Below the pieces are notes generated by a model. It was not told the origin of the DNA. It did no database searches and was given only the letters and a program-made list of their open reading frames with translations. A program made the position numbers and the translations under genes. From Dokdonia sp. (GTDB lineage Bacteria; Bacteroidota; Bacteroidia; Flavobacteriales; Flavobacteriaceae), in NCBI GenBank assembly GCA_020630915.1, contig JAHDIF010000009.1, forward strand, positions 47,680-111,679: a stretch of DNA of 64,000 nt. Reading direction: 5' to 3'. Below, piece after piece: positions 1 through 64,000 of this stretch. The number at the start of each line of letters is the position of its first letter. Position 1 is the stretch's first letter.

Positions 1-390
1 CCTATAGGAGGCACTGCATTTATTGATGTAAAAGATCTAATTGATGTTATGATTAAGGGCATGAGAAGTACCTTATACAATGAGCGTTATGTGGCAATAT
101 CAAGTAATCATTCTTTTCAATTTATACTTGAGAAAATTGCTGGTTCTTTAGATCTAAAACCGCCAAAAAAAGTATTGTCTACCAGATTCTTAAAGATTCT
201 CCGTTTTCTTGATCTATGTATTGGACCTATTAAAAGAGAAAGAAAACTAACTAGGCCAATGATTAAAAGTTTACAAACAACTTCTCATTTCTCAAACATT
301 AAGATTAAGGAGGCACTTTCTTTTGATCCTATACCAATAGAAAGAACGATTAAAAGGATCTCAACCTATTACCAGAAAACAATACTGTAG
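1..390 (+). CDS. NAD-dependent epimerase/dehydratase family protein, C-terminal part (truncated by window start)
   Basis: Frame 1 is open from base 1 (PIGGTAFIDVKDLIDVMIKGM...), typical of the SDR-epimerase C-terminal region; stop at 388-390. Confidence 0.7.
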   Translation, partial: PIGGTAFIDVKDLIDVMIKGMRSTLYNERYVAISSNHSFQFILEKIAGSLDLKPPKKVLSTRFLKILRFLDLCIGPIKRERKLTRPMIKSLQTTSHFSNIKIKEALSFDPIPIERTIKRISTYYQKTIL

Positions 391-392
391 TT

Positions 393-866
393 TTACTGTT
401 CAATAACAGTCTTTGGAATCACGCGCCCAGCACTGTTCTTCGCTTGAATAATACTATCTTTCTTTTTTCTTAATTTTTCTCCCCTCGCACTGCGAATAGA
501 ATCTTTAATGCGCTTTTCTTCTTTATTAATAGAATCTACAACTTTAAACTCACCAGCCACTCTTTGTTGCACCTTCATTATAAGTTGTTTATACTCCTCT
601 ACATCAGCACTGTAGTACACAATACTTGTTGCATATTGCAAACTATCTATATCATACTTTTCAAAAATATGAGATTCTGGCTTTAAGCCTGTCTGACTAA
701 ACAACTGAATATTATAACCTCTAGCTGCGTTTATAATGGTTAAATCATAAACAATATCTTCCATCTTTTCTAATGGAATCAAATTATCTGGCTTCTCCAT
801 AGGAGCTATTCCCTGGCAAGACACAAGTAGCATTAATATGAAAAAAAATGTGACTCCTTTTTTCAT
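393..866 (-). CDS. DUF4296-type lipoprotein
   Basis: 157 aa, lipobox LLVSCQG, then MEDIVYDLTIINAARGYN as in Bacteroidetes DUF4296 proteins; abuts pyrC. Confidence 0.7.
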   Translation of the reverse strand: MKKGVTFFFILMLLVSCQGIAPMEKPDNLIPLEKMEDIVYDLTIINAARGYNIQLFSQTGLKPESHIFEKYDIDSLQYATSIVYYSADVEEYKQLIMKVQQRVAGEFKVVDSINKEEKRIKDSIRSARGEKLRKKKDSIIQAKNSAGRVIPKTVIEQ

Positions 867-2206
867 TATCTGTCAAAAGTTAGTCTTTCACCATGTAAAC
901 CTTCGTACACTTTAAAGTTTTTATAAGCAAGCTTACCGTTTACAAATGTATGTGTGACTCTAGAGGTAAAGGTTGTTCCTTCAAAAGGAGACCATCCGCA
1001 CTTATAAAGAATATTATCTTTATTTACAGTCCAAGGAGCATTAAGGTCTATAAGAACAAGATCTGCCTTATAACCAGTTTTAATATAACCCCTCTTTTCT
1101 ACATCAAAGAGTATCGCTGGATTATGACACATCTTTTCTACAATCTTTTCTAAAGAAATTTTTCCTTGATGATAAAACTCGAGCATTGCAGGAAGTGCAT
1201 GTTGCACTAGAGGTCCCCCACTAGGAGCTTTAGTATATACATTATTCTTTTCTTCTAGCGTATGTGGGGCGTGATCTGTTGCAATTACATCTATTCTATC
1301 ATCTAAAAGTGCTTTTAGCAAGGCTTCTCTGTCAGATGGTTTTTTTACTGCTGGATTCCACTTAATAAAGCTTCCTTTTTCCTCATAATCTTCATCAGAA
1401 AACCACAAATGATGTATACATACTTCTGAGGTGATTTGTTTATCTGCAAGAGGTTTTATGTTATCAAAAAGCGCTGTCTCCTTTCCGGTAGACAGGTGAA
1501 ACACATGAAGTCTTGCTCCCGTTTCTTTTGCCAGTTCTATAGCTCTAGACGAAGAAATGTAGCATGCTTCTTCACTACGTATTATAGGATGAAACTGCAT
1601 AGGGATATCCTCTCCATAGCGTTCCTTATAAATGGCTGTGTTTTTTCGAATTGTTTCTTCATCTTCACAGTGAACGGAAATCACCATATCGGTAGAAGAA
1701 AATATTTCTCTCAAAACTTCCTCATCATCTACAAGCATATTTCCAGTCGAACTTCCTAAAAAAAGCTTGAGTCCTGCGACTGACTTTTGATCTACTCTTA
1801 GTATTTCTTCAAGATTATCATTTGTCCCTCCGAACATAAATGAATAGTTAGCATACGAAGTTTTTGACGCGATCTCAAACTTTTGTTCTATCAGCTCTAC
1901 AGTAGTACTCTGAGGGTTTGTATTAGGCATCTCAATAAAAGAAGTAATGCCTCCAGCTATAGCCGCTTTAGACTCTGTGCCTATTGTTGCTTTGTGTGTC
2001 AAGCCCGGCTCTCTAAAATGCACTTGATCGTCTATAATGCCTGGAATTATATGTTTTCCCTCTGCATCAAATACATTAACATCAGAGCTTTTTGCACTTA
2101 TACTCTCTGCAATCTCTACAATGACCCCATTTTCTATAAGTATATCTCCTTTTTGTATCGTACCCTCATTAACAATATGCGCATCTTTTATTAATATAAT
2201 ATCCAT
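866..2206 (-). CDS. pyrC: dihydroorotase
   Basis: 446 aa amidohydrolase; DDQVHFREPGLTHKATI, HLSTGKE and DVIATDHAPHT motifs. Confidence 0.92.
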   Translation of the reverse strand: MDIILIKDAHIVNEGTIQKGDILIENGVIVEIAESISAKSSDVNVFDAEGKHIIPGIIDDQVHFREPGLTHKATIGTESKAAIAGGITSFIEMPNTNPQSTTVELIEQKFEIASKTSYANYSFMFGGTNDNLEEILRVDQKSVAGLKLFLGSSTGNMLVDDEEVLREIFSSTDMVISVHCEDEETIRKNTAIYKERYGEDIPMQFHPIIRSEEACYISSSRAIELAKETGARLHVFHLSTGKETALFDNIKPLADKQITSEVCIHHLWFSDEDYEEKGSFIKWNPAVKKPSDREALLKALLDDRIDVIATDHAPHTLEEKNNVYTKAPSGGPLVQHALPAMLEFYHQGKISLEKIVEKMCHNPAILFDVEKRGYIKTGYKADLVLIDLNAPWTVNKDNILYKCGWSPFEGTTFTSRVTHTFVNGKLAYKNFKVYEGLHGERLTFDR

Positions 2207-2934
2207 TAGGTTAGTTTCTTAAATACATGTTTTAATCGCAACTTTAGCACACCAAAGACGGCTTCCGATATAATTCCAGAACTCATTTTACTTTGGCCTT
2301 TTGTTCTATCTGTAAAGATAACAGGCACTTCCTTCATAGTCCATCCTTTTATATATGCCTTGTACTTCATTTCAATCTGAAAAGCATATCCTACAAATTT
2401 AATGTTGTCTAAATCTAAACTCTGCAGCACCTTTTTTTTGTAACACATAAAACCTGCTGTGGTATCATAAATAGGAAGACCCGTGATAAGTCTCACATAC
2501 TTAGAGGCTCCCCAAGACAAAAGCACTCTCCCCATGGGCCAATTTACTACATTAACACCTGTAATATACCTAGACCCTATTGACACATCAGCTCCGTCCT
2601 TATAACAGGCATTATAAAGCCTTATAAGATCGTTTGGATTATGAGAAAAATCTGCGTCCATTTCAAAAATGTATTCGTATGATTTCTTCAAAGCCCACTT
2701 AAATCCCGCAATGTAAGCTGTTCCCAATCCCATTTTCCCCTTTCTGGAGAGTAAATGTAAACTATCAGGAAATGCTTGTTGCAATTCTTTTATTTTGGCC
2801 CCAGTTCCGTCTGGAGAACCATCGTCTACAACTAGGATATGAAAATCTCTTTGCAACGCAACTATATTACGCACAAGTCTTTCAATATTTTCAATCTCAT
2901 TGTACGTTGGTATAACGACTAGAGCGTCTGCCAT
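2206..2934 (-). CDS. polyprenol monophosphomannose synthase-like family 2 glycosyltransferase
   Basis: MADALVVIPTYNEIENIERLV, VVDDGSPDGTG and EMDADFSHNP motifs. Confidence 0.88.
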   Translation of the reverse strand: MADALVVIPTYNEIENIERLVRNIVALQRDFHILVVDDGSPDGTGAKIKELQQAFPDSLHLLSRKGKMGLGTAYIAGFKWALKKSYEYIFEMDADFSHNPNDLIRLYNACYKDGADVSIGSRYITGVNVVNWPMGRVLLSWGASKYVRLITGLPIYDTTAGFMCYKKKVLQSLDLDNIKFVGYAFQIEMKYKAYIKGWTMKEVPVIFTDRTKGQSKMSSGIISEAVFGVLKLRLKHVFKKLT

Positions 2935-3027
2935 AGAATACACTTTACAACAAAAGTAGGTATTTTATTAGTGAAGATATTTAACTCGTAGGGCTATTTA
3001 TGGTATTTTTAACGCCTAAACCTTTAG

Positions 3028-3681
3028 ATGGACCAAGGCATTAGAAATATCACACAACTTGATTGGATCACTCTTGTTATTACAGGATGCTTTTTTGCAT
3101 TAGCGGTCCTAAAATATATATATCCCAGAAAGTTTGAAGATTTTCTACTAATAATTTCATCTGACAAATTTTTTAGTGATACCATCAAAGGTTATAGTTA
3201 TATAAACATATTCTCAAATGTTTTGCTCTATGTCCAATGGATAATAACCTCCTTATTTATTTACATTGGGTACTGTTATTATGCTGGAGTTAATCTAGAG
3301 ACCTCGTATATCACTTATTTTTACATATTGTGCGGTTATGTGATTTTTGACCTATCAAAAATAGTAGTAGAGCGATTTATAGGGTACTTGGTGGGATTAA
3401 AAGAACTTATAAAAATTTACACCTATAGAAAAATAATGTTCAAAAATTTTATAGGGCTCATCCTGATCATATTTTGCACCATTCTTATATACAATTATGA
3501 ATATCTCCAGAGTTACTACTCAATATTCTTGGCCATTTCTATATTCATTTATGCTCTATCCATACTATTTACGGTTAGAAAATTTCAAAGTGAAATATTA
3601 CACCAGCCATCTTATTTTATTTTGTATTTTTGCACTCTCGAAATAGCACCCTATTACGTTATGTATAAAGTGTTTATTTAG
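3028..3681 (+). CDS. DUF4271-type polytopic membrane protein
   Basis: 217 aa with many hydrophobic segments; sits directly upstream of hemD, as DUF4271 does in flavobacteria. Confidence 0.65.
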   Translation: MDQGIRNITQLDWITLVITGCFFALAVLKYIYPRKFEDFLLIISSDKFFSDTIKGYSYINIFSNVLLYVQWIITSLFIYIGYCYYAGVNLETSYITYFYILCGYVIFDLSKIVVERFIGYLVGLKELIKIYTYRKIMFKNFIGLILIIFCTILIYNYEYLQSYYSIFLAISIFIYALSILFTVRKFQSEILHQPSYFILYFCTLEIAPYYVMYKVFI

Positions 3682-3710
3682 AATATTAACAGGGGTAAAA
3701 AAAAGCGTTT

Positions 3711-4457
3711 ATGAAAGTGAAGACTATTTTAGTATCACAGCCTAAGCCAAAAGTGGAAAACTCTCCATATTTTGAACTTGAGCAAAGACAGAAGGTTAAA
3801 ATTGACTTTGTGCCATTTATTCACGTAGAAGGAGAATCCAGTAAAGAAGTAAGACTACAAAAAGTAGACCTTAATGACTACTCGGCTATCATTTTAACTA
3901 GCCGAAATGCAGTTGATCATTTTTTTAGAATTGCAGAAGAAATGCGGTTCAAAGTACCTGATTCTTTAAAATATTTTTGCCAGAGCGAGGCAGTCGCTTA
4001 CTATTTGCAAAAATATGTAGTATACCGTAAGCGAAAAATATATGTAGGTAAACGTACCTTTCAAGAAATGGAACCGCTTATTAAAAAACATAAGACAGAG
4101 ACTTTTTTACTTCCTGCTTCAGACAAATTGAAGCCTGTAGTGCCAGAAACTCTCAATAAATTAGGTGTAAGCTGGAAAGAAGCTGTTTTTTACAAAACCG
4201 TTGTAAGTGATCTTTCTCATCTAGAAGATGTGTTTTACGACATTCTTGTATTCTTTAGTCCAAGTGGCATAAAATCCTTGTTTGAAAACTTCCCTAACTT
4301 TAAGCAAAACGATACACGCATTGCAGTTTTTGGCAATACAACAGTAAAAGCTGCAAAGGAAGCAGGTTTAAAAATAAATATACAAGCACCCACGCCAGAG
4401 ACACCTTCTATGACAATGGCGCTAGAAAAGTATATTAAAGACGTAAATAAAAAGTAA
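3711..4457 (+). CDS. hemD: uroporphyrinogen-III synthase
   Basis: 248 aa; [27 protein letters not shown] and [14 protein letters not shown] motifs. Confidence 0.85.
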
Positions 4458-4475
4458 TAGTCCTTTACAACTTAC

Positions 4476-4509
4476 AACCCCATCAGCAATGTTGGGGTTT
4501 TATTTTTTA
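4476..4509 (+). terminator. intrinsic terminator after hemD
   Basis: AACCCCA...TGGGGTT stem followed by TTATTTTTT. Confidence 0.75.
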
Positions 4510-4510
4510 C

Positions 4511-4524
4511 GCTTTCGCGAAAGC
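4511..4524. repeat. palindrome GCTTTCGCGAAAGC (intergenic, after hemD terminator)
   Basis: Exact 14-mer; extends to ACGC...GCGT. Confidence 0.97.
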
Positions 4525-4590
4525 GTGCTCAACCCAATTGAAACACATAAAAAAAAGAACTATATCCACCTTAGAGAAAAGACATCTTCC

Positions 4591-4598
4591 TATTTTTG
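4591..4598 (+). promoter_or_regulatory. Bacteroidetes -10 element (TATTTTTG)
   Basis: Matches TAnnTTTG 22 bp before the preferred aspS start; no clear -35 seen. Confidence 0.5.
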
Positions 4599-4620
4599 CA
4601 ATAGATTACAAGAACACACT

Positions 4621-6369
4621 ATGTATAGAACGCACAACAATGGTAGCCTGCGTGCTACAGATGTAAATAAAGAAGTAACCCTAGCTGGATGGGTGCAAAA
4701 ATCTCGTGACAAAGGATTTATCATTTGGGTAGACCTACGAGACCGTTATGGTATGACGCAACTTGTATTTGATGAAGAGCGCACAGATAAAACCCTTATC
4801 GAAGAAGCACGTAAGCTAGGACGAGAGTTTGTAATACAAGTAACTGGAACTGTTGTAGAGCGCGATTCTAAAAACCCGAATATCCCAACGGGAGACATAG
4901 AGATTTTAGTTTCAAAACTAACGATACTCAATGAAGCCCTACTCCCTCCTTTTACTATAGAAGACGAGACAGACGGCGGCGAAGATATCCGCATGAAGTA
5001 CAGATATCTTGATATACGTAGGAACCCTGTAAAAAACAGTCTTATCTTTAGACATAAAGTCGCGATGGAGGTGCGTAAATACCTTTCTGACCAAGACTTT
5101 ATTGAAGTAGAGACACCGTACCTTATAAAATCTACTCCAGAAGGAGCCCGTGATTTTGTAGTGCCTTCTCGTATGAACGAAGGTCAATTTTATGCGTTAC
5201 CACAGTCACCTCAAACCTTTAAGCAATTGCTTATGGTAGGTGGTATGGATAAGTACTTCCAGATTGTAAAATGTTTTAGAGATGAAGATCTCCGTGCAGA
5301 TCGCCAGCCAGAGTTTACACAGATAGACTGCGAGATGGCATTTGTAGAGCAAGAAGACATTCTTAATGTTTTTGAAGGACTCACGAGACATCTACTTAAA
5401 GAAGTAAATGGTGTTGAAATAGGAGAATTCCCTCGTATGCAGTATGATGATGCGATGAGACTATATGGCAATGATAAACCAGACATTCGCTTTGGAATGC
5501 AGTTTGGAGAGCTTAATAACGTAGCACAACATAAAGAATTTAACGTCTTTAACAACGCAGAGCTAGTCGTAGGAATTGCGGTTCCTGGAGCTAATAACTT
5601 TACTCGTAAAGAAATAGACAAACTGATAGACTGGGTAAAACGTCCTCAAGTAGGCGCTTTAGGAATGGTCTATTGCCGCATTAATGACGATGGAAGCTTC
5701 AAGTCTTCTGTAGATAAATTTTACGATCAAGAAGATCTTGCCCAATGGGCAGAAGCTACAGGAGCAAAACCTGGTGACCTCATCTGTATTTTATCTGGAG
5801 AAACTAACAAAGTAAGAGCACAGCTAAGTGCACTCCGTATGGAACTAGCCGAAAGATTAGGCCTACGTAAACCAGATGAGTTTGCGCCACTATGGGTAGT
5901 AGATTTTCCATTATTAGAGTTAGATGAAGAAACAGGACACTACCACGCGATGCACCACCCGTTTACCTCTCCTAAACCAGGACAAATTGAATTACTAGAT
6001 TCTAAGCCAGGTGAAGTAAAAGCAAATGCTTATGATCTTGTACTTAACGGTAATGAAATAGGAGGAGGATCCATACGTATACACGATAAAGAAACACAAG
6101 CTATAATGCTTAAACATCTTGGCTTTTCTGAAGAAGAGGCAAAAGCACAGTTTGGCTTCCTAATGGATGCCTTTGAATATGGTGCGCCGCCACACGGAGG
6201 ACTAGCCTTTGGTCTTGATAGGCTTGTAGCTATTTTAGGAGGACAAGAAACGATACGTGACTTTATCGCATTCCCTAAAAACAATAGTGGACGTGATGTA
6301 ATGATCGATGCACCATCACCTATAGACGAGGAGCAACTGGAAGAATTAAACCTAAGCTTACGTGCATAA
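4621..6369 (+). CDS. aspS: aspartyl-tRNA synthetase
   Basis: [26 protein letters not shown]...; class II motifs ([33 protein letters not shown]). The 4489 ORF start is rejected. Confidence 0.95.
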
Positions 6370-6631
6370 ACTAAGACGCTGGTTTATCATATTACTATTT
6401 TTTACACTTGCCATCTTAATGGGAGTAGGTTTTTATTTGCTTACAAATGGAGATGCCGCTTTAGGTCATAAATGTATAGGACTGTCTGTAGGAGGAGGCT
6501 TTTTTATTCTAATGCCCACTTTTATTTACCACAGGTGGAAAGACCGAAAGGTTGCAGATTATATGCTTACAGATGAAGCATTTAAGCGCATGAAGGCTTA
6601 TAATGAGTCAAAACCTACTGAAAAACAGTAA
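6362..6631 (+). CDS. small two-TM membrane protein
   Basis: 89 aa with two hydrophobic segments; overlaps the aspS end. Confidence 0.65.
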
Positions 6632-6681
6632 GTTTACACAAATAAAACATAGAAGCAACCGTATCTTTAATTATAAAGACG

Positions 6682-6689
6682 TAGTTTTG
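6682..6689 (+). promoter_or_regulatory. Bacteroidetes -10 element (TAGTTTTG)
   Basis: TAnnTTTG match 28 bp upstream of the cold-shock ATG. Confidence 0.5.
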
Positions 6690-6716
6690 CACTTTATTAA
6701 TTACTTATTTTTTATA

Positions 6717-6908
6717 ATGGAAGGAACAGTTAAATTTTTCAATGAGTCTAAAGGTTATGGTTTTATAACTAATGACGATACCGGTAAAGACATCTTTGTA
6801 CACGTTACAGGTCTTAATGGTGAAACTATCAACGAAGGAGACAAAGTTGAGTACGTAGAAGAAGAAGGAAGAAAAGGAATGACAGCTGCACAAGTACGTG
6901 TACTGTAA
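6717..6908 (+). CDS. cold-shock protein, CspA family
   Basis: MEGTVKFFNESKGYGFITNDDTGKDIFVHVTGL contains the CSD RNP motifs; ATG at 6717. Confidence 0.95.
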   Translation: MEGTVKFFNESKGYGFITNDDTGKDIFVHVTGLNGETINEGDKVEYVEEEGRKGMTAAQVRVL

Positions 6909-6933
6909 TGATATAGATTTTTTTACGATTGCA

Positions 6934-6963
6934 AAGGCTCACTTTAAAAGTGAGCTTTTTTTA
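6934..6963 (+). terminator. intrinsic terminator of the cold-shock gene
   Basis: GCTCACTT-TAA-AAGTGAGC followed by a T tract. Confidence 0.8.
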
Positions 6964-7071
6964 TGCCATATATTTTGGGTAGGTATCTGCTTTAACGCCT
7001 CGCTCTAATTTTAGTCGTGAATCTCGCGAGCTCGATTTCGAAAACCTGCATGTTCGGCAGACAGTAGCTTA

Positions 7072-7521
7072 CTAATTCAGATTACGCTTTTCTATAAAGA
7101 AACGCTTTAAGAGTGCACTCGCCTCCTTTTCTAGGACACCACCTTCTACCTGGGTCTTTGGATGCACTTGCGTACCCATTTTCTTAAAACCTCTCGTTTC
7201 ATCTTTTGCCGCATATACTATTCTATCCAACTGACTCCAATATAGAGCCCCTGCACACATCTGGCAAGGCTCTAGTGTTATATACATGGTACACTTAGTA
7301 AGATACTTGCCTCCTAAATAACTAGCGGCAGCAGTAATAGCCTGCATCTCTGCGTGCGCCGTTACATCATTAAGACGCTCCGTAAGGTTATGAGCTCGAG
7401 CAATAATCGTATTATTTACAACCACTACTGCTCCTACGGGCACCTCGCCTTTTTCATAGGCCTCTTGCGCCTCTGCAAGGGCCCGCTTCATAAAATAAGT
7501 GTCATCATAAGGCGCTATCAT
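7072..7521 (-). CDS. tadA: tRNA-specific adenosine deaminase
   Basis: HAEMQAI and PCQMCAGAL zinc/catalytic motifs; 149 aa. Confidence 0.88.
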   Translation of the reverse strand: MIAPYDDTYFMKRALAEAQEAYEKGEVPVGAVVVVNNTIIARAHNLTERLNDVTAHAEMQAITAAASYLGGKYLTKCTMYITLEPCQMCAGALYWSQLDRIVYAAKDETRGFKKMGTQVHPKTQVEGGVLEKEASALLKRFFIEKRNLN

Positions 7522-7571
7522 AGGATATATTTGATATTCAAAAATACAATATCAAGACGTACCTTTACCAT

Positions 7572-9338
7572 ATGGCACAAAAGCTATTAGATACCATACA
7601 ATATCCTGAAGATTTTAGAACCTTCTCACGCCAACAGTTAGAGCATCTAGCTCAAGAATTAAGGTCGTTTATTATTGATATTGTAGCGACTAAAGAAGGT
7701 CATCTTGGTGCAAGCTTGGGAGTAATAGAACTTACGATTGCCCTACACTACGTATTTAATACTCCAGACGATAAACTTATTTGGGATGTTGGGCATCAAG
7801 CCTACGGACACAAAATCCTTACAGGTAGAAAAGATGTATTTCACACCAATAGGCAACTTGATGGCATAAGCGGCTTTCCAAAAATAACAGAAAGTCCTTA
7901 CGATACCTTTGGTACTGGACATAGTAGCACCTCCATTTCTGCCGCCTTAGGGATGGCTCTGGCCTCTCAACTAGATGGGAAATTTAATCGCCATCATATT
8001 GCTGTAATCGGAGACGCTTCAATCGCTAGTGGAATGGCTTTTGAAGGGTTAAATCACGCAGGAGTAACGGATGCCAACTTATTGGTTATTTTAAATGATA
8101 ATGCTATTGGAATAGACCCTAGTGTAGGAGCACTGAAACAATACTTAACTAATGTAAAGAAAGGCACTGCAAGACAAGAAAATATTTTTGAGGCCTTAAA
8201 TTTTAATTATTCGGGACCTATTGATGGGCACAATCTAGGAGAAGTGTTACATACACTGCAAAAACTTAAAAACACCAAAGGCCCCAAGTTTTTACATGTA
8301 ATTACCACAAAAGGTAAAGGGCTCGCCCTAGCAGAAAAACACCAGGTCACATATCACGCTCCAGGTAAATTTGATGCAAAAACAGGTGCGCTCGCTGCAA
8401 AAAAGACAATATCTCAACCTCCAAAATATCAGGATGTTTTTGGAAAAACATTGGTTGAACTAGCTAGAGAAAACAAAAATATAATAGGAATTACTCCAGC
8501 AATGCCCACAGGTAGTTCCCTAAAATATATGATGGAGGCCTTCCCTGACCGTGCACTCGATGTAGGAATTGCAGAGCAACATGCGGTGACACTTGCCGCA
8601 GGCCTAGCGACACAAGGTAAAGTGGTGTATTGCACGATCTACTCTACATTTTTACAACGAGCTTATGATCAAGTAATTCATGATGTTGCTTTGCAAAATC
8701 TTCCTGTTATTTTCTGTATCGACAGAGCGGGTCTTGTGGGTCAAGATGGGGCTACCCATCACGGCGCTTTTGACCTATCCTATCTGAACTGTGTGCCTAA
8801 TCTTACCATTTGCGCACCAAGCAATGAGATTGAGCTACGAAACATATTGTACACAGTACAAAAGGATCTAAAAGGACCTATCGCGATAAGATATCCGAGA
8901 GGCAGAGGGTCCCTTTTGGATTGGCAACAGCCATTTAAAGAATTACCCATAGGCCAAGGAGAACAAATAGCACTTGGAGTCAATATAGCTGTTGTTTGTT
9001 TAGGAGCTATAATAGAAAATGCTAAAGAAGCGGTTTTGCAGATTTCTAAAGAAGTGAGCATCTATAATATGATATTTTTAAAACCTTTAGACACGCAACT
9101 CCTAGATACGATTTTTAGTAAGTATCAAACCATTATCACTGTAGAAGACGGATCAAAAATAGGCGGCTTGGGAAGCAGTGTGACAGATTATGCTTTCGCG
9201 AAAGCGTATAAAGGAAATATCATTACACTAGGTCTTGATGATGAGTTTTTCCCTCATGGCACTACTGAACAACTTCAAGAAGAAGCTGGTATTTCTATAA
9301 ATTCTATCAAGAAAATACTTCTAGAATCTTCAAAATAA
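7572..9338 (+). CDS. dxs: 1-deoxy-D-xylulose-5-phosphate synthase
   Basis: 588 aa transketolase family; GHLGASLGVIELTIALHY, GDASIASGMAFEGLNHAG, DRAGLVGQDGATHHGAFDLSYL. Confidence 0.94.
   Translation: MAQKLLDTIQYPEDFRTFSRQQLEHLAQELRSFIIDIVATKEGHLGASLGVIELTIALHYVFNTPDDKLIWDVGHQAYGHKILTGRKDVFHTNRQLDGISGFPKITESPYDTFGTGHSSTSISAALGMALASQLDGKFNRHHIAVIGDASIASGMAFEGLNHAGVTDANLLVILNDNAIGIDPSVGALKQYLTNVKKGTARQENIFEALNFNYSGPIDGHNLGEVLHTLQKLKNTKGPKFLHVITTKGKGLALAEKHQVTYHAPGKFDAKTGALAAKKTISQPPKYQDVFGKTLVELARENKNIIGITPAMPTGSSLKYMMEAFPDRALDVGIAEQHAVTLAAGLATQGKVVYCTIYSTFLQRAYDQVIHDVALQNLPVIFCIDRAGLVGQDGATHHGAFDLSYLNCVPNLTICAPSNEIELRNILYTVQKDLKGPIAIRYPRGRGSLLDWQQPFKELPIGQGEQIALGVNIAVVCLGAIIENAKEAVLQISKEVSIYNMIFLKPLDTQLLDTIFSKYQTIITVEDGSKIGGLGSSVTDYAFAKAYKGNIITLGLDDEFFPHGTTEQLQEEAGISINSIKKILLESSK
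9192..9205. repeat. palindrome GCTTTCGCGAAAGC (in dxs, AFAKA frame)
   Basis: Exact 14-mer; encodes YAFAKAY. Confidence 0.97.
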
Positions 9339-9366
9339 AAAGGAGAGACGCGAGTCTCTCCTTTTT
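9337..9366. terminator. bidirectional terminator between dxs and the M36 protease gene
   Basis: AAAAGGAGAGAC-GCGA-GTCTCTCCTTTTT between convergent genes. Confidence 0.8.
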
Positions 9367-9388
9367 ATAATCTACATAAATTCATTTG

Positions 9389-12052
9389 TTATCTAATAAT
9401 CAGCTTTGTAGTTTCTGATATCGTAGCTGTCTGTAATTGCATCAAATAAACACCTCTAGACAGGTTGCTTGCATTCACATTTAGCGAGCCTTCTAACAAC
9501 GCATTTTGCTCAAATATCTTCCGACCATTAAGATCAAAAATACTAATCTGACCTTCTCCTAAACTCGCTGCAACGTTAATCGTTACTTCACCGTTAGATG
9601 GGTTAGGGAATACACTAAATGTTGTTGAGGCTAAATCTTGCACTCCTAATGAAGCGTCAAAACAAGGGCTCTCAGGATCATCTACCGCAGGTGTATCAAA
9701 AGCTTCTACCTGATCTGTACGACTAAATTTACTGCCTTGCTGCGCACTTACTCCTAGACCTCTTGTTGCAAAAACGCCCCATACAGAACATTTTATGGTT
9801 GCTTTATCCTCGTCTGCAATCATTGTATTAATATCTACCGCTGCAAGTATACCGTCTCTACCATCAACAAATCCAGGATTACATGACTGTAACTTTAGAC
9901 CATCGATAACCAACTGCAAGGCGATATTATTTCCTCCTGTACCATTGTAAATATCTTCATCAAAACCGTACTCATCAATAAGCATCCAGGTCATGTCCCA
10001 CAACATAGTAGACCATACAGTACCGATACCGTGCGGTTGAGAAATAGCTGCTGTATTATTGGTGTCTCCATAAGTAAGGTCATTTACTGCAAAATCTGTA
10101 CTGTAAGGTGCTGGTCTAATCCCTGGACCATCTACAGGTTGTCCCGTAGCATATGTCCCTATGCCCCTTGCTTCTTCAGCAAAATCATCCGGATTCATTG
10201 TAAGGATGAGTCCAAAATAATCTGACCATCCTTCTCCCATTTGTTCATCATTAAATAAACAACTTGCAGCAGCAGGCCCTCCTGTTAATCTGTTTGAGAT
10301 ACCGTGTCCATATTCGTGCGCTATAATTCCGTTATCCAAACTACCATCTAACTGGTATGGCCCTGCATTAAGCAATGAAACATTAATCATTTCTCCAGCT
10401 TGTAAAGCAGCAATTATTGCTTCTCCATCTGCTTGTGTCACCATAATGCTTGGTATTGTAACCTGATTTCCAACAGCGCCTGCTCCCATTGCTATTGGAT
10501 CATCTGCGACGTTATTAACCATAATAACAGCAATAGCTCCTTCATTCTCCGCCGCAAGTACTTTAAATCCAAACTCACATTCTCCTCTTCGTATCACAGC
10601 AATCTTACCATTTAAGTCTGCTCCGTTTATAATGGTATCACAGGCATCTATCTCATCTGTAGAAACACCTCCATCATTGTTATCCTCGGATAAGGCTAAA
10701 TCTCCAACGAGTGGCGTATCTTCTGGTAATGGAGCACCAAACCCAGCTGGCACACCTAAATAACCTCCATCTAAAGTTCCTCCATTAATCGTTAAGGCCT
10801 CTCCGGGATCTCCTGCCGCACTCCATAAGAACATGCTCATCCTAGGATTAGAACCGTCTGGAGGCGTCCCAAAAGTAGCGTTATTTAAACCTCCACCATC
10901 TTGAGAATCTGCAAAAACAAAATCATTTCCTGCTCCTTCACCTGTATAATTAGTCTGCTGGAAATTCCCCGAAACCTCATCAAAACCATATTGATACATC
11001 ACATCATGCAGTATATTGTTCCAATAAAATAGATTGGTAGTAACCGCATCTAACATGTTTACCGGTGCGGTGTCAAATTGATATTCAAAATTAAAATCTA
11101 AAGCCGCTCCGCCATCTGGCGAAAAACCTGGATTATTATCTGCATCAATATCATCTGATGCTAGTACATTATTCCCTCTTGTAATTGTAAATTCTGCTCC
11201 TTCTACCCCATCTGTATCGTGCCATCCAAAAGGTGAGGCTTCAAGATCTTGTGGATCTACCACTAGTTCATTAGCCCCGTGGTTAGGGCTCTCTAATGGC
11301 ATAGGAAAAACATTGTATTGCTCCCCTGCTAGCGCAACACTCGCTGCTTCTTGAGCAAAGCCAAAAACTTCTTCCGACTCTTTGCTAGCAACACTCGTGG
11401 TGTTGCCATGCTTATGTGAATCAAATGTGCAACTAACAATCCAATCTTGTTGATTTAATAATTCACCCGTAAGTGCATCAATTCTTACACTATACCAATG
11501 TGGTTGATTGGTCATGTGTATACTAAGATCCCACGCGAGTTTTAATTGATTATCCTCCGTAGTTTGATACACCAATTTTACAGGTACATTATCAAAAGAT
11601 ACTCCTCCTTGATTGAGTAGCACCTCTTGACCCGAAATGGTTTCCAAAATTGAAAAGTTAGCATTTCCTGCTCCCAACAATTCAGAAGCTGTTGTTGCAG
11701 CTTGTAATGGAGAAAGAACAGGAGTTGTAGCATTAACGCTACCTACAATGCCTCTTCTTAAATTATCTCCAATATGTACAATTTGCTCTCCTTTAAAAGC
11801 CGCCGAAACATTACCGTTAAATACTTCAATTCCGTTTACTTTTTGAATTGCATAAAGGTGAACTACTCCATTTTTTCTTGATAGATATTGGTTATATGTA
11901 GATAACTCCTCCACATCTTGTTCTAGAAGACCATCTGCGGCTCGGGTAGTCAATAAATTATCTTTAAGTAATGTCATATAATCTTGAGCTTGTAACGTAC
12001 TAAACGCAAGAACAAACATTACTACAAAAGCAATTGTGTATTTCTTTTTCAT
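9389..12052 (-). CDS. secreted M36 (fungalysin-type) metalloprotease with PA domain and T9SS C-terminal sorting domain
   Basis: HEYGHGISNRLTGG zinc motif; PA-like CDTIINGADLNGKIAVIRRGECEFGFKVLAAE; C-terminal SVFPNPSNGEVTI...GVYLMQLQT. Confidence 0.9.
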   Translation of the reverse strand: MKKKYTIAFVVMFVLAFSTLQAQDYMTLLKDNLLTTRAADGLLEQDVEELSTYNQYLSRKNGVVHLYAIQKVNGIEVFNGNVSAAFKGEQIVHIGDNLRRGIVGSVNATTPVLSPLQAATTASELLGAGNANFSILETISGQEVLLNQGGVSFDNVPVKLVYQTTEDNQLKLAWDLSIHMTNQPHWYSVRIDALTGELLNQQDWIVSCTFDSHKHGNTTSVASKESEEVFGFAQEAASVALAGEQYNVFPMPLESPNHGANELVVDPQDLEASPFGWHDTDGVEGAEFTITRGNNVLASDDIDADNNPGFSPDGGAALDFNFEYQFDTAPVNMLDAVTTNLFYWNNILHDVMYQYGFDEVSGNFQQTNYTGEGAGNDFVFADSQDGGGLNNATFGTPPDGSNPRMSMFLWSAAGDPGEALTINGGTLDGGYLGVPAGFGAPLPEDTPLVGDLALSEDNNDGGVSTDEIDACDTIINGADLNGKIAVIRRGECEFGFKVLAAENEGAIAVIMVNNVADDPIAMGAGAVGNQVTIPSIMVTQADGEAIIAALQAGEMINVSLLNAGPYQLDGSLDNGIIAHEYGHGISNRLTGGPAAASCLFNDEQMGEGWSDYFGLILTMNPDDFAEEARGIGTYATGQPVDGPGIRPAPYSTDFAVNDLTYGDTNNTAAISQPHGIGTVWSTMLWDMTWMLIDEYGFDEDIYNGTGGNNIALQLVIDGLKLQSCNPGFVDGRDGILAAVDINTMIADEDKATIKCSVWGVFATRGLGVSAQQGSKFSRTDQVEAFDTPAVDDPESPCFDASLGVQDLASTTFSVFPNPSNGEVTINVAASLGEGQISIFDLNGRKIFEQNALLEGSLNVNASNLSRGVYLMQLQTATISETTKLIIR

Positions 12053-12142
12053 ATTATTATTGGGTGTTTGATTTTTTAGTATTTAAAAATAAGATAGAAA
12101 TTGTTAAATTTTTAATAAAATGGGCGTATTTAACACATTTGT

Positions 12143-13480
12143 CTAATCCTGTACACTTAAGCCTTTAATTTTTTGAAATAAGCGCAAAGATTGACCATCT
12201 GTCTTTAAAGAGATTTGGTTACATATATATAACAACTCGTCATATAAAAGTCCCCTTCCTCCTTCGTTAAATTCTCCGAAAATAGTAAGTACCAATTTAT
12301 CATAGTGTGTCGGTGCTTCTTGAAGTGCCTTACACCGCACATCTAAAAGAGTTGTAAGGATCTCATAACCAGCAATTTCTTTCTCAATAACCTCCTGACT
12401 TTGATAAATATTCGAGATACTTATTTTAAGAATATCCTGGATTTGAGCTTCGTACTTCGATTTGTCTAATAATGCTTTCGCGAAAGCGCCCTTAAGAATA
12501 GCCTCTTCATTTTGCATAAAAATGCGTACTGCATCATCTATAAGTGTACCTATAGCCAGTGCTCTCAAGTATCCAACACGAGCTGCCTTAGTGGATAGCT
12601 CATAATATTTCTTAGTATTTATACTTGGAACGAGTTTTACCATATACTCCAGTGCATATTCTTCTGATATGAGTCCAAGATTGATACCGTCTTCAAAATC
12701 TATAATCGTGTAGCAAATATCGTCTGCTGCCTCCACTAGAAAGGTAAGCGGGTGGCGTGCATAGCTTATATCATTTCCTTTTCTAGTTTGTACAAGTCCC
12801 AATTCTTGAGCCACTTCTTGAAAAGATGCTTTATCACTTTGGAAAAAGCCATACTTCTTATCGGCAATATGAGGGGTAGGTTTTTTAGGAAGTGACTCTT
12901 TAGGGTACTTCATAAAAGCTCCTAAGGTCGCATACGAAAGTCGCAAGCCTCCAGAAGCTCCAGGATGAGACTCTGTAAGCACTTTGAAACCATTTGCATT
13001 TCCTTCAAAAGAGCACAGGTCTTCATACTCTTTTGGGGTAAGTTCTTTTTGAAAACGCTTTCCGTTTCCATTTTTAAAGTAATCGCCTATGGCTTTCTCG
13101 CCACTATGTCCAAAAGGAGGATTGCCTATATCGTGTGCAAGTGCTGCAGCTGCTACAATCGCTCCAAAGTCATTAAAATGATAGCCATGAACTTCAGCTA
13201 GATGCGGGTATTTTTCAAGAATTTGTCTTCCCACCTGTCTCCCAAGCGATCTTCCTACGACAGAAACCTCAAGACTATGTGTAAGTCGCGTATGGACAAA
13301 ATCAGTTTTAGACAAAGGGATCACCTGCGTTTTATCCTGTAGACTCCTAAAGGCACTCGAGAAAATAATACGGTCATAATCTACCTCAAAACCCAACCGA
13401 GTTTCATCCTGTTCCTTACGTAGTCTTTTATTAGTATCGCCTTGTCGTTTTAGAGACAAGAGCTGTTCCCACTGCATCAT
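12143..13480 (-). CDS. dgt: deoxyguanosinetriphosphate triphosphohydrolase
   Basis: 445 aa; FRSLQDKTQV, HTRLTHSLEVS and AHDIGNPPFGHSGE HD motifs. Confidence 0.93.
   Translation of the reverse strand: MMQWEQLLSLKRQGDTNKRLRKEQDETRLGFEVDYDRIIFSSAFRSLQDKTQVIPLSKTDFVHTRLTHSLEVSVVGRSLGRQVGRQILEKYPHLAEVHGYHFNDFGAIVAAAALAHDIGNPPFGHSGEKAIGDYFKNGNGKRFQKELTPKEYEDLCSFEGNANGFKVLTESHPGASGGLRLSYATLGAFMKYPKESLPKKPTPHIADKKYGFFQSDKASFQEVAQELGLVQTRKGNDISYARHPLTFLVEAADDICYTIIDFEDGINLGLISEEYALEYMVKLVPSINTKKYYELSTKAARVGYLRALAIGTLIDDAVRIFMQNEEAILKGAFAKALLDKSKYEAQIQDILKISISNIYQSQEVIEKEIAGYEILTTLLDVRCKALQEAPTHYDKLVLTIFGEFNEGGRGLLYDELLYICNQISLKTDGQSLRLFQKIKGLSVQD
12474..12487. repeat. palindrome GCTTTCGCGAAAGC (in dgt, AFAKA frame)
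   Basis: Exact 14-mer; encodes GAFAKAL. Confidence 0.97.
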
Positions 13481-13520
13481 ATATTCTTTATCTTATGAAG
13501 AGCAATATACATTTTGTTAC

Positions 13521-13534
13521 GCTTTCGCGAAAGC
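13521..13534. repeat. palindrome GCTTTCGCGAAAGC (intergenic)
   Basis: Exact 14-mer between divergent dgt and the TonB receptor gene. Confidence 0.97.
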
Positions 13535-13705
13535 GCACTTATCCAATATCTTACCCCTACCAGAAAACCTTTTCTTAACATTAGACTAAAGTCAGCTAAC
13601 ATTGAGACAACACAAAGGTCACACCTTCCTAAAATAACAATAACATTAGGGTAACCAGTAGGGCGGATTTACGTACCATCTTTGCATCGAATTTATACCC
13701 TATTA

Positions 13706-16558
13706 ATGAAACACGTATTTCTTTTTGTATTGATACTAACAAGTATCGCGTTAAATGCCCAAAATGGGTCAATTTCTGGAACGTTGCAAGACGGTGAAGC
13801 TGCCGGTCAGCCCTTACCGTTTGCAAATATCATAATTAAAGGTACTACGCAAGGTACCACCTCAGACTTTGATGGAAACTATAGTATTGACAATGTTGCA
13901 CCTGGAACGTATACTATAGAATTTTCTTTTGTTGGATACGAAACAAAAGAAATTGCAGCTGTAATCGTTACCGCAGATAACATCACAAACCTTGACGCAA
14001 CTCTTAATGCGAATGCTGCAGCTCTAGACGAAGTAATTGTAAAAACCACTGTGCGTAAAGAAACAGAAGCGGCGCTTCTTTTAGATCAGAAAAAAGCAAC
14101 GGTCATTAAACAAAGTATAGGTGCTCAAGAACTTGCGCGTAAAGGAATAAGCAATGCGGCAGCTGCAGTCACTAAAATTTCTGGTATTTCTAAACAAGAA
14201 GGTGGCGGTAATGTATACGTACGTGGTCTTGGAGATAGATATTTAAATACAACCTACAACGGGTTGTCCCTACCTGCAAATAATATTGAGAAAAAGAATA
14301 TGGACTTAGGCCTCTTCTCTTCTGATGTTATCCAGAATGTAGGTGTGAGCAAAACATATGCAGCCAACTTTTACGGAGATTTTGCCGCTGGAAATGTAGA
14401 TATCGTTGCAAAAGAGTACACAGGTGATTTCTTTCTTGATGCAGATCTAGGAACCACTTTTAACACCAATGCTGTTGGGAAAGATTTTCTTAAGAGTGAA
14501 GGAACAGGATACTTTGGCTTTTATAATAGATATCAGAATAATCCATTTGCGGTGATCTTATCACACGGCGTAGATCCAATATCTTCTGGCGCCACAACGG
14601 GGTTATCTGGAAGTATCTCAGGAGGAAAGTCTTGGGACATAGGAGAAGAATCAAGACTCAGTGTGTTTGCTACGACTTCTTTTGGGAGTAATTTTGAGTA
14701 TAGAAGAGGACAACAGGCCAATGTTACAGGAGCAGCAAATACTATTTTTGAAGAAGCTGAAGAGTTTGAGTTTAGTCGTACCACTACAGCAATGGCAAAC
14801 ATCGTATATCGTATAAATGGTGATCATAAAATAAAATTTAATTCTCTCTTTATAAACGACGCTACAGATGAGGTAGGGCGATTTGGTATAGACGGTAATG
14901 GATTCTTTAGAGGAACTGTAGCAGATGACGATGACTTTGGGTTCTTTACTCAAAATGTGCAGTTTGAGCAGGATATGATTTATGTAAACCAGCTCACTGG
15001 AATAAGTCGCTATAATGACAAAATAAAAGTAGATTATGGCGTGGGCTACAACAAAGTGCTCGCACGCCAGCCAGACAGAAAACGTATCGCACTAGAACAA
15101 TATGATCTTGCACTTGATAATGACGAGAATACAAGTCCTATTTTTTTTAGCCAAGTAGTCTTTGACAACCAGAGATATTTCCAAAACATTGATGACAGTG
15201 AGTTTAATGCTCGGGTAAATATAAACTACGCAATGTCTGAAGACCTCACTTTTAATTTTGGTTACAATGGACGTTCTAAAAATCGTTCTTTTGACAACCA
15301 ACGTTTTGGGTATGAAATCATTAATCCAGGAACAGAAGTACAAGACCCAAATAATCTGAATGAGGTTTTTAATATTGAAAATCTAGGGACGGTATATAAC
15401 ACAAGAGTTTTTAGAAGCCTAGAAGGTTTAAGCAATACAAACCTGCCAGGAGAGTTAGAAAATACGTACTCTGGAGAACTTAATGTGCACGCATTGTATG
15501 CAGATGCCACCTATAAAATGGGAGAAAAATGGACAATCACTCCTGGTTTGAGAGTAGAGGCATTTAATCAAAATATTGAATATAATGTAATCAATCTTGC
15601 ATTTAACAATCCTGGCAGTAATGAGGCTACAGAAACTTTTTTACTTCCAAGTTTGAATGTGAAATATGCGCTAACAGAAGACAAAAACCTTCGTTTTTCT
15701 GCTAGTAGAACTGTTTCTAACCCAGAGTTTAAGGAAGTAGCTCCTTTTGTGTATGAAAATGTTACAGATCGTATTGGAGGAAATCCAGACCTGTTAAACG
15801 ATCCAGCGTTTTCAACCATTCTTAATTTTGATGCGAAATATGAATGGTTTTTAAGTAGAGGTGAGATTTTCTCTATAGGCGCTTTCGCCAAAATGATCAA
15901 TAATCCCGTAAACCTCGTATCTGCAAATGACGCAACAGGGACGCAACGCTTCTTTAGAACAGGTGATAAAGCTGAAATTTTTGGAATTGAATTAGAAGTG
16001 CGCAAGACATTAATACAAGACGAAGAAGAAAACAAATTACTTTCTGCTGGATTAAATGTAACCTACACTTCTACAAAACAAGATTTGAAAACAGTTTCAG
16101 GGACGTTTAATACAAACTTTAACCGAGACTCAGACGAGTTACAAGGAGCGTCTCCATTTCTTATAAATGCAGACCTAAGCTACTCTCCTACTTTTGGCAC
16201 TTACAAGCCTATGGCAAACCTTGTGTTTTCATACTTTTCAGATCGTATAGATGCATTAGGATCAGGACAACTAGGAAATATTGTAGAGAAAGGGGTTCCA
16301 ACATTAGACTTCATTTGGAAAAATAAAATCAATGAGCATTTTGAAATTAATGCAAGTATTAAAAATTTATTGAACCCTACCATAGCTCGTGTAAGAGAAA
16401 ACGCAAACATAGGAGTAAGTTTAGCACAACAACTCAATATTCCGGTAACAGAAGTTATAGACAGCAACGGAAATTCACAATTTATAGCAGAAGAGTTTGA
16501 CCTTTCAAGTTACAAAAGAGGTGTAAATATAGGCTTGCAATTAAAGTACACATTTTAA
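13706..16558 (+). CDS. TonB-dependent receptor with carboxypeptidase-regulatory N-terminal domain
   Basis: SISGTLQDGEAAGQPLPFANIIIKGTTQGTTSDFDGNYSI, plug NVYVRGLGDRYLNTTYNG, C-terminal aromatic YTF. Confidence 0.9.
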   Translation: MKHVFLFVLILTSIALNAQNGSISGTLQDGEAAGQPLPFANIIIKGTTQGTTSDFDGNYSIDNVAPGTYTIEFSFVGYETKEIAAVIVTADNITNLDATLNANAAALDEVIVKTTVRKETEAALLLDQKKATVIKQSIGAQELARKGISNAAAAVTKISGISKQEGGGNVYVRGLGDRYLNTTYNGLSLPANNIEKKNMDLGLFSSDVIQNVGVSKTYAANFYGDFAAGNVDIVAKEYTGDFFLDADLGTTFNTNAVGKDFLKSEGTGYFGFYNRYQNNPFAVILSHGVDPISSGATTGLSGSISGGKSWDIGEESRLSVFATTSFGSNFEYRRGQQANVTGAANTIFEEAEEFEFSRTTTAMANIVYRINGDHKIKFNSLFINDATDEVGRFGIDGNGFFRGTVADDDDFGFFTQNVQFEQDMIYVNQLTGISRYNDKIKVDYGVGYNKVLARQPDRKRIALEQYDLALDNDENTSPIFFSQVVFDNQRYFQNIDDSEFNARVNINYAMSEDLTFNFGYNGRSKNRSFDNQRFGYEIINPGTEVQDPNNLNEVFNIENLGTVYNTRVFRSLEGLSNTNLPGELENTYSGELNVHALYADATYKMGEKWTITPGLRVEAFNQNIEYNVINLAFNNPGSNEATETFLLPSLNVKYALTEDKNLRFSASRTVSNPEFKEVAPFVYENVTDRIGGNPDLLNDPAFSTILNFDAKYEWFLSRGEIFSIGAFAKMINNPVNLVSANDATGTQRFFRTGDKAEIFGIELEVRKTLIQDEEENKLLSAGLNVTYTSTKQDLKTVSGTFNTNFNRDSDELQGASPFLINADLSYSPTFGTYKPMANLVFSYFSDRIDALGSGQLGNIVEKGVPTLDFIWKNKINEHFEINASIKNLLNPTIARVRENANIGVSLAQQLNIPVTEVIDSNGNSQFIAEEFDLSSYKRGVNIGLQLKYTF

Positions 16559-16598
16559 TCAATCATAAACTAACAGAATACTAATAAAAATTTAAAAA

Positions 16599-17756
16599 AT
16601 GAAAACAAACAAATTTCTCTTAAGTCTTTTTGCTGTAGCAACCCTATTTGTAGGATGTGCAGATGACGATACTGCAGATGTAACTATTAATCAAAATGGT
16701 GGTGTGACAAATCCAACTTCTAATGTCATAGGAGGAACCCTTACAGAAGATCTTACACTTTCTACGGGAACTGAGTACTCATTAGAGTCTGCTCTTATTG
16801 TACCGGAAGGATTTACTTTAACAGTAGAGCCAGGAGTAGTGGTAAAAGCTGCTTCAGGATCTGACGTTTATATTGCAGTTTTACAAGATGGAACTATAAA
16901 TGCAGAGGGCACCTCCTCTAACCCAATAGTATTTACATCGGCAGACTCAACTCCAAACCCTGGTGATTGGGGCGGTCTTATTATCTTGGGGAGAGCACCT
17001 ATCAACTCAGTAGTAGGAGGTGATGCTACTTCTACCTCAGAAATTGGAGGATTACCATATGGAGGAAGTGTCGCAAACGATAATTCAGGTATATTACGAT
17101 ATGTGCGTATTGAATACTCTGGAGGAGCGGCAGATGCTGCATCAGAAAATAACGGATTCTCATTTTATGCAGTAGGTAATGGAACGACTATAGAATATAT
17201 CCAAGCTTTTGAAGGAGCAGATGATGGTGTAGAGTTTTTTGGAGGCACAGTAGACGCTTCTTTTGTTTCTGTTATTGGAGCACAAGATGATTCTGTAGAC
17301 TGGACAGAAGGATACACCGGCTCTTTAACAAACGTTTATATTGAGCACAGACAGATACATGACAAAGGAATAGAAGGTGATGGTTTTAATACCGATATAG
17401 GAAATAACTCTAGCCCAGTATTTTGGTCTGCTCCAACAATTGCAAATCTTACTATTAATGGCCTAGGGTCTTCTAATGAAAATGAAGCAGTAAGATTACG
17501 TGCTGGAACGAGAGCAGTTATAAGCAATGTTCTGCTTCAAGGATTTACAGAAGGTTTTGATCTTGATGATACAGAAACAGGCAATGGTGTATTAGCTGGA
17601 GAAACGTCTATTACAGATATCACATTTGATGATGTGACATTGAACCTTAAGAATGATACGGGTGCTGCTTTTGACGAATCAGATGTTATAAGTGGTGTAA
17701 ATAATGGGGTTGGGGCAGATTATGCTTCTTGGAGTGCTGGCTGGACTCGTGACTAA
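16599..17756 (+). CDS. beta-helix-type lipoprotein paired with the TonB receptor
   Basis: Lipobox FVGCADDD; GTSSNPIVFTSADSTPNPGDWGGLIILG-type repeats. Confidence 0.7.
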   Translation: MKTNKFLLSLFAVATLFVGCADDDTADVTINQNGGVTNPTSNVIGGTLTEDLTLSTGTEYSLESALIVPEGFTLTVEPGVVVKAASGSDVYIAVLQDGTINAEGTSSNPIVFTSADSTPNPGDWGGLIILGRAPINSVVGGDATSTSEIGGLPYGGSVANDNSGILRYVRIEYSGGAADAASENNGFSFYAVGNGTTIEYIQAFEGADDGVEFFGGTVDASFVSVIGAQDDSVDWTEGYTGSLTNVYIEHRQIHDKGIEGDGFNTDIGNNSSPVFWSAPTIANLTINGLGSSNENEAVRLRAGTRAVISNVLLQGFTEGFDLDDTETGNGVLAGETSITDITFDDVTLNLKNDTGAAFDESDVISGVNNGVGADYASWSAGWTRD

Positions 17757-17776
17757 TTGAATTTGAAAATAGCCAA

Positions 17777-17811
17777 TAAAAAAAGGTCTCATTATTTGAG
17801 ACCCTTTTTTT
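17777..17811. terminator. bidirectional terminator
   Basis: AAAAAAAGGTCTC...GAGACCCTTTTTTT. Confidence 0.8.
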
Positions 17812-17827
17812 ATTTATAGGTTAATAC

Positions 17828-17841
17828 GCTTTCGCGAAAGC
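17828..17841. repeat. palindrome GCTTTCGCGAAAGC (intergenic, next to terminator)
   Basis: Exact; extended 20-bp form TACGCTTTCGCGAAAGCGTA. Confidence 0.97.
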
Positions 17842-17851
17842 GTACTATTCT

Positions 17852-18217
17852 TTATTTATTACTTACTATCCGAGAACCTTCATTCTTCCAAGTATTTACA
17901 GAAGTTATTCTAGAATTTGTATAAGAAACCTCAGTAAGTGTATCTCCCTTCCAGAAAAACCAGGTCCCCACTTTGTTGCCATTTTCATATTGGGCAGCAG
18001 CAGTTTTAACGCCTTTGCGATCATAACTAATCCACTCTCCTGTTAACTTACCCTCTTTAGTAAAAAATCCTGTCTGACTTAATTCACCACTATCGTGATA
18101 TAGCGTAGCTTTAATGATATCACCATCTTGTACATAAAGATCTTTTTTCACTATATCCTGTGCACTTACGCTAAAAAAAGCAAAAACAAATGCTGTTAAA
18201 ATGAATATTTTTTTCAT
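17852..18217 (-). CDS. secreted MORN-repeat protein
   Basis: Signal peptide ...FFSVSAQ; MORN-like DSGELSQTGFFTKEGKLTGEWISYDRKGVKTAAAQYENGNKVGTWFFW. Confidence 0.7.
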   Translation of the reverse strand: MKKIFILTAFVFAFFSVSAQDIVKKDLYVQDGDIIKATLYHDSGELSQTGFFTKEGKLTGEWISYDRKGVKTAAAQYENGNKVGTWFFWKGDTLTEVSYTNSRITSVNTWKNEGSRIVSNK

Positions 18218-18248
18218 CCTGTAGTATTTAAAAATTACTGTCGTCCAT

Positions 18249-18256
18249 CAAATTTA
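18249..18256 (-). promoter_or_regulatory. -10 element for the MORN-protein gene (TAAATTTG on the - strand)
   Basis: TAnnTTTG match on the - strand, 32 bp upstream of the start codon. Confidence 0.45.
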
Positions 18257-18287
18257 ATAAAAGCCTAACGATTTTTAAACTTTTAAG

Positions 18288-18309
18288 TAACATTAATTTT
18301 ACATTAATC
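18288..18309. promoter_or_regulatory. 11-bp tandem direct repeat TAACATTAATT/TTACATTAATC (candidate Pho-type box)
   Basis: Two units in exact 11-bp register upstream of the MORN gene. Confidence 0.45.
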
Positions 18310-18513
18310 CCATAACTAACTAATTTACATATAATTAATATTAAATTTTATTTGTTTTAAATGCTTGCCACGAACTCATTTTATCATACGTGATTTAAAG
18401 ATTCCCTAATAATAAGTTTACACGATTCCAAATACTGATTAAGAAATTAGTCCCGTCTTTACAAAAGAACATTTCAATATTTTTAGTTTTTGTCGACCTA
18501 ATTTTGAAATGGC

Positions 18514-18541
18514 GGGCTACCCATTGGGTAGCCCTTTTTTT
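18514..18541 (+). terminator. strong intrinsic terminator without an upstream + strand CDS
   Basis: GGGCTACCCA..TGGGTAGCCC followed by TTTTTTT. Confidence 0.75.
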
Positions 18542-18561
18542 GACTTAATGGTAATCTGTAT

Positions 18562-18583
18562 TTAACAATGGCTTAACATTAAT
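18562..18583 (+). promoter_or_regulatory. 11-bp direct repeat TTAACAATGGC/TTAACATTAAT (candidate Pho-type box)
   Basis: TTAACA-N5-TTAACA immediately upstream of the porin gene. Confidence 0.5.
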
Positions 18584-18619
18584 AGCGGTTCTTTGCACTC
18601 GACAAAAACTAAAATAATA

Positions 18620-19828
18620 ATGAAATTTAAAATTACACTTGTAACAGTACTTTTCTGTACGTTGTTCTCTTTTCAATCAAACGCTCAAAAAGTTGTTGAC
18701 TCAAAATTTGGTAAAGGCGTTTTTAATGTAATTGCAAAGGATAGTTCTTGGAGCATGAAATTTGCGACGAGAATGCAATTTTTATCTACCTCCGTTCTTG
18801 CAGCAGATGAGCCTAACTCGGCTGAAATAGAACAAAACTTTTTAATACGTCGTGCACGATTTAAATTTGATGGATTTGCCTTTAGCCCAAAATTGAAATA
18901 CAAATTTGAGCTTGGACTATCCAATCGTGATATCTCAGGAGGATCAGAATTTACAAGAAACACCCCTCGCTACATTCTTGATGCTGTTGTCATGTGGAAT
19001 TTTGCAGGAAACTGGGAGCTATGGGCAGGACAGACTAAACTTCCTGGTAACATAGAGCGTGTTGTTTCTTCTGGTAATCTACAGTTTGTAGATCGTTCTT
19101 TACTAAACTCTCGCTTTAATATTGATCGTGATGTGGGATTACAATTACGTCATAAGGACAAGCTAGGTGAGAATTTTGTAATAAGAGAAAAGATCGCCAT
19201 ATCTCAAGGAGAGGGACGTAATGTAACTCAAGGAAATGAAGGCGGACTTCAATATACAGCCAGGGTAGAGTTTTTACCTTTTGGAGAGTTCAAAAGCAAA
19301 GGAGATTACTCTGCTAGTGATTTAAAACGTGAAGCTACTCCAAAATTAATGGCTTCAATTAATTATGACCATAACAATAATGCGGTACGTGAGAGAAGTA
19401 ACCTAGGAGGATATATGTTCTTAAGTGATGGATCTTTATATCAGACTAATATTAATACCTTCTTTGCCGATGCCGTATTCAAATATCAAGGATTCTCTTT
19501 TACAACTGAATTTGCTAGACGAGATGCAGAAGCTGCGATCGCAGTAGAAGCAGATGGCACAGCAACTGGAGATGTAGTAAATGTAGGAAACTCATTAAAC
19601 CTACAAGCTGGATATTTACTACCTAGCAATCTTGAATTTTCAGGGAGATATACGAATGTAAATCTAGATGGCATCGCTGGTGGCGCAAAGACTGATCAAT
19701 ACACATTAGGTGCTTCCAAGTTTTTTGTAGGACACAAACTTAAGTTACAAACAGATCTTAGTTACACTACTATTAATGGTGAAGGAGATAACTGGATGTA
19801 CAGGCTACAATTAGATGTTCATTTCTAA
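18620..19828 (+). CDS. phosphate-selective porin O/P-like outer-membrane protein
   Basis: MKFKITLVTVLFCTLFSFQSNAQ signal; WSMKFATRMQFLS...FLIRRARFKFDGFAFSPKLKYKFELGLSNRD as in the OprO/P family. Confidence 0.85.
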   Translation: MKFKITLVTVLFCTLFSFQSNAQKVVDSKFGKGVFNVIAKDSSWSMKFATRMQFLSTSVLAADEPNSAEIEQNFLIRRARFKFDGFAFSPKLKYKFELGLSNRDISGGSEFTRNTPRYILDAVVMWNFAGNWELWAGQTKLPGNIERVVSSGNLQFVDRSLLNSRFNIDRDVGLQLRHKDKLGENFVIREKIAISQGEGRNVTQGNEGGLQYTARVEFLPFGEFKSKGDYSASDLKREATPKLMASINYDHNNNAVRERSNLGGYMFLSDGSLYQTNINTFFADAVFKYQGFSFTTEFARRDAEAAIAVEADGTATGDVVNVGNSLNLQAGYLLPSNLEFSGRYTNVNLDGIAGGAKTDQYTLGASKFFVGHKLKLQTDLSYTTINGEGDNWMYRLQLDVHF

Positions 19829-19832
19829 ACGA

Positions 19833-19854
19833 ATACATAACTTTTACATAACTT
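19833..19854 (+). promoter_or_regulatory. 11-bp tandem direct repeat ATACATAACTT/TTACATAACTT (candidate Pho-type box)
   Basis: 10/11 identical adjacent units 51 bp upstream of the Pit ATG. Confidence 0.5.
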
Positions 19855-19905
19855 ATAGATCGAAATAGAATTGCATTTTTGCACTTTCAAAACAACTTAT
19901 AATAC

Positions 19906-22155
19906 ATGGATAATCTTTATATTTTAATGGTAGGAGCGCTAGTTGTACTAGCCGTCTTTGACATTATCGTAGGAGTAAGTAATGATGCTGTAAATTTTCT
20001 AAACTCAGCCATTGGTTCTAAAGCGATAAACTTTAAGGCGATTATGATTATCGCTAGCTTAGGTATCTTTATAGGAGCGGTATTCTCTAGTGGTCTTATG
20101 GAAGTTGCCAGAAAAGGGATATTTGTCCCCGGCCAGTTTACCTTTGATGAGATTATGGTCATATTCATGGCCGTAATGATAGCAGATATATTACTGCTTG
20201 ATTTCTTTAACACTTTAGGTTTACCTACTTCGACAACAGTATCTATCGTTTTTAACTTATTAGGAGCCGCAGTAGTGATGGCAATCATCAAGATTACTGC
20301 TAATGATAGCCAGACAATGGCAGATATATGGACGTATATCAATTCAGAAAAAGCCTTGAGTATCATAAGTGGTATACTCCTCTCTGTAGTTATCGCATTT
20401 AGTGTAGGAGCCATAGTTCAATATATCTCCCGTTTAATTTTCACATTCAACTACGAGAATAAAATCAAAAACTTCGGAGCTATTTTTGGAGGAATTGCCC
20501 TTGCTGCGATAACCTACTTTATATTTATGAAGGGACTCAAAGGAACTCCTTACTATAAAGAAATTAAAGGTTTACTAGAAGGTAATGAAATATACATTAT
20601 GCTCGGAAGCTTTGTATTCTGGACAGGATTCTCTTATGCTTTTGAAAAAATATTTAAAAAGACGGTACTTATTGTTGTTATAGCAGTAGGAACGTTTGGT
20701 CTTGCTCTTGCATTTTCAGGTAATGATCTTGTAAACTTTATAGGGGTACCTATGGCAGCTTGGCACTCATATGAGGCTTGGTCCGTTTCTGGAGTTGCAG
20801 CATCAGAATTCTCTATGGATGTTTTGGACAAAAAAGTACCAGCAGAGCCACTTATTCTTTTTATAGCAGGTGCTATTATGGTTGTAACACTTTGGACTTC
20901 TAAAAAAGCAAGGACCGTTGCAGATACTGAAATAGGTCTTTCTCGCCAAGATGAAGGAAAGGAGAAATTCAAGCCTAACATGCTCTCTAGAGGTATCGTA
21001 AGAGGCGTTTCTATTATTAACGCAGGATTTAGTGCTATTCTTCCTAAAGGAACTGTTGCCGCTATAAATTCTAAGTTTGAAAAACCAGTAGTAGACTTAC
21101 CAAGATCTAAAAGCTATGAACTTCCAGCTTTTGATATGATTAGAGCCTCTATTAATCTTGTTGTAGCAGGAATCTTAATATCGATAGCAACCTCTATGAA
21201 ATTACCACTTTCTACAACCTACGTTACATTTATGGTAGCGATGGGTACATCTCTTGCAGATCGTGCTTGGGGTCGTGAGAGTGCGGTTTATAGAGTAGCT
21301 GGAGTATTAAATGTTATCGGAGGATGGTTCTTTACAGCATTTAGTGCCTTTTGCGCGGCAGGAACGCTCGCTTTCTTAATACACCTAGGTGGTCCTGAAG
21401 GGCGTTTTGGTGTAGTTGCCATATTACTAGTTATTGCGGCTATACTTTTAGTACGTAATTACCTTGCTCATAAAAAGAGTAGCGAAGTTGCAAGAGAAGA
21501 GTCTAACTTAAGCAGAGCAGAAAGTCAGACAATTCAAGGGATTATAGAGGAAAGTGCAGATAATATCGCAAAAACCGTTTCTCGAACTAATAAAATCTAT
21601 ACAAATGTTCTTAAAGGTCTTTCAAAAGGCAAAGTAAAAAGCCTTAAAAAGAGCCGTGAAGGTGTAGAAAAATTAAATGAAGAGGTAGATGAGCTACGTA
21701 GTAACATATTTTACTTTATCAAAAACCTCGAAGAAACGAGTGTGCGTGGATCTAACTTTTACATTCAAATTTTAGGATTCTTAGAAGACATTACGCAATC
21801 TCTAGAATATATAGCAAAGGCGAGCTACAAACACGTGAATAATAATCACAAGCCTTTACGCTTTAATCAAATACGCGATCTTCAAGAAATTGATGCAAAG
21901 TTAAGTACGTTCTTGGAAGAGACCGCTTTAGCATTTAAAGAACGTAATTACGACAAGATTGAAAATCTTCTAGGAGAAAAGAAAGCGTTATACGACAATG
22001 TTACTGAAAAAATTCAGAAACAGGTAGAGCGCACTCGATCAGAAGAATCAAGTCCTAAGAATACGACCTTATACTTTGGTTTACTTTTAGAAACCAAAGA
22101 TCTTATTGAAGAGATTATGAACCTTCTGGAGCTATACAATACAGAGCACAGATAA
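19906..22155 (+). CDS. inorganic phosphate transporter, Pit family, with C-terminal PhoU-like domain
   Basis: DIIVGVSNDAVNFLNSAIGSKA and SGNDLVNFIGVPMAAW are Pit signatures; about 200-aa C-terminal helical PhoU-like extension. Confidence 0.9.
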   Translation: MDNLYILMVGALVVLAVFDIIVGVSNDAVNFLNSAIGSKAINFKAIMIIASLGIFIGAVFSSGLMEVARKGIFVPGQFTFDEIMVIFMAVMIADILLLDFFNTLGLPTSTTVSIVFNLLGAAVVMAIIKITANDSQTMADIWTYINSEKALSIISGILLSVVIAFSVGAIVQYISRLIFTFNYENKIKNFGAIFGGIALAAITYFIFMKGLKGTPYYKEIKGLLEGNEIYIMLGSFVFWTGFSYAFEKIFKKTVLIVVIAVGTFGLALAFSGNDLVNFIGVPMAAWHSYEAWSVSGVAASEFSMDVLDKKVPAEPLILFIAGAIMVVTLWTSKKARTVADTEIGLSRQDEGKEKFKPNMLSRGIVRGVSIINAGFSAILPKGTVAAINSKFEKPVVDLPRSKSYELPAFDMIRASINLVVAGILISIATSMKLPLSTTYVTFMVAMGTSLADRAWGRESAVYRVAGVLNVIGGWFFTAFSAFCAAGTLAFLIHLGGPEGRFGVVAILLVIAAILLVRNYLAHKKSSEVAREESNLSRAESQTIQGIIEESADNIAKTVSRTNKIYTNVLKGLSKGKVKSLKKSREGVEKLNEEVDELRSNIFYFIKNLEETSVRGSNFYIQILGFLEDITQSLEYIAKASYKHVNNNHKPLRFNQIRDLQEIDAKLSTFLEETALAFKERNYDKIENLLGEKKALYDNVTEKIQKQVERTRSEESSPKNTTLYFGLLLETKDLIEEIMNLLELYNTEHR

Positions 22156-22183
22156 TCATAACTCAACTTTATGTTATAACTTT

Positions 22184-22215
22184 AAGACTCGATATATCCC
22201 TATCGAGTCTTTTTT
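22184..22215 (+). terminator. intrinsic terminator after the Pit gene
   Basis: AAGACTCGATA...TATCGAGTCTT plus T tract. Confidence 0.8.
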
Positions 22216-22227
22216 AATTCTAAGAGT

Positions 22228-23379
22228 ATGAGTACGCTTTCGCGAAAGCAAAAACAGTCAAATTCACACCTAAAAGAAGTAGCTACAGTTTTCTTTAAAC
22301 TAGGGTGTTTTGCATTTGGTGGTCCAGCGGCTCACATCGCGATGATGGAATCTGAGATTATCCAGAAGCGCAAATGGATGACGCAAGAGCATTTTTTAGA
22401 CCTTATAGGTGCCACAAACCTTATTCCTGGACCCAACTCCACAGAAATGACCATGCATTGTGGTCACGAGCGTGCGGGTAAATCGGGGCTATTTGTTGCA
22501 GGGGTGAGCTTTATCTTTCCAGCCGTATTTATCACTGGAATTCTCGCCTATTTATATGTAGAATATGGAGAATTGCCAGAAGTGGCTCCATTCTTATTTG
22601 GGATCAAACCAGCCGTTTTAGCCATTATTGCTGCTGCGGTATATAAATTGGGGGGGAAAGCAGCAAAAAGCTATGAATTAAGAGCTTTGGGCATTCTCGT
22701 ATTATTAGCTGCATTACTTGGCGTAAATGAAGTAGTAGCTCTATTAAGCGCTGGTTTTGCTGGAGGAATGTATTTCTACACAAAATCTGCACTTCAACAG
22801 AGCACAACAAAATCAATACTTCCTATCCCACTACTGCTATCCGGAATACTCACCAAAACTCCTGTTTTAAAAGTATTTCTAACCTTTTTAAAGGTAGGTG
22901 CCATTTTATACGGAAGTGGCTACGTACTATTTGCCTACCTAGATGCAGAGCTTGTTACTCGTGGCTGGCTTACTCGCACAGAATTAATAGATGCCATTGC
23001 TGTTGGCCAATTTACGCCTGGACCCGTATTGTCTACCTCAACCTTCATTGGATACCAACTTTCGGGGTTTTGGGGAGCTATTGCTGCAACTGCGGGTATT
23101 TTTCTTCCGTCCTTTATTTTTGTAATGATACTCAACCCCATACTCCCTAGACTTCAAGGGTCAAAATTCTTTCGCTACTTCTTAGACTCCGTAAATGTTG
23201 CTGCGGTAGCTGTAATGCTGGCTGTACTCATTATTATGGGTAAAGAAACACTCATAGACTGGAGAGCAATTGTGATAGCTGCTCTAAGTGCTTTCTTCGT
23301 ATTTTCAAAATGGAAACTCAACGTTATGTGGCTCATTGCTGGAGGAGCTGTCTTGGGCTATTTATTATTACTTATATAA
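22228..23379 (+). CDS. chrA: chromate efflux transporter, CHR family
   Basis: FFKLGCFAFGGPAAHIAMME, LIPGPNSTEMTMHCGH and AIAVGQFTPGPVLSTSTFIGY motifs; duplicated halves. Confidence 0.9.
   Translation: MSTLSRKQKQSNSHLKEVATVFFKLGCFAFGGPAAHIAMMESEIIQKRKWMTQEHFLDLIGATNLIPGPNSTEMTMHCGHERAGKSGLFVAGVSFIFPAVFITGILAYLYVEYGELPEVAPFLFGIKPAVLAIIAAAVYKLGGKAAKSYELRALGILVLLAALLGVNEVVALLSAGFAGGMYFYTKSALQQSTTKSILPIPLLLSGILTKTPVLKVFLTFLKVGAILYGSGYVLFAYLDAELVTRGWLTRTELIDAIAVGQFTPGPVLSTSTFIGYQLSGFWGAIAATAGIFLPSFIFVMILNPILPRLQGSKFFRYFLDSVNVAAVAVMLAVLIIMGKETLIDWRAIVIAALSAFFVFSKWKLNVMWLIAGGAVLGYLLLLI
22236..22249. repeat. palindrome GCTTTCGCGAAAGC (chrA N-terminus, LSRK frame)
   Basis: Exact; encodes MSTLSRKQ. 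Confidence 0.97.
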
Positions 23380-23392
23380 TTTATAGTCGTAC

Positions 23393-23406
23393 GCTTTCGC
23401 GAAAGC
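23393..23406. repeat. palindrome GCTTTCGCGAAAGC (intergenic, before chrA terminator)
   Basis: Exact 14-mer. Confidence 0.97.
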
Positions 23407-23418
23407 ATAAAAACTACA

Positions 23419-23446
23419 AAACCCAACACATTACTGCGTTGGGTTT
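23419..23446 (+). terminator. intrinsic terminator after chrA
   Basis: AAACCCAAC...GTTGGGTTT. Confidence 0.65.
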
Positions 23447-23460
23447 ATCTTCTTTAGGGC

Positions 23461-23500
23461 AAAAAATAAAGCTAAGGGAAGTATATACTCACCTTAGCTT
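23461..23500 (-). terminator. intrinsic terminator after nrdA
   Basis: AAGCTAAGG...CCTTAGCTT with TTTATTTTTT on the - strand. Confidence 0.75.
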
Positions 23501-23508
23501 CTAATAAA

Positions 23509-26136
23509 TTATGATCCACACATAAGGCAATCGTCATCTCCTTGACCCGCCTTTGCTTGTGCAATGATTTGCTTCATCTCTTCTGGCGTCATAGGTGCTG
23601 TATTCACTTCTTGCTGTGGCATTGTTGCTTGTGTCTGATTGAGTAAGCTCGCTTGTTGCGTCTCATAAGACGGTGCTGGCTCTTCTAGACTCATCTGCAC
23701 TTGCATATCTGCAGCTTTCTGCGCGTGTTGCACTACCGCATCTGGTACAGCATTAGGCTGTGGCAATGGTTTTACCGGCGCTGGTTGTTGTGTTGCCTCT
23801 AGTTTTTGGGCTGCTCTCGCTGCCACCTGTTGTTGGGCTACCGCTGGTTGTGGTGCTGTCTTTTTCTTTTCGGCAGAAAGGGTAAACTTCTTAGCATCTA
23901 CCGCAGACTTCGTTCTGAGGTAGTACATTCCTGTTTTAAGACCACTTTGCCACGCATAGAAATGCATAGAGGTAAGCTTTGCAAAGTTTGCTCCTTCCAT
24001 AAATAAGTTAAGCGACTGCGACTGATCGATAAAGTATCCTCTATGACGGGACATATCTATAATATCTTTCATAGACATTTCCCATACGGTTTTGTAAAGG
24101 TCTTTTAACTCCTGAGGAATGACATCAATTCCTTGAATAGAACCGTTAGCACGCATAATTGCCGCCTTAAGCTCATCGTTCCATAGATTAAGAGATACTA
24201 GATCTTCTAGTAAGTGCTTATTTACCACTATAAACTCTCCCGAGAGTACACGACGTGTATAAATATTGGAAGTATATGGTTCAAAAGCTTCGTTATTCCC
24301 AAGAATTTGAGATGTGGATGCTGTAGGCATAGGTGCTACTAGTAATGAATTACGCACACCGTGTTCCATAACTTCTTTACGAAGTTCTGCCCAATCCCAG
24401 CGACCACTTAATTCTTCATCTTTAATATTCCAAAGGTTATGCTGGAATTCCCCTTGTGATATAGGTGATCCTTGGAAGGTAGAGTATGCTCCTTCTTCCT
24501 TTGCCATGTCCTTAGAAGCTGTTACTGCTGCAAAATATAGGGTTTCAAAAATTTCCTGATTAAGCTTTTTGGCTTCATCACTCGTAAATGGTAAACGTAA
24601 CTTTATAAACGTATCTGCAAGTCCTTGTACCCCGAGGCCTATTGGTCTATGGCGCATATTAGAGTTCTCTGCCTCAATGACAGGATAGTAATTACGATCT
24701 ATAACTTTATTTAAGTTTTTAGTTGCTCTTACTGTAATTCTATATAGCTCATCGTGATCAAAAGCTCCATCCTTTACAAACATAGGTAATGCTATAGATG
24801 CTAGATTACAAACGGCTACCTCATCTGGCGAAGTGTATTCTAATATCTCTGTACATAAGTTAGATGATCTAATAGTACCCAGATTTTTCTGATTAGATTT
24901 ACGGTTTGCCGCATCTTTATAAAGCATATACGGTGTTCCTGTCTCTATTTGAGACTCCATAATCTTTTCCCAAAGCTCACGGGCCTTTATCGTGCGACGA
25001 CCTTTACCTTCTTCTTCATACTTGGTGTATAACGCTTCAAACTCATCACCGTATACATCATATAGGTTTGGACACTCATTAGGGCACATTAAGGTCCATT
25101 GCCCATCTTCTTGCACACGCTTCATGAATAAATCAGAAATCCACATAGCGTAAAAAAGGTCACGCGCTCTCATTTCTTCTGCTCCGTGATTCTTTTTAAG
25201 GTCTAAGAAGTCAAAAATATCTGCATGCCAAGGCTCCATATAGATCGCAAATGATCCTTTACGTTTTCCGCCTCCTTGATCTACATATCTTGCCGTATCG
25301 TTAAATACTTTAAGCATAGGCACAATACCATTAGACGTACCATTGGTTCCTCCTATATAAGATCCTTTTGCTCGTACATTATGGATAGAAAGCCCTATCC
25401 CTCCGGCACTCTGTGATATTTTTGCGGTTTGCTTAAGTGTATCATAAATACCCTCGATACTATCTTCTTTCATAGTAAGTAGGAAACAAGAAGACATTTG
25501 AGGTTTAGGTGTTCCAGAATTAAAAAGTGTAGGCGTGGCGTGGGTAAAATACTTTTTAGACATTAACATATATGTCTCTTTTGCAGCCTCTAGATCATTT
25601 AAGTGTATTCCTAAAGACACACGCATTAACATATGCTGTGGTCGCTCTGCAATTTGCCCGTTAATCTTTAAAAGGTATGAACGCTCTAAGGTTTTGAACC
25701 CAAAATAATCATATCCAAAATCACGGTTATAGATAATAGTAGAGTCTAACTCATCTTTATTATCCATAATTACTTGATAAACATCATCCGCAACCATTGG
25801 AGCCTTCTTACCCGTACGTGGGTTCACATACTCATAAAGATCTGTCATCACTTCAGAGAAAGACTTCTTTGTATTCTTGTGTAGGTTTGAGACAGAGATT
25901 CTCGCGGCAAGCTTTGCATAATCTGGGTGACTCGTCGTCATAGAGGCAGCAGTCTCTGCTGCTAGATTATCTAACTCACTTGTAGTTACACCGTCATAAA
26001 GACCTTCGATCACACGCATCGATATCTTTACAGGATCTACAAAATCACTAAGTTCATAACATAACTTTTTTACCCTTGCGGTAATTTTGTCGAACATAAC
26101 CGGTTCCTGACGGCCATCTCTTTTTACTACATACAT
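23509..26136 (-). CDS. nrdA: class Ia ribonucleoside-diphosphate reductase alpha subunit
   Basis: N-terminal ATP-cone [53 protein letters not shown]-terminal CLMCGS. Confidence 0.95.
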
Positions 26137-26237
26137 ACACTTATAAATTTGTTCTCCCCCTATAGATTGCCCCCTATGGAGAAAAGGTTAGTTAGTAACA
26201 GACGTCACTCTGTACTTTTTTTGAATTATTATTGTTC

Positions 26238-26252
26238 GCTTTTCGCGAAAGC
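26238..26252. repeat. palindrome variant GCTTTTCGCGAAAGC (nrdB-nrdA intergenic)
   Basis: One extra T relative to the 14-mer. Confidence 0.8.
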
Positions 26253-26285
26253 GGACTCCTTAAAGTCCTTTGTTGGTTCTATAAT

Positions 26286-27272
26286 CTAGAATGCTGCATC
26301 AAAACTAATGGACTGCCCTGCTCCATTATCATCTTTGTCTTTTACAACACCTGCTTTTTGGTACTCTCCTACTCGCTTCTCAAAGAAATTAGTCTTTCCT
26401 TGTAGCGAGATCATATCCATAAAGTCAAATGGGTTTGCCGTACCGTATACTTTCTCACAATCAAGCTCGGTAAGTAAACGATCTGTCACGTACTCGAGGT
26501 ATTGGGTCATTAAGTTAGAATTCATACCTATAAGACTCACTGGAAGTGACTCGGTAATAAACTCACGCTCTATATCTAATGCGTTTACAATAATTTCTGT
26601 AATACGCTCTCTAGGCACTTTATTTACTAAATGATGGTTGTGTAGGTGCACCGCAAAATCACAGTGAACTCCCTCATCACGAGATATCAACTCATTAGAA
26701 AAAGTAAGTCCTGGCATAAGCCCTCTTTTCTTTAACCAGTAGATCGAACAAAACGCCCCAGAAAAGAAAATTCCTTCTACTGCAGCAAAAGCGATCAAAC
26801 GCTCTGCAAAACTTGGAGAATCTATCCACTTAAGAGCCCAGTCTGCTTTTTTCTTAATGGCAGGAAAGTTCTCTAATGCGTTAAATAATTTATCTTTTTC
26901 TACCTCATCCTTTACGTAGGTATCAATAAGAAGTGAATACGTTTCTGAATGAATGTTTTCCATCATGATCTGGAATCCATAAAAGAACTTTGCCTCAGAG
27001 TATTGTACTTCATTCACAAAATTTTCGGCTAGGTTCTCGTTTACGATACCGTCTGACGCAGCAAAAAATGCGAGGATGTGTTTTATAAAATAGCGCTCAT
27101 CGTCATTCAACTTGCCAGTCCAATCTACTAAGTCTTGATGCAGATCAATTTCTTCTGCAGTCCAAAAACTTGCTTCAGATTTTTTATACCAATCCCAAAT
27201 ATCATCATGCTGGATTGGAAATATTACGAATCTGTCTTTGTTTTCTGCTAAAATTGGTTCTACTGCGCTCAT
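26286..27272 (-). CDS. nrdB: class Ia ribonucleoside-diphosphate reductase beta subunit
   Basis: [54 protein letters not shown]. Confidence 0.95.
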
Positions 27273-27363
27273 TGTCCGATAGTTTACTATTATTTTTCTT
27301 TTTCATTCCACTAGGGACTAACAAATATCAATAAAAAAGAACCTGAGGATGGTATTAACTGAC

Positions 27364-27377
27364 TGTGGTTATCCACA
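27364..27377. promoter_or_regulatory. DnaA-box-like site TTATCCACA inside TGTGG-TTAT-CCACA dyad
   Basis: Exact TTATnCACA match about 100 bp upstream of nrdB. Confidence 0.4.
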
Positions 27378-27630
27378 AAGTTTTCAACACGGGCGATTTT
27401 TATTGGTTCTTATAATTTTGTTAAACCACAATTTCAAAATATTGGTAATCAGTATTTTAAATAACTAGCATATACTTATCAACAACTCAAACAAAACAGT
27501 TTAAAAATCGCTTAGCAAGGGGTTTTAGGCTTGCTTACATATTATTTTGATAACATTTTGATAACATTTTTTGCGCAAACCACCCGTCGCTTTTTTAAGG
27601 ATAATTCTTACAGAAACCGCCATAAAAAAA

Positions 27631-27651
27631 GAGTCAGAAAATATCTGACTC
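27631..27651 (-). terminator. - strand intrinsic terminator in the long nrdB-sdhB intergenic region
   Basis: GAGTCAGA-AATAT-TCTGACTC; 7 T on the - strand side. Confidence 0.6.
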
Positions 27652-27856
27652 TCGTTTCTATAATTTTCAAATCCCCCAATAAGAAAATTAAGGTTAATCG
27701 AATAAGCTTTTATGCTCTTATTGATTATACTGATGTAAACTTACTGTGTTTCTCAATTATTTACAACGGGCAAATGCCCCCTTTTTTAGATTACGCCTAG
27801 AACTCATTATAATTATGAGTTTAAAGTTCTTAGGGCCTCATACTTTTTTAAACTAA

Positions 27857-27890
27857 AAAATCTCAAACATTCTAAAATATTTGAGATTTT
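27857..27890. terminator. terminator downstream of sdhB
   Basis: AAAATCTCAAA...TTTGAGATTTT, 11-bp arms. Confidence 0.7.
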
Positions 27891-27935
27891 ATACTAATAT
27901 ACGCTCCTGGCTACTGGCGTGGCAGGAAAGTGTGT

Positions 27936-28682
27936 TTATCCTTTTAAACTTGCCGCAAGATACTCACGGTTCATTCTTGCAATATTTTCTAGAGAAATTC
28001 CTTTAGGGCACTCTACTTCACAAGCTCCTGTGTTTGTACAGTTACCGAAGCCTTCCTCGTCCATTTGTTTTACCATATTCATCACACGGTCTGTTGCCTC
28101 TACTTGCCCTTGTGGCAGTAACGCAAATTGACTCACCTTAGCCGATACAAATAGCATGGCGCTAGAGTTCTTACAACTTGCCACACAAGCACCACATCCT
28201 ATACACGTTGCCGCCGCAAAGGCATCATCTGCATCTGCTTTTTCAATAGGGATGGAGTTTGCATCTTGTGTATTACCTGATGTATTTACAGATATGAATC
28301 CACCAGCGTGCTGTATACGGTCAAAGGCAGAACGATCTACCATCAAATCTTTAATTACAGGAAATCCTGCCGCTCTCCACGGTTCGATAGTAATAGTCTC
28401 GCCGTCTTTAAACTTACGCATGTGCAACTGACAGGTAGTAACCAGACGATCTGGCCCGTGTGCTTCTCCATTGATAAACATAGAGCACGACCCACAGATT
28501 CCTTCACGGCAATCATGATCAAATACCACAGGCTCTTCTCCTTCATTGATAAGCTTATTATTAAGCACATCCATCATTTCTAAGAAAGACATATCTCCAT
28601 CGATACCATCGATTGGGTATGTCACCATTTGTCCTTTAGCTTGTGCGTTTTTTTGACGCCAAATTTTTAACGTTAGTTTCAT
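27936..28682 (-). CDS. sdhB: succinate dehydrogenase/fumarate reductase iron-sulfur subunit
   Basis: [28 protein letters not shown] and CEVECPKGI clusters. Confidence 0.95.
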
Positions 28683-28784
28683 CTGTTTCTTTTTATTATT
28701 ATATAATAGTCAGATGTAATTCGCCATTAAAATTTCTAGTAAACATTACTATTTAGTTCTAGTGGCTCATTTCATATATCTTTC

Positions 28785-30797
28785 TTATTTATAGCTTCTT
28801 TGTTTTACTTCAATATTTTCGTAGACGAGCTCTTCTTTATGCAATACAGCATCTTTAGGCGCTCCTTTGTATTCCCAAGCAGAAACAAACGTAAAGTTCT
28901 CATCATCACGTAATGCTTCTCCCTTTTGTGGACCGTCCAGCTCTACAGATTCTTCTCTAAAGTGACCTCCACAAGATTCATCTCTTGTTAGAGCATCCTT
29001 AGCAAAGAGCTCTCCTAGTTCTAAGAAATCTGCCACACGAAGTGCTTTTGCAAGCTCTTCGTTAAACTCATTTTGTGTTCCAGGAACACGCACTTCTTTA
29101 TAGAACTCTTCACGTAGTGCAGCAATTTCATCAATCGCGCTTTGAAGGTCTGTCGCATTACGAGACATCCCACATTTGTTCCACATAATTTTACCAAGCT
29201 TTTTGTGGAAGTAATCTACAGGTTTTGATCCATTATTATTAATAAGTGCATCTACCTGATTACGTACATTTTGCTCTGCTTCTTCAAATTCTTTAGTATC
29301 TGTAGAAATTGGTCCCGTGCGGATATCATTAGATAAATAATCACCAATAGTATAAGGAAGGACAAAATAACCATCTGCTAGACCTTGCATAAGTGCAGAG
29401 GCTCCTAGACGGTTTGCCCCGTGATCTGAGAAGTTTGCTTCCCCTATCGCATAGAGTCCTTCTACAGAAGTTTGTAGGTTATAATCTACCCATAGACCTC
29501 CCATTGTATAATGTACCGCGGGGTAAATCATCATAGGGGTATTGTACGGGTCTTGGTCTACAATTTTTTCATACATCTGGAAGAGGTTCCCATATTTGGT
29601 TCTTACTACATCCTGACCTAGTTTCTTTACAAGAGCAGCGTCGTTAGCATCTAAATGCTGTACATAAGCTTGTTCTTTTCCGTAACGTTCGATTGCACTT
29701 GCAAAGTCAAGGTATACAGCTTCTCCTGTTTTATTTACTCCAAAACCAGCATCACAACGCTCCTTAGCAGCACGCGATGCAACATCACGAGGCACTAGGT
29801 TTCCAAAGGCAGGATAACGACGCTCTAAGTAGTAATCTCTATCTTCTTCTTTAAGCTCTGTAGGCTTTAATCTGCCCTCGCGTATCGCGATAGCATCTTC
29901 TTTCTTGGCTGGCACCCAGATTCGTCCGTCATTACGTAATGACTCAGACATCAAGGTTAATTTAGACTGGTGATCTCCAGACACTGGAATACACGTAGGG
30001 TGTATTTGTGTGTAGCAAGGATTTGCAAAATAAGCTCCTCGTTTGTGCGCTTTCCAAGCAGCTGTCACGTTAGACCCCATCGCATTTGTAGAAAGGTAAA
30101 ATACGTTTCCGTATCCTCCAGTTCCCAATACTACAGCGTGAGCAGAGTGACGTTCTATTTCTCCAGTAACCAAGTTACGAGTGATAATTCCTCGTGCTTT
30201 CCCATCTACTTTTACAACGTCTAGCATTTCATGACGGTTGTACATTTTAATCTTACCGCGACCTATCTGGCGATTCATCGCAGAGTAAGCGCCTAGCAGC
30301 AACTGCTGCCCTGTTTGCCCTTTTGCATAAAAAGTACGACTCACAAGCACTCCTCCAAAGGAACGGTTATCTAACAATCCACCGTAATCACGTGCAAAAG
30401 GAACTCCTTGTGCCACACATTGATCAATAATATTTGCACTCACCTCAGCAAGACGGTACACATTTGCCTCACGAGAGCGGTAGTCTCCTCCTTTTACCGT
30501 ATCGTAAAATAAACGATAGGTAGAGTCTCCATCTCCTTGATAGTTTTTTGCCGCATTAATTCCTCCTTGCGCTGCAATAGAGTGTGCACGACGTGGGGAA
30601 TCTTGAAAGCAAAATGCTTTTACATTATAGCCTAGCTCTGCCAGCGTAGCTGCGGCAGATCCTCCGGCAAGTCCTGTACCCACAACAATCACGTCTATAA
30701 GACGCTTGTTTGCAGGGTTTACAAGGTTAATATCGTTTTTATGCTTTGTCCACTTATCAGCTAGTGGTCCTTGAGGTATTTTAGAATCTAATGCCAT
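28785..30797 (-). CDS. sdhA: succinate dehydrogenase/fumarate reductase flavoprotein subunit
   Basis: [63 protein letters not shown]. Confidence 0.95.
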
Positions 30798-30808
30798 AGC
30801 TTTATTTT

Positions 30809-31504
30809 TTAGTGAGGGATTTGATTAAGGTGCAGGTATACTGCAATAAAAATAAATCCAACAGGTATAGCAACTGCCCAAACCTTTGCAAATTTTGATA
30901 AGGCTTTTGAGTAAGAGTTGTTAAATCCAACAGATTGGAAGGTAGATGCAAACCCGTGCCATAAGTGCAATGCAAGTAATACAAATGAGATTACATATAA
31001 TAACACGCGCACCGGGCTTTCAAATTTATGCACCGTTTCTTCATAATACCTATACCCAGATGACAGGTCGTCAGGATTTATTAATCCCGTCATATCTCCC
31101 TGAACATACTTTACAGTCATCTCGTGAATCCAAAAATCATAAAAGTGCAATCCTAAGAACGCAAGAATTACTAATCCAGACAAAATCATGTTACGAGATG
31201 TCCAAGGTGCCGCAGCTCCTCCTTTGTAATTTGCATATTTTACAGGTCTTGCTTTACGGTTTTGTAATTCTAACACAAATCCCATAACGAAGTGAAATAC
31301 AACTCCGAATATGAGAACAGGTTGCAGGGCAAACTGCACTAAAGGATTGGTTCCCATAAAATGAGACCAAGTGTTAAAGGTGTCTGGCGCTATCACAGCT
31401 GTACTATTGATCACAAAGTGCTGTGTTAAAAAAACAACCAGAAAGAGGCCAGAAAGCGCCATTGCTACTTTTCTACCTATTGAAGATTTTAATAATCCGC
31501 TCAT
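30809..31504 (-). CDS. sdhC: succinate dehydrogenase cytochrome b subunit
   Basis: 231 aa, five-TM b558 type; [39 protein letters not shown]. Confidence 0.92.
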
Positions 31505-31626
31505 GAATTTTGGTTTGAAATAATGTACACAAAAATACGTCGCAAACGTTATTTTAACAAGCTCAAGAGGGTTTATTACGCACTATTTAGAATGGATTTA
31601 AGGAGGGTTTCAATTATGTTGAATAC

Positions 31627-31640
31627 GCTTTCGCGAAAGC
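31627..31640. repeat. palindrome GCTTTCGCGAAAGC (intergenic)
   Basis: Exact; 20-bp extended form. Confidence 0.97.
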
Positions 31641-31771
31641 GTACTCTACAACCCAAAATGTTGAACACTTTCAAGATTAATGAAAGTTTTTAAGAAAATT
31701 TTGCGTTTATCAAAAAACTACAAAAAATTTGAATTGCGTTTAAAAAGAAGTAACTATTTTAAACGCTATTC

Positions 31772-31798
31772 AAAAAAACCCACCTCTTAGGAAGTGGG
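31772..31798 (-). terminator. intrinsic terminator downstream of the VPS10/BNR gene
   Basis: CCCAC...GTGGG with T tract on the - strand. Confidence 0.65.
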
Positions 31799-31824
31799 CA
31801 TTATATAATAATAAATTCAACTCA

Positions 31825-34674
31825 TTACTTCACTTCAAGAGTGGTTGTCGCTGCTTGCGTGTTCCCACCACCGCCGTCTAGTGCAAGGGTGTATGTCCCT
31901 TTGGGTAGATAATAGCTTCCGTTTCCGGCTTTTTGAATATCTAATTCTCCATTAGCTTTCTCCAGTGCTTTTTTACCCTTTTCTGTAATTGTAAGATCAT
32001 AGTGCGCCACACCTATACCAGCTTGAGGTTGCAAAGGCATACGTTGCAATTCCTTGCCACTAGCATCTTTAACTACTAGTGAGAATTTGCCTGCATAATC
32101 CATAAAATAAGGCACCTTTACTTCTGGCTCCATAGGGTCTCTCCACATACTAAAACTATTCCCCCAGCGTGGTGAGCTCCTAATAGAAGCTACCTCAAAT
32201 AATTGAACGCTTTTACCCTTTTCCATAAATTGAATAGGCGTCATATCGGCTCTATAAATACTTCTCCCGTGGGTACCTAGTAGTAGGTGGTTTTCTCTTT
32301 TTTGAATTTTAATATCGTGTATAGCTACAGCAGGTAAAGCTTTCGCGAAAGCGTGATAACTACTTCCTCCATCCATACTTACATACGCCCCATTATCAGT
32401 ACCTACGTAGATGATATTCTCTTTTTTAGGATCCTCTACGATTACATTTACTGGAGACATAGGTATATTTCCAGAAATATTATTCCAAGTTTGTCCATAA
32501 TTATCAGACACATAGACATACGTAGTAAAGTCATCCCAACGGTATCCGTTGAGTGTTGCGTATACACGTTCTTTTTTATGCTCGCTGGCTACTACGCGGC
32601 TCACCCACAAATCCTTAGGCAGTCCTGCACTTATATCCGTCCAGTCACCTCCTCCATTTTGAGTAACCTGAATCTTACCATCATCACTTCCTGTATAAAT
32701 TAACCCAAATTGAAATGGAGATTCACTTACAGTTGCAAGTGTTCCATAAGCCACATTTCCTGGCTTACCGCCGTAAGTGAGGTCTGGACTAATGGCCTCC
32801 CAGTCATCTCCTTGGTTCATAGAGCGCATTAACTTATTACCTCCTAGATACAAGATGTCTTGGTTATGCGAGCTTAACAGAATAGGTGTCTGCCAGTTAA
32901 AACGGTAGGGCTTTTCTCCTAATTCGTGCTTGATATTAAAACGTTTAAACTCTTCTGTCTCACGATTTATTCTAAAGTAATTACCAAACTGAAATCCAGT
33001 ATACACCACATTATGATCCCGGCTATCTACCTGAACCTGCATACCATCTCCTCCCATAATGCTCTCCCAAGGGTATTGACCACTTTGCTCCCAAGACTTG
33101 TCCTCCGGAGCATTATTGGCTCCTACCCAAACGCCATTATCTTGCAACCCTCCATATACATTATAGGGCTCTTCGTTATCTACTTGGATACTATAAAACT
33201 GTCCTACACTTGGGCTGTTACATTTTATCCAGTTTTCTCCATCATCATAGGTGATATTTACACCGCCGTCGTTTCCATTAATAAGGTGTTTTTCATTTTT
33301 AGGATTGATCCATAAGGCGTGATGGTCTGAGTGCACATTTTCTGCACTGATGCTCGTAAATGTTTTTCCGCCATCTTTAGATTTTACGATTGGGACGCCA
33401 TAAATGTAAATGTCTTGATCGTCACTAGGGTTTACATTAATTTCCCCAAAGTAATACCCATAACTATAGTATAGATCATCTATATACCCATCGTGTGTTT
33501 TCTTCCAAGATTTTCCTCCATCGTCAGATCGATACACTTCTGCACCAGTTACAGGAGTATCAAATAGTTGTGTGTTTGCTGTTTCTAGATAGGTTGCCAG
33601 ATCTGCCGGTTGCACGTCGCCTTGACGCACCATTCCTTTTACGTTCTCCGCGCGATATTTTTCTTGAAAACCATTTTGCTTTAAGAAACCATTTAATTTC
33701 TTATTATCCAGTGCTAGGAAGGCATCCTTGGTCATGGTCTTAAAATCATCTTTAGTTAAACTACCAGAGCGATTGCCTTTTTTACCCTCTGCCTTTCGGC
33801 GAAATTGACTATCGTGTACTGCATACACCGTATTCTCATCATACACAGCAAGACCTATCCTACCCACTCCATCACCAGAAGGAAATCCTGTAAGTTGTGA
33901 CCAAGTGCTACCACCATCGGTACTTTTATACACACCAGATCCATTACCAGAGCCTTCAAAATTCCAAGCTTTACGATCTTTATCCCAAGCGCTTGCGTAC
34001 ATCGTATTAAAATTTGCAGGATCGTGATCCAGATCAATAATCCCACTTTCTGAGTTTACAAAAAGTGTTCTAGACCAGGTGGCACCTCCATCGGTAGTTT
34101 TATACACCCCGCGCTCATCATTGGTAGAATACAAATGTCCCAAGACGCCCACAACTACCTCGTTTGGATTGTTGGGGTTTATTAAAATGCGTCCTATATG
34201 GTGCGAGTCCGGCAAACCCACATTTTGCCAGGTAGTTCCTTTATCTGTAGATTTTAAAATCCCTATTCCCGCATAACTAGATCGTGAGGAGTTATTCTCT
34301 CCAGTTCCTACCCATATGGCACCAGATTTCCAATCTACTGTTACTTCACCTACATTTTGGGTAGGCGCGTTGTCCATCACGGGTGTAAAAGTCGTCCCGT
34401 TGTTATTTGTATACCATAATCCTCCACTAGCATACCCCACATAAAATTCTGAAGGCATATCTGGATTTACCGCAAGATCTACCACACGGCCACTCATAAC
34501 TGATGGGCCTATGTTTTCAAAGGGTAGATTCTTAACTAATGAGTTTTGGATCGCGGTTTCTTTGGCCGTTATCGCCTGTTGTAATTGGTCTGAAGAAGTT
34601 GCTGGTTGTTGTGAGTGTGCTTTCGCGAAGGCAAAAATACTCACTCCTGTTACAAAGAGTACTCGTAATTTCAT
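31825..34674 (-). CDS. secreted VPS10/sortilin-type BNR-repeat beta-propeller protein
   Basis: 949 aa; repeated S/TxDxGxxW blocks (STDKGTTWQ, TTDGGATWS, SDDGGKSWK, SMDGGSSY). Confidence 0.88.
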   Translation of the reverse strand: MKLRVLFVTGVSIFAFAKAHSQQPATSSDQLQQAITAKETAIQNSLVKNLPFENIGPSVMSGRVVDLAVNPDMPSEFYVGYASGGLWYTNNNGTTFTPVMDNAPTQNVGEVTVDWKSGAIWVGTGENNSSRSSYAGIGILKSTDKGTTWQNVGLPDSHHIGRILINPNNPNEVVVGVLGHLYSTNDERGVYKTTDGGATWSRTLFVNSESGIIDLDHDPANFNTMYASAWDKDRKAWNFEGSGNGSGVYKSTDGGSTWSQLTGFPSGDGVGRIGLAVYDENTVYAVHDSQFRRKAEGKKGNRSGSLTKDDFKTMTKDAFLALDNKKLNGFLKQNGFQEKYRAENVKGMVRQGDVQPADLATYLETANTQLFDTPVTGAEVYRSDDGGKSWKKTHDGYIDDLYYSYGYYFGEINVNPSDDQDIYIYGVPIVKSKDGGKTFTSISAENVHSDHHALWINPKNEKHLINGNDGGVNITYDDGENWIKCNSPSVGQFYSIQVDNEEPYNVYGGLQDNGVWVGANNAPEDKSWEQSGQYPWESIMGGDGMQVQVDSRDHNVVYTGFQFGNYFRINRETEEFKRFNIKHELGEKPYRFNWQTPILLSSHNQDILYLGGNKLMRSMNQGDDWEAISPDLTYGGKPGNVAYGTLATVSESPFQFGLIYTGSDDGKIQVTQNGGGDWTDISAGLPKDLWVSRVVASEHKKERVYATLNGYRWDDFTTYVYVSDNYGQTWNNISGNIPMSPVNVIVEDPKKENIIYVGTDNGAYVSMDGGSSYHAFAKALPAVAIHDIKIQKRENHLLLGTHGRSIYRADMTPIQFMEKGKSVQLFEVASIRSSPRWGNSFSMWRDPMEPEVKVPYFMDYAGKFSLVVKDASGKELQRMPLQPQAGIGVAHYDLTITEKGKKALEKANGELDIQKAGNGSYYLPKGTYTLALDGGGGNTQAATTTLEVK
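32339..32352. repeat. palindrome GCTTTCGCGAAAGC (in VPS10/BNR CDS, AFAKA frame)
   Basis: Exact; encodes HAFAKAL. Confidence 0.97.
34619..34632. repeat. palindrome variant GCTTTCGCGAAGGC (signal peptide of the VPS10/BNR protein)
   Basis: 13/14; encodes FAFAKAHSQ. Confidence 0.85.
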
Positions 34675-34810
34675 AGTGGTTGATTATTATGAGCCTTGAA
34701 AGTACGCAGAAGTACGATTGTTGCCAAATCGTTTTAGGAAGTTTAACAGGATTAATGTTTCGCGAAAGCAAACCCAAATTTGTATTTTTACTTTTTAATC
34801 TAGCACACTT

Positions 34811-36103
34811 ATGAAATACCACCCAATAGACAGCTCCCTTTTTGTAAAAAACCGCAAAAACTTTATGGCGCAAATGCAGCCCAACAGTCTTGCCGTTTTT
34901 AATAGTAATGATATCTATCCTATTAGTGCAGATAGTACGATGCCTTTTGAGCAACACCGAGATATTTTTTATCTAAGTGGCGTAGATCAAGAGGAGAGTA
35001 TTCTTGTATTATTTCCAGATTGCCCCAAAGCGCAGTATCGTGAGATGCTCTTTTTAAAAGAGACTAATGATCATATAGCCGTATGGGAAGGCGAGAAATT
35101 AACCAAAGAAGCTGCTTTTAAAACGGCAGGTATCAAAACCGTTTTCTGGTTACAAGATTTAGAAAAAATATTTGCAGAGTTAATGACCTATGCAAACACC
35201 GTATACGTAAACACAAACGAACATTACCGTGCTGCCGTAGAGACAGAAACCCGTGAAGACCGCTTTACAAAATGGTGGAAAAATAAATATCCTGCACACA
35301 GCGTAGCAAAGAGTAATCCAATATTACAACGCCTACGATCTGTAAAAGACCCTATAGAATTAGACCTTATGCAACAAGCCTGTGATATCACAAACAAAGG
35401 GTTTCGCAGAGTGTTACAATTTGTAAAGCCAGGAGTTTGGGAATATGAGATCGAAGCCGAACTTATGCACGAATTCCTCCGTAATCGTTCTAGAAAATTT
35501 GCCTACACCCCTATTATTGCAACAGGTAATAATGCAAACGTTTTACACTACATAGAGAACAACCAGCAATGTAAAGACGGTGAGCTTATTTTAATGGACG
35601 TAGCGGCAGAATATGCAAATTATTCTAGCGACTTAACGCGCACTATTCCTGTAAACGGTCGTTATACTGATCGCCAGAAAGCAGTATACAACGCCGTCTT
35701 ACATGTAAAAGATGAAGCTACAAAAATGCTCGTCCCTGGAACACTTTGGGAGCAATATCACATAGAGGTGGGTAAATTAATGACTTCAGAGTTACTGGGA
35801 CTGGGACTCATAGACAAGGCAGATGTGCAAAACGAAAATCCAGATTGGCCTGCCTATAAAAAATATTTTATGCACGGGACCAGCCATCATATAGGATTGG
35901 ACACTCACGATTACGGCTTATTACATGAACCTATGCAAGAAAATCATGTCTTTACCGTAGAGCCGGGCATCTATATTCCAGATGAAGGTTTTGGCATTAG
36001 ACTAGAAGACGATGTGGTCATCCAAAAAACAGGAGAACCCTTTAATCTCATGAGAGATATTCCTATTACCGTTGAGGAGATTGAAGACCTCATGAATGGA
36101 TAA
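34811..36103 (+). CDS. pepP: Xaa-Pro aminopeptidase P family protein
   Basis: [46 protein letters not shown] metal-ligand motifs. Confidence 0.9.
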   Translation: MKYHPIDSSLFVKNRKNFMAQMQPNSLAVFNSNDIYPISADSTMPFEQHRDIFYLSGVDQEESILVLFPDCPKAQYREMLFLKETNDHIAVWEGEKLTKEAAFKTAGIKTVFWLQDLEKIFAELMTYANTVYVNTNEHYRAAVETETREDRFTKWWKNKYPAHSVAKSNPILQRLRSVKDPIELDLMQQACDITNKGFRRVLQFVKPGVWEYEIEAELMHEFLRNRSRKFAYTPIIATGNNANVLHYIENNQQCKDGELILMDVAAEYANYSSDLTRTIPVNGRYTDRQKAVYNAVLHVKDEATKMLVPGTLWEQYHIEVGKLMTSELLGLGLIDKADVQNENPDWPAYKKYFMHGTSHHIGLDTHDYGLLHEPMQENHVFTVEPGIYIPDEGFGIRLEDDVVIQKTGEPFNLMRDIPITVEEIEDLMNG

Positions 36104-36127
36104 GGATACGCTTTCGCGAAAATAAAA

Positions 36128-36158
36128 AAAGCCCGATCTAATTATAGAATCGGGCTTT
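36128..36158. terminator. bidirectional terminator between pepP and lysC
   Basis: AAAGCCCGAT...ATCGGGCTTT between convergent genes. Confidence 0.8.
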
Positions 36159-36175
36159 AGTATATTTAGAAGCAA

Positions 36176-37504
36176 TCATACTGAAAGTTCTTCCTGAAAC
36201 ATATACCCTTGCAGCAATTGCAAAGCCTGCTGTTTATTTTCTGTGGCAACGAGTAAAGAAATATTGTGATCACTGCCACCATAAGAAATCATACGTACGT
36301 GCACATCTCTCAATAGCTGGAACAATTGCGGGGTTTGGGTATCTCGGTTCACTTCATTCCCAACCAAGCATATAATGCTTTGCTCCTTATCAATTGTTAC
36401 CTGGGAGAATACAGAGAGTTCCTTTTCGATCATAGTAAGGTATGTATCATCGTCTATCGTGAGAGATATAGCTATCTCAGATGTAGTAATCATATCTATA
36501 GATGTTTCATACCGCTCAAAAATCTCAAATACTTTACGTAAGAATCCGTGAGACTGTAACATTCTTGCAGATTTGATTTTGATAGCTATAATGCCATCTT
36601 TAGCGGCGATGGCCTTCACTCCTTTACCTACAGGATTATGGGTAACTAAAGTACCTAAAGCTTGAGGATGTAAGGTGTTCTTTAAGCGCAATGGTATTTT
36701 TTGCCCTCTAAGAGGTTGTACCGTTTGCGGATGAAGAATTTTTGCTCCAAAGTAAGCTAACTCTGCAGCCTCATCATAAGATAGTACAGGTAATGCCTGA
36801 GTGTGCTCTACAAATCTTGGATCATTATTATGAAAACCATCTATATCTGTCCATATCTGGACTTCACTAGCTCCGATAGCTGCTCCAAGAATAGTAGCTG
36901 TATAATCACTACCTCCGCGCTTCAGATTAGACACACGACCCTCAAAATCTCTGCAGATAAAGCCTTGGGTAATATAAATCGTACCCGAAGTATTTTTATC
37001 TATCAATCGATGTACAATTTCTTTAATGTAGTATTTGTCTGGCTCTTGATTATTATCAATACGCATAAAATCTAACGCTGGCAATAGCGAGGCTTGTAGC
37101 CCTTCTTGTTTTAAAAAATTAGAAAATATAAAAGTTGATAATAATTCACCTTGCGCGACAATAGCATCGTCTATGATTTGACTATAAGTATCCTCCTGCA
37201 CAAGACGATCTATCTCTGCAAATACCTCATCTACATATCCAATAACGATAGCTCTTATAGTTGTGTTGGTAAATAACTGTTCAATCACTTGATCATATTG
37301 TTCTTGAAGAGCATTAGATAACTTTTGAAATTTCAAAAAATTTCTATCTCTTGCACAATCTGCTATTTGCGTAAGCGTGTTCGTAGTTCCTGACATGGCA
37401 GAAAGCACCACTATTTTCGTTTCTGGAGTATCGATTATATGACGCACTGCAATCATATTTTCTATAGATCCAACTGACGTACCTCCAAATTTTAATACTT
37501 GCAT
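36176..37504 (-). CDS. lysC: aspartate kinase
   Basis: MQVLKFGGTSVGS, LKRGGSDYTATILGAAIGASEVQIWTDIDG, C-terminal ACT repeats. Confidence 0.92.
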   Translation of the reverse strand: MQVLKFGGTSVGSIENMIAVRHIIDTPETKIVVLSAMSGTTNTLTQIADCARDRNFLKFQKLSNALQEQYDQVIEQLFTNTTIRAIVIGYVDEVFAEIDRLVQEDTYSQIIDDAIVAQGELLSTFIFSNFLKQEGLQASLLPALDFMRIDNNQEPDKYYIKEIVHRLIDKNTSGTIYITQGFICRDFEGRVSNLKRGGSDYTATILGAAIGASEVQIWTDIDGFHNNDPRFVEHTQALPVLSYDEAAELAYFGAKILHPQTVQPLRGQKIPLRLKNTLHPQALGTLVTHNPVGKGVKAIAAKDGIIAIKIKSARMLQSHGFLRKVFEIFERYETSIDMITTSEIAISLTIDDDTYLTMIEKELSVFSQVTIDKEQSIICLVGNEVNRDTQTPQLFQLLRDVHVRMISYGGSDHNISLLVATENKQQALQLLQGYMFQEELSV

Positions 37505-37601
37505 TTTATATTTTTTTGGCAAAACTATTTTTTTCTAGTCATTAACTATAAAAATTACTAATTTTGATCAATTATAAACACATTGTGAATTATATAACAT
37601 T

Positions 37602-38258
37602 TTGAAAACTATATCTAATTGTATTTCGGAGATAATTGTTTCGCAACCTTATCTTGAAGAAGCACTCTCTCAAAAGATTATTAACTACTCTGCACTTGCT
37701 GAAAAATTAAATCAGCAGGTAGAAGATATGTTAGGCAAACCTGTAAAAAGCGGTGCTATTTTAATGGCGTTAAGACGCTATGCGCCACCTACAGACACTA
37801 AAAAATCTATGCGGCTGCAAGAAGTTCTAGCCTCATTAGGGGATATTACCGTTCGTTCAAAACTAATTGTATTCACCTTCAAAAATTCTCCCACACTCAT
37901 TAAAAACCATGCCATTGTTCTAAGTTCCGTAGGGCAGAACCCGCATGTATTCTATACATTTTCTAGAGGTATTCACGAGAGTACACTCATTATTTCAAGT
38001 AGTGAAAAAGACAATATTGAAAAAAATTTTAAGAATGAGACTACTTTAAATTATCAAGATAATCTCTCAGCAATAAGCATACGATTACCAAAAGGAAATA
38101 ACACGGTAGCCGGCTTATACTATCAGATTTTCAAAAGACTCGCTTGGGAAGGCATTGCCCTTAGTGAGCTTATTTCAACTACAAATGAATTTATTGTATT
38201 AGTCGAGGATCATCTTGTAGACCGAGCGTTTTCTGTTATTAAAAAACTGCATACCTAA
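37602..38258 (+). CDS. uncharacterised protein with C-terminal ACT-like domain
   Basis: Open 218-aa ORF; C-terminal NTVAGLYYQIFKRLAWEGIALSELISTTNEFIVLVEDHLVDRAFSVIKKL resembles aspartokinase ACT repeats. Confidence 0.7.
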   Translation: MKTISNCISEIIVSQPYLEEALSQKIINYSALAEKLNQQVEDMLGKPVKSGAILMALRRYAPPTDTKKSMRLQEVLASLGDITVRSKLIVFTFKNSPTLIKNHAIVLSSVGQNPHVFYTFSRGIHESTLIISSSEKDNIEKNFKNETTLNYQDNLSAISIRLPKGNNTVAGLYYQIFKRLAWEGIALSELISTTNEFIVLVEDHLVDRAFSVIKKLHT

Positions 38259-39520
38259 TCTCTTTTTCTAGCTACTAAATTAAGAAGTGTCCATACCAAA
38301 ATCGTTGGAGTAAGCCATCCTAAGCTCACAGTTCCAAAAGGGATAAATTCTTGAATCCCTTTAACTGTATTTTCAAAACCTACCGATGCCAGAAAATCTG
38401 GTAGACTAAAAATTATTGTGGTTACAATAGTCGCTTTAAATACTTTCTTACTTGCCCATCTTTCTGGTAAAGCATTCAAAAAGATAAGCACTATAGTTAT
38501 AGGATAAATAAACATAAGTGCTGGAACTGCTACCACAATTATTGCGTGCACATCGAGCTGCCCCATAAGCACTCCTAGAATACATCCAACCACAGCTGTA
38601 ACCCTGTAGGCAACTTGAGAGTTACCTACTAGTCCCTTTACAAAATCTGCCGTGCCAGTAATGATTCCCACAGCGGTTGTAAAACAAGCCAGCCCCACTA
38701 AAACAGCAAGAAATATTGTACCAATACTTCCTAGAGAATTCAAACTTAGTTGGTTTAAAAGTTCAGTTCTATTATCTATGGATAGCGTACCACTATTCAT
38801 AGCGCCTAGTGCTACAAGACCTCCGTAAATAGAAAGCAATCCGAGACCAGCAAGTATTCCTGCCTTTGTAATTATACTTTTATTTTGATCAAAATCACCA
38901 CCTTTAATTCCTAAAGAGATAACAATCACACCTCCTACTACTACCCCTCCTATTGCATCAAAAGTTTGATACCCTTCTAGTATACCACTAGTAAAGGTAC
39001 TTTCAAAAATTGACGCTCTCATAGGCTCAAAATCACCTAAAAAACCTATGATAATAATTAATGTCAGAATGATAATAATGCCTGGAGTAAGGAACTTACC
39101 GACAACATCTAGAATTTTCGATCTATTCAATACAAACAACAATACCAAAGAAAAATACACACTACTTAGAACCCAAGAAGACACATCAAAATAGGGAGCT
39201 ATCGCCATCTCATACGTAACAGAAGCTGTACGCGGTGCGGGTAAAGTAACAGAAATACCATATACGATAATGCAGTAGATTAGAGCAAAGATTGGATGTA
39301 CCTTTTTAGCAAAATCCACCATCGTTCCCTGTAGCTTGGCGTGACCATAAATAGCCATAATAGGTATTACAACAGCACTTAAGGCAAACCCAAAGAGCAC
39401 TAAAACCCAACTATCCCCAGCATTATGCCCAAGAAATGGTGGTAAAATCAGATTTCCAGCACCAAAAAAAAGAGAAAATAAAGCAAAAGCCGTGATGAAA
39501 GTTTGTTTGGTGAATTTCAT
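38255..39520 (-). CDS. brnQ: branched-chain amino acid transport system II carrier protein
   Basis: FALFSLFFGAGNLILPPFLGHNAGD; about 12 TM segments. Confidence 0.92.
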   Translation of the reverse strand: MKFTKQTFITAFALFSLFFGAGNLILPPFLGHNAGDSWVLVLFGFALSAVVIPIMAIYGHAKLQGTMVDFAKKVHPIFALIYCIIVYGISVTLPAPRTASVTYEMAIAPYFDVSSWVLSSVYFSLVLLFVLNRSKILDVVGKFLTPGIIIILTLIIIIGFLGDFEPMRASIFESTFTSGILEGYQTFDAIGGVVVGGVIVISLGIKGGDFDQNKSIITKAGILAGLGLLSIYGGLVALGAMNSGTLSIDNRTELLNQLSLNSLGSIGTIFLAVLVGLACFTTAVGIITGTADFVKGLVGNSQVAYRVTAVVGCILGVLMGQLDVHAIIVVAVPALMFIYPITIVLIFLNALPERWASKKVFKATIVTTIIFSLPDFLASVGFENTVKGIQEFIPFGTVSLGWLTPTILVWTLLNLVARKRD

Positions 39521-39555
39521 AGGTTACTTGATATTTGCGCCTCAATATACTATGA

Positions 39556-40347
39556 ATGACTGCCACACACAAAGGTGTTTCTATAAATTATACAGATCAA
39601 GGTGCTGGACTTCCCCTAGTACTACTTCATGGTTTTATAGAAAACAGCGCTATGTGGGAGGATCTTGTAGTACCGCTTTCTCAAAAGTATCGTGTCATCT
39701 GCATAGATCTTTTAGGACATGGAGAGTCTGAATGTATCGGCTATATCCATACTATGGAGGAAATGGCAGGGGCAGTCCATTCTGTGATCTTACATTTAAA
39801 ACTGCCTGCGGTTTCTATCATTGGTCATAGTATGGGTGGTTATGTAGGTTGCGCTTTCGCGAAAGCGTACCCAGAAAAATTAGCAGCCCTTTGCTTACTT
39901 AATTCTACCCCGCTGCCAGATAACCCCGAAAGGAAATTACTGAGAACACGAGCTAACAAAATGGCAAAACAACAATACACTCAACTCATAAAGATGTCCT
40001 TTGGGAATCTTTTTGACAGTGCAACAAAATCGAGGTGTAGTGACCAAATAAAGTTAGCTTTAAATCAAGCATTACAAACACCTGTGCAGGGATATATCGC
40101 TGCAAACTCGGGAATGAGCCTTAGAGAAGATTACTCTTCAACCTGGATGCAAGGTTACTTTAAAAAAGGAATGATCCTAGGAGAAAGCGACTGGATTGTT
40201 GACAGTGATAGGCACAAAAAGGACTTTAAAGACTCTTGTGACTATTTTAAAATTATACCAGGAGGACATATGAGCCCTATTGGACAAACTGCCAGCGTAA
40301 TAAATAATATTTTACACTTTTTGCAGATCACCTTGAGCAGTACGTAG
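39556..40347 (+). CDS. alpha/beta-fold hydrolase
   Basis: LVLLHGFIENSAMW, IGHSMGGYVGCAFA, GGHMSPIGQ. Confidence 0.9.
   Translation: MTATHKGVSINYTDQGAGLPLVLLHGFIENSAMWEDLVVPLSQKYRVICIDLLGHGESECIGYIHTMEEMAGAVHSVILHLKLPAVSIIGHSMGGYVGCAFAKAYPEKLAALCLLNSTPLPDNPERKLLRTRANKMAKQQYTQLIKMSFGNLFDSATKSRCSDQIKLALNQALQTPVQGYIAANSGMSLREDYSSTWMQGYFKKGMILGESDWIVDSDRHKKDFKDSCDYFKIIPGGHMSPIGQTASVINNILHFLQITLSST
39853..39866. repeat. palindrome GCTTTCGCGAAAGC (in alpha/beta hydrolase, AFAKA frame)
   Basis: Exact; encodes CAFAKAY. Confidence 0.97.
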
Positions 40348-40447
40348 AGGAAATGCTATTTTTTATCGTTGTTATAGGCGCTCTAACTTAGGAAATTTCT
40401 ATGTTGGAAAAAATTAATAATATGCGATATAATTAAAAGTATAAGAT

Positions 40448-40678
40448 TTGTCATCTTCATCTACTGTTTTAAAATTTTATTTGTGCAAGGCATTTGGCCA
40501 TAATTATCGTAAAATTAAATCGTACGATAATGGCGTGGTGAAGTTAGAATGCAAAAATTGTCATAAGTTTTATATGAAAAAGAAATTTGGGGGAGTCATC
40601 CCATTTTCTAACAGGCTAGAACAAGCTTATGAAGGTTTAGAAAAGTACCGAATAAAAAAATCACACAGATTCAACTAA
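40448..40678 (+). CDS. small Cys/His protein (putative zinc ribbon), paralog A; TTG start
   Basis: LCKAFGHNYRK...LECKNCHKFY; in-frame stop just upstream forces a TTG start; similar to the next ORF. Confidence 0.6.
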   Translation: MSSSSTVLKFYLCKAFGHNYRKIKSYDNGVVKLECKNCHKFYMKKKFGGVIPFSNRLEQAYEGLEKYRIKKSHRFN

Positions 40679-40847
40679 AATTTAAAGAGTAAGCTCTTAT
40701 CCTTAATTACTTGAAAACAACTGTCAAAAACGCAGGACGTTAGTTGAATTAATCTTGCTTTTTGTTAATTTTTTAAGCATTTCATCGATTATTTTGTGCA
40801 TTTAGTAGATTTTTTATCATATTCGTATGTGAAAAAATCTTAAAATC

Positions 40848-41099
40848 ATGGCAATTATTACAAACGTTCACAAAGAACAGACCTTCAACCCCATCGCAAG
40901 CATTTCTTGTAAACTTTTTGGACACAAATACCGCATTACTAAAAGATACGAATCTAATCTGAAAGAATTTGAGTGCGCTCATTGTAAAAAGCAATTTACT
41001 TTAGACGGATATGGGCACTACACCCCATTAACTCCAAAACTCAAAAAAGTAAATGAAGTGTATGAAAGTTTCTATACTAAGAAATTATCAATTAGGTAA
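40848..41099 (+). CDS. small Cys/His protein (putative zinc ribbon), paralog B
   Basis: SCKLFGHKYRI...FECAHCKKQF; aligns with the upstream ORF. Confidence 0.7.
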   Translation: MAIITNVHKEQTFNPIASISCKLFGHKYRITKRYESNLKEFECAHCKKQFTLDGYGHYTPLTPKLKKVNEVYESFYTKKLSIR

Positions 41100-41100
41100 A

Positions 41101-42150
41101 TTAAGACCCTTCTAGCGCATTCCAACCTCTTGAAATAAGAGGTATCGTTGTGTTTGCTCTTGTAATTAAATGTTTACCATCTCCTTCTGGCAAAATGTGA
41201 CCAATAACAGTGAAATTAGGATTCCCTTTTATTTTAGGATAATCTTTTTGTGTTATACTGAACAATAATTCATAATCCTCCCCACCACTCAAGGCAATTG
41301 TTGTACTATCTATAGTAAACTCCTCACATACATTTATTACCTGAGGATCTAAAGGAATTTTATCTTCATATACGTGACACCCTACTTTAGAGTTCTTACA
41401 AATGTGCAACACTTCAGAAGAAAGCCCATCACTAATATCTATCATCGCTGTAGGAACTACCTCTAGAGCCTTCAATAACTCAACTACATCTTTACGTGCT
41501 TCTGGTTTTAACTGGCGCTCTACTATGTAGGAATACTGCTCCAAATCCGGTTGATTATTAGGATTGGCCTTAAACACGGCCTTTTCCCTTTCTAGTACCT
41601 GCAGTCCCATATATGCTGCACCTAAGTCTCCAGAAACTACCAATAAGTCATTTTCTTTGGCTCCAGAACGGTGAACAATATCTTCCTTTGCAGCATGTCC
41701 TATTGCCGTAATACTTATAACCAAACCTACGTTTGAGGAAGTTGTATCTCCACCAACAAGATCAACTTTATAATTTTTACAAGCTGCGTTAATGCCCTCA
41801 TACAAATCCTCCAGCGCTTCTAAGGGAAACCTATTTGAAACTGCTATGGAAACAGTAACCTGACTCGCAATTGCATTCATTGCATAAATATCAGATAAGT
41901 TTACCATTACCGCCTTATATCCTAAATGTTTAAGGGGGACATAACTTAAGTCAAAGTGCACGCCTTCTACTAACAAATCAGTACTAATTACTACCTGATC
42001 TTTTGAAAATTCCAAAATTGCAGCATCATCTCCCACACCTAAAACAGTTGTATCCTGACGTACAGCAAAGTTCTTAGTAAGATGCTCTATTAACCCAAAT
42101 TCACCTAATTCTCCCAAAGAGGTTCTTGATTGATCTTTATCTTCTAGCAT
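41101..42150 (-). CDS. thiL: thiamine-monophosphate kinase
   Basis: GVGDDAAIL, DLLVEGVHFDLSYVPLKHLGYKAVMVNLSDIYAM, MIDISDGLSSEVLHI. Confidence 0.93.
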   Translation of the reverse strand: MLEDKDQSRTSLGELGEFGLIEHLTKNFAVRQDTTVLGVGDDAAILEFSKDQVVISTDLLVEGVHFDLSYVPLKHLGYKAVMVNLSDIYAMNAIASQVTVSIAVSNRFPLEALEDLYEGINAACKNYKVDLVGGDTTSSNVGLVISITAIGHAAKEDIVHRSGAKENDLLVVSGDLGAAYMGLQVLEREKAVFKANPNNQPDLEQYSYIVERQLKPEARKDVVELLKALEVVPTAMIDISDGLSSEVLHICKNSKVGCHVYEDKIPLDPQVINVCEEFTIDSTTIALSGGEDYELLFSITQKDYPKIKGNPNFTVIGHILPEGDGKHLITRANTTIPLISRGWNALEGS

Positions 42151-42352
42151 AAATACAAAGGTAATAAAGGAGCTGTACAAGACTATAATTTAACTATTAA
42201 ATTTACAGTAACTGAGCTACATATAATTAGGAGAACACGACGTTCAATTGTTATATAAGTGTGTAATTGACAAGGAACTCTTTATAAGAACTTACGCTAG
42301 GCTGTATTCATTTTGTAACTTTACACAGCCAGAGCAAACAACTGCTAATCCT

Positions 42353-43765
42353 ATGAAAAAAACTATCTCACTATCATTATCTATTCTTTTTATGATCCTT
42401 TCGCTATGTGTAGTGGCTCAAACACCTTGCGAAAACAACGAAGCCAACGGATTCCCTTGCTTGGGTTATGATCTTCAAGATAGAATAACGGGTGGAGAAA
42501 TGAATGCTTCTTTTGTAAATGATAGTTGGGGATGGACCGATCCTTTAGATGGAAAAGAATATGCCCTAGTAGGTCTAAATAATGGGACTGCCTTTATTGA
42601 CATTTCCAACCCCACGGATGTTATTTATCTTGGCAAACTACCCACCCATACAGGGAATAGCATTTGGAGAGACGTAAAGGTATATAATAACTATGCCTTT
42701 ATCGTAAGCGAGGCATCTGGACATGGCATGCAAGTTTTTGATTTAACTAGACTTCGCGATGTAGATACCCCCCCTGCCATCTTTACAGAAGATGCTCATT
42801 ACAATGGTTTTGGAAATGCACACAATATCGTTATCAATACAGAAAGCGGGTTCGCATACGGTGTGGGAACTTCTACCTTTGGAGGAGGACCTCATTTTGT
42901 AAACATTCAAGACCCTTTAAATCCTATTGCCGCCGGCGGATATAGTGAAAACAACTACAGTCACGATGCCCAAGTGGTTACATACACTGGCCCAGACGTT
43001 GATTATACAGGCAGAGAAATTCTAATAGGTAGTAATGCAAATCTTGTTGCAATTGTTGATATCACAGACAAGAACAATCCTGTAGAAATTTCTACTATTT
43101 CTTATCCGGCTATTGGATATACGCACCAAGGTTGGTTTACAGAAGACCAGAAATTTTTCCTTTTAGGAGATGAAATAGATGAAATAAGTTTTGGATTCAA
43201 CACGAGAACATTAGTCTTTGATTTTGAAGATTTAGACAACCCTTTCCTGTCTTTTGAGTATGAAGGAACGAATGCCTCTACAGATCACAATGGATATGTG
43301 GTTGGCAATAGATTCTATTTAGCAAGCTATAGAGCAGGTATGAGAGTTATTGATATCTCCGATATTCAAAACCAAAATATGACAGAAATTGGATATTTTG
43401 ACACTTTCCCTCCCAATGATAATGTGGGCACCGCACAATTATGGAATGTATATCCCTTTTTTGAAAGTGGAAATATTGTACTTTCTGGAGAAAGCGGTTT
43501 TACTCTCGTAAAAGCAAATGAAACCCTGAACACTGTCGCTTTTGATCAAATTCAAGGAGTTTCTATATATCCCAACCCAGCAAAAAATATAGTCAGACTC
43601 CGAGCTAGCCAACAAATTGGCAAAATATCCGTTTACAACATATTGGGCCAAGAAGTAATCACGAGAATGGCATCTGATTATATAGAAGTAGATATATCAC
43701 ATTTACGATCTGGAATCTATTTAGTAAATACCCCTCTAGGAACTCAAAGAATTATAAAAAAATGA
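42353..43765 (+). CDS. choice-of-anchor B family beta-propeller protein with T9SS sorting domain
   Basis: SWGWTDPLDGKEYALVGLNNGTAFIDISNP...; C-terminal VSIYPNPAKNIVRL...SGIYLVNT. Confidence 0.85.
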   Translation: MKKTISLSLSILFMILSLCVVAQTPCENNEANGFPCLGYDLQDRITGGEMNASFVNDSWGWTDPLDGKEYALVGLNNGTAFIDISNPTDVIYLGKLPTHTGNSIWRDVKVYNNYAFIVSEASGHGMQVFDLTRLRDVDTPPAIFTEDAHYNGFGNAHNIVINTESGFAYGVGTSTFGGGPHFVNIQDPLNPIAAGGYSENNYSHDAQVVTYTGPDVDYTGREILIGSNANLVAIVDITDKNNPVEISTISYPAIGYTHQGWFTEDQKFFLLGDEIDEISFGFNTRTLVFDFEDLDNPFLSFEYEGTNASTDHNGYVVGNRFYLASYRAGMRVIDISDIQNQNMTEIGYFDTFPPNDNVGTAQLWNVYPFFESGNIVLSGESGFTLVKANETLNTVAFDQIQGVSIYPNPAKNIVRLRASQQIGKISVYNILGQEVITRMASDYIEVDISHLRSGIYLVNTPLGTQRIIKK

Positions 43766-45018
43766 TCATAAGAAATCTATTACTAGCTGCACTAAGTCTC
43801 TTAGCACTAGCTTCGTGTTCAAATGATGATGACCTGCCAGGAATTATTATAACGCCGGTCTCAGAAGAGACTGAAGATAATCAGGATACTATTATAGGAG
43901 ACATATTAGTTCGAACTTCTTGCGAAAATGGTTTTGCAAGTATTTATCCTTGTAATAATTATGATCTTATGTCCAGACTTACTATTGAGACACTTAACAC
44001 TACAGGAGGCAATGACATATGGGGATGGACTGATCCTTTAGATGGAAAAGAATATGCAATCGTAGGTACACGACAAGGCACTGTTTTTATAGACATTTCT
44101 AATCCAGAACAACCCCTCATTATAGGAACACTACTTACCGCAACTGCAGACTCTACTTGGCGAGATATAAAAGTATATAATAATCATGCTTTTATCGTAA
44201 GTGAAGCCGCAAATCACGGGATGCAAATTTTTGACCTTACAAGACTTCGTAATCCAGACGCAAACCCGCAAACTTTTGACGCAGATGCACAGTACACAGA
44301 CATTGGGAATGCGCATAACATTGTGATTAACGAAGATAGTGGTTATGCCTATGCAGTAGGGACTGCCACGTTTAATGGCGGAGCCCATTTTATAAATATA
44401 CAAGACCCTGTTAATCCGGTCGCAGCGGGAGGTTATGAAGTATCTGAATATACACACGATGCTCAAGTAGTTACCTATAACGGTCCTGATACAGCATATC
44501 AAGGGCAAGAAATTTTTATAGGGTGTAATGAAAATGAAGTAGTTATTATAAACGTTACAGACAAAGAGAATCCTTCCTTAATAAGCACCGTCACCTATCC
44601 GGACACTGGGTACGTCCACCAAGGGTGGCTCTCAGAAGATCATAGCTTTTATTATGCAAATGATGAGCTAGACGAAAGTCAGTTTGGTTTCGAATCTCGC
44701 ACTCTCGTTTTTGATTTTACAGATCTCGACAATCCTTTCTTTGCAAGTCCGTTTTTTGGCCCAACACAGGCAATAGATCATAACCTATACACACACAATA
44801 ATGAACTCTTCCTCTCCAACTACACGGCAGGGTTGAGAGTTGCAAGTATCGAAAATCTGTCAACACCTGTTGATATAGGTTTTTTTGATACTTTCCCAGA
44901 AAATGACAATACAGAATTCAATGGCGTTTGGAGTGTTTACCCATTTTTCGAAAGCGGCAATATCATCATAAACGATGTTTCTCAAGGACTATTTATAGTT
45001 AGAAAATCTGGATCGTAA
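43762..45018 (+). CDS. choice-of-anchor B family lipoprotein (paralog of the preceding gene)
   Basis: Lipobox LASCSNDDD; DIWGWTDPLDGKEYAIVGTRQGTVFIDISNPEQP; no T9SS CTD. Confidence 0.85.
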   Translation: MIIRNLLLAALSLLALASCSNDDDLPGIIITPVSEETEDNQDTIIGDILVRTSCENGFASIYPCNNYDLMSRLTIETLNTTGGNDIWGWTDPLDGKEYAIVGTRQGTVFIDISNPEQPLIIGTLLTATADSTWRDIKVYNNHAFIVSEAANHGMQIFDLTRLRNPDANPQTFDADAQYTDIGNAHNIVINEDSGYAYAVGTATFNGGAHFINIQDPVNPVAAGGYEVSEYTHDAQVVTYNGPDTAYQGQEIFIGCNENEVVIINVTDKENPSLISTVTYPDTGYVHQGWLSEDHSFYYANDELDESQFGFESRTLVFDFTDLDNPFFASPFFGPTQAIDHNLYTHNNELFLSNYTAGLRVASIENLSTPVDIGFFDTFPENDNTEFNGVWSVYPFFESGNIIINDVSQGLFIVRKSGS

Positions 45019-45019
45019 T

Positions 45020-46453
45020 ATGAAGAATTTTTTCGTTACTATGTCAATGAGTACGCTTTCGCGAAAGCGTTATCTGTTATTGTATATTTTTACATGCCTT
45101 GTGTGTTTTAGCTGTGAAGATGATGAAGGAGCAACTCCTGGCGAGGGGCAAGAAGATGTTAGCAATCCTGAGGATCCAGATGGAAATACGGCAGATTTTA
45201 CCGTCGAATTCTCTACTATTTACGGAGGAAGTCAGGATGACACCTTTCATCAAATAATTGCTACCAATGACGGTGGTTATGCAGCTTTAGGATACTCTCA
45301 GAGTGTAGATGGAGATATTGTAGACAATACAGAGCAAGTAAATATGTACTGGCTCGTTAAAATAGATGATCAAGGGGCAATCCAATGGTCTAAAACCTAT
45401 GGTGGCTCCGGCGATGATAGAGGAGAGCACCTCATACAGACTAATGATGGGGGCTTTGTAATTGCAGGATACACCACAAGCTCTGATGGAGACGTGTCTC
45501 AAAACGCAGGTTTTTACGATCACTGGCTACTTAAACTGGATGCTTCTGGTATCATACAATGGGAACGCAGTTACGGTTTTGCAGGCTCTGATCAATTATT
45601 ATCTGTAATACAAACCGCAGATGGAGGTTTCTTTACAGCAGGGTTTTTAGACGTATCGGCCTCTGGGGGAGCGGGAAATGATGGTTTTACAGATACCAAT
45701 AACAACACAAACAGAACTACACAACACGGTGTAGGAGAGTTTTGGGGTCATAAACTAGATGCAAATGGCCATATGGTATGGAGACGCTATTTTGGCGGTA
45801 CAAATAATGATCGTGCCTATCAAGTAATCGAAGCGCAAGATGGTGGAATTTTAATGGTAGGAGCTAGTGAGAGTAATGATTTTGATATTACAGATTCAAG
45901 AGGTAGTTATGATTACTGGGTAGTACGTTTAGACGGATCTGGTAATTTGTTGTGGGAGCAATCCTATGGAGGAACAGAAATAGATATTGCATATACAGCA
46001 ACGGCTACCGCAGATGGCGGATACTTGCTCGCAGGAGACTCTAGAAGTGGTGACCTAGATGTTTTAAGCCCAAAAGGAAATGCAGATGTATGGCTTGTAA
46101 AAATAGACGACCAAGGAAACATCCTATGGCAAAAAAGTCTCGGAGGTTCTAATTTTGAAAGTGCTAGAGCGATAGTACCTTTCAATAGTGGTTATGTTAT
46201 TACAGGAGGAGCAAGAAGCGCAGACGGTGACGTCACCTCTAATAACGGTCAAAATGATATTTGGGTCGTCACGATAGACGCAAATGGAAACATTCTTAAA
46301 CAACAGAGTTTTGGAGGAAACAATCAAGATTTTGGTTATGGGATTGCAGTGCAACAAGACAATATAATAATAGCTGGAGACACACAAAGTTCCAGTGGGA
46401 ATCTCATCGCCTCAAAAGGTGGTGTAGATGCAGTGATACTAAAACTACAATAA
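45020..46453 (+). CDS. lipoprotein with repeated propeller-like blades
   Basis: Lipobox CFSCEDDEG; repeats of YGGSGDDRGEHLIQTNDGGFVIAGYTTSSDGDV. Confidence 0.8.
   Translation: MKNFFVTMSMSTLSRKRYLLLYIFTCLVCFSCEDDEGATPGEGQEDVSNPEDPDGNTADFTVEFSTIYGGSQDDTFHQIIATNDGGYAALGYSQSVDGDIVDNTEQVNMYWLVKIDDQGAIQWSKTYGGSGDDRGEHLIQTNDGGFVIAGYTTSSDGDVSQNAGFYDHWLLKLDASGIIQWERSYGFAGSDQLLSVIQTADGGFFTAGFLDVSASGGAGNDGFTDTNNNTNRTTQHGVGEFWGHKLDANGHMVWRRYFGGTNNDRAYQVIEAQDGGILMVGASESNDFDITDSRGSYDYWVVRLDGSGNLLWEQSYGGTEIDIAYTATATADGGYLLAGDSRSGDLDVLSPKGNADVWLVKIDDQGNILWQKSLGGSNFESARAIVPFNSGYVITGGARSADGDVTSNNGQNDIWVVTIDANGNILKQQSFGGNNQDFGYGIAVQQDNIIIAGDTQSSSGNLIASKGGVDAVILKLQ
45055..45068. repeat. palindrome GCTTTCGCGAAAGC (lipoprotein N-terminus, LSRK frame)
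   Basis: Exact; encodes MSTLSRKRY. Confidence 0.97.
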
Positions 46454-46455
46454 AA

Positions 46456-47229
46456 ATGAAAAAGATTTTTTTAATCGCATTATTAACTATAGCTGCCCTG
46501 AGCTGTAAGGAAGATGAAACTCAAATACAAAACCCAGGAACCCTCAATCTCACCTTTGAGAATGCGGTAGGGACAGAACTTCTAAGTTTAGGTAATAGCT
46601 ACACAAATAGCAGTGGCGAAGGCTATAGCATACAAGAATTAAAATACATAATTTCTAATATTACGCTTACGCGAAAAGATGGTTCTCTTGTAGTTTACCC
46701 GCCAGGTCAAAGCTATTTTGTAATTAACGAAGCAGATGCAAACTCTCTCACGATACAATTAAATGATATAGAGGCTGGAGCTTATACTTCAATGACTTTT
46801 GGTTTTGGAGTAGACCCCACAAAATACCCTATTGAGTCTGGCACCCTCAATTTTATCCCTACAGCCGAAGAAGCCGGAATGTTATGGACTTGGTCTGCTG
46901 GGTATAAGTTTATAAAATTTGAAGGTGTCTATACAATCCCTCCTTTAACAGGGTCTGACCCTTTTAGAATACATGTAGGCAGCCACGGAGCAAATTTAGA
47001 CAACTACAGAGAGATTACTGTTCCATTGGGAGATGACATTGCAAATACAGATTTTACAATTGGTGAAGGAGTAAATGCCAGCCAGACGATCTATTTTGAT
47101 GTCGCTCAAGTATTTGATGGACCCAACACTATCAGTCTAGAAAACGCCTCTGACATTCAGGTTGATCCTGTAAATGCTCCTTTAATAGCCACTAACATTG
47201 CCACAGCTTTTTCTGTGCCTCAGGGATAA
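46456..47229 (+). CDS. MbnP-like lipoprotein
   Basis: Lipobox LSCKEDE; LNLTFENAVGTELL, YSIQELKYIISNITL, MLWTWSAGYKFIKFEG and FRIHVGSHG as in the MbnP family. Confidence 0.82.
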   Translation: MKKIFLIALLTIAALSCKEDETQIQNPGTLNLTFENAVGTELLSLGNSYTNSSGEGYSIQELKYIISNITLTRKDGSLVVYPPGQSYFVINEADANSLTIQLNDIEAGAYTSMTFGFGVDPTKYPIESGTLNFIPTAEEAGMLWTWSAGYKFIKFEGVYTIPPLTGSDPFRIHVGSHGANLDNYREITVPLGDDIANTDFTIGEGVNASQTIYFDVAQVFDGPNTISLENASDIQVDPVNAPLIATNIATAFSVPQG

Positions 47230-48296
47230 TGAATAAATTACTTTACATATTAGTAATCATATTTTTCTTGAGTTGCGGCTCTGATAACGAAGACTATGCT
47301 GCTATTGAAGACGAAGATCTATCCCAAACAGAAAACCCTCTATTAGATTTTTCTGTGCCAAGCAATTTTCCTGACAGCACCTATGATATTTCTCAAAACC
47401 CACCTACAGAGAAAGGATTCGAACTAGGTAAGAAATTATTCTTTGATGGCAAGCTTGCCTCAGACGGTGTAGTATCTTGTGGCTTCTGTCACATCCAAGA
47501 TTTTGCGTTTACACACCATACGCATATAACAAGTCACGGTGTAAACGGCCTGATAGGAAAACGCAACGCACAACCACTTCACAACCTTGCATTTATGAAT
47601 GAGTTTACGTGGGATGGAGCCGCTACCTTCTTAGACTCTCAGCCCATTATTCCCATTACGGCAGAAGTAGAAATGAACGAAACAATCTCTAATGTTCTTT
47701 CTAAATTAGAAGCAGACCCAAACTACCCAACACTATTTGCAGAGGCCTATGGATCAGAAGGAATTACCTCAGAACGCCTGTTCAAGTCATTATCCCAATT
47801 TATGGTCATGATGGTCAGTGCAAATTCTAAGTACGACAAATGGGAAAGAGGTGAAGCTGTTACATTTTCTGAAGACGAAGAAAATGGAAGGATTCTTTTT
47901 CAATCTAAGTGTGCCTCTTGTCACTCAGGAACCCTCCAGACAGATCAATCTTATCGCAATAATGGGCTGCCACTCGACCCTACCTTTAATGACATAGGTA
48001 GAGAAATTGTTACTGGACTCGCTAGTGACCGAAGAAAATTTAAAGTCCCTAGTTTGCGTAATATAGAAATTACGTTCCCTTATATGCATGATGGAAGAAT
48101 TGCTTCGCTAGAGGACGTATTAGATTTTTATACAGATGGTATTGTCAATAGTGAAACCTTAGATCCTCTTTTTGTACAACCTGATGGATCCTTAGGACTT
48201 GTAATTTCAAACGAGGAGAAAACTCAACTCATTGCCTTTTTAAAGACACTTACTGATACAGATTTTTTAAATGACTCTCGATTTTCTGAGTTTTGA
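47229..48296 (+). CDS. diheme cytochrome c peroxidase-like protein (MbnH-type)
   Basis: Two CxxCH motifs (CGFCH, CASCH); GKKLFFDGKLASDGVVSCGFCH; KVPSLRNIEITFPYMHDGRIASLEDVLDFY. Confidence 0.88.
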   Translation: MNKLLYILVIIFFLSCGSDNEDYAAIEDEDLSQTENPLLDFSVPSNFPDSTYDISQNPPTEKGFELGKKLFFDGKLASDGVVSCGFCHIQDFAFTHHTHITSHGVNGLIGKRNAQPLHNLAFMNEFTWDGAATFLDSQPIIPITAEVEMNETISNVLSKLEADPNYPTLFAEAYGSEGITSERLFKSLSQFMVMMVSANSKYDKWERGEAVTFSEDEENGRILFQSKCASCHSGTLQTDQSYRNNGLPLDPTFNDIGREIVTGLASDRRKFKVPSLRNIEITFPYMHDGRIASLEDVLDFYTDGIVNSETLDPLFVQPDGSLGLVISNEEKTQLIAFLKTLTDTDFLNDSRFSEF

Positions 48297-48316
48297 AGTA
48301 AAAGAAAATTGACAAT

Positions 48317-48351
48317 AAATTCCTAAATAATTGCAAAATAATTAGGAATTT
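48317..48351. promoter_or_regulatory. perfect 10-bp inverted repeat astride a promoter (candidate operator)
   Basis: AAATTCCTAA-N15-TTAGGAATTT. Confidence 0.5.
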
Positions 48352-48358
48352 ACTTTTG
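48331..48358 (+). promoter_or_regulatory. Bacteroidetes promoter TTG-N17-TACTTTTG
   Basis: TTG at 48331, N17, TAnnTTTG at 48351-48358; ATG 33 bp downstream. Confidence 0.6.
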
Positions 48359-48390
48359 TTTCATTAAATTTAGCCCAAATTCAACAAAAG

Positions 48391-48621
48391 ATGATAGATA
48401 AGAAATTGATGGAGGAAGCGCTAGCCTTTGAAACGGCTAAAATGAGTAATATGTCAACAAGTGATCGCGTAAAATCTTCGCGAGAAGCTAAACGATTAAT
48501 TCTAGCTATAAATGAAGTATACAAAGAATCTAAAGATCCTGAATTAATGGATCTAATGAAACGTTTAACCGCAAAGAAAAAGAAAATTGAAAAGCGATTA
48601 ATGGGTAGACCTGCCGCTTAA
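48391..48621 (+). CDS. small charged hypothetical protein (76 aa)
   Basis: Complete ORF with its own promoter and terminator. Confidence 0.7.
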   Translation: MIDKKLMEEALAFETAKMSNMSTSDRVKSSREAKRLILAINEVYKESKDPELMDLMKRLTAKKKKIEKRLMGRPAA

Positions 48622-48643
48622 GATATCTTTGGATTTAGAAACA

Positions 48644-48675
48644 AAAAGCCTCTTTACTCACGTAATGAGGCTTTT
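48644..48675. terminator. bidirectional terminator
   Basis: AAAAGCCTC...GAGGCTTTT. Confidence 0.75.
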
Positions 48676-49735
48676 ATTTTTTAGTCCATTTCCTTGAACT
48701 GCTTTTTGTATCGGTAGGGAAATCTTCTGGAACCTCTTGAGTCACATTACCTGTTGCTGCCCATTCTACTCCACGTTGTAACGAAGTTATAAACCCTACG
48801 GACTCCATACTAAAATCCATATGCCCTAGCGCACTGTGAAAAATACGACCCATGCCATAGTTTATTGTCATTAACAAAGGCTCGTCACGACCAGAACCCT
48901 TATTATCTAGTGCCCAGGGTTGTGCATTTCCCTCTACGTCAGAAAAAGCAGTAGCTAGTACCGTAACGTTCTTAGCTGGACCACGCAGTCGGTCATACAA
49001 TTCATCTTTAGTATGCATCCATTTTTTAGGAAGTCCTTTCATAATAGGGTGTTCCGGAGATCTTATCGTGAGTAAGAATTCTATTTCTGGACCGTGCGAG
49101 GACTCTTCTCCGTTGGAAGGCTCTATATATTCATTATCATCTTTATAATATATCTGACTGCCTTTAGTAAGTGGCCTTTCACCCCATCCACCTAGACCTA
49201 TCATCTTATTAAATTCCTCCCAATCACCCCAAGCATTGTTTGCTGCATGGATAACAACGAGGCCGCCGCCTTCCCGCATATACTTCTCAAACGTGTCCCG
49301 AACTTCTGGAGAAAAATCGGTTGTTTGCCATCCAAAATTGCTAATCACCACATCGTAAGATGTAAAGTCCGGTGAATAGGTAGGGTTTTGGACAATAGTA
49401 TCATGAGGCTTATAGACTTGACCATCATTTAAGGAATATGTAGCAATCAACTCAGTTATTTGAGCGTGTTCTAATCCATCTACAGTGCCGTGATGCGGAC
49501 CTTGATAGGTGTTTTCCATACGAGCAATATCTACAATAAAAAGACCTGTTTGCTCTATATAGTCTTTCATCATCAGGGTTGTTTTGGGCCATACACCGTG
49601 ATTGTTCTGGCCATCTATAATAAGGGCTCTTAGTTGTTCTTTAGACGCTTCTTTTTCGGTATTACTGCTTGTCAAATGTTTTGTGCAGCTCACGGTGCTA
49701 CAAATAATTAAAACTAATAAAATTCTTGTTTTCAT
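48674..49735 (-). CDS. ThuA-domain lipoprotein
   Basis: RALIIDGQNNHGVWPKTT, GGGLVVIHAANNAWGDW, YGMGRIFHSALGH; lipobox VSCTK. Confidence 0.85.
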   Translation of the reverse strand: MKTRILLVLIICSTVSCTKHLTSSNTEKEASKEQLRALIIDGQNNHGVWPKTTLMMKDYIEQTGLFIVDIARMENTYQGPHHGTVDGLEHAQITELIATYSLNDGQVYKPHDTIVQNPTYSPDFTSYDVVISNFGWQTTDFSPEVRDTFEKYMREGGGLVVIHAANNAWGDWEEFNKMIGLGGWGERPLTKGSQIYYKDDNEYIEPSNGEESSHGPEIEFLLTIRSPEHPIMKGLPKKWMHTKDELYDRLRGPAKNVTVLATAFSDVEGNAQPWALDNKGSGRDEPLLMTINYGMGRIFHSALGHMDFSMESVGFITSLQRGVEWAATGNVTQEVPEDFPTDTKSSSRKWTKK

Positions 49736-49800
49736 AATTACAATTATTAAACTTCAAACTACCGTAATAATCTCAAACTACGTATTAAAATATTCCCTTA

Positions 49801-50559
49801 CTAAAAAATAAACATCTTACCTATCGCTAGAATTAATACAGTAATTAGCAAATAATAAGCTGCCTGATCTGCCCAAGCAACCTTCGTAGCAAATCTAGCA
49901 GTTAACCACCCTCCTAAGGTTTGACCAACAGCCATAATGCCCCCTATTTTCCAATCAATCATTCCTTTATATGCAAATAACCCAATAACTATTAAAGTGT
50001 ATAAAGCGATCACAAAACCTTTTAAAGCATTGCTCTCTAAAATATTAATGCGCAATACAAGCACCATAATGATGAGAAAAAATACGCCCATTCCCATCTG
50101 TATAAACCCTCCATAAAAACCTAGAGCAAACAACAAAGGAGCATATAAATACCAAGGTGGATTAAAATATACATCAGTAGCTCTTAACCATCGTTTAGGT
50201 TTTACCAACACGGCGATAAGCATAAATACAAGCATAAATCTAAAGACAGATCTAAACTGCTCATTACTCACATTAAGGGCCAACACACCTCCTGCTAGCG
50301 CCCCAATAAAAATGATCAAGATATAATTCCTACGTTTAGCTATATCCAGCTTTCCTCCTTTGTAAAAAACCCATGAAGCCACACTACTTTGTGTAAAAAT
50401 CCCTACTCGATTGGTTCCATTTGCAATATTGGGTGGCAGACCTAGTAATTCTGTGAGAATTGTAAGTGTAATAGCACTTCCGTTACCAGCAAGAGTATTA
50501 ATAGCCCCAGCAAACAAGGCGCCAAAACTAGCAAGAAGATACATTTGAAGGTCTGTCAT
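49801..50559 (-). CDS. TauE/SafE family membrane transporter
   Basis: GALFAGAINTLAGNGSAIT; 8 or so TM segments. Confidence 0.85.
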   Translation of the reverse strand: MTDLQMYLLASFGALFAGAINTLAGNGSAITLTILTELLGLPPNIANGTNRVGIFTQSSVASWVFYKGGKLDIAKRRNYILIIFIGALAGGVLALNVSNEQFRSVFRFMLVFMLIAVLVKPKRWLRATDVYFNPPWYLYAPLLFALGFYGGFIQMGMGVFFLIIMVLVLRINILESNALKGFVIALYTLIVIGLFAYKGMIDWKIGGIMAVGQTLGGWLTARFATKVAWADQAAYYLLITVLILAIGKMFIF

Positions 50560-50563
50560 ACTC

Positions 50564-52597
50564 TTATAAATCTACTACAATCCCTCCGAAGATATTAAAC
50601 TGAGGGGCTGGTTCAAAATATCGCCCTCCAAAAGCATTAATCCTCACATTATCTGTATACTCTTGATTAAGCAAATTATTCGCTCCTAGATAAGGTCTTA
50701 TCTGGGCATTCCTATAATCAAAAACATAACCCACTCTCACGTTTATCAACTCATAGCCGCTCACCTGCACATCATTAGAATCATTAGCAAATTGTGCTCC
50801 TACTAAATTTGCAATCACACTTGCGTGAAAACCACTTTTAGCAGCATGCTGCAACTCTATACTAGTGTTATGCTTAGGTATTCCTGGCAAGAAATTACCT
50901 TCAAAATTATCACCAGAGATTTGGTAATCGCTGTACCTAAACTCTGAAAAGGCATAAGAGAATGTCGCTTTCCACGCTTTCGCGAAAGCATAACTACCTT
51001 CAACCTCAACACCTATACGTTCTGTTTCTCCAGCATTTCTAAAGAACTCCCTGTCTGGAAAGGCCGCTAACTCAAAAGGAACAAGATCATCTTTTGTATT
51101 GATCAGAAAACCAACAACGCTATATTGCAATGAACCAATAACACTCCTGATTCCCAAATCTAAGTTTATAGATTTTTGCGCCTCTAGCCCTTCATTAAAC
51201 CCTTGTATGCCCGATGGATTTGCCGAAAGTTCTGAAAGTGTAGGGGTTTCAAAACTCGTAGACAGATTGGTAAAAATAGTATGACTTCTAGACAGCTCAT
51301 AATTTACACCTAAGCTAGGGTTAAAGGAAGAAAGTATAATATCTCCAGAGTCGTCACCATTACTCAAGAATGCATCTTGCGCCACTAGCTTATTATAATC
51401 ATACCGTATTCCTCCTGTGAGATACCACTTATTTAGAGTAAGGTGATCTAACAGATAAATACCTACATTGGTAAATCGTTCTTTTTGATCTAATGTTTGT
51501 TCTCCTATGTCACCTTCTAAATTTCTAAAACGTTTCCTATCATCACTTTGATATCCAAAGTCATACCCAACTTTCAAGGTATTATTTTTAATAGAATGAG
51601 ATATGCTGGCTCCTTGTCCCATATAATTTCGACCTAAGTCTATTGCTCCGCCAAATTCAAATGGGAGCTTCCCATTAAATTGCCTATTGCTATAAAAAGC
51701 ATAACTTGCTGCGGCCGTTTTTTTTGACAACTGCCAATCTAGACTGGCGCCTACTTTAAACTGCTGTACCGCTTCTTCGGTAGCAAAATCTATATTGTTT
51801 TGTCGTGCCTGACGCCTGTCGTGCTGCACTTCCTCAAGTGTAAGACCTCCAGGATCTTCTGCAAGTGGTGAGTCGCTGTAGTTAAGTATGGTTGTAAGGT
51901 GTATATTTTCGCGTAAGCGGAAAGCTCCTTTAAAATTGGTGTTGACCTGTTCAAAACCGCTCTGATCTCTATACCCATTAGAGCGACCATAATTTGCGTG
52001 AAAAAGATAATTTGCATCTGCATCTCCTATCCCAGCTGTCGCTTGGTAATTTTGAAACCCAAAAGATCCTGCTCCTACTTTCCAAGTAGAAAAATTACCT
52101 CGCAACGTATCAAAAGTCTTTGTGGTTAAAGAAATGACACCTCCCGAAGCATTACCATAAAGACTTGAACTAGAACCTTTAATGATTTCCAACCGCTCTA
52201 TAATTCCAAGATTTAGATTATCTAATTGTCCCTGTCCATCTGGCGTGGTTTCTGGAATGCCATCTACTATAAGTTTAATCCCTCGTATCCCAAAACTAGA
52301 TCGCGCACCAAAACCACGAATAGAGATACGTAAGTCTTGAGCAAAGTTTGTTGCATTTTGAGTAAATACGCCTGGCGCTTGCTGCACAAATTCTTGCAAG
52401 GAAGTTTGTTGTCTAGTGACATCTTCTTGAGTACCGCTATACACAGATATGGCAGATGTACTTTTACGCAATGAATTAGGAATTCTGTTTACTTGCAATA
52501 AAACAGTGTCTAATTGTTGCTCTGGGATAGAATCATTTTGTGCAAAACATACTTGGATTACACTTAAAAAAACGAGTAGTAAGCTTGATCTTTTCAA
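50564..52597 (-). CDS. TonB-dependent receptor (siderophore/FecA-like)
   Basis: Plug ISIRGFGARSSFGIRGIKLIVDGIPETTPDGQGQLDNLNLG; C-terminal barrel. Confidence 0.9.
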   Translation of the reverse strand: MKRSSLLLVFLSVIQVCFAQNDSIPEQQLDTVLLQVNRIPNSLRKSTSAISVYSGTQEDVTRQQTSLQEFVQQAPGVFTQNATNFAQDLRISIRGFGARSSFGIRGIKLIVDGIPETTPDGQGQLDNLNLGIIERLEIIKGSSSSLYGNASGGVISLTTKTFDTLRGNFSTWKVGAGSFGFQNYQATAGIGDADANYLFHANYGRSNGYRDQSGFEQVNTNFKGAFRLRENIHLTTILNYSDSPLAEDPGGLTLEEVQHDRRQARQNNIDFATEEAVQQFKVGASLDWQLSKKTAAASYAFYSNRQFNGKLPFEFGGAIDLGRNYMGQGASISHSIKNNTLKVGYDFGYQSDDRKRFRNLEGDIGEQTLDQKERFTNVGIYLLDHLTLNKWYLTGGIRYDYNKLVAQDAFLSNGDDSGDIILSSFNPSLGVNYELSRSHTIFTNLSTSFETPTLSELSANPSGIQGFNEGLEAQKSINLDLGIRSVIGSLQYSVVGFLINTKDDLVPFELAAFPDREFFRNAGETERIGVEVEGSYAFAKAWKATFSYAFSEFRYSDYQISGDNFEGNFLPGIPKHNTSIELQHAAKSGFHASVIANLVGAQFANDSNDVQVSGYELINVRVGYVFDYRNAQIRPYLGANNLLNQEYTDNVRINAFGGRYFEPAPQFNIFGGIVVDL
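50976..50989. repeat. palindrome GCTTTCGCGAAAGC (in TonB receptor, AFAKA frame)
   Basis: Exact; encodes YAFAKAW. Confidence 0.97.
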
Positions 52598-52760
52598 AAG
52601 CTAATTTTTCTTGAAAAGTACAAGCTTCAAAAGACATCGCAAAATAGATATTCACAAAAAGAAAAGGATCTTCTCTAAGAAACCTAACTCCATAGAAAAA
52701 CCCTATCCAACTATCTGTTAGAATAATGTTATGAACGCTTAAACAATACGACCTAAGCCG

Positions 52761-52768
52761 TATATTTG
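52761..52768 (+). promoter_or_regulatory. -10 element of the suf operon (TATATTTG)
   Basis: TAnnTTTG match 27 bp before the sufA ATG. Confidence 0.55.
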
Positions 52769-52787
52769 CAAAACATTTAAAAGTACT

Positions 52788-53117
52788 ATGATTACAGTAA
52801 GTCCAGAAGCAAAAATTAAGGTAGCCGCTCTTATGCAAGATGACGGTTACGATATCGCTACAGACTACGTGCGCGTAGGTGTGACTAGTGGTGGATGTAG
52901 CGGCCTTTCATACGAACTTAAATTTGATAAAACCCAGTCAGAAGGCGACAAGGTTTTTGAAGATAATGACGTAAAATTAATAGTAGATAAAAAAAGTTTC
53001 CTTTACCTCATAGGTACTACGCTAGAATATAGTGGTGGACTAAACGGAAAAGGATTTGTGTTTAACAACCCCAATGCACAGCGTACCTGTGGTTGTGGAG
53101 AGAGTTTTTCACTATAA
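52788..53117 (+). CDS. sufA: A-type iron-sulfur carrier protein
   Basis: GVTSGGCSGLSYELKFD and RTCGCGESFSL cysteines. Confidence 0.92.
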   Translation: MITVSPEAKIKVAALMQDDGYDIATDYVRVGVTSGGCSGLSYELKFDKTQSEGDKVFEDNDVKLIVDKKSFLYLIGTTLEYSGGLNGKGFVFNNPNAQRTCGCGESFSL

Positions 53118-53124
53118 GTAATAC

Positions 53125-53138
53125 GCTTTCGCGAAAGC
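53125..53138. repeat. palindrome GCTTTCGCGAAAGC (sufA-sufB intergenic)
   Basis: Exact; 20-bp extended form. Confidence 0.97.
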
Positions 53139-53162
53139 GTAGACAAGCTAGAAAAAGATATC

Positions 53163-54608
53163 ATGGCATATACTGAAGATGATTTAAGGGAAGAATTAAA
53201 AACCAAAGAATATGAGTACGGTTTTTATACAGACATCGAGTCTGATACATTTCCTATAGGATTAAACGAAGACATCGTTCGTGCAATTTCTAAGAAAAAG
53301 GAAGAGCCAGAATGGATGACAGAGTGGCGCTTAGAGGCCTATAGAGCTTGGGAACAAATGGAAGAGCCAGAATGGGCTAATGTGCACTACGAGAAGCCTG
53401 ACTTTCAAGCGATTGCTTACTACTCTGCTCCGGTAGCTGTAGACCCGAACAAAACACTTGATGACGTAGATCCAGATCTTCTTGCAATGTACAAGAAACT
53501 AGGCATCTCCGTAGATGAGCAAAAGAAAATGAATAATATCGCGATGGATATCGTGGTAGATTCAGTATCTGTAGCAACCACATTTAAAGATACATTAGCC
53601 AAAAAAGGTATCATCTTTATGCCTATTTCCGAAGCCATTCAAGAACATCCTGAACTGGTAAAAAAATATATAGGTTCTGTAGTACCTAGAAAAGATAATT
53701 TTTATGCGGCCTTAAACAGCGCTGTATTTTCAGATGGATCTTTCTGCTATATTCCCAAAGGCGTTCGGTGCCCTATGGAACTTTCTACCTATTTTAGAAT
53801 TAACCAAGCAGGAACAGGACAGTTCGAAAGAACACTAGTCATTGCAGATGAAGGTAGTTATGTAAGTTACCTAGAAGGCTGTACTGCTCCTAGCCGTGAT
53901 GAGAATCAATTGCATGCTGCCGTAGTAGAGCTTATTGCACTAGACGATGCAGAGATTAAGTACTCTACTGTGCAAAACTGGTTTCCAGGAAATGCAGAAG
54001 GGAAAGGTGGTGTTTACAATTTTGTAACAAAGCGTGGTATTTGCGAGAAGAATGCTAAAATTTCTTGGACCCAAGTAGAGACAGGATCTGCCGTTACTTG
54101 GAAGTATCCTTCTTGCGTATTAAAAGGAGATAACTCTATTGGCGAATTCTATTCTATAGCGGTAACTAACAACTATCAGCAAGCAGATACGGGAACAAAA
54201 ATGATACACCTGGGTAAAAACACCAAGAGCACTATTATATCCAAAGGTATATCTGCAGGAAAATCACAGAACTCATATAGAGGTCTGGTACAAATAGGAG
54301 GACGTGCAGAGAATGCCCGTAACTTCTCACAATGTGATAGTTTATTAATGGGTAATGACTGTGGTGCGCACACTTTCCCATACATAGAGGCAAAAAACAA
54401 GACAGCACAAATAGAGCACGAAGCTACAACAAGTAAAATAGGTGAAGATCAAATTTTCTATTGTAACCAGCGTGGTATTGACACAGAAAAAGCGATTGCT
54501 CTTATTGTAAACGGGTTTAGTAAAGAAGTACTCAACAAGCTTCCAATGGAGTTTGCGGTAGAAGCTCAAAAACTACTTGAAATTAGTTTAGAAGGATCTG
54601 TTGGGTAG
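53163..54608 (+). CDS. sufB: Fe-S cluster assembly protein SufB
   Basis: [48 protein letters not shown]. Confidence 0.96.
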
Positions 54609-54646
54609 GCGTATTCTTATTAAAACAATCATCATTTAACATAATC

Positions 54647-55759
54647 ATGAACAGAATTTTAATTGTATTTCTCGCAACAACTTTCTTGATTTCCTGCAAA
54701 GGAGAACAAAAAGAAGCTACAGCTACAAATAAACCTGAAGTTAAAATGTATCGACTAGATGGAGGTACAATAATGGTAAATAATCTTCAGATATTTTCTC
54801 AAGGAGATTTATATAAAGGAGAAACAAAGCAATTTGCAAACAGTTATTTTATAATTGAGCATCCTAAAGGTAAATTGGTTTGGGATACTGGATTGCCTAA
54901 TAATTTAGTAGGGAAAGAACCTCTTACATCTCCAGATGGTAATTTTACAGTATCTAGAAAAGTGACATCAGGCAATCAATTAAGATTGTTAGGTCTGGCT
55001 CCTTCAGATATTGATTTTCTAGCATTGTCGCATACCCATTTTGATCATACAGGTGGAGCCTCTGTGTTTAAAGATGCCACGTGGTTGGTTCAAGAAAAAG
55101 AATATGTTCACGTAAGAAACGAGGAGAATCAGATAAAAAATCCAGATCAGTATAATGCCATCAAAAATCTTAATAAAATCAGAATAATAAATGGAGATTA
55201 TGATGTTTTTGGCGATGGTACTGTTGTTATAAAATCTATGCCAGGTCACACACCCGGACATTGCGCTTTATTTGTAGATCTAGCCTCTGGTCCCGTATTG
55301 CTTTCTGGAGATTTATATCATTTTGATGAAAATCGTGATAACAAAGGCATTCCTAGCTTCAACACAAGTATAGAAGAAACAAAAGAAAGTTTTGAGGCTT
55401 TTGAAGCTTTCGCGAAAGCAAAAAATGCAAAAATCATACTACAACACGAGCTTGACGACTTTAGTCAGACTATAAAAGGTGAGTTTATTTATCTAGAGGA
55501 CGCAGCCGTTTTTAAAGGGGATAACTTCATTTACGGTGTGAAGATAGATGAAAAAATGCGTGAGCTTGCAGAGCAAGTAACATCTAAACAAAGAGATCAA
55601 TACGATATGGTTCCTGTTACCATAAATGGCTCAATAAACCCAAAACCTGAAGGCACTGAAGGGTGGGATGAAATCATTACAATTAAAGAGATATTAGAAA
55701 TAAAAGAACCTACAAATGAAGGTTCTATTAAAATAGAAGGCGATCAAGCGTCTAATTAA
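54647..55759 (+). CDS. MBL-fold metallohydrolase lipoprotein, N-acyl-homoserine-lactonase-like
   Basis: Lipobox [38 protein letters not shown]. Confidence 0.85.
55405..55418. repeat. palindrome GCTTTCGCGAAAGC (in MBL-fold CDS, AFAKA frame)
   Basis: Exact; encodes EAFAKAK. Confidence 0.97.
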
Positions 55760-55767
55760 GTATAGCT

Positions 55768-56517
55768 ATGTTAAAAGTAAATAACCTGCGTGCAGGAATT
55801 GAAGAAAAAGAAATTCTTAAAGGAATTAATCTAGAAATAAAAGCCGGAGAAGTACACGCTATTATGGGGCCTAACGGTTCTGGAAAAAGCACACTTTCAT
55901 CTGTAATTGCAGGAAAAGAAGAGTACGAAGTTCTAGATGGAGATATCTTGCTTAATGGAGAATCTATTTTAGAGATGGACCCAGAAGAACGTGCTCATGA
56001 AGGTGTGTTTTTATCATTTCAATACCCGGTAGAAATTCCAGGTGTCACAGTAACTAACTTCATAAAAACAGCAATCAATGAGTCGCGCAAAGCTCGTGGC
56101 CTTGAAGATATGCCTGCCAGTGATATGCTTAAGATGATTAGAGAAAAATCTGAACTTCTAGAAATAGACCGTAAGTTTTTGTCTAGATCTCTTAACGAAG
56201 GTTTTTCTGGAGGAGAGAAAAAACGTAATGAGATTTTCCAGATGGCGATGCTCGAGCCTAAATTATCCATACTAGATGAAACAGATTCTGGTCTTGATAT
56301 TGACGCCTTGCGTATTGTAGCAAACGGTGTAAACAAATTGCGTAGTGAAGATAACGCGGTTCTTGTAATCACTCATTATCAGAGATTGTTAGAATACATC
56401 GTGCCAGACGTAGTACATGTACTCGTAGATGGAAAGATCGTAAAGACTGGTGGTAAAGAACTAGCACTAGAACTAGAAGAAAAAGGATACGATTGGATCA
56501 AAGCAGAACTTGCTTAA
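55768..56517 (+). CDS. sufC: Fe-S cluster assembly ATPase SufC
   Basis: [42 protein letters not shown]. Confidence 0.96.
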
Positions 56518-56528
56518 AAAAGAAAAAA

Positions 56529-57842
56529 ATGTCGTTAAAAGATAAACTAGTTTCATCACACATTGTTTTTCAGGAAAGTCTGGATCCAGATAGCCCTATC
56601 TATGATGTGCGTAATGAAGCCATCAAGCATTTTGAAGAAGCCGGTTTCCCTACAAAAAAGGATGAAGCCTGGAAGTATACTTCGCTTAACAAGATTATAA
56701 AACCAGACTACAGCATATTCCCTAATGGAGAAGCAGGTCTTGATTATAAAGATGTAAAAAGATACTTTTTGCATAGCCTAGACACCTATAAAATTGTGTT
56801 TATAGATGGCGTGTTTAGCAGCCACCTAAGTGAGACCACCCATGCGGGTATAGATGTTTGTACAATGCGTAGTGCCCTTACAAAGTCGAAGTACAAAGCC
56901 GTTATAGATGTTTATTTTAATAAAATAGCACCCAAAGAAAGCTTAATAAGTCTTAATACCGCCTTTGCAAAAGAAGGAGCCTATATCAACATCCCAAAAA
57001 ACAAAGTAGCAGATAAGCCTATTGAGATCATTCATTTTTCTACGGGTAACGAAGCTGCCACAATGTTGCAACCTAGAAATCTTGTAGTAGCAGGAGAAAA
57101 TGCCGAAGTGCAAATTATAGAACGTCACCAGAGTCTTACAGAAAACCCTGTTCTTACCAATAGCGTGACAGAAATTTTTGCAGATAAAAGAGCAAACGTA
57201 GATTACTATAAAATTCAAAACGATACCCCAGAAGCATCCCTTATTGACAATACCTATGTAGATCAATATGATGACACTATTGTAAGCGTTCATACCTTTT
57301 CTTTAGGAGGTAAGCTTACGCGAAATAACCTCAACTTTTATCAAAAAGGAGAGCATATAGACAGTATTCTTAAAGGGGTAACCATTATAGGAGAAAAGCA
57401 ACACGTAGATCACAATACACTCGTACATCATGCACAACCTAACTGCGAGAGTCATCAAGATTATAAAGGAATTTATGATGATAACTCAACCGGTGTTTTT
57501 AATGGAAAAGTGTATGTAGATAAAATTGCACAAAAGACAAACGCCTATCAGTCTAACAATAATATCCTTGTAGATGATAAAGCAACGATTAACTCAAAGC
57601 CACAGCTAGAGATTTTTGCAGATGATGTTCGTTGTTCTCACGGTTGTACTATAGGACAACTAGATGAAAGTGCATTATTTTACCTGCGCTCAAGAGGAAT
57701 TCCTAAAAAGGAAGCGAGAGCACTGCTTATGTATGCCTTTGCCAATACCGTTTTAGAAAGCGTAAAAATACCTCAGCTCAAAGAACGTATTACAAAACAG
57801 ATCGCAAATAAACTTGGAGTAAATGTTGGATTTGCATTATAA
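56529..57842 (+). CDS. sufD: Fe-S cluster assembly protein SufD
   Basis: KDEAWKYTSLN, HTFSLGGKLTRNNLNF, CSHGCTIGQLDESALFYLRSRGI. Confidence 0.94.
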   Translation: MSLKDKLVSSHIVFQESLDPDSPIYDVRNEAIKHFEEAGFPTKKDEAWKYTSLNKIIKPDYSIFPNGEAGLDYKDVKRYFLHSLDTYKIVFIDGVFSSHLSETTHAGIDVCTMRSALTKSKYKAVIDVYFNKIAPKESLISLNTAFAKEGAYINIPKNKVADKPIEIIHFSTGNEAATMLQPRNLVVAGENAEVQIIERHQSLTENPVLTNSVTEIFADKRANVDYYKIQNDTPEASLIDNTYVDQYDDTIVSVHTFSLGGKLTRNNLNFYQKGEHIDSILKGVTIIGEKQHVDHNTLVHHAQPNCESHQDYKGIYDDNSTGVFNGKVYVDKIAQKTNAYQSNNNILVDDKATINSKPQLEIFADDVRCSHGCTIGQLDESALFYLRSRGIPKKEARALLMYAFANTVLESVKIPQLKERITKQIANKLGVNVGFAL

Positions 57843-57941
57843 CTCAATCTAATGTTTAAAATATAAAATCTGCTTTCTAACGAATGCGGATTTTTTTGTT
57901 AAGAGCATCTTTAATCCTATGTATATCAATCGTTCAAACCG

Positions 57942-57949
57942 TATCTTTG
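57942..57949 (+). promoter_or_regulatory. -10 element upstream of sufS (TATCTTTG)
   Basis: TAnnTTTG match 24 bp before ATG. Confidence 0.45.
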
Positions 57950-57965
57950 TGTCAAAGAATTTGTT

Positions 57966-59180
57966 ATGTTAGACATTAATAAAATACGAGAAGATTTTCC
58001 TATTCTCAAACGAGAAGTAAACGGGAAGCCTCTTGTGTATTTTGACAATGCAGCTACCTCGCAAACCCCTCAGGTAGTCATAGACGCCATTGTAGATTAT
58101 TACAGCACATACAATGCAAATATTCACAGAGGCGTACATTCTTTAAGCCAAGAAGCGACGGACGCTTACGAGCAGGCACGTATAAAAATTCAGAAGCATT
58201 TTAATGCAGCACAATCTTATGAGATTATTTTCACCTCTGGTACGACGCACAGTATCAATCTTGTTTCCAGTGGTTTTGAATCTCTTATAAATCAAGGTGA
58301 TGAGGTATTACTTTCGGCTTTAGAACATCATAGCAATATCGTGCCGTGGCAAATGTTGTGTGAAAAAACAGGAGCTACTTTAAAAGTGATTCCTATGACA
58401 CAAAGTGGGGAGTTAGATATGGCCGCTTTCGCAAAAGCAGTTACCCCAAAAACAAAATTAGTATTTGTAAATCACGTATCCAACGCACTAGGAACAGTTA
58501 ATGATATTAAAACTATCATAGCCAAAGCCCATAGTGTAGGAGCTGCTGTCCTAATTGATGGTGCGCAAGCAACCCCTCACATCAAGCCAGATGTTCAAGC
58601 ATTAGATGTAGATTTTTATGTCTGTTCTGCACATAAAATATGCGGCCCTACGGGAGTGGGTATCCTTTACGGAAAGCAAGAGTGGCTGGATAAATTACCT
58701 CCGTATCAAGGTGGTGGAGAAATGATAGAAACCGTTACGTTTGAAAAAACAACCTATGCCGGTTTGCCTCATAAATTTGAAGCAGGCACTCCTAATATAT
58801 GTGGCGGTATTGCTACTGGTGTCGGGTTAGATTATATGAATAGTATTGGTTTTGATACTATTGCAACGTATGAAAACGAGTTGCTTACATATGCCACAGA
58901 AAAGCTCATTGCCATTGATGGGTTAAAAATTTATGGTACTTCAAAAGAAAAAACTGCAGTAATCTCTTTTAATGTAGGAGAAATTCACCCTTATGACATA
59001 GGTACTATTTTAGACAAGCTAGGAATTGCTGTACGTACGGGACATCATTGTGCGCAGCCTATTATGGACTTTTATAAGATACCTGGAACTGTGCGCGCCT
59101 CATTTAGCTTTTACAATACGATGGAGGAAATAGATATTTTTGTTGCTGGCTTAGAAAAAGCAGTATTAATGTTATCATAA
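57966..59180 (+). CDS. sufS: cysteine desulfurase SufS
   Basis: YFDNAATSQTP, SAHKICGPTGVGILYG, VRTGHHCAQPIMDFY. Confidence 0.96.
   Translation: MLDINKIREDFPILKREVNGKPLVYFDNAATSQTPQVVIDAIVDYYSTYNANIHRGVHSLSQEATDAYEQARIKIQKHFNAAQSYEIIFTSGTTHSINLVSSGFESLINQGDEVLLSALEHHSNIVPWQMLCEKTGATLKVIPMTQSGELDMAAFAKAVTPKTKLVFVNHVSNALGTVNDIKTIIAKAHSVGAAVLIDGAQATPHIKPDVQALDVDFYVCSAHKICGPTGVGILYGKQEWLDKLPPYQGGGEMIETVTFEKTTYAGLPHKFEAGTPNICGGIATGVGLDYMNSIGFDTIATYENELLTYATEKLIAIDGLKIYGTSKEKTAVISFNVGEIHPYDIGTILDKLGIAVRTGHHCAQPIMDFYKIPGTVRASFSFYNTMEEIDIFVAGLEKAVLMLS
58425..58438. repeat. palindrome variant GCTTTCGCAAAAGC (in sufS, AFAKA frame)
   Basis: 13/14; encodes AAFAKAV. Confidence 0.8.
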
Positions 59181-59225
59181 TTATTAACTTTCTTTGGTCA
59201 GTCTGTCAGTCTCGTACTTAGGCAT

Positions 59226-59233
59226 TATCTTTG
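59226..59233 (+). promoter_or_regulatory. -10 element upstream of sufE (TATCTTTG)
   Basis: TAnnTTTG match before ATG 59252. Confidence 0.4.
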
Positions 59234-59251
59234 TTTCACTAATTAGTACTT

Positions 59252-59677
59252 ATGAGTAGTATACAAAAAATACAAGAAGAAATCATTGATGAGTTCTCTA
59301 TGTTTGACGACTGGATGCAACGCTATGAGTATATGATAGACTTGGGTAAATCTTTACCCCTTATCAATGAAGCGTACAAAACAGATGATTACATTATAAA
59401 AGGCTGCCAGAGTAAAGTATGGGTACACGCTCAAATGGAGGATAATAAAATACATTTTACTGCAGATAGTGATGCTATTATTACTAAAGGAATTATAGCC
59501 ATTTTAATTAGAGCTTTTTCAGGACAATCTCCTCAAGATATTATTGATGCAGATACGGCTTTTATAGATGAGATAGGTCTCAAAGAACACCTTTCGCCTA
59601 CGCGCGCAAACGGTCTTGTAAGCATGATAAAAGAAATAAAGCTCTATGCGGTAGCATACCAAACACAATTAAATTAA
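59252..59677 (+). CDS. sufE: SufE family protein
   Basis: FDDWMQRYEYMIDLGKSLP, IKGCQSKVWV. Confidence 0.94.
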   Translation: MSSIQKIQEEIIDEFSMFDDWMQRYEYMIDLGKSLPLINEAYKTDDYIIKGCQSKVWVHAQMEDNKIHFTADSDAIITKGIIAILIRAFSGQSPQDIIDADTAFIDEIGLKEHLSPTRANGLVSMIKEIKLYAVAYQTQLN

Positions 59678-59682
59678 ACGCT

Positions 59683-60006
59683 ATGAGCGAAGAAATAAAT
59701 ACAGAAGAACTAGGTGACAAAATAGTACGAGTACTTAAAACTATTTATGATCCAGAAATACCGGTAGACATTTACGAACTAGGTCTTATTTACGATGTGT
59801 TTGTAAATGAAGACATGGATACTAAAATCCTTATGACTCTTACCACACCTAATTGCCCCGTAGCAGAAACACTTCCTAAAGAAGTTGAAGACAAAGTGAA
59901 GTCACTTAAAGATGTAAACGATTGTGAGGTAGAAATCACTTTTGACCCTCCTTGGAGTCAAGATCTTATGAGTGAAGAAGCAAAGCTAGAATTAGGGATG
60001 CTATAA
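59683..60006 (+). CDS. SufT/DUF59 (MIP18-type) protein
   Basis: VLKTIYDPEIPVDIYELGLIYDV, TTPNCPVAETLP. Confidence 0.9.
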   Translation: MSEEINTEELGDKIVRVLKTIYDPEIPVDIYELGLIYDVFVNEDMDTKILMTLTTPNCPVAETLPKEVEDKVKSLKDVNDCEVEITFDPPWSQDLMSEEAKLELGML

Positions 60007-60007
60007 T

Positions 60008-60517
60008 ATGGCTGGAGAGATCGTAAATAGAGTAGCTCAAAGTACCCTAATTACTTTTAATCTAGAGGAACTTTACGTACCAGGAGAAAGGAAGTTAATA
60101 GACATCTCACAGTGGTTAGATCAAGGATTTATATTACGAGAGAAAAGCTTTCGCGAAAGCGTAAAAAACCACAACTATCTTCCTTACCAAGACACCTTAG
60201 TTGCACTTACTTGCAGTACAGATGCCATTGTTCCAGCTTGGGCCTATATGCTTGTCGCAACTACCTTAAATGCATATGCCAGAAAAGTAGTTCAAGGTAA
60301 TCTCGAAACCTTAGAAACGATATTATTTACGGAGGAAATCTCAAAAATTGATATCACTCCCTATAAAAACGTACCTGTAATTGTAAAAGGCTGTTCCAAC
60401 AAACCTGTTCCTCAAAATGCCTATCTACTTCTCATTGAAAAATTACAACCCGTTGCGCGCAGTTTGATGTTTGGCGAAGCGTGCTCTGCAGTCCCATTAT
60501 TTAAAAAAAAGAAATAA
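60008..60517 (+). CDS. DUF2480 family protein
   Basis: Suf-linked flavobacterial family; LVALTCSTDAIVPAWAYMLV. Confidence 0.8.
   Translation: MAGEIVNRVAQSTLITFNLEELYVPGERKLIDISQWLDQGFILREKSFRESVKNHNYLPYQDTLVALTCSTDAIVPAWAYMLVATTLNAYARKVVQGNLETLETILFTEEISKIDITPYKNVPVIVKGCSNKPVPQNAYLLLIEKLQPVARSLMFGEACSAVPLFKKKK
60147..60160. repeat. palindrome GCTTTCGCGAAAGC (in DUF2480 CDS, FRES frame)
   Basis: Exact; encodes KSFRESV. Confidence 0.97.
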
Positions 60518-60520
60518 GAA

Positions 60521-61465
60521 TTGACACGAGTATTGCCTGTCCTATTTTTACTATTATCTTTTGCTACAACAGCACAAGAAGTTGCCAAAGACACTATCCC
60601 AGATGGATGGAAAAGCAAAGCACTAGCAGAACTGCTGTTTAGTCAAAGTTCCTTTAATGAAGACTGGCAAGGTGGAGGAACCTCAAATGTTGCTGGAAAT
60701 ATAAACTACAACCACGACCTCAACTATAAAAAAGGTAAACTCAACTGGGACACAAAGCTCATTGCAAATTTAGGACTCAATGCAGCAAGAGGACAACGAT
60801 TTGTGCGGAAGACGTCAGATAGATTAGAGCTCAATAGTATTATTGGAAGTCGTATTGCACAATCCAGATGGTATACTTCTGGTCTTTTTAATTTTAGAAC
60901 CCAGTTCTTACCCGGTTATCGTTTTTTTGATACAGAAATTACCTCTAGTAGCACTAACATAGCAGAAATAGTGCAACAGCGAGAAAAAATCACACAATTT
61001 TTCTCTCCCGCTTATCTTCAAATTGGACCAGGTATTCTTTGGAAAAAGAGTAACAACCTTACTATAAACTTTGCTCCGATTACCTCCAGATTTATTTTTG
61101 TCTCTGGCAGATTTACAGCTGTTGTACCAGAAGAAGTTGAAAATTTTGAACCTTATTTTGGGGTTGCTGCAAATGAAACTACACGCTTTGAGTTAGGAGC
61201 CTCCCTAAGTGTGTATTACAAAGAAGAAATTTTTAAAAATATTGTTTTCGAGAACACTCTAAATCTCTACTCAGACTACCTAGAAAAAACAAAAAACATA
61301 GATTTAGATTATACCCTTAATGTAGGTATGCAAGTAAATAAGTATATCACAACAAATCTCTTATTACAGTTAATCTACGATGAGAATGCAGTAAATGGTT
61401 TACAAGTGCGACAAGTTTTAGGCGTAGGTTTAAAATATGCTTTTTTAGAATGGCGATCTTCTTAA
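60521..61465 (+). CDS. DUF3078 outer-membrane protein (TTG start)
   Basis: SQSSFNEDWQGGGTSNVAGNINYNHDLNYKKGKLNWDTKL. Confidence 0.8.
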   Translation: MTRVLPVLFLLLSFATTAQEVAKDTIPDGWKSKALAELLFSQSSFNEDWQGGGTSNVAGNINYNHDLNYKKGKLNWDTKLIANLGLNAARGQRFVRKTSDRLELNSIIGSRIAQSRWYTSGLFNFRTQFLPGYRFFDTEITSSSTNIAEIVQQREKITQFFSPAYLQIGPGILWKKSNNLTINFAPITSRFIFVSGRFTAVVPEEVENFEPYFGVAANETTRFELGASLSVYYKEEIFKNIVFENTLNLYSDYLEKTKNIDLDYTLNVGMQVNKYITTNLLLQLIYDENAVNGLQVRQVLGVGLKYAFLEWRSS

Positions 61466-61570
61466 TGAGTGATTAAACAGCAATCTTATCGATATAATGT
61501 TTTGTTTAATCGACTAAAAGCAATACTTGGTTTATCCTTAAAAAGCAAGAAAATTCTAAGCAACTACAAG

Positions 61571-61578
61571 TATATTTG
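61571..61578 (+). promoter_or_regulatory. -10 element (TATATTTG)
   Basis: TAnnTTTG match 35 bp before ATG 61606. Confidence 0.5.
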
Positions 61579-61605
61579 TACCATCTAAACTTAACTTATT
61601 ATAAC

Positions 61606-62556
61606 ATGAAAAAAGTAATTGTAACATTTAGTCTTTTGATCCTTTGTGCAAGTGCATTTGGACAAACTAAAGAAGAGCTAGAAGGACAAATGGCTCCCAA
61701 AAAAGCTGAGATAGGAAAACTTCAAGGTGAGGTAGATGCTTTGCAGGCTCAAATAGATGCACTTCCAGGATGGAGAAAAGGAGCTTTTGGAACTTTAGGA
61801 GGAAGCATCTCAGAATTTAATAATTGGTTCAACCAAGGAACTCCTAATGTATCTTCTGGTACTATAGGTATTACTGGAAATGCTTTTGCAAATTTGAAGC
61901 AAGACAAATTTTTCTGGAACAATTCTTTAAACCTTAACCTCTCGTGGGTGAAGTTTGAAGATAACGACGCCACTATGGTAGATCCAGAAACAGAAGGGTT
62001 TAGAGAAGCTGTAGATGTATTTAATATTTCATCTCTTTATGGTAGAAATATTGCCAAAAACCTTGCGGCATCAGCACTAGGGGAATATAGAACTACAATC
62101 CTGAACAATTTTAATGACCCTGGATATTTAGATCTTGGGGTAGGTGTTACTTGGACTCCTGTTCAAAATCTTGTAGTGGTGGTTCACCCATTAAACTATA
62201 ACTTTGTTTTTGCAGATAATGATGCCGTTTTCCAGTCATCTTTAGGAGCAAAAATATTAGTAGATTATACAAGACAGATAGGAGCGATTAACTTTAAATC
62301 GAACCTAACCGCTTTCCAGAGTTACGAAAATGGAGATCTTTCTAACTGGCAATGGACCAATGCTTTTGCATACACTCTATGGAAGAAAATCGGTGTAGGG
62401 TTTGATTTTGGATTACGTAACAGTAACCAAGAAACATTAGCTAATAGCCTTGCTGCTTTTGCTGCAGGAGATATGACTGGTGAAACACCTACTTTTGAAA
62501 ATCTTGATGGTCAATTACAGTCTTTCTGGACTCTTGGATTGAGCTACGCTTTCTAG
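61606..62556 (+). CDS. DUF3078 family protein, second copy
   Basis: Signal peptide; SISEFNNWFNQGTPNVSSGTIGITGNAFANLKQDKFFWNNSLNLNLSW. Confidence 0.8.
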   Translation: MKKVIVTFSLLILCASAFGQTKEELEGQMAPKKAEIGKLQGEVDALQAQIDALPGWRKGAFGTLGGSISEFNNWFNQGTPNVSSGTIGITGNAFANLKQDKFFWNNSLNLNLSWVKFEDNDATMVDPETEGFREAVDVFNISSLYGRNIAKNLAASALGEYRTTILNNFNDPGYLDLGVGVTWTPVQNLVVVVHPLNYNFVFADNDAVFQSSLGAKILVDYTRQIGAINFKSNLTAFQSYENGDLSNWQWTNAFAYTLWKKIGVGFDFGLRNSNQETLANSLAAFAAGDMTGETPTFENLDGQLQSFWTLGLSYAF

Positions 62557-62586
62557 GCTTACGCGAAAACAAATGCAACAATATAA

Positions 62587-62615
62587 AAAGAGCGACCAAA
62601 TGGTCGCTCTTTTTT
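62587..62615. terminator. bidirectional terminator between the DUF3078 gene and hflX
   Basis: AAAAGAGCGACC-AAAT-GGTCGCTCTTTTTT. Confidence 0.85.
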
Positions 62616-62624
62616 GTTCAAATT

Positions 62625-63839
62625 CTATAAATTCTGATCCTCATACTCGGGATACAAGAACTTGTTATAGGGGAAACGAGTCACGTGTATCTCACGCACA
62701 CGCTCATATACCTTTTTTCTAAATGCTTCTAAGTTATCCTTATTTAAAGCCGAGATAAATATCGCATCACCATTAGCACGTGCCATCCATGTTTTTTCCC
62801 ACTCCTCTAGAGAGTAATGAACGCCTGTGCGCTCTACCATAAGATCTTCTTCGTCAAAATCTTCGGCTTCGTAGGCATCAATTTTATTAAAAACCATTAA
62901 GGTAGGTTTATCCAGCCCGCTAATTTCGTCCAGCGTTTTATTTACAGATTCTATATGATCTTCAAACTGCGGGTGAGAAATATCTACTACGTGCAGGAGC
63001 AGGTCTGCTTCTCGCACTTCGTCTAGTGTGCTCTTAAAAGAATCTACGAGTTGCGTAGGTAGTTTTCGTATAAAGCCTACCGTATCAGATAATAAAAATG
63101 GCAGATTCCCTATTACTACTTTACGTACCGTAGTATCCAGCGTAGCAAATAGTTTATTCTCTGCAAAAACTTCACTTTTTGCCACTGTATTCATAAGAGT
63201 ACTCTTGCCTACATTGGTATATCCCACAAGTGCCACACGCACCAGAGCACCTCGATTACCGCGCTGGGTGGCCATTTGCTTATCAATAGTTTTTATCTTT
63301 TTCTTAAGCAAGGCAATGCGATCCCGCACGATACGTCTATCGGTCTCAATCTCTGTCTCTCCAGGACCTCGCATCCCGATACCTCCACGCTGTCGCTCTA
63401 AGTGTGTCCATAAACCTACTAGCCTAGGTAGTAAGTATTCATACTGTGCAAGCTCTACCTGTGTTCTCGCGTAACTCGTTTGCGCACGCTGTGCAAAAAT
63501 GTCCAGAATGAGATACGTACGATCTACAATCTTACATTTTAAAATTTTCTCAATATTTTTTTGCTGCGCCGGGGTAAGCTCATCATCAAAGATTACAGTA
63601 CCTACCTCGTGTTGCTCTACATAAGCAGCCACATCTTCCATCTTACCCGTCCCTATAAACGTTTTAGGATTAGGCATATCAAGCTTTTGCGTAAACCGCT
63701 TGAGCACTCTTCCACCTGCTGTATAGGCAAGAAACTCGAGTTCATCTAAGTACTCATTCATCTTCTCCTCGTTCTGAGCACGTGTGACCAACCCAATGAG
63801 TAGGACTTTCTCGTAATCTGTTTTTTCTACTTCTAGCAT
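62625..63839 (-). CDS. hflX: GTPase HflX
   Basis: RGGIGMRGPGETEIETDRR, VALVGYTNVGKSTLMNTV, FATLDTTVRKV. Confidence 0.94.
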   Translation of the reverse strand: MLEVEKTDYEKVLLIGLVTRAQNEEKMNEYLDELEFLAYTAGGRVLKRFTQKLDMPNPKTFIGTGKMEDVAAYVEQHEVGTVIFDDELTPAQQKNIEKILKCKIVDRTYLILDIFAQRAQTSYARTQVELAQYEYLLPRLVGLWTHLERQRGGIGMRGPGETEIETDRRIVRDRIALLKKKIKTIDKQMATQRGNRGALVRVALVGYTNVGKSTLMNTVAKSEVFAENKLFATLDTTVRKVVIGNLPFLLSDTVGFIRKLPTQLVDSFKSTLDEVREADLLLHVVDISHPQFEDHIESVNKTLDEISGLDKPTLMVFNKIDAYEAEDFDEEDLMVERTGVHYSLEEWEKTWMARANGDAIFISALNKDNLEAFRKKVYERVREIHVTRFPYNKFLYPEYEDQNL

Positions 63840-63946
63840 ACTACAAAGGTAGGGAGTAGTCTGCCGAAAACGAAATGAAAGTAGCAATCAAAACTGAAAT
63901 AGCTTCCGAACTGATCTTAAAACTTTAGAGCTCTGGTGAAAGTGTT

Positions 63947-64000
63947 GGTGATGGGTGATGGGTGATGGGTGATGGGTGATGGGTGATGGGTGATGGGTGA
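63947..64000. repeat. tandem heptamer (TGATGGG)n, about 7.7 copies, cut off by window end
   Basis: Perfect 7-bp periodicity to the last base. Confidence 0.97.

Follow-up and report, generated by a model that had tools for sequence, protein, structure and literature searches.

What role does a gene pair of the MbnP/MbnH type play at the end of a cluster of propeller genes in a Dokdonia genome? With peroxide as the oxidant, the Methylosinus MbnH reportedly turns the first Trp in the WxW motif of MbnP into kynurenine, after which MbnP holds copper. Such pairs are widespread and, to our knowledge, their role outside methanotrophs is not established. In the window (the whole stretch of 64,000 nucleotides analysed), reading of the open frames places five close-set + strand genes at 42353-48296, in the order cB1-cB2-prop3-MbnP-MbnH, where cB stands for a choice-of-anchor B propeller and prop3 for the third gene, a propeller lipoprotein. 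Successive genes are separated by -4, 1, 2 and -1 bases, and all the reading frames of the tight run described in an earlier note were recovered at their positions. Promoter and terminator scans returned fewer sites than in shuffled sequence. The features are the following:

41101-42180, - strand: thiL-like gene, recognised from sequence, upstream boundary of a slot of conserved position; outside the module
42353-43765, + strand: cB1, seven-bladed LVIVD propeller with a signal peptide and a T9SS type A sorting tail (TIGR04312, 2.1e-159)
43565-43762, + strand: T9SS C-terminal sorting domain of cB1, residues 405-470 (Por_Secre_tail, 1.9e-12)
43762-45018, + strand: cB2, choice-of-anchor B propeller in lipoprotein form (LASC-SNDDD; TIGR04312, 1.3e-163; model pLDDT 88.3)
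44314-44781, + strand: four-His set of cB2 (H185, 44314-44316; H232, 44455-44457; H286, 44617-44619; H340, 44779-44781)
45020-46453, + strand: prop3, repeat propeller lipoprotein (FSC-EDDEG), adjoining cB in nearly all loci
46456-47229, + strand: MbnP-family lipoprotein (LSC-KEDET; PF20243, 5.7e-40; model matching only the 7l6g MbnP)
46879-46974, + strand: putative copper/kynurenine site of MbnP (M142, 46879; W144, 46885; W146, 46891; H173, 46972-46974)
47229-48296, + strand: MbnH-like diheme lipoprotein of the CCP/MauG family (LSC-GSDNED; PF03150, 2.6e-49; CGFCH, 47478-47492; CASCH, 47910-47924)
52788-54608, + strand: HesB/SufA-like gene and sufB, recognised from sequence, downstream boundary of the slot, conserved in position

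In Dokdonia, three - strand genes (48674-52597) are inserted between MbnH and the HesB/SufA-like gene and sufB.

The fourth protein is a member of the MbnP superfamily (137.7 bits with the Pfam profile PF20243, gathering cut-off of 27) and carries MLWTWSAGYKFIKFEG at residues 142-157. Its M142, W144, W146 and H173 align with GMAWNW and HVGS of 7l6g, that is, with an M-x-W-x-W motif and a downstream His, and alignments reveal the conservation of Met, WxW and His in its WxW relatives; in published MbnP work, the corresponding residues reportedly have ligand roles. The predicted structure (pLDDT of 87) matches only chains of 7l6g among PDB entries at E<=0.001, with a TM of about 0.5. The fifth protein belongs to the CCP/MauG superfamily (PF03150 CCP_MauG, 168.1 bits, cut-off of 25.6) and contains two CxxCH motifs, CGFCH at residues 84-88 and CASCH at residues 228-232; its matches among PDB entries include MbnH (6e1c, 1.5e-39) and the di-heme peroxidase 1iqc, which scores as well (7e-41). 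Both proteins stay below the curated equivalog cut-offs, with 48.2 bits for MbnP against the copper-binding equivalog TIGR04052 (cut-off of 140) and 227.8 bits (1.8e-67) for MbnH against TIGR04039, its best NCBIfam model (cut-off of 362.85), and they are therefore superfamily members rather than curated equivalogs. An assignment of the diheme protein as the MauG of methylamine dehydrogenase was rejected (TIGR03791, 180.8 bits, below the cut-off of 443.85).

At the superfamily level, profiles, motif and fold thus sustain the description of a genuine MbnP/MbnH-type pair (hereafter MbnPH) given in the earlier note, with the Trp and candidate copper ligands in place. The missing methanobactin genes that it reported were likewise confirmed, since the MbnB profile PF05114 had no match in the whole genome, which indicates that there is no methanobactin operon. 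The Dokdonia pair shares with that of Methylosinus trichosporium OB3b (7l6g, 6e1c; TIGR04052/TIGR04039) the adjacency of the genes, the M-x-W-x-W and His residues, the MbnP fold and the two CxxCH motifs, but differs in that both proteins are lipoproteins, score below the equivalog cut-offs and are encoded with surface propellers instead of a methanobactin operon.

A survey of 121 related genomes yielded 65 MbnP loci. MbnH lies directly downstream of 64 of these 65 MbnP genes, and cB genes lie just upstream on the same strand at 39 of them, with operon-like spacing at the Dokdonia locus and 38 further loci. Among 80 named cB loci, from a genome scan whose hits were all Bacteroidota and nearly all Flavobacteriaceae, 51 contain prop3, MbnP and MbnH, another 25 keep prop3 but lack the pair, and MbnP never occurs unless MbnH is present too. 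The thiL-suf slot is a stable one, in which those 25 loci retain cB and prop3; in Aquimarina, the intact module is found away from the usual site (loci L183 and L214). Outside Bacteroidota, a replicon of Pseudoalteromonas xiamenensis encodes MbnH and MbnP of curated level (503 bits, cut-off of 363, and 153 bits, cut-off of 140), divergent to and directly beside a cB gene (464 bits, cut-off of 100) that is the only cB among 72,556 plasmid records; a search of viral contigs returned no matches. The coupling of MbnPH with propellers, as proposed in the earlier note, is therefore real, well supported and conserved far above chance, and the data support more than one origin, a gammaproteobacterium being among the hosts. 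It is not confined to the marine Bacteroidetes to which that note had tentatively assigned it. Neither of the two outcomes that the note named as refuting its reading occurred, since the Dokdonia MbnP has the Trp, Met and His residues and the neighbours are conserved.

Trees of the MbnPH proteins, in which the locus L115 was counted as non-slot, place two distinct lineages in one and the same slot, and a single clade of slot pairs is rejected by the AU test (p 2e-101). The Dokdonia MbnH groups with the partners of WxW MbnPs. WxW is gone from the majority of slot MbnPs. In the sister lineage, the Trp is replaced by Phe or Asn in 19 of 71 slot MbnPs while MbnH is kept; making kynurenine therefore cannot be what all these pairs do, and a Trp-to-Kyn change across the whole family does not hold. 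Along the prop3 tree, the state of the pair changes only about 4 times. Acidic residues after the lipobox Cys are associated with the surface export of lipoproteins in Bacteroidota, and they are present in 30 of the 33 slot MbnPs with a recognised lipobox.

Regarding the propellers, the two cB proteins score 530.7 and 544.5 bits with TIGR04312, above its curated cut-off of 100, whereas the sole match of prop3 is a weak one to an SBBP-propeller lipoprotein model (33.5 bits, cut-off of 400). We know of no function assigned to the cB family. In the cB2 model, blades 3-6 each open their innermost strand with one of the histidines H185, H232, H286 and H340 (strands taken from the model, blades by inspection). 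These thus occupy equivalent blade positions, the ring geometry being taken from the strand order in the model. The four His are invariant in an alignment of 31 cB sequences from many Bacteroidota families, among some 20 invariant residues, and can also be read in the Pseudoalteromonas cB, where the H185 site reads RAHNVYV and the alignment column is shifted by an insertion. Such an invariant set makes cB a candidate metalloenzyme. A WGW motif (residues 87-89 of cB2) is also invariant in Bacteroidota, with W133 and W390 as further conserved Trp residues; in the Pseudoalteromonas cB, a His replaces the second Trp of this motif. The closest solved fold to cB2 is the Sphingobium phosphotriesterase Sb-PTE (5hrm), which has LVIVD-type repeats in common with cB, but the sequence likeness is limited to the repeat level and was not read as a sign of phosphotriesterase function. 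SBP56/methanethiol oxidase appears only at rank 33 of the fold search, and its profile PF05694 is absent from the genome; chain 5c2v_B was also matched.

Known systems offer several precedents for a propeller accompanied by such partners. The mtoX-SCO1-mauG operon of methanethiol oxidase encodes a propeller with His-ligated copper (PMC5739008, PMC10362175) and, like the cB module, associates an invariant-His propeller with one gene for copper handling and one for a MauG-like protein, although cB is not SBP56 and the copper partner is MbnP here and SCO1 there. In hydrazine synthase, a propeller forms a complex with a MauG-like subunit (PMC12607021); its beta-gamma pair (5c2v) shares the propeller and the MauG-like diheme partner, but this anammox enzyme has a cofactor-free propeller and no MbnP. 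MauG itself acts on a separate protein, in which it makes a cofactor out of Trp (PMC5739008). Finally, CorA/CorB of Methylomicrobium album and MopE/SACCP of Methylococcus capsulatus (PMC3621798; PMC3912023, PMC3423442) combine a surface-associated copper protein with a diheme partner, but have no propellers and, according to PMC3621798, no marked sequence similarity to MbnP.

The block conserved in marine Bacteroidota sets a pair of a type known to build an unusual copper site beside propellers with an invariant His ring, which suggests that the pair probably serves its neighbours. The explanation that we prefer, to which as a whole we give a probability of about 35%, is that the five genes form one operon for an envelope copper-handling or maturation module, probably surface-exposed, serving metallo-propellers. 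The diheme protein would use peroxide to convert the first WxW Trp of MbnP into kynurenine, as in Methylosinus, the modified MbnP would hold a copper ion, and the copper-loaded protein may then serve the adjoining propellers, where the four-His ring in the central channel of cB is the proposed metal site to be filled or matured. MbnPH would in this way do for cB what a copper chaperone gene and a MauG-like gene presumably do for methanethiol oxidase. Several observations argue against this module: many Bacteroidota have cB proteins with the identical four His but no MbnPH nearby, which means that cB does not require the pair; none of 20 MbnP loci outside Flavobacteriaceae has a cB within 8 kb; in fold, the nearest solved structure to cB is that of a phosphotriesterase rather than of a copper oxidase; and the sister-lineage MbnPs with Phe or Asn speak against a kynurenine step across the family.

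A rather doubtful but possible alternative is surface copper scavenging or storage, in which MbnPH would build a copper lipoprotein in the style of CorA/CorB or MopE/SACCP and the propellers would be scaffolds or partners without a redox metal. The existence of surface copper proteins with diheme partners in those systems, the acidic residues after the MbnP lipobox and the T9SS tail of cB1 are consistent with it, yet it explains neither the enzyme-like invariance of cB, His ring included, nor why the pair has come back specifically to cB genes. We consider it quite unlikely that MbnH acts directly on the propellers, oxidising or cross-linking a Trp of cB (WGW, W133 or W390 in cB2) or prop3 in a MauG-like manner, with MbnP as a copper or electron-transfer adaptor: the precedent of MauG, the invariance of WGW in Bacteroidota and the retention of MbnH where the MbnP Trp is lost would fit, but the identical Trp residues are invariant in cB proteins without MbnPH and one of them is a His in Pseudoalteromonas.

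It is still less probable that MbnH is an ordinary diheme peroxidase guarding the envelope against peroxide with MbnP as a passenger. Its strong CCP profile, the score of 1iqc and the unreached MbnH cut-off would favour such an enzyme, which on the other hand would hardly be expected directly downstream of nearly every MbnP gene or, in the case of Dokdonia, among the partners of WxW MbnPs. Least probable of all, and already weakened, is that MbnPH once entered the stable thiL-suf site and has been passed on with it, in the absence of any functional link; the constancy of the slot, the cB-prop3 loci devoid of MbnPH and the few state changes on the prop3 tree agree with mere position, but the occupation of the slot by two unrelated lineages of the pair, the displaced modules of Aquimarina and the unlinked, divergently oriented recurrence in Pseudoalteromonas do not. 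A bolder extension of the preferred module, in our judgement unlikely, would regard cB proteins as unrecognised surface four-His metalloenzymes and MbnPH as a copper-insertion or cofactor-making system recruited several times, with most Flavobacteriaceae MbnPs bearing a new site, W/F-N-V/W-P-x-x-L-GGGYH, independent of WxW kynurenine.

The literature searched mentions neither choice-of-anchor B nor a metallo-mystery pair, and the two key MbnH/MbnP papers or their supplements may already report this neighbourhood. The points that are new here are the loss of WxW in most slot MbnPs, that of the Trp in part of the sister lineage, and the family-wide His set on consecutive cB blades. The recurrent association with a single named family of propellers provides a concrete candidate client protein for MbnPH, and the sister MbnP lineage without the kynurenine Trp represents a natural experiment in the action of MbnH without its known substrate residue.

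The five open reading frames described in the earlier note all lie where it had placed them, on the + strand and almost abutting (window positions):

42353-48296, + strand: five-gene module, in the order cB1, cB2, prop3, MbnP, MbnH
45020-46453, + strand: prop3, the third gene, a propeller lipoprotein
48674-52597, - strand: three genes interposed between MbnH and suf

Profile searches assigned the first two to the choice-of-anchor B propellers (cB, TIGR04312), the third to a weak SBBP-type propeller match, the fourth to MbnP (PF20243) and the fifth to CCP_MauG. cB1 carries a signal peptide as well as a T9SS tail, and cB2, prop3, MbnP and MbnH each have a lipobox Cys, followed in most by acidic residues. 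The genome, 99.9% complete, contains a single MbnP, two cB genes and one other CCP/MauG gene, located elsewhere; MbnB was not found in it, in agreement with the earlier note, which saw no methanobactin genes, and neither was SBP56, the methanethiol oxidase family. The interposed genes encode ThuA-like and TSUP-like (permease) proteins and a TonB receptor, which scores 352 bits to the PqqU model, against a far higher cut-off; the matching site of another Dokdonia (L139) holds - strand genes of comparable lengths (382, 252 and 669 aa). In prop3, a single His is invariant, in 52/52 sequences (H236 in QHGVGEFWG, within an insertion).

The window MbnP retains Met142, Trp144, Trp146 and His173, which correspond in the alignment to the GMAWNW and HVGS segments of MbnP from Methylosinus (PDB 7l6g), and its AlphaFold model (mean pLDDT 87) had no matches at E<=0.001 other than the six 7l6g chains. 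MbnH has two CxxCH motifs, with the solved MbnH (6e1c) among its top matches. Neither protein reaches its curated equivalog cut-off, and both are therefore assigned to the superfamily, not to equivalogs.

A neighbourhood survey, as the earlier note had suggested, confirmed that the propeller genes recur: among 65 MbnP genes from 121 Flavobacteriaceae genomes, MbnH lies directly downstream in 64, and one to five cB genes lie upstream on the same strand in 39, nearly always with space for one gene (prop3) in between. The fetched loci follow the order thiL, cB(1-5), prop3, MbnP, MbnH, sufABCD, with gaps mostly below 50 bases inside the module and of ~100-200 bases before suf. The entire module is present at 51 of the 80 named cB loci; another 25 contain only cB and prop3, and at none does MbnP occur without MbnH. 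Since two Aquimarina loci (L183, L214) hold the complete module at another site, near ATP synthase and biotin-like genes, the conserved entity is the four-gene unit and not merely its address. The only clear split of the pair was seen in Kordia (L163, L175, L192, L199), with one to several genes between MbnP and MbnH, and Urechidicola L162 has two tandem MbnP genes between prop3 and a single MbnH.

Two kinds of MbnP occupy the thiL-suf slot: the canonical M-x-W-x-W form in 18 of 89 loci, the window's not counted (Dokdonia, Kordia, Aquimarina, Mesonia), and a sister lineage with W/F-N-V/W-P...GGGYH in the other 71. The MbnH partners of the two kinds occupy separate, well-supported regions of the tree, with non-slot and other-family MbnH intervening, and the constraint of all slot MbnH to one group was rejected (AU p 2e-101). 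On a quick, rough prop3 tree, the slot state changes about four times and the pair-less loci form one clade. Recruitments within the family are thus few, yet more than one.

In 19 of the 71 sister-lineage MbnPs the kynurenine Trp is replaced (Phe in 18, Asn in one), mainly in Winogradskyella, Lacinutrix and Polaribacter (for example L084, L096, L097, L155-L158, L189, L194, L205), while the two haem motifs of the neighbouring MbnH are intact in all three of the cases looked at; MbnH must have some other action there. Separately, non-slot WxW pairs of Flavobacteriaceae (L099-L114) are flanked by two proteins (genes at L101:8011-8334 and L101:10285-11277, for example), a conserved one of 107-130 aa with CNGxCHLxKQL and a putative outer-membrane one of 320-350 aa with FCDxCxCxTSSGSxGxGTL, neither of which matched any Pfam/NCBIfam model.

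Across 72,556 plasmid records, the sole cB gene is on a Pseudoalteromonas xiamenensis replicon, where it adjoins MbnP and MbnH in divergent orientation, each of the three scoring above its curated cut-off; this is a third case of the pair with cB. Within Bacteroidota outside the family, none of 20 MbnP loci has cB within about 8 kb, and hence the partnership is not general. Genes for cB without the pair are frequent, and a long paralog (1030-1080 aa), off slot and without MbnP/MbnH, occurs in many genomes (L125; second cB of G055, G064, G077, G091, G102).

In known metal propellers, four His surround the channel of a seven-bladed propeller. The cB2 model is likewise seven-bladed (mean pLDDT 88), and by its predicted strand list, from which the register was read, the innermost strands in blades 3 to 6 would each have one His at their start (H185, H232, H286 and H340). 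R134 and two Trp would occupy matching positions on other blades, and the four-His set resembles that of those propellers. These residues, together with WGW, HDA, HQGW and DHN, are invariant in cB of many Bacteroidota families, with or without the pair nearby, and all four His are readable in the Pseudoalteromonas protein. In a fold search with the model, the top rank went to a metal-dependent phosphotriesterase, while hydrazine synthase beta came 24th and SBP56 came 33rd. In methanethiol oxidase, conserved His are the published ligands, and the enzyme's operon has genes for a copper chaperone and for a homolog of MauG (PMC5739008; PMC10362175).

The LVIVD neighbours may already have been noted in a published supplement. 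In Methylosinus, MbnH reportedly oxidises an MbnP Trp to kynurenine, and MbnP holds copper. By this homology and the retained residues, the most likely events here would be oxidation of W144 to kynurenine by MbnH, followed by copper binding to MbnP. For the next step, the recurrence of these genes side by side, the set of four His and the methanethiol oxidase analogy suggest that MbnP would most likely supply or mature the propellers at the cell surface. Some functional link between the pair and the propellers is very probable, and the entire chain, from MbnH through MbnP copper to the propellers, is a tentative reading, to which we give a probability of roughly 0.35.
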